A stretch of DNA of 38,901 bases, taken from NCBI GenBank assembly GCA_030765505.1, contig JAVCCL010000011.1, positions 1 to 38,901 on the forward strand, in the 5' to 3' direction. Position numbers and translations under genes: made by a program. Under the pieces are notes generated by a model. The model was not told where the DNA came from. It searched no databases and worked only from the letters and a program-made list of their open reading frames with translations. Position 1 is the first letter of the stretch; every line of letters begins with the position of its first letter. Shown piece by piece: positions 1 through 38,901 of this stretch. Source of the stretch: Candidatus Kaelpia imicola (GTDB lineage: Bacteria > Omnitrophota > Gorgyraeia > Kaelpiales > Kaelpiaceae).

Positions 1-10
1 AGGGGATGGA

Positions 11-1177
11 ATGTTTCATATAGCAAGTCCGGAGGAGATAAAAAGGGGCGACATTACTGATATATATTTTTTAAGAACCCGAGAGATTCTTAAAAAAGAG
101 AATATATCTAAAAGGGTAGCCGTTGAGTTTACAGTTAAATCATTGCCTCAAGGGTATGCCTGGGGTCTCTTTAGCGGTTTAGAGGAGGTTTTTGAGGTAG
201 TTACTGAAATAAAAAATATAGATGTTTACTCTGTTAAAGAAGGAACGTTCTTTGGGGCTAATGAGCCTGTTATGAGGATTGAGGGCAGGTATGAAGATTT
301 CGGACTCTATGAGACTGCGCTTCTGGGGCTTCTCTGTCAGGCTTCGGGGGTTGCGACCAAAGCTGCGCGCTGTAAGATTGCTGCTTTAGGTAAGCCTATC
401 TATAGTTTTGGAGCCAGAAGGGTCCATCCTGCCATTGCTCCGATGGTAGAGAGGAATGCCTATCTTGGAGGGTGTGACGGCGTTGCCTGCACTAAAAGCG
501 CTGCAATTTTAGGTTTAGAGGCTGTTGGAACCATACCCCATGCTTTAATATTGCTTTTCGGTGATACGGTTAAAGCGGTTGAAGCATTTGATAGGGTTAT
601 CGATAGTGATATAAAACGGATTGCATTAATAGATACTTTCAATGATGAGAAGTTCGAGGCTTTAAATGTGGCGGAAGCGTTAAAAGAGAATCTTTTTGGG
701 GTAAGACTGGATACCCCGGCCTCTCGCAGGGGAGATTTCATAGAGATCTTAAAAGAGGTAAGATGGGAGCTTGAGTTAAGGGGATTTAAAGATATCAAGA
801 TACTGGTAAGCGGCGGAATAGATGAGAATAAGATTAAGGAGTTAAATCCTTATGTGGATGCTTATGGAGTCGGGACTTCTATAAGCAATGCTCCTGTCTT
901 AGATTTTGCAATGGATATAGTAGAGATAGATGGAGAGCCGATGGCAAAAAGGGGTAAACGTTCCGGAGTAAAGAGGCTTTTCAGATGTCCGGATTGTTTC
1001 TCAAGGACTGTTGAGCCTTTAAGCGTTATTAGCCGGAAGTGCAGCTGTAGTAATGATATGGAAGATATATTAGAGCTTTTGATAAAAGATGGTAAACCCG
1101 TTCTTAAGTTGAGTGATATAGCCAAGAGCAGAGAGTATGTTTTAAGCCAGTTTGATTATTTTAAAGAGAGTCTATAG
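11..1177 (+). CDS. pncB: Nicotinate phosphoribosyltransferase (archaeal/short type)
   Basis: The 388-residue protein should join nicotinate and PRPP to give nicotinate mononucleotide, the entry step of NAD salvage in the cytoplasm. The family is recognisable from the block around residues 133-160 (FGARRVHP, then PMVERNAYLGGCDGVACT) and from GTIPHAL at 173-179. VSGGID at 266-271 fits the phosphate-binding end of the PRTase barrel. Four cysteines near the C-terminus (C326, C329, C344, C346) form a small zinc-ribbon-like tail, as in the short archaeal-type enzymes. The ATG at 11 has AGGGG five bases upstream. The frame stays open to the window edge, so a longer start cannot be excluded. The stop abuts the metV start, so the two are probably cotranscribed. 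Function is by family; substrate choice (nicotinate versus a related acid) is inferred. Confidence 0.88.
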   Translation: MFHIASPEEIKRGDITDIYFLRTREILKKENISKRVAVEFTVKSLPQGYAWGLFSGLEEVFEVVTEIKNIDVYSVKEGTFFGANEPVMRIEGRYEDFGLYETALLGLLCQASGVATKAARCKIAALGKPIYSFGARRVHPAIAPMVERNAYLGGCDGVACTKSAAILGLEAVGTIPHALILLFGDTVKAVEAFDRVIDSDIKRIALIDTFNDEKFEALNVAEALKENLFGVRLDTPASRRGDFIEILKEVRWELELRGFKDIKILVSGGIDENKIKELNPYVDAYGVGTSISNAPVLDFAMDIVEIDGEPMAKRGKRSGVKRLFRCPDCFSRTVEPLSVISRKCSCSNDMEDILELLIKDGKPVLKLSDIAKSREYVLSQFDYFKESL

Positions 1178-1831
1178 ATGATTATAACGGAACAGAAAAA
1201 TTTTGATCAGATCAGCGGGTATCTCAAAAAAGATGAGAAAATATTCATAGTCGGCTGCGGAGAATGCTCTACTATCTGTAAGACTGGCGGAGAGAAAGAG
1301 GTTTTGGAGATTAAAAAAAGGTTAGAAAATTCGGGTTTTATTGTGACCGGCTATGCAGTGCCTCAAGCACCTTGCATAGCTGCAGAACTTAAACGTTCTC
1401 TCTCAAAATATAGCGCAGAGATAAGAGAGTCAGACTCCTATCTTCTCTTAAGCTGCGGGTTAGGAGTACAGTCACTAATCGAGAATGCAAACATTGATTT
1501 AGATGTCCATGTCGGCTGCAATACTCTCTTTGCCGGTACGGTCTCTCCTGATTCCAGGGTCTTCTTTGAGTCCTGCTCTGCTTGCGGGGACTGTATCTTA
1601 GAGTATACCGCAGGCATATGTCCGTTGACGCAATGTCCTAAAGGAATATTAAACGGACCTTGCGGCGGCATGGAAGAGGGCAGGTGTGAGATAGATAAAG
1701 AGAGAGACTGCGTCTGGGTTACCATCTATAGGAGATTGGAAGAGAAGGGGAAGATAGAGTTATTTGAAAGATTCTATGAGGCAAAAGATTTTTCAAAGCA
1801 TAGAAAGCCTATGCGTAGAATTTTGGAATAA
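1178..1831 (+). CDS. metV: MetV-like methylenetetrahydrofolate reductase C-terminal domain protein
   Basis: This 217-residue cysteine-rich protein resembles the MTHFR C-terminal domain family (MetV). In acetogens MetV pairs with the flavoprotein MetF to reduce methylene-THF to methyl-THF. Visible cysteines are C27, C30 and C34 (VGCGECSTIC), C66, C93 and C114, then a dense C-terminal set at C133, C136, C139, C148, C153, C162, C170 and C178, including the diagnostic NGPCGGMEEGRCE. These could bind iron-sulfur clusters and/or zinc. The gene starts directly after the pncB stop and ends directly before folE. No metF is visible; it may lie upstream of the window. A role in Wood-Ljungdahl-type or methionine-directed methyl supply is inferred from the family and the folate neighbour. 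Confidence 0.85.
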   Translation: MIITEQKNFDQISGYLKKDEKIFIVGCGECSTICKTGGEKEVLEIKKRLENSGFIVTGYAVPQAPCIAAELKRSLSKYSAEIRESDSYLLLSCGLGVQSLIENANIDLDVHVGCNTLFAGTVSPDSRVFFESCSACGDCILEYTAGICPLTQCPKGILNGPCGGMEEGRCEIDKERDCVWVTIYRRLEEKGKIELFERFYEAKDFSKHRKPMRRILE

Positions 1832-2395
1832 ATGATTATGGACAAAGAAAAAATAGAGAAAGCTGTAAGAGATATTTTAGCTGCTGTTGGGGATGATCCT
1901 CAGAGAGAAGATCTTAAGAAAACCCCCCAGAGAGTGGCTCAGATGTATGAAGAGATTCTATCCGGAATAGATAAGGATCCTGCTAAAGAACTGGAGATTT
2001 TTTTAGAGCATAGCCATGAGGAGATAGTCTTGGTTAAGGATATCCCGCTCTATTCTATCTGCGAGCATCATCTGCTTCCTTTTGTGGGCAAGGCTCACGT
2101 TGCCTATATACCTAAAGATAATCGGGTAACGGGTTTGAGCAAACTTGTAAGAGTGGTTGATATTCTTGCAAAGCGTTTGCAGGTTCAAGAGAGGCTGACT
2201 ACTCAGGTGGCTGAGGTAATAATGAAAAGACTTAGACCCCAGGGCTGTATGGTAGTTATTGAGGCCGAACATCAATGTATGAGTATGAGAGGAGTTAAAA
2301 AACCGGGGACAACAACCGTCACATCGGCTGTGCGGGGTGTTTTTAAAGATAATCAGAAGACAAGGGCCGAGGCGTTAGATTTAATTTTAAGATGA
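1832..2395 (+). CDS. folE: GTP cyclohydrolase I
   Basis: FolE converts GTP to 7,8-dihydroneopterin triphosphate plus formate, the first step toward tetrahydrofolate. The 187 residues match the usual bacterial length. The zinc ligands are visible as C77 and H80 in [10 protein letters not shown] and C149 in HQCMSMRG. The core [10 protein letters not shown] at 101-110 and the GTTTVTSA motif at 159-166 are intact. The ATG at 1832 follows the metV stop without a gap. A second in-frame ATG two codons later (1838) is an equally plausible start. The stop overlaps the next gene by four bases. Sitting next to metV suggests a small folate/one-carbon operon, with the two regulatory genes downstream translationally coupled to it. 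Confidence 0.96.
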
Positions 2396-3543
2396 AAGAA
2401 TATTCTATTTTTCTGTTAGAGCCTGATGCATTGCTCCGAGAAGCTTTCTTAGGAGTGCTTGAAGATAAGGGTTATCCAGTATATTCGTTTGCAAATCCTT
2501 GGGAGTCGTTCTCTTTTATCAAAAAGATAAAATTTCAGATAGCTATTATTGACTCTGAATTACAGGGATTTAGTAGAGAGGAATTAATACGGGAGATTAA
2601 TAATGTATATCCTCTAACATCAATAATAATCTTAACTTCTGAGCCGGAGAGGGAAGAGTTAATCTCTTTCCTGAATTATGATGTTGCATCTATTCTCTTA
2701 AAACCTATAAATATGGCAGAGCTTGATCAAGCTTTGAGGAAAGCTGTGGCTAAGTTTCAGAAGAATAGCGAAGCTCAGAGGTTGAAAGCGGAACTAGAGA
2801 GAGCAAAAGAAGAGAGAGAACAGCTCGAGATATCTTTGAAGAATACAGCTTCCCGTCTTCCCCTTGCTCTGTTATCCCGGTCCATGGTGCATGAATTTAA
2901 GAACATACTTACTACGATAAATATCTCAGCTAACTTTGTAAAAAAAAGTATTGTTGCCGGCAGCGTGAAGATAGATAAGCATCTCTCTCTTATTGAGAGC
3001 TCTATTCAGTCTGCCGACGGCCTATTACTCAGGCTTTTGGGTATAAGTAAAAAGAGAGAAGAGAGATTTAAGTTAAAAGATTTTGTTGATACGACCATTG
3101 AGATGTTAGAGCCGGAGCTGAATAGATCGGGTATAAGAGTAGTGAAAAACTTTGACTTAATAGTTCCGGAGCTGATTTTAGACTCTTCTAAGCTTAGGCA
3201 AGTTATGATAAATATAATCCTTAATGCTCAAGAAGCGATGGCTGGCGGCGGGCAGTTAACTATAAAAGTGTATAGAGAAGATAGAGATAAGGATAATTTT
3301 GCAGTTATAGAAATATCCGATAGCGGTTCTGGTATTTCAAGCTCTGGGATGGATAATCTGTTTCTGCTTAACTATACGACAAAAGAGGAAGGTAATGGTA
3401 TAGGATTATATATATCCAAAAAGATAATCGAAGGTATGGGCGGCAGCATCGGGGTGGAATCTGTTTTAAATAAGGGCAGTAGTTTTAAGGTCGTATTGCC
3501 TTTAGGAGAGAGGACAGGAGATACTTTAGGAGTGGTTAGATGA
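2392..3543 (+). CDS. Receiver-histidine kinase hybrid (two-component sensor)
   Basis: The protein has an N-terminal receiver domain (about 4-120) with acidic residues E10 and D12, phosphoacceptor D54, T82 and K104. A coiled-coil linker follows (about 125-155), then a HisKA-type dimerisation helix with H167 in MVHEFKNIL, and an HATPase domain. The ATPase carries the N-box (N274, N278 in [10 protein letters not shown]), G1 (DSGSG, 310-314) and G2 (GNGIG, 334-338). There is no membrane segment and no other sensor domain, so it is probably a cytoplasmic kinase whose input is phosphorylation of its own receiver. It overlaps folE and the next gene by four bases each. The adjacent receiver-HD-GYP protein is the natural phosphotransfer partner. 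The signal sensed is unknown. Confidence 0.88.
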
Positions 3544-5060
3544 AGATACCCAAAGGCAGAATATTATTAGTGGATGACGATAGAGGGTTGCTGGAGAGCA
3601 TATCTGATTTCTTAAGCCTTGAAGATTTTAATGTCGAAACAGTTAATGAAGGCCAGAAAGCTGTTACTGCTATCAAAGACGGTGATTTTGATCTTGTGAT
3701 AACGGATATAAAGATGCCCGGCTTGAGCGGTTTAGAAGTTTTAAAAAAAGCCCGGGAGATAGATCCGGAACTGCCTGTCATAATAATGACAGGGTTTGCA
3801 TCCCTGGAGACAGCGATTGAAGCAGTGAGAGACGGGGCCTATGAATATATGACAAAGCCGTTTGATATGGATAAGTTTTTAAATGTTGTAACCCGGGCCG
3901 TTAAGCAGAGAAAACTTGCGACGGAGAATAAAGAGCTGGTCAATAATCTGATTGATTTAGACAGACAGCTTGAATCCAGGCTTAGTCAGATATTTGCTTT
4001 AGGAGAAGTGACTAAGGTTATCACTAATATCTCCGATTTAGATATAGCGCTTGAGGCTATAGTTAATATGTCCTCTGAAATTACAGGAGCAAAAAATATA
4101 GCCTTGCTTTTGATGGATGATTCTACATCTGAGATGGTTGTGCAGATGTTTAAAGGTTTTGATGAAAAAGCTTTAAATAAATTGAGAATAAAGAGCGGAG
4201 AGGGTGTCTTTGGTCTTGTAGCTCAAAAAAGAATTCCTTTAAGAAAGTCCGACATCAGGGCGGAGAATATTGTCTTAAGTAAAAAAGAGTCAGATATTCT
4301 TAATGACGGTAATTTTCTCTGTCTGCCTATTAATTACAGAGAGAGTGCTTTTGGGGTATTGGTTCTAAGTAATTTTGAGTCAGAACATTCAGTTAGCGAC
4401 GATGAACTGCGTATCTTATCTATTTTGAGTCATCAGGCTTCTATAGCAATCAATAATTCACTTCTATACCAAAGATTACAGAATAAATATCTAGGAACCC
4501 TTGAAGTTCTGGTTTCAGCTTTAGAGGCTAAATGCAGAAATACCAAGGGCCATTCTCAGCGGGTAAGTCTCTACGCAAGAGATTTTGCCAAGTTTTTGGG
4601 TTTACCCCAAAAAGAGATTATGGTTTTAGAGAAGGCCTGTTCTATCCACGATATAGGTAAGATTGTCATTCCCGAAAGTATTTTGGCAAAACCTAGCAAG
4701 TTAACAGAGCTGGAGATGAATCATATGAAGATGCATCCCGCTAAAGGTGTGGATATTCTAATACCTCTGGGCATAATGAAAGAGATGATGCCTGTGGTGA
4801 AGTATCACCATGAAAGATATAATGGTAACGGTTATCCGGGTGCTCTTAAGTCTTCAGAGATACCGTTTGAAGCTCGTCTTGTCTCCATTGTAGATGCTTT
4901 TGATGCCATGACATCTTTGCGCTCTTACCGCAGCAGAGTTTTCAGCAAGAGTGAGGCTTTAAACGAGATAGAAGCCAATTTAAACACTCAATTTGATCCT
5001 GAGTTAGGATATAAGTTTTTAAAATTCTCACCCGATATCTTCAATTGTTGCAGTCATTGA
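3540..5060 (+). CDS. Response regulator with GAF and HD-GYP domains (c-di-GMP phosphodiesterase type)
   Basis: The domain order is receiver (about 5-120; D12, D13, phosphoacceptor D56, T84, K106), GAF-like sensor (about 145-310) and HD-GYP (about 320-500). The catalytic set looks complete: H338, the HD pair H370/D371, H399, the HH pair 423/424, GYP at 431-433 (NGNGYPG) and DAFDAMT at 452-458. HD-GYP proteins hydrolyse cyclic di-GMP, so this is probably the output of the kinase it overlaps. The GAF domain could bind a small ligand and adds a second input. Only phosphodiesterase activity, not a particular behaviour (motility, attachment), can be read from the sequence. Confidence 0.92.
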   Translation: MKIPKGRILLVDDDRGLLESISDFLSLEDFNVETVNEGQKAVTAIKDGDFDLVITDIKMPGLSGLEVLKKAREIDPELPVIIMTGFASLETAIEAVRDGAYEYMTKPFDMDKFLNVVTRAVKQRKLATENKELVNNLIDLDRQLESRLSQIFALGEVTKVITNISDLDIALEAIVNMSSEITGAKNIALLLMDDSTSEMVVQMFKGFDEKALNKLRIKSGEGVFGLVAQKRIPLRKSDIRAENIVLSKKESDILNDGNFLCLPINYRESAFGVLVLSNFESEHSVSDDELRILSILSHQASIAINNSLLYQRLQNKYLGTLEVLVSALEAKCRNTKGHSQRVSLYARDFAKFLGLPQKEIMVLEKACSIHDIGKIVIPESILAKPSKLTELEMNHMKMHPAKGVDILIPLGIMKEMMPVVKYHHERYNGNGYPGALKSSEIPFEARLVSIVDAFDAMTSLRSYRSRVFSKSEALNEIEANLNTQFDPELGYKFLKFSPDIFNCCSH

Positions 5061-5113
5061 GAGAGCACTTGCTCTATCTTTACCGGTATGCAGAATTGTT
5101 TATTTGAATAATT

Positions 5114-6415
5114 ATGAGTCTTAAAAAATGTATATTTATAACGGTATTTTTACTTCTAGTAAGTAGTGCCTTCTCTGCAACAGAAGAAGAGAGATTTAAA
5201 GATTGGATTATAGGTCGAAATTATAACTATTTTAATTATGGTCTGGATAAATCTAGTGGATTTCCTTATGACCATATATCTGTTCAAAAGGATAATTCTT
5301 TTGAATATGGTAAGTATACCAGTCCTTCTATCATAGGTTTCTGGATGGTTCTTCTAACCGATATTATAAAAGGAGATCTGGTTTTAAATAATTTTAGCAG
5401 GGAGGATGCCGGGAGAGCTCTTTTTAAAACAATTGAATCTATCAAGAAAGCTCCTAGATGGAAAGGGCTCTTGTATTGGTATGAGTTAAAAGACGGGATA
5501 GAAGCAGCAGAGGATAGAGTTATATCAAGCTACGATAATGGTAATTTTGCTTTAGCTCTTATGGTTGTTTCCGGAGCCTTCTCGGATTCTGAGAGTTCTT
5601 GGCAGAGAAGAATTAAAAAAGAAGTAGACTCTATTCTCTTAAGTCAGAGTGCTGGGTGGGGGGAGTTATATGATAGAGAGGCAGGACTTCTTTATGGAGT
5701 CTATAGATACGGTCCTCTGCCCTATCTTTGGATAGACAGATTTTATACTGAAGCCAGAATTGCTGCTCTTGTCTCTTTGATATTGACTGATCTGCCTCAA
5801 GATTTATGGAATAATCTCCTAAGGAAAGGAAACTGTCCTAGAGGCAGCTATACTTTAAGCAATAATCGGGAGGTTGAGTTTTTTAAACCCTGGCAGGGTG
5901 CTTTTCAGGCTTGGCTGCCGTTATTATTTATACCAGAGATGGAACTCTCTTCTGGTTTAAAAGAGGCGCATTCTAATTATGCTGCTATCCAAATAGATTA
6001 TGCTTTGAATTCCAAAGTGCCGTTACTCCGTTCTGCCGCAGCAGATCCTTGCAGTGAAGACGGGGAGTATCACTATGAGCCGGCTCTGGGCGTATTCGGT
6101 GCAAGCGAAGATTGGGTTAGATCCGATATAGCTGCTCCTTACGCTGCGGCTCTGCTTTACCCCGTAGATAAAAAGGCAAGCCTGGATTTATTTAAAAAAA
6201 CCCTGGAAAAATTTCCTCAGATTTTAGGTTCTCTGGGTTTCTACGATTCAATATCCGAAGAAGGCAAAGTTGCAAAGGTCTACCTGGCTTTTGACCAACT
6301 GCAGCTGCTGCTCTCTCTTCTCTCTGAAGTAAATCAAAGCTATTTTTTATCATATTTGGAAGATATTTCAAAAAGCGACCTATTAAAGCAGCTCTACTCT
6401 AATATTAATTTTTAG
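5114..6415 (+). CDS. Secreted glycoamylase-like (alpha/alpha)6 protein
   Basis: The 433-residue protein starts with a Sec signal peptide (KK, hydrophobic core about 7-20, SSAFSA cleavage region). The body resembles the glycoamylase-like / DUF3131 glycoside-hydrolase group: TSPSIIGFWMVLLTD near residue 69, GLLYWYELKDG near 117, SSYDNGNFALALMVV near 140, WGELYDREAGLLYGVYRYG near 181, YTEARIAALVSL near 212, and FGASEDWVRSDIAAPYAAALLYP near 328 followed by GFYDSIS. That order is typical of enzymes acting on beta-1,2- or other glucans. No enzyme of known substrate is close enough for me to name one, and catalytic residues are not certain. It is a single gene with no obvious promoter or strong SD, 53 bases after the HD-GYP gene, possibly an operon end. 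Location is inferred as periplasm or exterior. Confidence 0.72.
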   Translation: MSLKKCIFITVFLLLVSSAFSATEEERFKDWIIGRNYNYFNYGLDKSSGFPYDHISVQKDNSFEYGKYTSPSIIGFWMVLLTDIIKGDLVLNNFSREDAGRALFKTIESIKKAPRWKGLLYWYELKDGIEAAEDRVISSYDNGNFALALMVVSGAFSDSESSWQRRIKKEVDSILLSQSAGWGELYDREAGLLYGVYRYGPLPYLWIDRFYTEARIAALVSLILTDLPQDLWNNLLRKGNCPRGSYTLSNNREVEFFKPWQGAFQAWLPLLFIPEMELSSGLKEAHSNYAAIQIDYALNSKVPLLRSAAADPCSEDGEYHYEPALGVFGASEDWVRSDIAAPYAAALLYPVDKKASLDLFKKTLEKFPQILGSLGFYDSISEEGKVAKVYLAFDQLQLLLSLLSEVNQSYFLSYLEDISKSDLLKQLYSNINF

Positions 6416-6417
6416 TA

Positions 6418-6780
6418 CTATATTCCAAGAGCCATCTTTGCCCCCAAGATCAAGAGCAGCAAACCAAAGGCTCTGCTTAAGATCTCCTGAGGCATAGAGA
6501 CTGCTATCTTAGCACCGATTAGTCCCCCGATAAAAAAGCCAACACATATTAGAGCTGCAACTTTAAGATCTACATGCCCGGATTTGAAATATATCCAGGC
6601 TGCAAGTAAACCAATAGGCGGAACCATAAGAACTAGGGTTGTACCTTGGGCCAGATGTTGGTTAAATTTTAAAAAGTATATTAAGGCAGGGATTATAAAT
6701 ACCGCTCCTCCTATACCTAGAACCCCGCTTAATATTCCGCCTCCTAAGCCTATCAGGCTGCAGATTAAGAGAAGACTCAT
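6418..6780 (-). CDS. Half-size TauE/SafE family membrane permease
   Basis: The roughly 120-residue hydrophobic protein has about four membrane segments and the N-terminal TauE/SafE signature GGGILSGVLGIGGAVFIIPAL, followed by the QGTTL segment. The usual family proteins are about 250 residues with two such repeats, so this is a single repeat that would need to dimerise or pair with another half-unit. Reading the - strand, GGAGG sits six bases before the ATG at 6780. An in-frame GTG at 6786 touches the SD and is a poor start. Members export or import sulfite, organosulfonates or other small anions; the substrate here is unknown. The stop is two bases from the convergent glycoamylase-like gene. 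Confidence 0.8.
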   Translation of the reverse strand: MSLLLICSLIGLGGGILSGVLGIGGAVFIIPALIYFLKFNQHLAQGTTLVLMVPPIGLLAAWIYFKSGHVDLKVAALICVGFFIGGLIGAKIAVSMPQEILSRAFGLLLLILGAKMALGI

Positions 6781-6811
6781 AAACACCTCCTTATTAGATG
6801 GTGAGATAAGA

Positions 6812-6840
6812 TTGAAATTTAGTTTAGTTTATTATATGCT
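6812..6840 (+). promoter_or_regulatory. Putative smc promoter
   Basis: A TTGAAA -35 box (6812-6817) and a weak TATGCT -10 (6835-6840) are 17 bases apart. The expected transcription start falls at or within a base or two of the smc ATG at 6847, and no Shine-Dalgarno sequence lies between. Together they suggest a leaderless message, but the -10 is poor. Confidence 0.35.
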
Positions 6841-6846
6841 ATATCT

Positions 6847-9800
6847 ATGCTGCTTAAAAGTTTAGAAATTTATGGATTTAAGTCTTTTGCAGAGAAAACT
6901 ACTCTTGAGTTTGAACCGGGCGTTACTGCAATTGTAGGCCCGAATGGCTGCGGTAAATCTAATATAGTCGACGCTATGAAATGGGTCTTAGGTGAACAGA
7001 GTGCAAGGGAGCTTCGGGGCGGTTCTATGGAGGATGTAATATTTAACGGAACTGAGCTTGCCGATAAGGTCAACTTTGCGGAAGTCTCCTTAAAGATATC
7101 AAACGAGAGTGGTAAACTCCCCATAGATTTTAGCGAGGTTACTATATCCAGAAGGCTTTTTAGGACAGGTGAGAGTGATTATCTGATTAATATGGCTCCT
7201 GTTAGATTGAAAGATGTTCAGGATCTTATTGCAGGTTCCGGGATAGGTACAAAGGCCTACTCTCTCATGGAGCAGGGCAAGATGGATCTTATAGTAAGCT
7301 CAAAGCCTGATGAGAGAAGGTATGTGTTTGAAGAGGCAAGCGGGATAACACGTTTTAAGAATAAAAAGAGGGAGGCAGAGCGTAAATTAGAATATACAGA
7401 GAATAATCTTTTGCGCGTCTCTGATATTATTTCAGAAGTTAGGCGTCAGATATCTTCTTTAGAGAGGCAGGCGCGCAAGGCAGAGAAGTATAAAGTTGTC
7501 TATGAAGATATAAAAAGCAAGGAGCTGCTCTTAGCTGCGGCTAAGATAGGCGCTTATAAAGATTCAATCTCTTCTTTCTCGTCCAAGAGGAACATCTTTA
7601 ATGAAGATTCCAGTAAGATGCAGAGACTCTTGGAATCTAAAGAATCTTTGGCAAAAGCCTTAAGGGATAATATATCTAAAGCCTCTGAGAATATAGCTCA
7701 GGAAGAGAATAAATCTAGGGACTCTTCTTCTAAGCAGCAGAGAAATAGAGAGAGGGTTGAATGGAATAACCAGGTTATAGAAGAGAGCAGAGAGAGGACA
7801 GAAATATTGAGACAGGAACTCGAAGATATTACAGCTAGGATCAATACCTCTCAAAACAAGATGATAGAGCTAGAGGGAGAGAAGGGTTCCTTTAGCCAAG
7901 AGAGAGAGGTGTTAAATCAGGGTATAGGCGATAAGAAAAGAGAGATTGAAAATATAGCTATAGAAGAGAGTGAGATTAAAGAAGAGATAGAGGGAGTGAA
8001 GTCTAAGATATTGGAATGTAACTATGAGTTTACACAAAAGAATAATCTGCTCCTGGAGCTTGAAAGTGAACTTAAATCCCTCAGGATGCGCATTGAAAGA
8101 TTAAAGGAGAACCGCGGCGATATAGCCCTTGCCTTAGAGGAACAGAGTTCTAAACTCAAGAGATTAGAGCTGGAACTTAAAGAGAAGGAGCAAGAGCTTG
8201 GTATATTAAGGAACGAATTGGATAGCATTTTTAACGATAAGGCCCTTATTGAAAAAAAGAGGGAATCTTTAACGGCTGACAGAGTTGATTTAGAGAAAAA
8301 GTCTGCCAATTACGAAGCCAGGCTTAATAGTTGGCTTGAAATCCATTCTAAAGGTTTGGGTTATTCCGAAGGGACTAAAGTTGTGGCAAATAAATTTCCT
8401 GATCTGGTCTTAGGCAGAATATCTGATATTATAAAAGTAGCTCCGGAATATGTAGATAGAATAGAACTTGCTTTTGGTGGAAAGTTAAAATCTATAGTTG
8501 TAAATACGAGAGAGTCTGCTGTCAATATATTAAAGTATTGTAAAAACGAAGGTCTCTCCGACATAGAAGTCGTAATTCTTTCAGAGTTAGAGTTTAAAGA
8601 TTCTGAATATATCGAAGGAACCTTTCCTATATCCTATTTTATAGAACTTGATGCCGATAGGAAGGCTATCCTTTCATTGGTCGCTGATTTGTTCTACGTC
8701 GAAGATTCTGAACGGGCTCGGGAGTTAAGTTTAAAATTTCCGGTTTATAGATTCTTAACTCAAGACCACCTGGTTTTTCAGGGCCCAACCCTGGGCATAG
8801 GTTTTGATCCTACCAAAGATTTAGGCTTGTTAGATAGAGAGGGTAAGATAAATAGACTTAAAGAAGAGATTAAGATGTTCAAGAATAGTATAGAGGAAGT
8901 ATCGGTTCGCATAATAGAATCAGAGAAGAGCTGCTCTTTGATAACTGACAGGCTCTCTGATTGCGAAGCCAGAAAATCCGAGTTAAATTATCATCTCATC
9001 GGTCTAAAGAAGACCTTAGAATCAGAACAGGCTAATAGAGAGAGGTTATCTCAGGAACAGGAAGTATTGGATTTGGATATAGAGGATATAGGGGCTCAAC
9101 TTAACAGTGATGCATCGCGCAGGGATAGGTTGAAAGCAGAGCTTGGTCAGGCCGGAGATAGGGTCAAAGAGGGTGAAGAGAGGTTATTATCTTTGCAGGA
9201 TAGTCAGGCCAGATCTCTTGACAGGAAACATGAGCTGTCTATAGAGCTGGCCCAGCTTGAGACTAAAGAGGCATCCTATGCGGAGAGAAGAGAGAAGTAC
9301 GATGATATATATAAAGCTGTTGAGATAGAGCTGCAGAATTTAAACGTAGATAAACAGAAAAGAGAGAATGAGCAGACAGAGATTGGTGTTAAGATAGGTC
9401 AGTTAGAAGACGAGATATTTCGCCTGGAAGGTGAGAACGAAGGTTTAGAAGTCAAGTTAAGAGAAGGTGCTGAAAGATTGACTCAAGACAAAAGCGAATA
9501 TGAAGATTTAAAGTCTCAGTTTGAGAAAGAAGAGGACGAGCTTATAAAATTAAGAAATGAATCTGCTGCTTATAAAGATGAAGCTCATGATCTGGATCTG
9601 AACATGAATGAAGAAGAGTATAGAATTAAAAGTATAAGAGAGAGACTTGATCAAGTCTATGGTATAACTGATATTCCAGATGGAGTTAAAGGTGAAATAA
9701 GTACAGAGGTTGTAGAGGAAGAGTTAAAAGAGCTTCAGGAAAAATTGGAAAGAATAGGTGAGGTTAATCTTGTCGCTATAGAGGAACATAAGAGCTTAAA

Positions 9801-10374
9801 AGAACGTTCAATCTTTCTTGAGAATCAAGAGAGAGACCTTCTGGAAGCGAAAGAGTCTCTGCAGGCTGCTATCAGAAAGATAAATAAGACTACGCGTGAT
9901 ATGTTTTCGGGAACATTTCAGCGAGTAAGAGCGTCTTTTAAAGAGATATTCCCGCGTCTATTTGGCGGCGGAGATGCAGATCTTGTTTTAGAAGAGGGTG
10001 TAGATTGTCTTGAGTCCGGGGTTGAAATATTGGCTAGACCTCCGGGTAAGAAACTCCAAGGTGTTAGCCTGCTTTCAGGCGGAGAGAAAGCGCTCACTGC
10101 TCTGGCATTATTGTTTGCTATTTTTCAGTCTAAGCCTTCTCCGTTTTGTATTCTTGACGAGGTTGATGCTCCTCTAGATGAATCGAATATCGATAGATAT
10201 AGAGAGATATTAGAAGAGTTCTCCCGGCTATCCCAGTTTTTGGTCATAACCCACAATAAGCGTACTATCTCAACAGCCGATATCATCTATGGTATCACTA
10301 TGGAGAATACAGGTATATCAAAGATTGTATCTGTAAAGTTTCACAGAACAGAAGAGCCGGCGGTAGGTCATTAG
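6847..10374 (+). CDS. smc: Chromosome segregation ATPase SMC
   Basis: This is a full-length bacterial SMC of 1175 residues, the core of the condensin-like complex that loops and segregates chromosomes. It starts with MLLKSLEIYGFKSFA and carries Walker A (GPNGCGKSN, 31-39). Long coiled coils (about 165-500 and 660-1010) flank a hinge at about 505-655 that contains RIELAFGGKLKSIVV. The C-terminal head has the signature SGGEKALTALALL (S1077) and Walker B CILDEVDAPLD (D1104). The start matches family N-termini. No SD precedes it, and the upstream 60 bases instead carry a possible promoter. It is divergent from the TauE-like gene. ScpA and ScpB are not in view. Confidence 0.97.
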   Translation: MLLKSLEIYGFKSFAEKTTLEFEPGVTAIVGPNGCGKSNIVDAMKWVLGEQSARELRGGSMEDVIFNGTELADKVNFAEVSLKISNESGKLPIDFSEVTISRRLFRTGESDYLINMAPVRLKDVQDLIAGSGIGTKAYSLMEQGKMDLIVSSKPDERRYVFEEASGITRFKNKKREAERKLEYTENNLLRVSDIISEVRRQISSLERQARKAEKYKVVYEDIKSKELLLAAAKIGAYKDSISSFSSKRNIFNEDSSKMQRLLESKESLAKALRDNISKASENIAQEENKSRDSSSKQQRNRERVEWNNQVIEESRERTEILRQELEDITARINTSQNKMIELEGEKGSFSQEREVLNQGIGDKKREIENIAIEESEIKEEIEGVKSKILECNYEFTQKNNLLLELESELKSLRMRIERLKENRGDIALALEEQSSKLKRLELELKEKEQELGILRNELDSIFNDKALIEKKRESLTADRVDLEKKSANYEARLNSWLEIHSKGLGYSEGTKVVANKFPDLVLGRISDIIKVAPEYVDRIELAFGGKLKSIVVNTRESAVNILKYCKNEGLSDIEVVILSELEFKDSEYIEGTFPISYFIELDADRKAILSLVADLFYVEDSERARELSLKFPVYRFLTQDHLVFQGPTLGIGFDPTKDLGLLDREGKINRLKEEIKMFKNSIEEVSVRIIESEKSCSLITDRLSDCEARKSELNYHLIGLKKTLESEQANRERLSQEQEVLDLDIEDIGAQLNSDASRRDRLKAELGQAGDRVKEGEERLLSLQDSQARSLDRKHELSIELAQLETKEASYAERREKYDDIYKAVEIELQNLNVDKQKRENEQTEIGVKIGQLEDEIFRLEGENEGLEVKLREGAERLTQDKSEYEDLKSQFEKEEDELIKLRNESAAYKDEAHDLDLNMNEEEYRIKSIRERLDQVYGITDIPDGVKGEISTEVVEEELKELQEKLERIGEVNLVAIEEHKSLKERSIFLENQERDLLEAKESLQAAIRKINKTTRDMFSGTFQRVRASFKEIFPRLFGGGDADLVLEEGVDCLESGVEILARPPGKKLQGVSLLSGGEKALTALALLFAIFQSKPSPFCILDEVDAPLDESNIDRYREILEEFSRLSQFLVITHNKRTISTADIIYGITMENTGISKIVSVKFHRTEEPAVGH

Positions 10375-10384
10375 ACGCTATATC

Positions 10385-10413
10385 TTGACTCGGCCTGCCT
10401 TATCTGTTATTAT
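10385..10413 (+). promoter_or_regulatory. Extended -10 promoter before the small membrane-protein gene
   Basis: TTGACT (10385-10390), 17 bases, then TATTAT (10408-10413) with TG at 10405-10406 just upstream (extended -10). It lies between the smc stop and the gene at 10443, with an AGGAG ribosome site after it. Confidence 0.55.
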
Positions 10414-10427
10414 TTTCCAAATAATAA
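10407..10427. repeat. Perfect 9-bp inverted repeat over the -10 box
   Basis: TTATTATTT (10407-10415), spacer TCC, AAATAATAA (10419-10427): both arms are exact complements. It covers the -10 box and the expected transcription start, the position of a repressor operator. As RNA it would be an A/U-only hairpin, too weak for a good terminator and lacking a T tract. Confidence 0.5.
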
Positions 10428-10442
10428 TCAAGGAGAGATACT

Positions 10443-10778
10443 ATGGAAGATAAAGAGATACTGGATGTTGATAGAGAGGTTGAAGAAGGCAGGTTATTTG
10501 CGATTCTTGCCTATATATCTTTGTTCTGTTTTATACCTCTCTTTTTAAAAAAAGATAACAGATTTGCATTTTTCCATGCTAAGCAGGGGCTGGTCATATT
10601 TATCGGCGAAATTTTGGCAGCTGTACTCTCTGTTGTGCCTTTCTTCGGTGCTATAATTCAATTTCTGGCTATTTTAGTGTTCAGCTTAGCCTCTGTTATT
10701 GGGATAATCCAAGTTCTTATGGGTCAGTATTGGAAGATGCCCTATGTGTATCCAGTGGCTGAGAAAATCAACATCTGA
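10443..10778 (+). CDS. Small DUF4870-like membrane protein
   Basis: The 111-residue protein has a charged N-terminus (1-17) and three predicted hydrophobic segments (about 19-36, 48-68 and 72-95). Between the first two, FFHAKQGLVIFI at about 43-54 resembles the conserved HAKQG(L) block of DUF4870/Tic20-like small membrane proteins, whose function is unknown. An AGGAG ribosome site lies about seven bases before the ATG. The gene has its own likely promoter after smc. A 58-residue membrane protein follows six bases later. Nothing ties it to smc function. Confidence 0.7.
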   Translation: MEDKEILDVDREVEEGRLFAILAYISLFCFIPLFLKKDNRFAFFHAKQGLVIFIGEILAAVLSVVPFFGAIIQFLAILVFSLASVIGIIQVLMGQYWKMPYVYPVAEKINI

Positions 10779-10784
10779 TTTAAT

Positions 10785-10961
10785 ATGAGGCATATAGCAT
10801 TAATAACCTGGATTGGGATATTACTCTTTGCTGGTGCAATAATAGTAAAGTTTAGAACTGTAGCAGCCGGAGATTATGAGATCTGGCTAGAGTTTGCCAA
10901 TACTCTTCTCTTGATTTCAATAGCTGTCTCCCTTATTCATCTCCTCAGAAAGTCTCAGTAG
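10785..10961 (+). CDS. Hypothetical 58-residue two-helix membrane protein
   Basis: A short reading frame starts six bases after the DUF4870-like gene: MRHIALITWIGILLFAGAII, then a soluble stretch with VAAGDYEIW, then a second hydrophobic helix ending LLRKSQ. Two membrane segments with a positive C-terminus look like a genuine small membrane protein rather than chance. There is no clear SD, so translation may be coupled to the upstream gene. I do not recognise the family. The TAG stop is 15 bases before the radical SAM gene. Confidence 0.5.
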   Translation: MRHIALITWIGILLFAGAIIVKFRTVAAGDYEIWLEFANTLLLISIAVSLIHLLRKSQ

Positions 10962-10976
10962 TTATTTGGAATATTC

Positions 10977-12164
10977 ATGGAGAAAGAGAGTCTCACCTTA
11001 TTTAGCAAGAGTTATTCCTTAAGGAAGTTGCCCTATCCACATATAGTAGTATCCAGCAAGAAGGAGATTCATGGCTGGTGGGGCGGGAGAAGAGAGTGCA
11101 CGGGTGAGAGGTTTCTTCTCAACCCCTACTCCGGTTGCTCTGTAGGCTGCTTCTATTGCTATGCCAGATCTTTTCCGGGATGGTTTCAACTATTCAGAAA
11201 ACGCGGCATAGTTGTTGTAGCGGAAGAGTTCCATAAGGCAGTGGCCAGGCAATTGGATTCGATAGATATTGCTGCCTGTGGTTACCTGAGCCCTGTTACA
11301 GATCCTTTTCAGCCTCTTAATCGGGAATTTAGATTAGCAGAGAAGATAATAGTTGAATTTAGCAAAAGAAACATCCCAATTGAGTTTATAACAAAATGCA
11401 GGGTGCCTGATGAAGTTTTAAATATACTTAAAGGTAATGAACACAATTTCGGCCAGATCTCTATCCTGACTCCGGATGAAAAGATCAGCAGAATCCTGGC
11501 TCCTCGAGGTGCTGGTGTTGATATTCTTTTTGAAAATATAGCTAGAATCTCAGCCAAAGGTATATTTTCAGTTATAAGAATAGATCCGATTCTACCTTTT
11601 ATAACAGATAGCAGAGAAGATTTAGCCAATCTTATAAGAAAGGCAAAGAAGAGCGGAGCTAAGCATGTAATATCAAGCGTCTTGGATATTCCACAAGTCA
11701 TAAGAGAAGAAATTTTGGAGTTTATAAAAAGAAATTTCGGTTTTGATATTTATATCAAATATAAAGGTCTTTATACTGAAAAGATAAGCGGTTATTTAAA
11801 CGCAGATCTAAACTACAGAATTAAGATTTTTGATTTTTTAAAGAGAGAGGTTTTAAAAAACGGAATGAGTTTCGCGCTTTGTATGGAGCATAGGATTTTA
11901 AAAGATGGAAATTTAAAAGGCCTAAATAAGGAGTATATGAGTTCAGATAACTGTGAAGGTATCAATATTCCTCTCTATAGGAGAAGAGGAGATAAGTTTT
12001 ATCCTGCAGCCGATTGTCCAGGTAACTGTTTGAATTGCGAGGATCCGATTTGCGGTGTAGATGATCTGGCAATGGGTGAGCCCGGCTCTAAAAAAGATTG
12101 GAAACTTAAAGATTACAAAAGATGGTCAGCGATGATAAAATTAAAAAGTTATGAAGATAAATAA
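10977..12164 (+). CDS. SPL-like radical SAM protein (COG1533 type)
   Basis: The 395-residue enzyme carries the radical SAM cluster motif C54-x3-C58-x2-C61 in NPYSGCSVGCFYCYAR, the context typical of spore-photoproduct-lyase-related proteins (SplB/COG1533). YLSPVTDPFQPL near 103-114, EFITKC near 136 and the SILTPDEKISRILAPR region near 162 also fit that family. The C-terminal part adds C302, C326, C347, C351, C354 and C359, the last four as C-x3-C-x2-C-x4-C, which could hold a second iron-sulfur cluster. The substrate is unknown: relatives include DNA lesion lyases and uncharacterised enzymes. The last codons overlap the macro-Nudix gene by 14 bases, so the two are probably made together. There is no clear SD at the ATG. 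Confidence 0.8.
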   Translation: MEKESLTLFSKSYSLRKLPYPHIVVSSKKEIHGWWGGRRECTGERFLLNPYSGCSVGCFYCYARSFPGWFQLFRKRGIVVVAEEFHKAVARQLDSIDIAACGYLSPVTDPFQPLNREFRLAEKIIVEFSKRNIPIEFITKCRVPDEVLNILKGNEHNFGQISILTPDEKISRILAPRGAGVDILFENIARISAKGIFSVIRIDPILPFITDSREDLANLIRKAKKSGAKHVISSVLDIPQVIREEILEFIKRNFGFDIYIKYKGLYTEKISGYLNADLNYRIKIFDFLKREVLKNGMSFALCMEHRILKDGNLKGLNKEYMSSDNCEGINIPLYRRRGDKFYPAADCPGNCLNCEDPICGVDDLAMGEPGSKKDWKLKDYKRWSAMIKLKSYEDK

Positions 12165-13086
12165 TGTAGAGATTGAATTTAGGAATGAAGATATCACTAC
12201 TTTAAAAGTCGATGCTATTATAAATCCTGCGAATACAGAGTTAATTATGGGTGGAGGGTTGGCCCTTGCTATCAAAAGAAGGGCCGGGGGTGAGATAGAG
12301 AGAGAGGTTCTTAGACTGGCCCCTATTGTCCTGGGTGACTCTGTGATAACATCCGGAGGCCGGTTAAAAGCAGATTGGATAATACATTCAGCAACCATGA
12401 AAATGGATTTTAAAACAGATCAAGATATTATAGGAAGATCTTTGGACAGCGCTTTGAACCTTGCAAAAGAGAGAAGTCTTAAGAGTATTGCAGTGCCTGC
12501 TTTAGGCTGCGGTACAGGAAGATTCCCGATTAAGAAGGCTGCCAAGATCATGGTTGACGAAGTTTTGAGCCATATCCAAAATGGCAGTTCACTTAAGAGG
12601 ATTGTTTTTTCGTTTAAAACTGAGCCGGCATATTTAGAGTTTAAAGAGAGCTTCTTATCTTATTATAGTTATCAATCAAGAAAGCTGGCTCAGATTCCAA
12701 TACCTACAGTAGATGCTATTATTTTTACAGAGGAGAATAAAGTCCTTCTCATAGAGAGGGAGAATCCTCCTTACGGCCTTGCTCTTCCCGGAGGATTCCT
12801 GGAGTATGGGGAGTCTCTTGAAGATTGTATCAGGCGGGAAGTCGAAGAGGAGACTTCCTTAAGAGTGATAAAATTAAAACAGTTTCACACCTATTCAGCT
12901 CCAGGCAGGGATCCCAGGTTTCATACCGTAACTACAGTCTTTATAGTAGAGGTAAAAGGTTTACCCAAAGCAGGCAGTGATGCTAAAGCTATAAAGCAGT
13001 TTTTGTTAGATAAACTGCCTTCCAAGGAAGATTTTGCTTTCGATCATTGGCAGATATTACAGGATTGGCTTAAAACCCGGCAATAA
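12151..13086 (+). CDS. Macro domain-Nudix hydrolase fusion protein
   Basis: Residues 1 to about 175 form a macro domain: GDIT-like NEDITTLKVDAIINPAN at 12-28, the GGGLALAI loop at 34-41, VPALGCGTGRFP at 115-126. Such domains bind ADP-ribose and often remove it from proteins or from O-acetyl-ADP-ribose. Residues about 185-311 form a Nudix hydrolase with the box starting at G215: E221, then R229-E230 and E233/E234. The terminal Gly of the box is Ser236. Nudix relatives cleave ADP-ribose, other nucleoside diphosphates or oxidised nucleotides. One chain could therefore release and then cleave ADP-ribose, but both substrates are inferred. The ATG lies inside the radical SAM gene (14-base overlap). 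Confidence 0.88.
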   Translation: MKINNVEIEFRNEDITTLKVDAIINPANTELIMGGGLALAIKRRAGGEIEREVLRLAPIVLGDSVITSGGRLKADWIIHSATMKMDFKTDQDIIGRSLDSALNLAKERSLKSIAVPALGCGTGRFPIKKAAKIMVDEVLSHIQNGSSLKRIVFSFKTEPAYLEFKESFLSYYSYQSRKLAQIPIPTVDAIIFTEENKVLLIERENPPYGLALPGGFLEYGESLEDCIRREVEEETSLRVIKLKQFHTYSAPGRDPRFHTVTTVFIVEVKGLPKAGSDAKAIKQFLLDKLPSKEDFAFDHWQILQDWLKTRQ

Positions 13087-13115
13087 TAGTCTTTAAGTAA
13101 TTACTATCTAAAAAC

Positions 13116-13143
13116 TTGACAAAAGTATTTTTTATGTTATAAA
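13116..13143 (+). promoter_or_regulatory. Promoter of the small orphan gene
   Basis: TTGACA (13116-13121), 16 bases, TATAAA (13138-13143), with an extended -10 TG at 13135-13136. It is nearly the same in spacing and in the ACTTGACA and TATGTTATA blocks as the promoter at 13440. Confidence 0.75.
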
Positions 13144-13169
13144 TATATTAGAGAAAAAAGGGTATGAAA

Positions 13170-13406
13170 ATGAAAGATAAAAAGATATTATCAAGCAGCG
13201 AAAATTCAAATAGCAAGTTTGAAGAGTTTTTAGAAGATTTTCAGGAATATGAAAGGGATAAAGCAGAAAATGCTTTTCTTGATGCTTATTCACGCTGGTT
13301 GAAGACGAAGGCCTTAAAGGATAAGCTGGAAGCAATGAAGAAAGGAATAAAGTTTGAAGCTCTTAATTCTCAATTTTCACTGGCTTTTATATTTCCTCTC
13401 AAGTAG
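13170..13406 (+). CDS. Hypothetical small charged protein
   Basis: The 78-residue protein is highly charged and mostly helical in appearance (SKFEEFLEDFQEYERDKAEN, then a basic KTKALKDKLEAMKKGIKFE), with no membrane segment, cysteine or signal peptide. I do not recognise it. The ATG at 13170 has AAAAAGGG about seven bases upstream. An in-frame ATG at 13164 sits only one base from that site and is less likely. A strong promoter lies directly upstream, so it is probably expressed alone. The next promoter begins 34 bases after its stop. The acid-then-basic layout could fit a small nucleoid or regulatory protein, but that is only a guess. Confidence 0.6.
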   Translation: MKDKKILSSSENSNSKFEEFLEDFQEYERDKAENAFLDAYSRWLKTKALKDKLEAMKKGIKFEALNSQFSLAFIFPLK

Positions 13407-13439
13407 TCCTTTAAAATTTTATCAAAATCACAATTTTAC

Positions 13440-13467
13440 TTGACACCTCTATGTCTTATGTTATATT
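13440..13467 (+). promoter_or_regulatory. Promoter of the hydrogenase-maturation operon
   Basis: TTGACA (13440-13445), 16 bases, TATATT (13462-13467), extended -10 TG at 13459-13460. The expected start is near 13474, giving an untranslated leader of about 245 bases before the first gene at 13720. Confidence 0.75.
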
Positions 13468-13473
13468 TGCCCC

Positions 13474-13719
13474 ATTAGTTGTATCAGATAAGAGCAATAA
13501 TGAAGGTAAATAAACAGTGTATAACAAGACTTACCTGTTAGAAAGGTTTTAGAAAAACCTCTTAAAACAGGAAGTTTTTTTAAAAGACAGTTGCTGAGAA
13601 TATAGCTTAGTCTCTGTTTTTTCTGAGGTTGAGGATCTAGTCTAAGGCCAAGGATAATAACAGCGATGTTTTATCCCCGGTCTTATTTTAGACCGGTTAT
13701 TTTTTATAAGGAGGCTAAG
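13474..13719 (+). promoter_or_regulatory. Structured leader / candidate riboswitch-type attenuator
   Basis: This non-coding stretch holds several exact pairings: AGGTAA 13504-13509 with TTACCT 13531-13536; AGGTTTT 13544-13550 with AAAACCT 13554-13560; AAAAC 13564-13568 with GTTTT 13574-13578; a long hairpin 13582-13590 with 13614-13622 (one G-U) enclosing CTGAG 13594-13598/CTTAG 13606-13610; and GGATAA 13652-13657 with TTATCC 13671-13676, capped by AACA-GCGA-TGTT. A terminator follows at 13677-13705. Competing pairings exist: TAAGGCC 13643-13649 with GGTCTTA 13679-13685 would break the terminator; CTTAG 13606-13610 with CTAAG 13642-13646 would block that; AACCTC 13556-13561 with GAGGTT 13625-13630 would rearrange the middle. 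I match it to no known class. Structure is by eye. Confidence 0.6.
13677..13705 (+). terminator. Intrinsic terminator inside the hyd leader
   Basis: The stem is CCGGTC (13677-13682) with GACCGG (13691-13696), loop TTATTTTA, followed by TTATTTTTT. It sits after the promoter and directly before the AAGGAGG ribosome site (13708-13714), so it can only act as an attenuator of the downstream operon. Confidence 0.75.
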
Positions 13720-13977
13720 ATGGATAGAAGAGTTGGATTTATAGGGATTATCTTAGAGGATAGAGAGACGCAGGCTCAACTTGTCAATCAGGTTCTTTCT
13801 AAGTTTGCTGAAACTATTGTTGGGCGTATAGGGCTGCCTTACAAAGAGAAGAGATGTTCTGTTATAACTCTTATTGTAGACGCAACTACTGATGAGCTTG
13901 GCGCTATGACCGGAAAGCTTGGCAAGATAGAGGGGGTCTCTGTTAAGTCCGCTTTAAGCAAAGAAAAGAATAGATGA
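13720..13977 (+). CDS. TM1266-family iron-only hydrogenase system regulator
   Basis: The 85-residue protein begins MDRRVGFIGIILEDRE and matches the small ACT/NikR-like-fold TM1266 family found next to [FeFe]-hydrogenase maturation genes. It is thought to regulate that system, though its ligand and mechanism are not established. The start at 13720 is chosen because AAGGAGG ends five bases upstream. An in-frame ATG at 13666 would put translation through the terminator stem and is very unlikely. The stop overlaps the hydF ATG. Placement as the first gene after an attenuator-like leader supports a regulatory role. Confidence 0.85.
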   Translation: MDRRVGFIGIILEDRETQAQLVNQVLSKFAETIVGRIGLPYKEKRCSVITLIVDATTDELGAMTGKLGKIEGVSVKSALSKEKNR

Positions 13978-15236
13978 AGACTACACCAAAATCTTTGAGG
14001 CTCCAGATCGGAATATTCGGCCGTATGAATGTTGGTAAATCCAGTTTCCTTAACATGGTTAGCGGCCAGGATGTCTCTATAACATCCGATCTTCCCGGAA
14101 CAACGACTGATGTTGTTGAGAAGACTATGGAGCTTCTCCCTGTTGGCCCGGTCGTATTCCTGGATACAGCAGGCTTAGATGATAGCTCTTCTTTAGGCGA
14201 GAAGAGAGTAAAGAAGACAGAGAAGATATTTAATCGTTCAGAGATAATAGTTCTATTGGTAGAGGCTGATATTTGGAGTGATTATGAAGAGAGAATAATC
14301 AAAGAGGCTAAGAAGAGAGATAGACCTGTTATTATAATTGTGAATAAAACAGATATTAAATTTCCATGTGATGAGTTTTTGAATTTAATAACTACCAAGT
14401 GCCAAGAATATCAGCTTATTATAAGTACAGATTTAAAAAACCGCGATAGATATGTCAATCCATTTAAGGAAAAGATATTAGAGTTATCCCCGGAAGATTT
14501 TCGTAATCCCCCGCCTATAATAAGTGATTTAATGCCTAAAGGCGGTATTGCAGTCTTAATAATTCCCATTGATTTAGAAGCTCCCAAAGGAAGGATAATT
14601 CTTCCCCAAGTTCAAACAATAAGAGATGCTTTAGATGGAGATCAGGCGGCTTTGATTGTTAAAGAGAGTGAGTACAAGCAAGCTTTAAATAGTCTTAAGA
14701 GAAAGCCGGATATAGTTGTCTCTGACTCTCAGGTTGTAGATTTTATGATTGAGAATACTCCGCCGGATGTTAATGCTACGACTTTTTCAACTCTCTTTGC
14801 GCGTTATAAGGGAGATATAGCGGAGGAGATTAAAGGTGTTTTTATGGTAGATGAGATAGGACCGGGAGATAAAGTGCTGATAGCTGAAGCATGCTCTCAC
14901 CATCCGATAGAAGATGATATTGGAAGAGTTAAAATACCGCGTTGGTTAAAAGATTATCTGGGCTTTGATCTTAAGTGGGATAGTACCGCCGGCAGAGACT
15001 ATCCTGATGATCTCTCTGACTATAAACTTATTATCCATTGCGGGGGTTGTATGATAACGCGGTATGAGATGCTCAGTCGGATTCAGATGGCAATTGAAAA
15101 AGGAGTAGCCATTACTAATTACGGTATTGTCATATCTTATTTAAAAGGTGTGCTGGAGCGGATTCTTTCGCCTATACCTGAGGCAGCGGAGTTATTTAGA
15201 AAATATAGAGAGGAGGTTAGAGATGAAAGTATATAG
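13974..15236 (+). CDS. hydF: [FeFe]-hydrogenase maturation GTPase HydF
   Basis: HydF is the scaffold on which the diiron subcluster of the H-cluster is assembled before transfer to HydA. The 420-residue protein has an N-terminal GTPase (G1 GRMNVGKSS at 16-24, PGTTTD at 41-46, DTAGLDD at 64-70, NKTD at 124-127). A dimerisation domain follows, then the C-terminal cluster-binding domain with C307-x-H309 in EACSHHP and C356-x2-C359 in HCGGCM. That is the CxH-x46-CxxC pattern of the family. It overlaps the TM1266 gene by four bases and hydG by 14, indicating translational coupling. Confidence 0.96.
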   Translation: MKTTPKSLRLQIGIFGRMNVGKSSFLNMVSGQDVSITSDLPGTTTDVVEKTMELLPVGPVVFLDTAGLDDSSSLGEKRVKKTEKIFNRSEIIVLLVEADIWSDYEERIIKEAKKRDRPVIIIVNKTDIKFPCDEFLNLITTKCQEYQLIISTDLKNRDRYVNPFKEKILELSPEDFRNPPPIISDLMPKGGIAVLIIPIDLEAPKGRIILPQVQTIRDALDGDQAALIVKESEYKQALNSLKRKPDIVVSDSQVVDFMIENTPPDVNATTFSTLFARYKGDIAEEIKGVFMVDEIGPGDKVLIAEACSHHPIEDDIGRVKIPRWLKDYLGFDLKWDSTAGRDYPDDLSDYKLIIHCGGCMITRYEMLSRIQMAIEKGVAITNYGIVISYLKGVLERILSPIPEAAELFRKYREEVRDESI

Positions 15237-16719
15237 TGATGATACTAAGAACTGGATAGATAATAGAATTAAGAGAGATGAGGTAACTAAGTTTTTAAAA
15301 AATAATAAAGATTTCATAGACGATGAACTTATTGAGAAGAAGATAGTTAAAAATAAGAATGCTGACAAAAAACTCATAAAGGATATAATCGCAAAATCTC
15401 TTGAGGTTAAGACTCTATCTTTAGATGAAACTGCCTATCTTTTAAATGTAGAGGATGAGGATACTTGGGCCATGATGGAGGATGCTGCTTTAAAAGTCAA
15501 GAAGAGAGTCTATGATAATAGAATCGTTACTTTTGCACCGCTCTATATGTCTAACTTATGTGTAAATGACTGTCTCTACTGCGGTTTTCGTAAATCCAAT
15601 AACTCTGCTAGACGCAGAGTTTTAACTAAAGAAGAGGTAATTAAAGAGACGGAGGTCTTGGCGGGTGAGATTGGCCATAAGAGGCTGATAGTTGTCTATG
15701 GAGAGCATCCTAAGACCGACGTAGACTACATGGAAGAGACAATCTCTGCAATTTATAGTGTTAAGGTTAGGACTAAACATGGGTATGGATCTATACGGCG
15801 TGTCAATGTCAATGCAGCATCTCTTTCAATCTCTGATTTAGAGAGGCTTCATGATGTTGGTATCGGGACCTATCAGGTCTTTCAGGAGAGTTACCATCAT
15901 CCTACTTATAGTAAGGTTCACCCTGAGGGAACTATTAAGGGTGATTACTCCTGGAGATTATATTGTTTACATCGGGCGATGGAGGCAGGGGTTGATGATG
16001 TTGGTCTGGGAGTATTATTCGGACTCTATGATTGGAAATTTGAGGTTTTGGGTCTCCTCTCTCACACTTTAGATCTGGAGAGTAAATTCGGCATAGGAGC
16101 TCATACGATATCATTTCCCCGGCTTGAGCCGGCCAAAGATACTCCTTTTACTGAGAGTTCAAACTATAAGGTCTCAGACCGGGATTTTAAGAAGCTGATC
16201 ACTATTATTCGCCTTGCCGTGCCTTATGCAGGAATGATTATAACGGCCCGGGAGAGTGCCGAGATCAGACGCGATGCTTTAAGACTCGGCATTACTCAGA
16301 CCGATGCCTCAACCCGTATAGGTATAGGCGCTTATAGCGATTGCTACAGGAAGCAGGAAGGCAATAGACAGCAGTTCTATCTTGGAGATACCCGGTCTTT
16401 AGATGAGGTGATAAGAGAGTTTGCCCGGATGGGATATATCACATCTTTCTGTACCGCCGGTTACCGCTGCGGACGGACAGGAAAAAACATTATGCAGCTC
16501 TTGAGGTCAGGCCGGGAAGGAAAGTTCTGTAAACTTAATGCGGTTTTGACTTTCAGGGAATGGCTGGATGATTTTGCCTCTGCTGAAACAAAAAAAGCGG
16601 CTCTATCGATTATTAAAAAAGAGATAAAAGAGGTTAAAATAGAGATGCCTAAAGTCTATGATGATTTTATAAGTTATTATGAAAAAATAAGAGATGGCCA
16701 AAGAGACCTCTATTTCTAG
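15223..16719 (+). CDS. hydG: [FeFe]-hydrogenase H-cluster radical SAM maturase HydG
   Basis: HydG cleaves tyrosine to make the CO and CN- ligands of the H-cluster. The 498-residue protein has the radical SAM motif C113-x3-C117-x2-C120 (CVNDCLYC). The start at 15223 is set by AGGAGG at 15211-15216; earlier in-frame starts lie inside hydF. The C-terminal motif, which in characterised HydG is C-x2-C-x22-C and holds the auxiliary cluster, reads CTAGYRC here. C410 and C436 keep the usual 25-residue spacing, the middle cysteine is Gly413, and another cysteine sits at 416. It may be a lineage variant or use C416 instead. It overlaps the orphan gene by 26 bases. Confidence 0.94.
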   Translation: MKVYSDDTKNWIDNRIKRDEVTKFLKNNKDFIDDELIEKKIVKNKNADKKLIKDIIAKSLEVKTLSLDETAYLLNVEDEDTWAMMEDAALKVKKRVYDNRIVTFAPLYMSNLCVNDCLYCGFRKSNNSARRRVLTKEEVIKETEVLAGEIGHKRLIVVYGEHPKTDVDYMEETISAIYSVKVRTKHGYGSIRRVNVNAASLSISDLERLHDVGIGTYQVFQESYHHPTYSKVHPEGTIKGDYSWRLYCLHRAMEAGVDDVGLGVLFGLYDWKFEVLGLLSHTLDLESKFGIGAHTISFPRLEPAKDTPFTESSNYKVSDRDFKKLITIIRLAVPYAGMIITARESAEIRRDALRLGITQTDASTRIGIGAYSDCYRKQEGNRQQFYLGDTRSLDEVIREFARMGYITSFCTAGYRCGRTGKNIMQLLRSGREGKFCKLNAVLTFREWLDDFASAETKKAALSIIKKEIKEVKIEMPKVYDDFISYYEKIRDGQRDLYF

Positions 16720-16951
16720 ATTTAAAGAACTCAGCGTTGAATTTAAAAGAGAGTACCCTTCTTCTATTCAGCTTGTTTCGATATCAGAGTCCCGCTGGTC
16801 TTATCTACCAGGAGAGGAGCTGGGTATCTCATCAAATATGATAAGAGTAAAATTAAAGAATAATCTGGGTTTGATTGTATGTTTAAGAAAGGAATCAGAG
16901 CTCTCAGCCGATTTTATAAAAGATTTTTTCAAAAGTATCTATGAAGAATAG
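16694..16951 (+). CDS. Unknown 85-residue protein between hydG and hydE
   Basis: I do not recognise this protein. It is soluble and charged (MAKETSISRFKELSVEFKRE), with a middle segment ESRWSYLPGEELGISSNMIRVKLKN, a short hydrophobic strand GLIVCLR and an acidic helical end (FIKDFFKSIYEE). It has one cysteine and no known motif. It overlaps hydG by 26 bases and hydE by 11, so it is almost certainly translated with both maturases. The overlap pattern argues against chance. A role in maturation or in protecting or delivering an intermediate is inference from position only. Confidence 0.7.
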   Translation: MAKETSISRFKELSVEFKREYPSSIQLVSISESRWSYLPGEELGISSNMIRVKLKNNLGLIVCLRKESELSADFIKDFFKSIYEE

Positions 16952-17930
16952 ATTGAGTAAAAATGAAATCAAAAAGTTTCTTAAAGGCGAAGATGAGAAC
17001 CATCTCCTGGAGACTGCATCCAATATTCGGAAGGAATTTTTTAAAAAGAAGGTTCTAATAAGAGCTATTATCGCGTTTTCAAATTATTGCTTGAGAGATT
17101 GTCTCTACTGCGGTTTAAGGATAAGCAATAAAAAGTTAAGGCGCTACAGAATGAGAAAAGATGAGATTGTCGGTGTTGCCAGGGGAATTATTGAAAAAGG
17201 TATTAAGACTATCGTGCTTCAATCGGGAGATGATCTTTATTATTCTAGAGATAATCTGGTTAATTTAATAGTAAGTATAAAAAGGTTCTCTCCTTCTCTT
17301 GCTCTGACTCTTTCGATAGGCGAGAGGCCGTTGGATGACTATAAGGCTTTCTATGATGCCGGAGCAGATAGATATCTCATTAAGCATGAGACAGCCAATG
17401 AGAGTCTGTATAATAAACTCCATCCGAATCAGAGTTTTAAAGAGAGGGTTGAGATAATAGAGTTTTTAAGAAAAATAGGTTATCAGGTTGGCCTGGGCAA
17501 TATAATCGGTCTTCCCGGCCAGAGTTTAAAAGATTTGGCAGCCGATATAATGTTTTATCAGGATTTTCAGCCCGATATGATAGGTCTGGGACCTTTCATA
17601 TCCGCAGTTGATACCCCGCTCTCTGCTCAGCCTTCTCCGGATATGAAGCTTGTTCTCAGGTCATATGCTTTAGCGCGAGTTGTAACAGTGGATTCTCATA
17701 TACCTTTAACCACTGCAGCTATGACTAAAGGTGAAAATGATTTTATGAGAGAGTCTCTTAAAGTGAGCACCAATGTTATCATGGTTGATTTTACACCCAA
17801 AGAGTATAGTCTCAGTTATAAAATATATGATAATAGGTCTATCTCTTCAATTAGAGAAATAGATTATTTGATCAAAAAGCTGGGGTTTACTCCTTCTTAT
17901 GTCAAAGGGGATTCTTTGAAGAGATTTTAA
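16941..17930 (+). CDS. hydE: [FeFe]-hydrogenase H-cluster radical SAM maturase HydE
   Basis: HydE makes, with HydG and HydF, the diiron subcluster; it acts on the iron-cysteine-CO-CN product of HydG. The 329 residues contain the radical SAM motif C50-x3-C54-x2-C57 (NYCLRDCLYCGLR) and family blocks IVLQSGDD (about 92-99), IKHETANESLY (about 146-156), GNIIGLPGQ (about 182-190) and GPFISAVDTPL (about 215-225). There is no C-terminal cysteine cluster; the second cluster of Thermotoga HydE is not essential, so this is not a defect. It is the last gene of the operon, followed by a T-rich terminator-like sequence. Confidence 0.94.
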   Translation: MKNRLSKNEIKKFLKGEDENHLLETASNIRKEFFKKKVLIRAIIAFSNYCLRDCLYCGLRISNKKLRRYRMRKDEIVGVARGIIEKGIKTIVLQSGDDLYYSRDNLVNLIVSIKRFSPSLALTLSIGERPLDDYKAFYDAGADRYLIKHETANESLYNKLHPNQSFKERVEIIEFLRKIGYQVGLGNIIGLPGQSLKDLAADIMFYQDFQPDMIGLGPFISAVDTPLSAQPSPDMKLVLRSYALARVVTVDSHIPLTTAAMTKGENDFMRESLKVSTNVIMVDFTPKEYSLSYKIYDNRSISSIREIDYLIKKLGFTPSYVKGDSLKRF

Positions 17931-17937
17931 TCTTTTG

Positions 17938-17970
17938 AGCGGTCTCTTTCTGCTGTTTTTCTTTTCTTTT
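17938..17970 (+). terminator. Weak terminator after hydE
   Basis: AGCGG (17938-17942), loop TCTCTTT, CTGCT (17950-17954) forms a 5-bp stem with one G-U pair, followed by a long T-rich run. The stem is short, so confidence is limited. Confidence 0.4.
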
Positions 17971-17994
17971 GCTTGGTGCCAGAATAGACTATGA

Positions 17995-18016
17995 ACGGTG
18001 TTAATTTTAATACCGT
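17995..18016. repeat. 22-bp near-perfect palindrome
   Basis: ACGGTGTTAA followed by TT and TTAATACCGT: ten pairs, one of them G-T. The centre is too short for a good RNA hairpin and no T tract follows, so a protein-binding operator is more likely than a terminator. No promoter is obvious beside it. Confidence 0.45.
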
Positions 18017-18248
18017 AAAAGAGCTATCAGAACATAAGAAGGTAGATAAATATGGTATTATGATATATGCAATCTTTCATAAAGAGATAAAACGTGTTGT
18101 AGAGAGTTTGGGGGATAAAATGAGCACATTTTTGTCACAAAATGGGGGCAGCCTATCAAGGGGCATAGATACTCTTACTATAGAAAAAAGACCAAAGAGC
18201 TTGAATATGAAAGTGTCCAAAATATGTTACACTCAGTTGTTCTATAGA

Positions 18249-18277
18249 TTGACCTTAAGTTTAAATTCTGCTACAAT
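18249..18277 (+). promoter_or_regulatory. Promoter of the tRNA cluster
   Basis: TTGACC (18249-18254), 17 bases, TACAAT (18272-18277), extended -10 TG at 18269-18270. The expected start is about 15 bases before the first tRNA. Confidence 0.7.
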
Positions 18278-18298
18278 TCTAAAGCGTTTTAACTATTT

Positions 18299-18371
18299 GG
18301 GCCGTTGGCTCAATCGGCAGAGCAGGGGCCTCTTAAGTCCAAGGTTGCAGGTTCGATTCCTGCACGGCCCA
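18299..18371 (+). tRNA. tRNA-Lys (anticodon CTT)
   Basis: The acceptor GGGCCGT pairs with ACGGCCC at 18364-18370, discriminator A. D arm GCTC/GAGC, anticodon loop CTCTTAA with CTT, five-base variable loop, T arm GCAGG-TTCGATT-CCTGC. The outermost anticodon-stem pair is a G-A mismatch. CCA is not encoded. Confidence 0.93.
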
Positions 18372-18397
18372 GATATTATTTAAGGGGTAAGAGTTAT

Positions 18398-18479
18398 GGG
18401 CAGGTGGCGGAATCGGCAGACGCGCAGGACTTAGAATCCTGTCCCGAAAGGGGTGCGGGTTCAAGTCCCGCCTTGCCCA
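18398..18479 (+). tRNA. tRNA-Leu (anticodon TAG)
   Basis: The acceptor GGGCAGG pairs with CTTGCCC (one G-T), discriminator A. The anticodon stem CAGGA/TCCTG closes loop CTTAGAA (TAG). A long variable arm (TCCCGAAAGGGGT region) marks a class II tRNA. T arm GCGGG-TTCAAGT-CCCGC. CCA is not encoded. Confidence 0.94.
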
Positions 18480-18550
18480 TTTATCAAGGGTTTGATATAA
18501 TAATCTGCTATTTAGCCGTTTTAAATGACAGCTGGAGATTGGTTTTTCAT

Positions 18551-18622
18551 GCGGGAGTAGCTCAGCGGTAGAGCACAACCTTGCCAAGGTTGGGGTCGCG
18601 GGTTCAAATCCCGTCTCCCGCT
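18551..18622 (+). tRNA. tRNA-Gly (anticodon GCC)
   Basis: The acceptor GCGGGAG pairs with CTCCCGC, discriminator T. D arm GCTC/GAGC, anticodon stem CAACC/GGTTG with loop TTGCCAA, T arm with GTTCAAATC. CCA is not encoded. Confidence 0.95.
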
Positions 18623-18676
18623 CTATACAAAGACTAAAATTTGGTATTTTGACTTTTAACAAGAAAGGTGGTGGTA

Positions 18677-19147
18677 ATGAATATATCAGATCTTTTAAGT
18701 GTCGGAGCAATAAAGCTGAATCTTAAGGCAAAAGATAAAAATACAGCCATAGATGAGCTGTTGGAAGTATTGATAACAGCCAAAAAATTAGATCAGAAGA
18801 ATAAGCCCAAAGTAAGGAAGGTTTTAAGGGCCAGAGAGAAGCTTGGCTCAACCGGAATAGGCCAAGGGATAGGTATTCCCCATGCCAAAGATAGTTGTAT
18901 AAAAAAGATAACGGTTTGTTGCGGAATATCCAAAAAGGGTGTAGATTTCGACTCTTTAGATGGTGAGTTGGTAAATATATTCTTTATGATTCTTGCGCCT
19001 GAAGATGCAACAGGCGAACATCTTAAGACTTTGGCAAAGATATCGCGTTTAGTCAGAGCCAGGTTTTTCCGCATGAGTCTCATGCAGTGCAAAAGTCCTA
19101 AGAACCTTCTCTCTATCCTTAAAAGGGAAGAAGAGGAGATGGGGTAG
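18677..19147 (+). CDS. ptsN: PTS IIA-type protein (PtsN-like)
   Basis: The 156-residue protein belongs to the fructose/nitrogen EIIA family: GSTGIGQGIGIPHAKD, with the histidine of IPHAKD (near residue 69) as phosphorylation site, and the later LVNIFFMILAPE and HLKTLAKISRLV blocks. Without EIIB/EIIC partners it is probably a regulatory PtsN that reports phosphorylation state rather than a transporter part. The ATG at 18677 follows AAAGGTGG at a normal distance; two in-frame GTG codons (18668, 18671) lie inside that site and are less likely. Its phosphate donors HPr and enzyme I are encoded about 3.2 kb downstream in the same direction. Confidence 0.88.
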   Translation: MNISDLLSVGAIKLNLKAKDKNTAIDELLEVLITAKKLDQKNKPKVRKVLRAREKLGSTGIGQGIGIPHAKDSCIKKITVCCGISKKGVDFDSLDGELVNIFFMILAPEDATGEHLKTLAKISRLVRARFFRMSLMQCKSPKNLLSILKREEEEMG

Positions 19148-19169
19148 ATATAATATCAGGGTTATAAGA

Positions 19170-20414
19170 ATGATAAAAGAACTACGCTGGTTATATCCTG
19201 GCATTGGTATAAAAAGATGGATATTCCTTTCAGCCGTAGGGGTGATCTTTATATCGTTAAGCTCGGCAAGCCTTGTAAAGGCTGACAGCTATAATAGCAA
19301 CTTCTATTCCATATTAGGTCTTCTTTTGGGGGCATTAGCCATTATAGTAGGTATCAAAGAGTTCGTTGCTGCAGTTATAAACGCTCTCTATCCTGAACGC
19401 TCCAAAAAGTTATTGGAATTGTTTCTGGAAAAGAAAAAGCTGGAGAAGGGGCCCAATATTGTTGCTATTGGAGGAGGTACAGGCCTTTCGACACTGCTTC
19501 AGGGTTTAAAAAATGTCACTGCCAATACTACTGCCATTGTTACCGTAGCCGACGATGGAGGCTCTTCAGGCAGGCTGCGGAAAGAATTTGATATCCTTCC
19601 TCCTGGAGATATAAGGAACTGCCTTGTTGCTTTAGCCGATGCTCCGCCTTTAATGAGAGAACTGTTTCAGTACCGCTTTAAAGCTGAAGGTGAATTAAAA
19701 GACCACAATTTTGGCAATCTATTTATTACTGCGCTCTCTCAAATAACAGGCGATTTTGAAAAGGCAATAAAAGAGTCTAGTAAGGTTCTGGCTATAAAAG
19801 GCCGCGTTATTCCAGCGACAGTAGACAAGGTAAAATTAATCGCGGAGCACGAGAACGGTAGGGAGACAGTGGGTGAATCTAAAATTCCAGAGGCAAAACT
19901 TAAGATTAAAAGAGTAAGGCTTCAGCCTTCTCAATGCAAGTTGGTTTATGAGGCGATGGAGGCGATTGAGAATGCAGATGTTATTATCTTAGGCCCCGGC
20001 AGTCTCTATACCAGTGTTATACCCAATCTTCTTGTCCCTGGTATGGCGGAGGCCATTTTAAACTCCCCTGCTATTAAGATATATGTGGTCAATATTATGA
20101 CTCAACTTGGCGAGACTGATAACTATACAGCTTCAGACCATATTAAGGCTATCTTTGAACATACCTCTTCAAGTTTAATTCAGTATGCAGTGCTTAATTT
20201 ATCTTTTATTCCCGGTGACCTGCTTCAGAATTATCAGGAAGAGGACAGCTCTCCTGTAAGGGCTGATATTATCGAAGTAGAGAAGTTAGGGCCTAAAGCC
20301 ATTGTTAGAGATCTCTCTGATTTAGGAGGTGTTGTCAGGCATGATTCAAATAAACTTGCCGAGCTGGTGCTGGAGATACTCAGTCTTAATAAAAGCAGAG
20401 GGAAATGGATTTAA
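19170..20414 (+). CDS. yvcK: YvcK/CofD-like family protein with N-terminal membrane anchor
   Basis: The 414-residue protein has two N-terminal hydrophobic segments (about 17-35 and 46-70). The YvcK core follows: VAIGGGTGLSTLLQGLK (about 97-113), TVADDGGSSGRLR (about 124-136), PPGDIRNCLVALAD (about 143-156), HNFGNLFITAL (about 179-189) and ILGPGSLYTSVIPNL (about 272-286). In Firmicutes and Actinobacteria YvcK/CuvA binds UDP-sugars and is needed for gluconeogenic growth and normal cell-wall synthesis. The membrane anchor suggests action at the inner face of the membrane. The last bases overlap the GH57 gene. Bacillus yvcK also lies near an HPr-like gene (crh), similar to HPr nearby here. Confidence 0.9.
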   Translation: MIKELRWLYPGIGIKRWIFLSAVGVIFISLSSASLVKADSYNSNFYSILGLLLGALAIIVGIKEFVAAVINALYPERSKKLLELFLEKKKLEKGPNIVAIGGGTGLSTLLQGLKNVTANTTAIVTVADDGGSSGRLRKEFDILPPGDIRNCLVALADAPPLMRELFQYRFKAEGELKDHNFGNLFITALSQITGDFEKAIKESSKVLAIKGRVIPATVDKVKLIAEHENGRETVGESKIPEAKLKIKRVRLQPSQCKLVYEAMEAIENADVIILGPGSLYTSVIPNLLVPGMAEAILNSPAIKIYVVNIMTQLGETDNYTASDHIKAIFEHTSSSLIQYAVLNLSFIPGDLLQNYQEEDSSPVRADIIEVEKLGPKAIVRDLSDLGGVVRHDSNKLAELVLEILSLNKSRGKWI

Positions 20415-22360
20415 ACAGAGATAGTATTAATCTATTAATTGCTGTTCATGCTCACCAGCCGGTTGATAATTTTGACAATGTTTTTCATCAGGCTTTTGAG
20501 AGTTCATACATTCCTTTTTTTAATGCACTCTCTCAGTTTCCGGAGATAAAAATGTCATTTCATATAAGCGGCAGTCTTTTGGATTGGACATTAAAGAATC
20601 AAGTGGAATTCTTGAATCTTATAGAAAGTTTAATTGAGAAGGGACAATTAAAGCTTCTCTCAGCCGGTTATTACGAGCCTATATTGGTACTTCTCTCTGA
20701 TCGGGATAAGAGAAACCAGATAGAGCTATATCTCTCCAAGATAAGTGAGATTTTTAAGGTCAAACCCAGAGGACTCTGGCTTACTGAGAGAGTCTGGGAG
20801 CCGGATTTAGTCAAACCGATAAAGACCTCCGGTATTGATTTTGTTATTGTTGATGATGAACATTTTAAAAGAGCCGGACTGGACCAGGAGAGTATAGGGG
20901 GTTATTATATGACCGAAGATAAGAACTATAGTTTGGCTCTTTTCCCAGGCTCTAAATTCTTAAGATACTCAATGCCGTTTAAACCCCCGGCTGATTCAAT
21001 AGATTATTTAAGGTTAAAAAAAGAACAGGGAGTAATGGCAATATCCTTTGGAGATGATTTAGAGAAATTCGGATTTTGGCCAGGTACATATGATTGGGTC
21101 TATAAGGAACAGTGGTTGAACAGGTTCTTCACTCTCTTGTCTCAAAATAGCGATTGGCTTAAAACAGCCCATTTCAGTGATATCTTGAATTCCTACCCTT
21201 CTTCAGGCAGGGTATATTTACCCTCTGCAAGTTATTCAGAGATGATGGACTGGTCAGGAGGTATGTTTAGGAATTTTTTGACTAAGTATCCTGAGAGTAA
21301 CCATCTCCAGAAAAGAGTATTCAATATTAGCTTGAAATTAGAGCAGTTGGAAGAGGATTCGAAGAGAGTCTATCCTCAAATAAGAGAGAAGCTCTATAAG
21401 GCCCAGAACAATGATGTCTATTGGCATGGAGTCTTTGGCGGGCTCTACCTTACGCATTTAAGATATCTCGCCTATAGATATCTTATAGATGCTGAGAATG
21501 ATTTGGATACTATAACTGAAGTTCGATTTCCGCTGATTGAACAGAGCGATATTGATTTAGATGGAAATGAGGAGGTTATCTTTAAAGATAGAGTCTATAA
21601 TCTTTATATCTGTCCAGACTCTGGAGGTACTATTGTTGAGATAGACTATAAGCCTAAAAATATGAATATTCTTAATGTTTTAACAAGGAGAGAAGAGTCT
21701 TACCATCAAAAGATACTTCAGGAGAGCGAGATTGATAGTGAACTTTCAGCTCCAGTAAATCCTTCCAGTATTCATGATCAAACAGCAATAGTTGCCCAGG
21801 GGCTTCAAGATAAACTGGTATATGACCATTATAGAAAATCTGCCTGGATAGACCATATCTACTCAGAGCTTGATTTAAACGAGGAGGCTTTTTCAAGAAA
21901 TAGAGTGAAAGATGTTTTAAACCTTCATAAGAGACCTTATAGATGTAAAGCTGATGAGAAGGGTATAAAGGTATCTATAGATGTTAAAGGTCTATCTTTA
22001 GTAAAGAGTCTTAAATTAAACGGAAATTTTCTTAATTTTTCATATAATATAAAGCACAGCCTGGATAATGATTTGGTCTTCTCTTCTGAGTTTAATCTGC
22101 TCTTATATTCAGAAGAGATATTAAAAGAGGGAGGGTTTTTTAAAACCCGGGAATTAGCATTAGAAGATAGCTGGTTTAAGTTGAGATACTCGTTTAAATT
22201 TTCAAAAGAGACAACCATCTTTTCATATCCTATCTATACTATCTCTGATTCCGAATCTGGTTTAGAGAAGTCATACCAGGGGCTGTCTATGCATTTTATT
22301 TGGCCGTTTGAGAAAAAGTCTCTGGATTTAAATTTTAAGATAGGTGTGGATAAACTATGA
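20405..22360 (+). CDS. GH57 family 4-alpha-glucanotransferase / alpha-amylase
   Basis: The 651-residue protein matches the GH57 group that moves maltooligosaccharide chains, as in Thermococcus 4-alpha-glucanotransferase. AVHAHQPVDNFD at 13-24 is conserved region 1. GLWLTERVWEPD contains the probable nucleophile E128. SFGDDLEKFGFWPGTYDWVY contains the probable acid, D217 or D218. HFSDIL and the MMDWSGGMFRNFL segment follow, and the C-terminal half (from about 380) is the beta-sandwich type of DUF1925/1926. The length fits. The protein is cytoplasmic (no signal). It probably disproportionates glycogen or maltodextrin. It overlaps yvcK and HPr genes by 10 and 4 bases. Confidence 0.9.
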   Translation: MDLNRDSINLLIAVHAHQPVDNFDNVFHQAFESSYIPFFNALSQFPEIKMSFHISGSLLDWTLKNQVEFLNLIESLIEKGQLKLLSAGYYEPILVLLSDRDKRNQIELYLSKISEIFKVKPRGLWLTERVWEPDLVKPIKTSGIDFVIVDDEHFKRAGLDQESIGGYYMTEDKNYSLALFPGSKFLRYSMPFKPPADSIDYLRLKKEQGVMAISFGDDLEKFGFWPGTYDWVYKEQWLNRFFTLLSQNSDWLKTAHFSDILNSYPSSGRVYLPSASYSEMMDWSGGMFRNFLTKYPESNHLQKRVFNISLKLEQLEEDSKRVYPQIREKLYKAQNNDVYWHGVFGGLYLTHLRYLAYRYLIDAENDLDTITEVRFPLIEQSDIDLDGNEEVIFKDRVYNLYICPDSGGTIVEIDYKPKNMNILNVLTRREESYHQKILQESEIDSELSAPVNPSSIHDQTAIVAQGLQDKLVYDHYRKSAWIDHIYSELDLNEEAFSRNRVKDVLNLHKRPYRCKADEKGIKVSIDVKGLSLVKSLKLNGNFLNFSYNIKHSLDNDLVFSSEFNLLLYSEEILKEGGFFKTRELALEDSWFKLRYSFKFSKETTIFSYPIYTISDSESGLEKSYQGLSMHFIWPFEKKSLDLNFKIGVDKL

Positions 22361-22620
22361 GAATTATAAGAAAATTAAAAGTGGCTTCCGAACAAGGTTT
22401 ACATGCAAGGCCTGCCGCGGTGTTTGTTGAGACGGCGAATAAATTTATGTCAAAGGTTATAGTTACAAAGGGCGATTTAGTCGTAGATGGGAAATCCATT
22501 TTAAATATTTTAACTCTGGGTGTAGAATGTAAAGATGAGATTATTATTGAAGTCGAAGGTGAAGATGCAGAAGAGGCTATAGAGTCGTTGAAGAGAGTAA
22601 TATTAAAAGAAGATGTTTAA
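22357..22620 (+). CDS. ptsH: Phosphocarrier protein HPr
   Basis: This 87-residue HPr takes phosphate from enzyme I on H16 in SEQGLHARPA and passes it to EIIA proteins. S46 in DGKSILNILTL is kept, so regulatory phosphorylation by an HPr kinase is possible, but no hprK is in view. It starts inside the last codons of the GH57 gene (four-base overlap) and ends inside ptsI (eight-base overlap), so the cluster is translationally coupled. Confidence 0.95.
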   Translation: MRIIRKLKVASEQGLHARPAAVFVETANKFMSKVIVTKGDLVVDGKSILNILTLGVECKDEIIIEVEGEDAEEAIESLKRVILKEDV

Positions 22621-24382
22621 TAAAGAGATAATACTTAAAGGAGTTCCAGTATCACCGGGTATAGGCATAGCCAAGGCTTATGTTATATCGAATGATATAC
22701 TTCAGGTAGAGCGCAGGAGTATTAAAGAGGCTGATTTAAGCGAAGAGATAAAGAACTTAGAAAACGCTCTTCTTAAGACCAAGAAAGAGATAGTCAAGAT
22801 ACAGGATAGTATGGCCCGGGAGATGGGTTCTAAATATGCCAATATATTTGATGTTCAGCTTATGCTTTTGGAAGATAGAGTTCTGCTGGAGGAGATTATA
22901 GAGAGGCTGAGAAAGGAGCTTTGTGGTATCGAGTATGTGTTTTTTGATGTACTTAAAAAATATAAGAAGGCTCTTGCCAAGCTTGACGATCCCTACCTTA
23001 AAGAGAGAGTTCAGGATATCAGTGATTTTGGCAAGAGGGTTTTGAAAAACCTAATAGGCAAAGATGTATCGACCGTTAGAGAGTTTAAAGAAAAGACTAT
23101 ATTGATTGCTCATGATCTCTCTCCTTCAGATACAGCTGTTTTAAATAGAGAGTTTGTCTTAGGTCTTGTTACAGAGAGCGGAGGGCCGACTACCCATACT
23201 GCAATTATGGCTAAATCGTTCGAAATACCGGCTATTGTAGGAGCAGAGAATGCTACCTTTAAGATAGAGATGGGCGACCTTGTTATCATAGACGGCAGCA
23301 GCGGAGAGCTGATAGTCAACCCTTCCCATGCTACTTTGAAGTTATATCAAGAGAAGAAAAATGAGGTAGAGGCTAAATTGGCCCGCATCATGGAGTTTAA
23401 AGATAATGAGAGTAAGACCAAAGATGGCGTGGTTATTAAGATAATGGCCAACATAGAATTGCCATTTGAGGTTAAGTCGGTTCAGGATCATGGAGCGGAC
23501 GGCATCGGGCTTTACAGGACAGAGTATCTCTATTTGAATCGTACAGATCTTCCCACTGAAGATGAGCAGTATCAGGCCTATAAGATGGTTGCTCTTCAGA
23601 TGGCTCCAGATACAGTTATTATAAGGACGTTAGATCTTGGAGGGGATAAGTTTATATCTCCATTGGATATATCTTATGAGCTGAATCCTTTTCTTGGTTG
23701 GCGGGCGATAAGGTTCTGTCTGGCTAGGCCTATCATATTTAAGACTCAGCTCAGGGCTATGTTGAGAGCCTCGGTTCATGGCGATCTTCAGATAATGTTT
23801 CCTATGATATCAGGGATTGAAGAGGTGGACGAAGCCAGAAAGATTATAGCTGAGGTTATGCAGGATTTAGATAGAGAAGAGATCCCCTACAATAAGGATC
23901 TAAAGATAGGGGCTATGCTTGAGACGCCTTCGGCAGCCATGGTCTGTGACCATCTTAAAAACAGGGTCGATTTCTTCAGTATCGGTACTAACGATCTTAT
24001 ACAGTACTCTATTGCAGTCGACCGTATAAATGAGAAGATTTCCTATCTCTATGACCCTGCTCATCCCGGAGTCTTAAGGCTAATAGACCGGATCATAAAA
24101 GATAGCAGAGAGCATCGGGTTCCTGTTGGTATGTGCGGAGAGATGGCGGGGGTTAACTACTTCTTTCTCCTTCTTCTGGGGCTGGGATTACGTAAATTCA
24201 GTGTCAGCCCTTTAATAATACCTGAGCTTAAGCTCATTGTCTCTGTTGTTGAAATAACCCGGGCAGAGAAGATTGCAGCGGAGGTAATGCAGATGGACTC
24301 TGCTAAAGCGATAAAAGATTTACTGAAAATAGAATTAAAAACATTGCTGGGTAAAGATTACGGAGAGTTAGTAGGAATCTGA
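22613..24382 (+). CDS. ptsI: PTS enzyme I (phosphoenolpyruvate-protein phosphotransferase)
   Basis: Enzyme I takes phosphate from PEP and gives it to HPr. The 589-residue length is usual. H195 in GGPTTHTAIMA is the phosphorylation site. The PEP-binding barrel shows GLYRTEYLYL, TLDLGGDK, NPFLGWRAIRF, MFPMI, GAMLETPSA and FSIGTNDLIQY. The catalytic C508 lies in VGMCGEMAG. With HPr and PtsN but no EIIB or EIIC nearby, the chain may serve regulation rather than sugar uptake. Translation is coupled to HPr upstream and to the nucleotidyltransferase, whose start overlaps its stop. Confidence 0.96.
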   Translation: MFNKEIILKGVPVSPGIGIAKAYVISNDILQVERRSIKEADLSEEIKNLENALLKTKKEIVKIQDSMAREMGSKYANIFDVQLMLLEDRVLLEEIIERLRKELCGIEYVFFDVLKKYKKALAKLDDPYLKERVQDISDFGKRVLKNLIGKDVSTVREFKEKTILIAHDLSPSDTAVLNREFVLGLVTESGGPTTHTAIMAKSFEIPAIVGAENATFKIEMGDLVIIDGSSGELIVNPSHATLKLYQEKKNEVEAKLARIMEFKDNESKTKDGVVIKIMANIELPFEVKSVQDHGADGIGLYRTEYLYLNRTDLPTEDEQYQAYKMVALQMAPDTVIIRTLDLGGDKFISPLDISYELNPFLGWRAIRFCLARPIIFKTQLRAMLRASVHGDLQIMFPMISGIEEVDEARKIIAEVMQDLDREEIPYNKDLKIGAMLETPSAAMVCDHLKNRVDFFSIGTNDLIQYSIAVDRINEKISYLYDPAHPGVLRLIDRIIKDSREHRVPVGMCGEMAGVNYFFLLLLGLGLRKFSVSPLIIPELKLIVSVVEITRAEKIAAEVMQMDSAKAIKDLLKIELKTLLGKDYGELVGI

Positions 24383-25134
24383 TGGAAGCAGTGATTTTAG
24401 CAGCAGGGGTTGGTAAGAGGCTCTATCCTCTAACGAAGAAGATACCCAAGGCGCTCTTTCCGATAGATGGCTCACCAGTCATAGAGTATATCTTAAAGAA
24501 GCTAAGGTCTTTAGATTTAAAAAGAATAAACATAGTAACCAATGATAAGTATTATAGTAATCTTATAAATTGGGTCGAAAATTACCATGCTTCGGTTCCG
24601 ATAGTCATAAAATCAGATGGAACCAGAAACCAAAGGGATAAGCTTGGTGCGGTTGGAGACCTCAAATTTATACTGAAAAGTGAAAAGATAAAAGATGATA
24701 TTTTGCTTCTGGTCTCCGATATGGTATTCTCTTTTAAACTGGAAGGCTTTCTCTCCTCTGTTAAGAAGAGAAAAGATCAGAATTGGCTGCTTCTCTACAG
24801 GCTTAAAGATAGAGAACAGGCATCTAACTATGGCATACTCTCTTTAGATAAAGATAATAAGGTTATAAGATTTCAAGAAAAACCTAAAGTTCCTTTTAGC
24901 TCGCTGATAGCATTTGGAATCTACTATCTGCCTAGGAGTAAATTAAGTATGGTCAATGAGTTTTATGAGAGAGAGGGTTCTATGGATGTTCTGGGAGGAT
25001 ATTTTCGTTACTTAGCTGAGAGAGATTCTCTCTACGGTTTTGTTCAGAGAAGCGGGAGCTGGGCTGATATCGGCGGAAGTATAGAATGTTACAGGAAAGC
25101 AATAGAGGTTGTTAGCGAAAGGAGAAATTTCTAA
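24382..25134 (+). CDS. Sugar-phosphate nucleotidyltransferase
   Basis: The 250-residue protein begins with the nucleotidyltransferase signature [20 protein letters not shown], then PKALFPIDG and SPVIEYIL, typical of enzymes that make NDP-sugars from sugar 1-phosphates (RfbA/GalU-related). The metal-site region reads [11 protein letters not shown], and [18 protein letters not shown] and GSWADIGG are also family blocks. There is no C-terminal hexapeptide (left-handed helix) domain, so it is a single-domain form. The sugar and nucleotide cannot be decided. It sits between ptsI and metK with one-base overlaps at each side, so it belongs to the same transcript. An envelope polysaccharide or nucleotide-sugar role is inferred. 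Confidence 0.82.
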
Positions 25135-26285
25135 TGGTTAGGATGAGAAAATATCTTATTACGTCTGAATCAGTAACAAAAGGCCATCCAGATAAGATGG
25201 CAGATACAATATCAGATGCTGTTTTGGATGCTTTGATGGATAAAGATCCTGACTCTAGAGTAGCTTGCGAAACTCTCTTGACTACAGGGATGGCTTTTGT
25301 AGCGGGTGAGATAAGTACGGATGCATATGTAGAGGTTGCAAGGATTGCAAGAGATACAATCGGAGAGGCAGGGTATACCAAACTGGATTATGGTTTCTGC
25401 TGTCAAAACTGTGCTGTTGTAACATCAATCCAGGAACAGTCTAAGGATATTGCTTTAGGAGTAGATGCGGGAGGGGCAGGGGATCAGGGTATGATGTATG
25501 GCTATGCTGTTGATGAAACCCCTGAGCTTATGCCTCTGCCTATCATGCTTTCGCATGATCTTGTTAGAAAGCTGACAGATGTGCGTGAGGAGAAAAAGTT
25601 GAAATATTTAAGGCCGGACGGAAAGAGTCAGGTCTCTGTAGAGTATCACAATAATAAACCTAAGAGGATAAGCTGTGTGATTATAGCTGCTCAGCATGAT
25701 CCTGCTGTTAAGATGGAAGAGCTGAGAATGGATATAATAAGGAGAGTTATAAAGCCTGTATTACCTGCTAAGTATGTAGATAAGGATACCAAATATTTAG
25801 TCAATCCTACAGGCAGGTTTGTTATCGGCGGTCCTCAGGGAGATACAGGTTTAACAGGGCGTAAGATAATGGTTGATACTTACGGCGGTATAGGGCGTCA
25901 TGGCGGAGGAGCTTTTTCAGGGAAAGATCCGTCTAAAGTAGATCGTTCTGCAGCATATATGGCGCGTTATATAGCTAAGAATATTGTAGCATCTGAAGCT
26001 GCAAAGAGGTGTGAAGTTCAGCTTGCCTATGCTATCGGCGTGGCTGAGCCGGTCTCGGTCATGATAGATAGTTATAATACCGCTGTTGTACCTGAGGCCA
26101 ATATTGTCAAAGTTATAAAAAAGAGTTTTGATTTAACACCTTGCGGTATTATTGAGTTCTTAAAACTTAAGAGACCTATATATAAAAAGACTGCATACTA
26201 TGGTCATTTCGGCAGGGAGGAAGACGGCTTTAGCTGGGAGATTTTGGGTAGAGTGGACGAATTAAGGAAAGCTTTGAAACTTTGA
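25134..26285 (+). CDS. metK: S-adenosylmethionine synthetase
   Basis: MetK makes S-adenosylmethionine from methionine and ATP. The 383-residue protein has all family blocks: [14 protein letters not shown] (ATP-binding H18), [12 protein letters not shown], the PGRF-like [11 protein letters not shown], and [19 protein letters not shown] with the flexible-loop and lysine region. GGAG lies nine bases before the ATG; another in-frame ATG lies three codons later. It is followed 13 bases later by ahcY, the enzyme that clears the S-adenosylhomocysteine left after methyl transfer, so the two form a methyl-cycle pair. SAM also supplies the radical SAM enzymes encoded here. Confidence 0.97.
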
Positions 26286-26298
26286 AAGGGGATACTGA

Positions 26299-27564
<1,266 letters not shown>

Positions 27565-27571
27565 GAATATA

Positions 27572-28543
27572 ATGATAGGGAGTGCCATTAAAAAGATAGC
27601 GGTTTTAACTTCCGGCGGAGATGCTCCGGGTATGAACTGTGCTATCAGAAGTGTAGTACGGTTTGCCAGCTTTAAGAGTATTAGTGTTATTGGTGTCGGC
27701 TATGGTTATAAAGGTTTGATAGAGAGAGATTTTAGAATACTGGGGCCTCGGGATGTAAGCAATATAATATCCCGCGGAGGGACCATTCTAAAGACAGCCC
27801 GTTCAGAAGAGTTTCTGGATAGAGCCAATAGAGAGAGAGCCTATAATAATCTAATTCAGGAGAATATCAATGCGCTTATCTCAATAGGAGGGAATGGTTC
27901 TTTTAAGGGTTTGCTCTGTTTAAATGAGGAGTTCAATTTTCCGGTTGTAGGTATTCCAGGGACAATAGACAATGATATCAAAGCTACTCAGAGAACACTT
28001 GGTTTTGATACGGCTTTAAATACCGCTATGGATGCGATAGATAAGATCAAAGATACTGCAACAAGCATGGATAGAATATTCCTTATTGAGGTTATGGGGA
28101 GGGACTCTGGTTCTATTGCGGTTTATTCTGCTCTGGCCGGAGGTGCTGAAGATATAATAATACCTGGAGCGGATATAGAAGACGATGATTTAGTAGAGAA
28201 GATAAAAAGGGGAAGAGAGAAAGGTAAGAGAAGCTGGATAGTTATTGTTGCTGAAGGTGCAGGGAGCGTGGATGACTTCGCCAGGAAGTTCTCTCACGCA
28301 ATATCTGATATCAGGATAACCGTCATAGGCCATACTCAGAGAGGCGGAGCACCGTCAGCTTTTGACAGGCTCTTAGGAGCTCTTATGGGTAGAGAGGCTG
28401 TAGCTGCGCTCTTAAGAGGAGAGAGCTCTTCAGCTATTGGATGGGTGAATGATGAAGCGATAAGTTATTCACTTAAAGAAGCGGTATCTAAGAAGTCAGA
28501 AAATTTCGGATATCTTCACGAGTTGATTCATATATTGACCTAA
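27572..28543 (+). CDS. pfkA: 6-phosphofructokinase
   Basis: Pfk phosphorylates fructose 6-phosphate, the committing step of glycolysis. The 323-residue, E. coli-type chain shows LTSGGDAPGMN at 12-22, IGGNGSFKG at 105-113, PGTIDNDI at 129-136 (base D133) and MGRDSGSIA. G109 and G130 sit where ATP-dependent enzymes have Gly and pyrophosphate-dependent ones have Asp/Lys, so ATP is favoured. Asn108, however, replaces the usual Mg-ATP aspartate (D103 of E. coli). The ATG at 27572 has a distant GAGGGG; the real start may lie a few codons off. It ends six bases from the convergent lptG-like gene. Confidence 0.9.
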   Translation: MIGSAIKKIAVLTSGGDAPGMNCAIRSVVRFASFKSISVIGVGYGYKGLIERDFRILGPRDVSNIISRGGTILKTARSEEFLDRANRERAYNNLIQENINALISIGGNGSFKGLLCLNEEFNFPVVGIPGTIDNDIKATQRTLGFDTALNTAMDAIDKIKDTATSMDRIFLIEVMGRDSGSIAVYSALAGGAEDIIIPGADIEDDDLVEKIKRGREKGKRSWIVIVAEGAGSVDDFARKFSHAISDIRITVIGHTQRGGAPSAFDRLLGALMGREAVAALLRGESSSAIGWVNDEAISYSLKEAVSKKSENFGYLHELIHILT

Positions 28544-28549
28544 CCTATC

Positions 28550-29632
28550 TTAAGAGCGAATCGTCTTTATCAATAGATAACCTCCTATAGTCAGAAAGAA
28601 TATGTTTGCAGAGAAACCTGCTATAGGAGGAGGTAGGAGTCCGATCTTACCAAGCGAATATGCGAATGCATCTAAACTGTAGTAGATGAAACCAACAAAC
28701 AGTGCTATCCCCAGCCCCTTTAACAGGCTGGCCTGCTTGGAATTAAGACCTACAAATAATCCAAAGAGAAGCAGGATAATATTGGTAAAAGGAAATGATA
28801 ACTTATGGTAAAGCTCAACGCTAAGCCTTTTTATTATCTCTCGTGATACTCCTTTAAATATAAAGATTTTTTTGAGCAGGCTTTTAAAGGATTGATATGT
28901 TATCCCCAGGTCTGTCATCAGGAGTTCTTCGGGTTTCTCTTTCAAGTCGTAATCTTTCCTTGTTAGTGTTATGGCCTCCTCTACTCCCGTGCCTTTGGGG
29001 TTGAGCTTGAATATGGTCGTATTATAAAGACTCCAGTTCCCGTCTCTGTAATGTGCGCTCTCTGCGGTTATCTTGTATAGCACTCTCTTGTCCAGATCCT
29101 GCTCCAGTATCACAACGCCGTTTAAAAGTTTATCGTCGGAATAGAACTCTTTGGCAAATATTATTCTGTTTCCCTCCGCGTAGAAAGTGATATTTTTATG
29201 TAGTACTTGCTTTTTCTTTCCCTCTAAGATATAGCCTATCTCTTTTAATTTTTTATATGAGTGAGGAATTATTTTTTCTTGGTTTAAAAACATCAGTACG
29301 ACCAGTATTACTGCAGTTGTGAAATAGGGTTTTAGGATAGTAAAGAAACTGATACCTGCAGCTCTCATCGCTGTTATCTCATTTGCTCTGTTCATCTTTG
29401 TCAGTGAGTATATAGCTGCTACTAAAAGACAGATAGGTGTTATCTCTAATATTATTCTGGGCAAGGAGTAGAGATAGTAAAAAACTACCATATCAATCTG
29501 AATCTGATTTTTCATTATATGCTCTAAATTTGTTGAAAGATCTACTACTATATATATCAAGGATATCAGTACGAAGCAGAATACAAAGGGTGCTAAGATC
29601 TTTTGAAGGATATATTGCTCTATCTTTCTCAA
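28550..29632 (-). CDS. lptG: LptG/YjgQ-type permease (LPS export)
   Basis: The 360-residue protein of the LptF/LptG family has six membrane segments in the usual 3+3 layout (about 11-35, 55-80, 98-115, then 270-290, 300-320, 330-352) around a beta-jellyroll periplasmic domain. In the known LptB2FGC complex these permeases extract lipopolysaccharide from the inner membrane. N-terminal RKIEQYILQKILAPFVF and the EITAMRAAGIS coupling-helix segment fit the family. Assignment as G rather than F rests on order only. It overlaps its upstream partner by four bases. No LptB or LptC gene is in view. Confidence 0.85.
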   Translation of the reverse strand: MRKIEQYILQKILAPFVFCFVLISLIYIVVDLSTNLEHIMKNQIQIDMVVFYYLYSLPRIILEITPICLLVAAIYSLTKMNRANEITAMRAAGISFFTILKPYFTTAVILVVLMFLNQEKIIPHSYKKLKEIGYILEGKKKQVLHKNITFYAEGNRIIFAKEFYSDDKLLNGVVILEQDLDKRVLYKITAESAHYRDGNWSLYNTTIFKLNPKGTGVEEAITLTRKDYDLKEKPEELLMTDLGITYQSFKSLLKKIFIFKGVSREIIKRLSVELYHKLSFPFTNIILLLFGLFVGLNSKQASLLKGLGIALFVGFIYYSLDAFAYSLGKIGLLPPPIAGFSANIFFLTIGGYLLIKTIRS

Positions 29633-30726
29633 CCTCTTACCTCATCAAGATTGATATATAATATCAAGCCGGTTATAAATATTAGCGCTGTTGGTATCCA
29701 GTGCCCTATCTCAGCGGGTATGGTTCTATTTAAGATTAGGGTTTCTGATGCTACAAAGAGCACGTAGTAAAATATTATTATCATTAATCCTACGCCAAAC
29801 CCTACCGATTTCTCTCTTCTATGGGTCCTTATTCCAAGCGGCAGCCCTATCAGCATAAAGGCCAGGCAGGTAAAAGGCTGAGCATATCTCTTATATAGTT
29901 CTGAGCTTAGAGGCAGTATATCTACCCCTCTCTCTGCCAGTTTCCTGATATTATTCTTCAATTCTTTAATTGTATACTCTTCAGGTTTCTTATCGATAGT
30001 GCCCTCTCTGTTTGCTTTTCCTAAATCTAGATGGATTATATACTCTTTAAAGTTCAATTTATAGAATTCCTCCGGTCTTTTGGGGTCAACTTCATCGCTG
30101 CTGCCGTTATACAAACTTAGGGTCAGGCCGTTATTGCTGATATCGGTTATCTTTGCTCTCCGAGCTATTATAGTCCTTAAAGGCCTATCTTCTTCGTTTA
30201 TGTATATTCTTATATTCTTAAGCTCATTCTTCTTCAGGCCATAGAAAAATATAATATGATTCTTGAAGCTTTTGATAAAGGTACCCGGTTCAAGGTATGC
30301 GGTAGGGTTTTTTCTGCCGATATTGAATACAATCTCTCGGGATTTATAATGAGTGAAGGGTAAGAGTCTATCCATGAATATGAAAGATACGAGAGAGAAG
30401 ACCACTCCTAGAATAATAAACGGCACCGATATCTTTTTAGCCGATATTCCGCTTGCTTTCAATGTTACTATCTCGTTATCTGCGGCTGCCTTTCCAAATA
30501 TTAGCAGTGTTGCTATAAGAGTTGATATTGGAAGGGTGTAGATTAGGCTAAAAGGGACTATCATAAGAAACAGCTGGATGATGCTTCTTGGGTCTACACC
30601 TTTGCTGATTATCAGATCGACAAGTTTAACCAGGTTGCCTATCGAGAATATCAGGGTAAATATTCCCAGGGATATTAAAAAAGAGTTTATCCAGTCTCTT
30701 AAAAAGTAGTTTCTAATAAGCCTCAT
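29629..30726 (-). CDS. lptF: LptF/YjgP-type permease (LPS export)
   Basis: The 365-residue partner of the LPS permease has six membrane segments, a coupling-helix block ADNEIVTLKASGIS near residue 89, a periplasmic beta domain (about 135-255), and a second transmembrane half containing AQPFTCLAFMLIGLPLGIRTHRR. With the downstream gene it would form the LptFG pair. It starts six bases after the comF stop and runs into the second permease. LptF/LptG genes indicate an outer membrane, the best hint in the window that this is a diderm. Confidence 0.87.
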   Translation of the reverse strand: MRLIRNYFLRDWINSFLISLGIFTLIFSIGNLVKLVDLIISKGVDPRSIIQLFLMIVPFSLIYTLPISTLIATLLIFGKAAADNEIVTLKASGISAKKISVPFIILGVVFSLVSFIFMDRLLPFTHYKSREIVFNIGRKNPTAYLEPGTFIKSFKNHIIFFYGLKKNELKNIRIYINEEDRPLRTIIARRAKITDISNNGLTLSLYNGSSDEVDPKRPEEFYKLNFKEYIIHLDLGKANREGTIDKKPEEYTIKELKNNIRKLAERGVDILPLSSELYKRYAQPFTCLAFMLIGLPLGIRTHRREKSVGFGVGLMIIIFYYVLFVASETLILNRTIPAEIGHWIPTALIFITGLILYINLDEVRG

Positions 30727-30731
30727 ATTAT

Positions 30732-31457
30732 CTATCCTCCTGCCGCTGCCAGGACTATTGTTTTAGAGCCTAGTCTCTCCAACTCTTTGATGCATTCGAT
30801 GGTAGTTGAACCAGTTGTAATTATATCATCGATTAGCAAAACTTTTGAGTTTCTAATTATATTTTTATATTTTAAGTTTACTTTAAAAACACCATCTATA
30901 TTCACTCTGCGTTCTTCTTTAGAGAGTTTGCTTTGTGAGGTAGTATATATTTTTCTAAGTAGTAATTTTTTAAGAAGAGTTATATTTGTTCTCTTTGATA
31001 CTGCTCTTGCTAAAAGTTCTGCCTGGTTGAATTCCCGTTCTTTTAACTTCCTGCGGTGTAAAGGTACGTAGCTTATGAAATCTATTTTTTCAAAAGGTAA
31101 GATCTCTTCTTTTAAAAAGAGATAGAGCTCTTCCGAGAGATAGTTCAAGAGACTTAAGGCTCTTCTATATTTAAATCTCTGCAGTCCGTCCTGAATGAGG
31201 CCTCTGTATTGAAACAGGTAGTAGGCTTTAAAATGATCTCTCTTGTCTTTAGAGAGACATCCCCTGCATAGTTTGTTATATGTATGCCTGCCGCATCTAT
31301 TGCAGAAAGGCGGCGGGTTCTTTTCGATTTTGGATTTACAATCTTGACATATAAAGCCGGTCTCTTTTACTGGAATTTTATTCATACAGAAGATACAATA
31401 TTTAGGTTGAATTATTTCTTCCAAGGCTTTAAAAGCATTACTTAATAAAGTATGCAT
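30732..31457 (-). CDS. comF: ComF-family phosphoribosyltransferase-like protein
   Basis: This 241-residue ComF relative has a double zinc ribbon (CIFC and CQDC, then CNRC and CRGC) followed by a PRTase domain with VPLHRRKLKEREFNQAE and the PRPP loop VLLIDDIITTGST. ComF is linked to DNA uptake or restart in transforming bacteria, but its chemistry is not settled. The start at 31457 (MHTLLSNAFKALEE) is preferred over an ATG ten codons upstream (31487), because a good promoter overlaps those first ten codons and would give a nearly leaderless message from 31457. It is the first gene of the comF-lptF-lptG operon. Confidence 0.85.
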   Translation of the reverse strand: MHTLLSNAFKALEEIIQPKYCIFCMNKIPVKETGFICQDCKSKIEKNPPPFCNRCGRHTYNKLCRGCLSKDKRDHFKAYYLFQYRGLIQDGLQRFKYRRALSLLNYLSEELYLFLKEEILPFEKIDFISYVPLHRRKLKEREFNQAELLARAVSKRTNITLLKKLLLRKIYTTSQSKLSKEERRVNIDGVFKVNLKYKNIIRNSKVLLIDDIITTGSTTIECIKELERLGSKTIVLAAAGG

Positions 31458-31466
31458 AGCTTCTTT

Positions 31467-31495
31467 ATTATATATCAAAATAAACATTGAGGCAA
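31467..31495 (-). promoter_or_regulatory. Divergent promoter, leftward, for comF-lptF-lptG
   Basis: On the - strand, TTGCCT (31495-31490), 17 bases, then a perfect TATAAT (31472-31467). The expected start lies 3-5 bases before the ATG at 31457. Its -35 box is one base from the -35 box of the rightward promoter. Confidence 0.65.
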
Positions 31496-31496
31496 T

Positions 31497-31524
31497 TTGA
31501 CAAGGCCTAATTATATGTTACACT
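31497..31524 (+). promoter_or_regulatory. Divergent promoter, rightward, for the cvpA-like operon
   Basis: TTGACA (31497-31502), 16 bases, TACACT (31519-31524), extended -10 TG at 31516-31517. The expected start is near 31531, leaving a short leader that contains the AGGAGG ribosome site. Confidence 0.7.
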
Positions 31525-31555
31525 TTATAAAGAAGGTAATAGGAGGAATAAAAAA

Positions 31556-32053
31556 CTGGAATTCGGATTCATAGATCTAATAGCAGGCATAGCCTGCGGT
31601 GTTGGATATATAAGGGGCAGAAAGAAGGGTATTTTTCCGGCTCTGTATAGCTTTTTATCAATCGGGGTGGGGGTGTTTATGTTTTATAGATTGGGTAATT
31701 TTTATGAATATCTGGCCCAGAGATTTAACACCAATATAGTGTACGGCCTGGGAATGGTCTCTACTGTAATAGTAGTGGTCTTGGTATTTAGATTGTTGGG
31801 TATATTTATAGATAGGTTTTTCGATATTAGGCCGAATCTGGGCATTACTGAGATAATAGCTGGCCTTATCGGGCTTTCATCCGGATTGCTCTGGATGGGT
31901 ATATTTACCAGAGTGTTCTACTATTTGAACTTATGGGGTTTTAGGAGGTGGGTTGGGGGTAGTGTGACTTATAGGTTTATATTGCCTATACCCAATGCAG
32001 TCTATGGTGTCATTGCAAAAGTTTTACAACTAATTACACCTGGAGGTGCTTAG
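31556..32053 (+). CDS. CvpA-like membrane protein with apparent CTG start
   Basis: Reading from 31556 gives 165 residues with about four hydrophobic segments and a CvpA-type start (EFGFIDLIAGIACGVGYIRG, then RKKGIFPALYSFL). The first standard start codon in this frame is a GTG at 31667, which would remove this conserved N-terminus. A strong AGGAGG (31541-31546) lies nine bases before the in-frame CTG at 31556, so CTG is the best start candidate, although CTG initiation is rare. CvpA is a membrane protein linked in E. coli to colicin V production and envelope integrity. Downstream genes are nif3-like, dnaG and rpoD. A sequencing error near 31556 is an alternative explanation. Confidence 0.7.
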   Translation: MEFGFIDLIAGIACGVGYIRGRKKGIFPALYSFLSIGVGVFMFYRLGNFYEYLAQRFNTNIVYGLGMVSTVIVVVLVFRLLGIFIDRFFDIRPNLGITEIIAGLIGLSSGLLWMGIFTRVFYYLNLWGFRRWVGGSVTYRFILPIPNAVYGVIAKVLQLITPGGA

Positions 32054-32054
32054 T

Positions 32055-33017
32055 ATGAAGTTGAAGAAACTCTATGAAGAGGCTGTACGTATCGGTATTG
32101 AGAATGACCCTCGGGGAAAAACTGAAGTAGCCAAGATACTCAGAGAGAGAGAGAGAGAGTATCAGAGCATGGATGAGAGAGAGCAGGGCTACTTTGACCT
32201 TGAGAAGCTAAAGAGTCCTTTCAGTGATACCAGAATACTATTCGGTGATCCCGAGACTGAAGTTAAAAATGTTCTAATAGGTATAGATATAGAGGGACCT
32301 GAGATTCTTCTGGCGGATAGATTGAGAGAGAGAGGTAAGAAAATAGATTTAGCTATATCTCATCATCCCGAAGGTATTGGTCTTGCTAACTTAGCCGATG
32401 TTATGAGTGTGCATTCTGATGTTCTATCAAGTCTTGGAGTAGCAGCCAGCGTAGCCGAGTCTTTAGTAGCTGATAGGATTGCGGAGGTCTCTAGAAAGCT
32501 CTTACCTGCTAATCATATGAGAGGCATAGCCTTTGCCCGGCTTTTGAATATTCCTTTTATGAGTATTCATACGGCTGCAGATAATTGTGTTAATGCTTAC
32601 CTTACGGCTCTTTTCAATAAAAAGAAGCCAGGAAGCTTAAGTGATATTATTGATAGCCTTCTTATGCTTAAAGAGTATCAGGATGCAGCTTCTATAAATG
32701 CAGGTCCTAAGATAGTGATTGGGAATAAGAAGAGTAAAGCCTCTAAGATACTTATCGATATGACAGGCGGTACAGAGACATCAAAAGAGGTCTTCAGCAA
32801 GATTGCAGATAGCGGTGTCTCAACAATAATATGTATGCATCTATCTGAAGAGCATTTTAAGAAAGTGAAAGAGGCGCATCTAAATGCAATAATAGCAGGA
32901 CATATATCATCAGATAATCTGGGCTTAAATCTTCTTTTCGATAGAGTAGAGAAGAGAGAGAAGTTTAACTTTATAGAGTGCTCTGGATTCAAAAGAATCA
33001 GGAGGTTAAAAAAGTAG
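32055..33017 (+). CDS. NIF3-family (DUF34) metal-dependent hydrolase-like protein
   Basis: The 320-residue protein has DLAISHHPEG near residue 97 and MSIHTAADN near 168, the metal-binding blocks of the NIF3/YbgI family. Further metal-site candidates are CMHLSEEHF near 268 and IAGHISSDN near 281. Function in bacteria is unclear; some members have GTP cyclohydrolase II-like activity. The start at 32055 follows GGAGG by eight bases; a GTG three codons upstream overlaps that site and is less likely. It follows the cvpA-like stop by one base and precedes dnaG by one base, so all are cotranscribed. A nine-unit AG repeat lies in its 5' part. Confidence 0.75.
   Translation: MKLKKLYEEAVRIGIENDPRGKTEVAKILREREREYQSMDEREQGYFDLEKLKSPFSDTRILFGDPETEVKNVLIGIDIEGPEILLADRLRERGKKIDLAISHHPEGIGLANLADVMSVHSDVLSSLGVAASVAESLVADRIAEVSRKLLPANHMRGIAFARLLNIPFMSIHTAADNCVNAYLTALFNKKKPGSLSDIIDSLLMLKEYQDAASINAGPKIVIGNKKSKASKILIDMTGGTETSKEVFSKIADSGVSTIICMHLSEEHFKKVKEAHLNAIIAGHISSDNLGLNLLFDRVEKREKFNFIECSGFKRIRRLKK
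32142..32159 (+). repeat. (AG)9 dinucleotide tract inside the nif3-like gene
   Basis: Nine AG units in a row encode part of LREREREY, within the reading frame. Such a tract can slip during replication and shift the frame. Confidence 0.85.
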
Positions 33018-33018
33018 G

Positions 33019-34764
33019 ATGGCTATTTCAGAAAACATAATAAACGATATCAGAGATAGGGCCGATATAGTTGAGGTGATAGACTCTTTTATTCACCTTA
33101 AGAAGACTGGAGGAAACTTTAAGGCGCTCTGTCCTTTTCATCATGAGAAGACACCATCTTTTGTCGTCTCTCCCCAGAAGCAGATCTTTCACTGCTTTGG
33201 CTGCGGAGAGGGCGGTAACATCTTTCACTTTTTGATGAAACATCAGTCAATGTCTTTTATAGAGGCTGTTAACTATGCGGCTTCTCTTGTAGGTATTGAT
33301 ATTCCGGACCAAAAGAGAGGAGTAGATCTCAGCGCATTTTTGGATTTGAATAAAAAAGCAGCCCGGTTTTACAGTAGATCTCTCTTTTCATCTTTAGGGA
33401 AGAACTGCAGAGACTACATAAAGAGCCGGGGGTTAGGAGAGGATACCGTAAAACTTTTTAATCTCGGTTATGCACCTCAGAGCTGGGATTCCTTGAGTAA
33501 GCAACTCAAAGATGAGGGGTATAACAATGAGTTCTTAATTAAAGCCGGACTTACAGTCAGGGCTAAGGATGGTAAGGGTTTTTATGATATCTTCAGGGAT
33601 AGGTTAATCTTTCCTATAATAGACCATAATAAGAAGGTAGTTGGTTTTGGAGGCAGGGTGTTTTCGAAAGCTATGCCGAAGTATCTGAATTCACCTCATA
33701 CCCCTCTCTATCAGAAAGGAAGGACACTCTACGGAGCGGATGTAACATTGCCGGATATAAAGAGAGAAAAAACCGCTATTATTGTTGAAGGCTATCTGGA
33801 TATGATCATGCTTTACCAAGCCGGTATAAAGAATGTGGCAGCCTCTTTAGGTACTGCATTGACTCAAGATCAGGTCAGGTTCTTAAAGAGATATAGTGAT
33901 GAGGTGATAATTGTCTATGATGGTGATGAGTCGGGTCAGATTGCATCTTTAAGAGGGCTGGATATTGTATTTGAATCAGGGATTAAAGCCAATGCGGTTA
34001 TGCTGCCTAAAGGTTATGATCCTGACAGCTTTATTCAAGAGAAGGGAGGAGAGGAGTTTTTAAAATTGTTAGCCAAGAAGAGAGGAATATTTGATTATAA
34101 ACTAGATGTTTTAAAGAGTATTTACGGCGTAGAATCCTTGGATTCCAGAATAAAGATTGTGAATGAGATGTTTGCCTCTCTTGAGAAAGTCGGGAATCGT
34201 CTGATAAGAGCAGAGTATATTAAAGAGCTCTCTACTAAGATGGGCTTTGAAGAGAAGATTCTCTGGGATGAGTTTAGCACTAAATCCGGCAGAATTAAGA
34301 AGGATGCTTTTAAAGAAGAGGTTTTACGTCAAAAGAGCTATAGCTCTGTTGAGGCTTCGCTCGTTTATATTATGCTGAATAATAGCGAAGTTATTCCTGA
34401 GATTAAAGGGGTTCTGGAGCCTGAGGAGTTTATAACTGATGAGATTCAGAGTTTGGTCAAGGTAATATACAATATCTATCCGGATAGCGATAAATTGAAG
34501 TTGGCCAATCTTCTTAATGTAGTGGCAGAGGAAGAAGCGCGGATCCTGGCTGAGATTATGGCTGAGAATGTAGAGTTATCAGAGGATGTTTTTGAAGAAC
34601 ATTTAAATCAATGTATCATCAATCTTAAAATTCAGAAGATAAAGAATTATTGTAATTTTTTGGAGCAGGAGATTAAAAAAGCACAGCAGGATTCGGATAA
34701 TAAGAGATTGGATATATTATTTAGGGAATTAAACGATATCAAGAAAAAAGAGCTGGAAACATAG
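33019..34764 (+). CDS. dnaG: DNA primase
   Basis: DnaG makes the RNA primers of replication. The 581-residue protein has an N-terminal zinc-binding domain (C38-x2-H41 in CPFHHEKTPSF, C59-x2-C62 in HCFGCGEGG), an RNA-polymerase core with TOPRIM E257 (IVEGYLDM) and the acidic pair D301/D303 (YDGDESG). A C-terminal helicase-binding-like part follows (about 445-581). It starts one base after the nif3-like stop, with AGGAGG about 13 bases upstream. dnaG followed by rpoD is the core of the classical macromolecular synthesis operon; here rpsU is replaced by cvpA-like and nif3-like genes. Confidence 0.96.
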   Translation: MAISENIINDIRDRADIVEVIDSFIHLKKTGGNFKALCPFHHEKTPSFVVSPQKQIFHCFGCGEGGNIFHFLMKHQSMSFIEAVNYAASLVGIDIPDQKRGVDLSAFLDLNKKAARFYSRSLFSSLGKNCRDYIKSRGLGEDTVKLFNLGYAPQSWDSLSKQLKDEGYNNEFLIKAGLTVRAKDGKGFYDIFRDRLIFPIIDHNKKVVGFGGRVFSKAMPKYLNSPHTPLYQKGRTLYGADVTLPDIKREKTAIIVEGYLDMIMLYQAGIKNVAASLGTALTQDQVRFLKRYSDEVIIVYDGDESGQIASLRGLDIVFESGIKANAVMLPKGYDPDSFIQEKGGEEFLKLLAKKRGIFDYKLDVLKSIYGVESLDSRIKIVNEMFASLEKVGNRLIRAEYIKELSTKMGFEEKILWDEFSTKSGRIKKDAFKEEVLRQKSYSSVEASLVYIMLNNSEVIPEIKGVLEPEEFITDEIQSLVKVIYNIYPDSDKLKLANLLNVVAEEEARILAEIMAENVELSEDVFEEHLNQCIINLKIQKIKNYCNFLEQEIKKAQQDSDNKRLDILFRELNDIKKKELET

Positions 34765-34776
34765 GAGACTATTATT

Positions 34777-36348
34777 ATGGGCGGAAAGTTTAAAAAGAAG
34801 AATCTGGCCAAACTTCTATCGTTAGGTAAAGACAAAGGTTTTCTTACTTATGAAGAGGTTAATAGTATGATTCCCGATGAAGTCATATCGTCGGGTGAGA
34901 TCGATGATATACTTACAATCTTGGGGAATGAGAATATTGAGATAGTGGATGCGTCTAAGAAGGATAATGAGGAAGAGGAGTCTATTGAGTTTAGTGAGCT
35001 TCCGAATCAGAATAAAGATTCATCTCCTGCGGTTCACATCGAAGATCCGGTAAGGCTCTATTTAAAACAGATGGGTCAAGTCCCTCTTCTTACGCGTGAA
35101 CAAGAGGTTGAGATTGCGAAAGATATAGAGAAGAAAAAAGAGATTTATACAGAGGCGGTATATAAGTGTAAGATAGCGAAGAATGTTGCCTTAGATGTTA
35201 CTCAGCGGGTTTTGAATGAAGAGCTGAATTTTGACGACTATATCGATGAGGATGACTCCAGTCCTCGTGAGAAGAATATAAATAAGGTTAAGAGACTACT
35301 CAAACGCCTTAAACTTTCCAAGAATGAGGAGACTATATACCAGATTCTGAAAGAGTTTGAGTTTACAGGTAAATCTCTGGAATGGATGGAAGATTCAATC
35401 AGGTTCTATGTATGTGTAATAGATAAGTCTCAAAGAAAGATAAGACAGGTTGAGAAACTTAGGAAGACTAAAAAGAGACGGGAAGAAATATCTAAACTAA
35501 AGAGAGAGGTCAAAAAAGTAGAGCTTCTCTTCGTTGAGTCTAAAGAGATGATAAAGAGACGCCTCAACAATATAAGGAGAAAAGAGATCTACTATATTGA
35601 GGCTCAGCGCAGGCTTATAGAGGCCAATCTGAGGCTTGTTGTAAGTATTGCAAAGAAATATACAAACAAAGGTCTCTCTTTCCTAGATCTTATCCAAGAA
35701 GGAAATATAGGGCTTATGAAGGCCGTTGAGAAGTTTGAATACAGGAGAGGATATAAGTTCTCTACCTATGCTACCTGGTGGATTCGTCAGGCTATCACAC
35801 GTGCTATAGCTGATCAGTCCCGGACCATAAGAATACCGGTTCATATGACAGAGACTATCAATAAACTTGTCAGGGTCTCAAGAAATTTTGTCCAGACCCA
35901 GGGCCGTGAACCAAATCCTGAAGAACTCTCCAAAGAGCTGGAACTGCCGATTGATAAGGTTAAGAATATAATGAAGATAGCCCAGACTCCGATATCGCTT
36001 CAGACTCCCATTGGAGATGAAGGGGATACGCATTTTGGAGATTTCATCGAAGATAAGAAGGCTATCTCTCCTGCCAATGCAACGGCATATTCAATGCTTA
36101 AAGAACAGCTTGATGGTGTCTTGAGTTCTCTTACAGAGCGTGAGAAATCTGTTCTGCAGTATAGGTTTGGGGTAGGAGATGGTTGTCCTAGGACACTGGA
36201 AGAGGTTGGCAAGATGTTTAGCGTAACCAGAGAGAGGATACGTCAGATTGAAGCTAAGGCATTGAGAAAACTTCGCCATCCTGTAAGATCTAGAAAGCTG
36301 AGAAACTTCTTGGATCTTGTTGTAACTGAAGAGAGGACTCCTATTTAA
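34777..36348 (+). CDS. rpoD: Housekeeping sigma factor RpoD
   Basis: This is the primary sigma-70 that directs RNA polymerase to -35/-10 promoters. The 523-residue protein has an acidic region 1.1 (about 1-80) and region 1.2 ([20 protein letters not shown], about 89-108). A lysine-rich nonconserved insert follows (about 120-265), then region 2 ([12 protein letters not shown] to [14 protein letters not shown], about 277-350), region 3, and region 4 with the helix-turn-helix at [20 protein letters not shown] (about 470-490). AGGAGA lies about eight bases upstream. The promoters seen in this window (TTGACA, TGn-TAnnnT) fit this factor. Confidence 0.97.
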
Positions 36349-36398
36349 GAAGATAAACTGGTGAAGAATTTGTTTATTTTTGCTCTTTTAGTTTACCC

Positions 36399-36427
36399 TT
36401 GACAGGTATAATGCTGTATGTTAAAAA
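36399..36427 (+). promoter_or_regulatory. Promoter before the NYN-domain gene
   Basis: TTGACA (36399-36404), 17 bases, TAAAAA (36422-36427) with TG at 36419-36420. The -10 is only four of six matches, but -35 and TG are good. The expected start is near 36434. Confidence 0.5.
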
Positions 36428-36433
36428 TGTCAT

Positions 36434-36511
36434 TAGATATCAGCCCGGTTAAGACGTTATGTTTTACCGGCCCCGGGTCTTTTTGGATCCGGGTTTTTTT
36501 ATATAAAGTAT
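36434..36511 (+). promoter_or_regulatory. Short tandem-hairpin leader with terminator before the NYN gene
   Basis: The predicted message starts here and reaches the NYN gene only after two hairpins: CCGGT (36445-36449) with ACCGG (36466-36470), then the terminator at 36472-36500. The first hairpin carries ATGTTTTAC on its right side; a similar ATGTTTTAT block lies in the last hairpin before the hyd leader terminator. It may be an attenuator, or a short RNA of about 65 bases. A terminator for rpoD is the plainer alternative for the second hairpin. Confidence 0.45.
36472..36500 (+). terminator. Intrinsic terminator upstream of the NYN gene
   Basis: CCCGGGTC (36472-36479) pairs with GATCCGGG (36486-36493), eight pairs including one G-U, loop TTTTTG, followed by seven T. 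It lies downstream of the 36399 promoter and also ends rpoD transcription. Confidence 0.85.
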
Positions 36512-37132
36512 ATGAAACTTAAAAAAAGAATCATATGCCTCGTAGATGGCTTTAATCTATATCATGCTTTAGCAGATAATCTTGCCTATCGTAAATTTAA
36601 ATGGTTAAATCTTCGAAAATTGTGCGAATCATTCATTTCAGACGATGAGGTTGTAGAAAATATATTCTATTTTTCAGCTTATGCACGCTGGGATCCAAAA
36701 AAAGTAGCTAGGCATAAAATATATATAGAGGCATTACAATTAGTCAATGTTCAGTCAATTTTATCTGAATTTAAACATAAAGATAAGAGATGTAGAAAAT
36801 GCGGTAAAATATATAAAACGTATGAAGAAAAACAGACGGATGTTCGTATAGCAATTACTTTATTTCAAAAAGCAATTGATGATAAATTTGATAAGGCTAT
36901 TATAATATCTGCAGATAGTGATTTAATCCCAGCAATTGAAGCAGTAAAAGGGATGTTCCTAGCAAAAGAGATTAAATTATTGATACCTATTACTAGAAGA
37001 GCCGAAGCGTTAAAGATTGCTGTTGACAACTATTCTAAGATAAAGACAAAACATTTGGCGAGCTGCCAATTTGATGATAGTATTATCTTAAGCAGCGGAA
37101 AGGTTATTACTCGACCAGCAGAATGGTATTAA
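36512..37132 (+). CDS. NYN-domain (PIN-like) RNase-type protein
   Basis: The 206-residue NYN/LabA-type (DUF88) protein has acidic residues of the nuclease site: D12 and N15 in LVDGFNLYH, D110 in EKQTDVRIAI, and D135 and D137 in ISADSDLIPAIE. A CxxC pair (C94, C97 in CRKCGKIY) suggests a small metal site or knuckle. NYN proteins are PIN-like and probably cut RNA; the target is unknown. The gene is more AT-rich than its neighbours, has no clear SD and is flanked by its own promoter/terminator on the left and the pgk promoter on the right. These traits fit an accessory or transferred gene between core genes. Confidence 0.82.
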   Translation: MKLKKRIICLVDGFNLYHALADNLAYRKFKWLNLRKLCESFISDDEVVENIFYFSAYARWDPKKVARHKIYIEALQLVNVQSILSEFKHKDKRCRKCGKIYKTYEEKQTDVRIAITLFQKAIDDKFDKAIIISADSDLIPAIEAVKGMFLAKEIKLLIPITRRAEALKIAVDNYSKIKTKHLASCQFDDSIILSSGKVITRPAEWY

Positions 37133-37170
37133 ATATTATTATATTTGCATTCTTCTCTTTTTCAATTTCG

Positions 37171-37198
37171 TTGACATTTCTTGCTGAAAATATATAAT
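37171..37198 (+). promoter_or_regulatory. Promoter of pgk-tpiA
   Basis: TTGACA (37171-37176), 16 bases, TATAAT (37193-37198), a near-consensus sigma-70 promoter. It overlaps an apparent upstream extension of the pgk frame, so it also shows that translation starts later. Confidence 0.8.
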
Positions 37199-37246
37199 CG
37201 AGAAGGTAATTATCCGGCTGCAATTCTAAGAGAACGGGAGGTATCT

Positions 37247-38437
37247 GTGGCTAAAATGACTATAAGGGACTTAGAGCTTAAAGGGAAGAGGGTTCTTATC
37301 AGAGTTGATTTTAATGTACCTTTAACCGATGGTTTAGAGGTTTCTGATGATACCAGGATAAGGGCGGCACTTCCTACGATTAACTATGCTCTTGAAAATA
37401 GTGCTAAGGTTATTCTTATGAGTCACTTAGGCCGGCCTAAAGGCGAGGTTCTGGATAGTCTGAGACTTAATCCTGTAAGAGATAGGCTAAGCGAATTATT
37501 GGGTCAAGAGGTAAAAAAGGTTGATAGCTGTATAGGTAAAGATGCCAGAGAGGCGGTAGACGAATTAAGAGATGGTGAGGTTTTATTACTTGAGAACGTA
37601 AGGTTTTATAAAGAAGAGACTGCAAATGACCCTGAATTTGCAAAGGAGCTCTCTCTCTTAGGCGATATCTTTATTAATGATGCATTCGGCTCCTCTCATC
37701 GGGCCCATGCTTCAGTTGTAGGGGTGGCCGACTATCTTCCTGCTGCAGCTGGATTCTTGTTGATGAAAGAGATAGAGTATTTCGAGAAGATTCTCCGAGA
37801 TCCCGAGCATCCGTTCTATGCAATATTAGGAGGAGCAAAGGTGTCGGATAAGATAGAGGTGATAAAGAACCTCTTGAATGTAGCTGACAAGATCTTAATA
37901 GCTGGAGGTATGGCCTATACTTTTCTTAAAGCTCGAGGTGTTGAGGTCGGCTTATCCAAGCTTGAAGAAGATAAGATAGAACTTGCAGGAGAGCTTATGA
38001 CTCTGGCAGAGAATAAGGGAAAGAAGATAGTCTTACCTTTAGATCATATTGTGGTAGAAGAGATAAAAGATGGGGCAAAAGTAGAAGAGGTTGGCTTAGA
38101 GATTCCAGAGGGCAAGATCGCAATAGATATAGGGAAAGAGACAAGAGAGTTGTTTAAACAGGAATTAAAAGATGCTAAGACAGTTGTCTGGAATGGACCT
38201 CTAGGTATATTTGAGATCGAAGCTTTCTCCTATGGGACCAGAGAGATTGCTGAATTTCTGGCTGAAGTTGAGGCTATTAAGGTTATAGGGGGCGGAGATA
38301 CCGCAGCCTGTATTGAGAAGATGGATATAGTAGACAGCTTCTCTCATATTTCAACTGGAGGAGGAGCCTCTCTTGAATATCTTGAGGGTAAGGTTCTACC
38401 GGGAATAGCGGTATTAAAGGAGAGAGAAGATGGGTAG
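37247..38437 (+). CDS. pgk: Phosphoglycerate kinase
   Basis: Pgk makes ATP from 1,3-bisphosphoglycerate in glycolysis. From the GTG at 37247 the protein has 396 residues and starts MAKMTIRDLELKGKRVLIRVDFNVPL, the usual N-terminus. GGGAGG (37236-37241) lies five bases upstream. An ATG in frame at 37181 falls inside the promoter and cannot be the start. Family blocks are VILMSHLGRPKG, LLLENVRFYKEE, NDAFGSSHRAHAS, ILGGAKVSDKI, VWNGPLGIFE and VIGGGDTAACI. It overlaps tpiA by eight bases, a common arrangement of the lower glycolytic genes. Confidence 0.97.
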   Translation: MAKMTIRDLELKGKRVLIRVDFNVPLTDGLEVSDDTRIRAALPTINYALENSAKVILMSHLGRPKGEVLDSLRLNPVRDRLSELLGQEVKKVDSCIGKDAREAVDELRDGEVLLLENVRFYKEETANDPEFAKELSLLGDIFINDAFGSSHRAHASVVGVADYLPAAAGFLLMKEIEYFEKILRDPEHPFYAILGGAKVSDKIEVIKNLLNVADKILIAGGMAYTFLKARGVEVGLSKLEEDKIELAGELMTLAENKGKKIVLPLDHIVVEEIKDGAKVEEVGLEIPEGKIAIDIGKETRELFKQELKDAKTVVWNGPLGIFEIEAFSYGTREIAEFLAEVEAIKVIGGGDTAACIEKMDIVDSFSHISTGGGASLEYLEGKVLPGIAVLKEREDG

Positions 38438-38901
38438 AGATTTGATTTTTGCTGGAAATTGGAAGATGAATAAAACTATTAAAAAGGCACTTGAATTGGT
38501 CAATAGTCTCAAGCGTGAGCTTATAGATATTGAAGAGGCCAAGATAGTCTTGGCTCCGCCCTCTACAGCCTTAAGCTCTGTGAGTGATGCAATATTGGAT
38601 AGCAATATTGATTTAAGTGCTCAGAACATACACTCTGAAGTTTCCGGTGCCTATACCGGTGAGATATCAGCTTTGATGGCTAAGGATGCGGGATGTAAAT
38701 ATACTATTATAGGGCACTCTGAAAGAAGAAAATATTTTAAAGAAGATGATACTCTTATCAATAAGAAGATAAAGCTGGCTCTTGAAAATAGTCTAAAGGT
38801 GATATTCTGTATCGGTGAAAGTTTAGAAGAGAGAGAAGAGGGTAGGATGAAAGATGTTGTTAAGACCCAGCTGTCGGGAGGTCTTGAAGATATATCCAAA
38901 G
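38430..38901 (+). CDS. tpiA: Triose-phosphate isomerase (5' part; cut by the window end)
   Basis: The first about 157 residues run off the right edge without a stop. TpiA interconverts dihydroxyacetone phosphate and glyceraldehyde 3-phosphate. Visible are MGRDLIFAGNWKMNKT with catalytic K12, SAQNIHSEVSGAYTGEIS, IIGHSERRKYF with the catalytic histidine, and FCIGESLEER. The catalytic glutamate would lie beyond the window. AGGAG lies seven bases before the ATG, which is inside the last codons of pgk. Confidence 0.95.
   Translation, partial: MGRDLIFAGNWKMNKTIKKALELVNSLKRELIDIEEAKIVLAPPSTALSSVSDAILDSNIDLSAQNIHSEVSGAYTGEISALMAKDAGCKYTIIGHSERRKYFKEDDTLINKKIKLALENSLKVIFCIGESLEEREEGRMKDVVKTQLSGGLEDISK

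Follow-up and report, generated by a model that had tools for sequence, protein, structure and literature searches.

The genes for assembling the H-cluster of [FeFe]-hydrogenase in Candidatus Kaelpia imicola (Omnitrophota) stand behind a long non-coding leader, which raises the question of whether this RNA is a switch and, if so, what it responds to. For the window, the whole stretch of 38,901 nucleotides that was analysed (contig JAVCCL010000011.1), a sequence-only reading had proposed a new riboswitch-type attenuator of hydrogenase maturation, filling the entire interval between the promoter and the first gene.

The leader and the genes behind it

The promoter, the roughly 245 non-coding bases, the terminator and the AAGGAGG described in that reading are all exactly in place. 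The features of the locus are as follows.

13440-13467, + strand: sigma-70-type promoter, TTGACA-16-TATATT (11/12 match, TG before the −10)
13474-13613, + strand: genus-specific 5' extension of the leader, with hairpins (from sequence, folding and comparison with the sister genome)
13614-13663, + strand: outer extension of P1, CTGTT (13614-13618) with AACAG (13659-13663), kept in the sister genome G001
13622-13654, + strand: conserved aptamer-like RNA core (models R1-R3, 25.7 bits with R3; covariation)
13643-13649, + strand: TAAGGCC, 3' strand of P2/P3, candidate antiterminator strand in the window's genus (pairs with GGTCTTA)
13677-13707, + strand: intrinsic terminator, 7-bp stem (13677-13683/13690-13696) plus T tract, with CCGGTCT...AGACCGG at 13677-13696
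13679-13685, + strand: GGTCTTA, antiterminator partner within the 5' half of the terminator (from sequence; GGCCTTA in G001)
13708-13714, + strand: Shine-Dalgarno sequence AAGGAGG (from sequence)
13720-13977, + strand: TM1266-family protein, putative regulator of the iron-only hydrogenase system (TIGR03959 / PF21699; PDB relative 2NZC)
13974-15236, + strand: HydF, H-cluster maturation GTPase (TIGR03918, 511 bits)
15223-16719, + strand: HydG, radical-SAM tyrosine lyase (TIGR03955, 461 bits)
16694-16951, + strand: small unannotated ORF after hydG, with RWSYLxGE (from sequence)
16941-17930, + strand: HydE, radical-SAM maturase (TIGR03956, 286 bits)

Profile matches give the order TM1266-hydF-hydG-small ORF-hydE (13720-17930); the [FeFe]-hydrogenase large subunit is encoded on a different contig of this genome. 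The small ORF has no Pfam or NCBIfam match. Its motif RWSYLxGE is shared with a small ORF that follows hydG in Atribacterota (locus L127, +1517 to +1849 after the core), with which it pairs by BLASTP at E 1e-4, and a new hydG-linked protein is possible. At 12151-13086, the window also encodes a macro (ADP-ribose-binding) domain and a Nudix hydrolase domain fused in one reading frame. No HydF match turned up when viral contigs were scanned.

Folding of the window leader surpasses that of 200 of 200 dinucleotide shuffles (z −3.36), and the promoter element TTATGTTATATTT is kept in the sister genome. Direct DNA similarity across 59 relatives returned the sister genome's leader as the sole match, and homologous leaders were therefore gathered through the first gene: TM1266 loci were drawn from 246 genomes of the window's class, with G167 added, and their upstream DNA was read.

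The conserved core: structure, covariation and distribution

All 32 of the 32 class loci with enough upstream sequence carry the same element, which consists of CCUGCGGUAAGGA, a variable stem and UCUGAAGCCAAGGGG, followed by an intrinsic terminator. Its core of about 33 nt (about 33-45 nt across the family) comprises three short helices and two conserved internal loops, with the consensus CCUGMGGURAGGA...UCURAARCCAAGGG. In the window, the core reads UCU GA GGUU GA GGAU CUA GUCU AA GGCC AA GGA, with P1 (13622-13624/13652-13654; 3 pairs), P2 (13627-13630/13646-13649; 3-4 pairs in the general layout) and P3 (13633-13636/13640-13643) separated by 2x2 loops, each GA/AA. An unconstrained minimum-energy fold of this region yields the same structure. 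The outer extension of P1 is maintained in the sister genome through two G-U changes (UUGUU/AAUAG). The complete switch in Atribacterota measures about 110 nt, with a core of about 45 nt.

The conserved core is much smaller than the interval proposed, and only 13622-13654 is kept beyond the genus. Roughly the first 140 nt of the leader are confined to the genus; this 5' extension is missing from many homologous leaders, several of which have cores that begin 8-9 nt after TATAAT.

Covariation was assessed on a MAFFT alignment of 78 sequences, made blind to structure and with the window's genus left out. Paired cells amount to 87.9%, as against 77.9% in shuffles, double changes occur in 8 of the 10 pairs, and the covariation score is 0.421, compared with 0.234 when shuffled (0/500) and at most 0.184 when slid. 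The most variable pair of P3 is the fourth (AU, GC, CG, UA), while P2 is found as GGU/ACC, GGC/GCC, GGA/UCC and AAGG/CCUU; counts from a model-fitted alignment agree with these structure-free results. Shuffle counts inflate significance among related sequences; more weight rests on the slide control and on the range of phyla. The check suggested with the original proposal, for conserved structure and covariation in homologous leaders, thus proved positive, and one criterion for a riboswitch, a conserved covarying RNA core in the 5' leaders of pathway genes, is met.

Model R3 left out the window and its sister genome, so that their genus was excluded. It scores window positions 13612-13664 at 25.7 bits, higher than any other site in the 1.46-Mb genome (E 0.005, against 1.5 for the runner-up), with E-values that are rough on account of short calibrations. 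Searched phylum-wide, R3 led to 13 further loci outside the model, nearly all outside the class; at 10 of the 13, TM1266 follows at a distance of 60-113 nt with a terminator present in every case, and all 10 come from families outside the window's class, whereas the remaining three were set aside as background.

Altogether, about 94 distinct loci carry the core before TM1266, hydG or aspA-hydF, in Omnitrophota (several families, some outside the window's class), Atribacterota, one Desulfobacterales MAG and one Planctomycetota MAG; nearly all the genomes are MAGs from uncultured organisms. Model R1, run on 384 genomes, gave about one strong match per genome. At 28 bits or more there were 50 distinct loci, of which 48 immediately precede maturation genes and two stop at contig edges; 27 of these loci had served in the training set of R1. 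An exact consensus pattern, scanned over 84,980 species (257 Gb), returned 21 matches, every one before maturation genes and 14 of them new loci. The first gene was TM1266 in Omnitrophota and the Planctomycetota MAG, hydG in Atribacterota and the Desulfobacterales MAG, and aspA-hydF in one Omnitrophota MAG. Strong matches were present in 13 of 50 Atribacterota genomes, and four weaker ones there (28-30 bits) all precede TM1266. Elsewhere the motif is rare, with one real genome in 241 (the Desulfobacterales class searched) and one in 199 Planctomycetota; Thermotogota and Clostridia gave no match in the exact pattern scan, the only test applied to Thermotogota and Bacillota. Some genomes hold more than one copy (L128 and L154 in G394; L089 and L099 in G366), a feature also of metabolite regulons.

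Several individual loci deserve mention. At a second hydG locus in a Desulfobacterales genome (L160 in G385), a strongly diverged core with P2 AAGG/CCUU scores only 19.5 bits, so the family reaches below the detection limit of the models. In L074 and L040, from one family, core and terminator lie about 300 nt 5' of TM1266, with an extra promoter-like TTGACA near the gene. The maturation operons regulated at L083 and L128 contain aspartate ammonia-lyase-like genes (named by eye), which fits with the study of ammonia-lyases for a role in making the dithiomethylamine ligand (PMC11736057) and agrees with a supply of ammonia for the azadithiolate bridge. Covariance-model matches of ~20-27 bits outside hydrogenase loci (e.g. 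L092, within a kinase gene) were dismissed as background, as were the higher-scoring L171 (31.8 bits, within a coding region) and L200 (31.1 bits), and also L204 and L206.

The core matched no Rfam 15 family, in keeping with the earlier reading, which recognised no known class. Against the 4227 families, the window and 20 homologous loci gave nothing above gathering thresholds except tRNAs in the window, and the strongest leaders gave nothing beyond sub-threshold noise in permissive mode; scores of this kind for PyrR, the L10 leader, NsiR1 and similar families were rejected. The T-box leader (RF00230) matched at neither the gathering nor the permissive threshold. Searches of the open literature, with most subscription papers and preprints outside the scope, returned no riboswitch or RNA motif connected with [FeFe]-hydrogenase genes, and the word hydrogenase is absent from the large motif surveys and reviews examined.

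Core, terminator and antiterminator

An intrinsic terminator lies 10-60 nt 3' of the core in nearly every leader. Pairing of the core 5' strand with its own terminator averages −15.8 kcal/mol over 74 leaders, compared with −13.2 kcal/mol for permuted partners (0/5000), and in 44 of the 74 the complementarity exceeds dinucleotide shuffles by more than 2 sd. For a further 17 leaders, the observed complementarity was reached by 239 of 20000 permutations. Examples in which the complementary strands have changed together are CCUGCGGUGAGG with CCUCACCGCAGG (L127) and GCCUAAAGAC with GUCUUUAGGC (L021), and the partner of the core strand overlaps terminator stem bases in all 54 leaders with a scored terminator. 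This complementarity of the 5' strand to its own terminator suggests that the folded core favours termination and that the unfolded core can form an antiterminator. Full-length folding prefers core plus terminator in 50 of the 54 leaders, implying that read-through must be kinetic or assisted. Computation on sequence has established that the core is conserved and covarying, that it is associated with these genes, that terminators accompany it and that core and terminator are complementary.

In the window, no complementarity between the core 5' strand and the terminator was detected (z +0.9). The antiterminator proposed there, TAAGGCC (13643-13649) with GGTCTTA (13679-13685), is exact, and the close relative G001 keeps it as TAAGGCC with GGCCTTA; in this genus the pairing stands on two species only. 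Family-wide, 3'-strand pairing is above permuted partners and hardly above shuffles. The proposed pairing appears to fit the window's genus, but most family members use the core 5' strand. Two further alternatives advanced in the sequence-only reading gained less. CTAAG/CTTAG is exact in the window but is not kept in the sister genome, where CTTAG has become TTTAA. AACCTC (13556-13561), inside the 5' extension, can pair exactly with GAGGTT of the core (13625-13630), but both are identical in the sister genome, so their conservation is uninformative on pairing. A further criterion for a riboswitch, that the core fold exclude an alternative pairing that controls the terminator, is met computationally, in the window via the 3' strand only.

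In the mechanism that we propose, the compact core (P1-loop-P2-loop-P3) would fold in the nascent leader. If stable, it would let the downstream intrinsic terminator form and the operon would be off; if unstable, one of its strands would pair with the terminator loop and upper stem, allowing RNA polymerase to read through. The antiterminator strand would be the 5' strand in most members and, apparently, the 3' strand in the window's genus. The trigger is most likely a small ligand on the conserved internal loops, which would make this an OFF (feedback) switch, and the sensed molecule would most plausibly be an intermediate, product or precursor of H-cluster synthesis.

On balance, we think it probable that these leaders constitute a new cis-acting RNA family, a riboswitch candidate that attenuates H-cluster maturation genes and is OFF-type and likely ligand-triggered. 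Which way the switch works, that a ligand binds directly and what that ligand is are inferred, without binding data. The lack of an Rfam match, the covarying structure and the family-wide leader-terminator switch together uphold the description as a riboswitch-type attenuator of hydrogenase maturation; the attenuator is supported, whereas ligand sensing has not been demonstrated and TM1266 as effector is not excluded.

What may act on the core, and known systems

Every regulated target is TM1266 or an H-cluster assembly gene, and hydA is not among them, which suggests that the pathway feeds back through one of its intermediates, products or precursors. The specific proposal that the core senses an H-cluster intermediate (e.g. 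the Fe-CO-CN-cysteine product of HydG) or another pathway-specific small molecule is tentative, and we regard it as unlikely in its own right. Given the small size of the core (about 33-45 nt), a protein effector is also possible: a protein, most likely TM1266, may bind the core in the manner of PyrR and enforce termination, providing autoregulation together with control of hydG in trans. TM1266 is the first gene in most core-bearing Omnitrophota operons, is encoded in 15 of 17 Atribacterota motif genomes and, among motif genomes tested, in 16 of 18; it carries the name of a putative regulator and weakly resembles ACT domains. This co-occurrence is, however, expected, since TM1266 and the motif both mark [FeFe]-hydrogenase genomes, and no RNA-binding family match was found for the 85-residue protein. 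In Atribacterota, moreover, the core precedes hydG while TM1266 lies elsewhere without a core, eight genomes encode TM1266 but show no detectable motif, and two others carry the motif but lack TM1266 (completeness unknown). Control by such a protein remains conceivable, if not what we expect. The sole solved relative of TM1266, 2NZC, was deposited as a hypothetical protein. At four Atribacterota loci (L172, L174, L175, L177), TM1266 directly follows an FGGY-type sugar-kinase-like gene, away from other hyd genes.

Two explanations dispense with an effector of the core. The element could be a constitutive 5' structure or the terminator of an upstream operon, without sensing; in many Omnitrophota the leader separates hydA from the maturation genes, so that its terminator also ends the hydA operon. 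A simple terminator needs neither conserved internal loops nor complementarity kept with each leader's own sequence, and the element is also found before hydG with its own promoter, which makes this explanation improbable. Ribosome stalling on a leader peptide, responding to charged Tyr- or Cys-tRNA, could draw on a 13-codon ATG ORF in the window (13500-13541) with two Cys codons. This ORF is missing in the sister genome, conservation sits in the RNA core rather than in a peptide, and the consensus −10 (TATAAT) ends 8-9 nt 5' of the core in L037, L069, L081, L082, L099, L127 and L130, where transcription should start at the core and leave no room for a reading frame. A conserved short ORF, the criterion for such an attenuator, is lacking, and it was rejected as scarcely credible.

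The core family provides a concrete, testable RNA in phyla with almost no genetics, and joins the uncharacterised TM1266 protein and the small hydG-linked protein in one regulon. A pathway-specific switch would reveal what cells monitor as the H-cluster is built, and would supply a natural sensor for a hard-to-measure intermediate; a riboswitch for an H-cluster intermediate, if true, would mean RNA-level feedback on [FeFe]-hydrogenase maturation in several phyla.

By kind, the element belongs with the riboswitch-like attenuators; the family itself is new. With the PyrR binding site RNA (RF00515), it shares a leader terminator/antiterminator before a small regulator gene, but the window leader scores 18-20 bits where the gathering cut-off is 54, no pyrimidine genes are involved and the core sequence is another. 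The Moco RNA motif (PMC2408646) is likewise an orphan riboswitch candidate, associated with genes for a complex metal cofactor and a ligand that is hard to isolate. It targets molybdenum/tungsten cofactor genes, in contrast to the hydrogenase core, which has no Rfam match. The Moco motif also differs in sequence and is the larger RNA. Transcription-terminating OFF riboswitches such as SAM-I and preQ1-I differ from the hydrogenase RNA in that the latter has no Rfam 15 match and no identified ligand, and in that [FeFe]-hydrogenase maturation is unreported as a riboswitch target in the literature searched. They share with it an aptamer-like core in the leader, conserved internal loops, alternative antiterminator and terminator structures, a core strand that doubles as the antiterminator strand, and control of a biosynthetic pathway.
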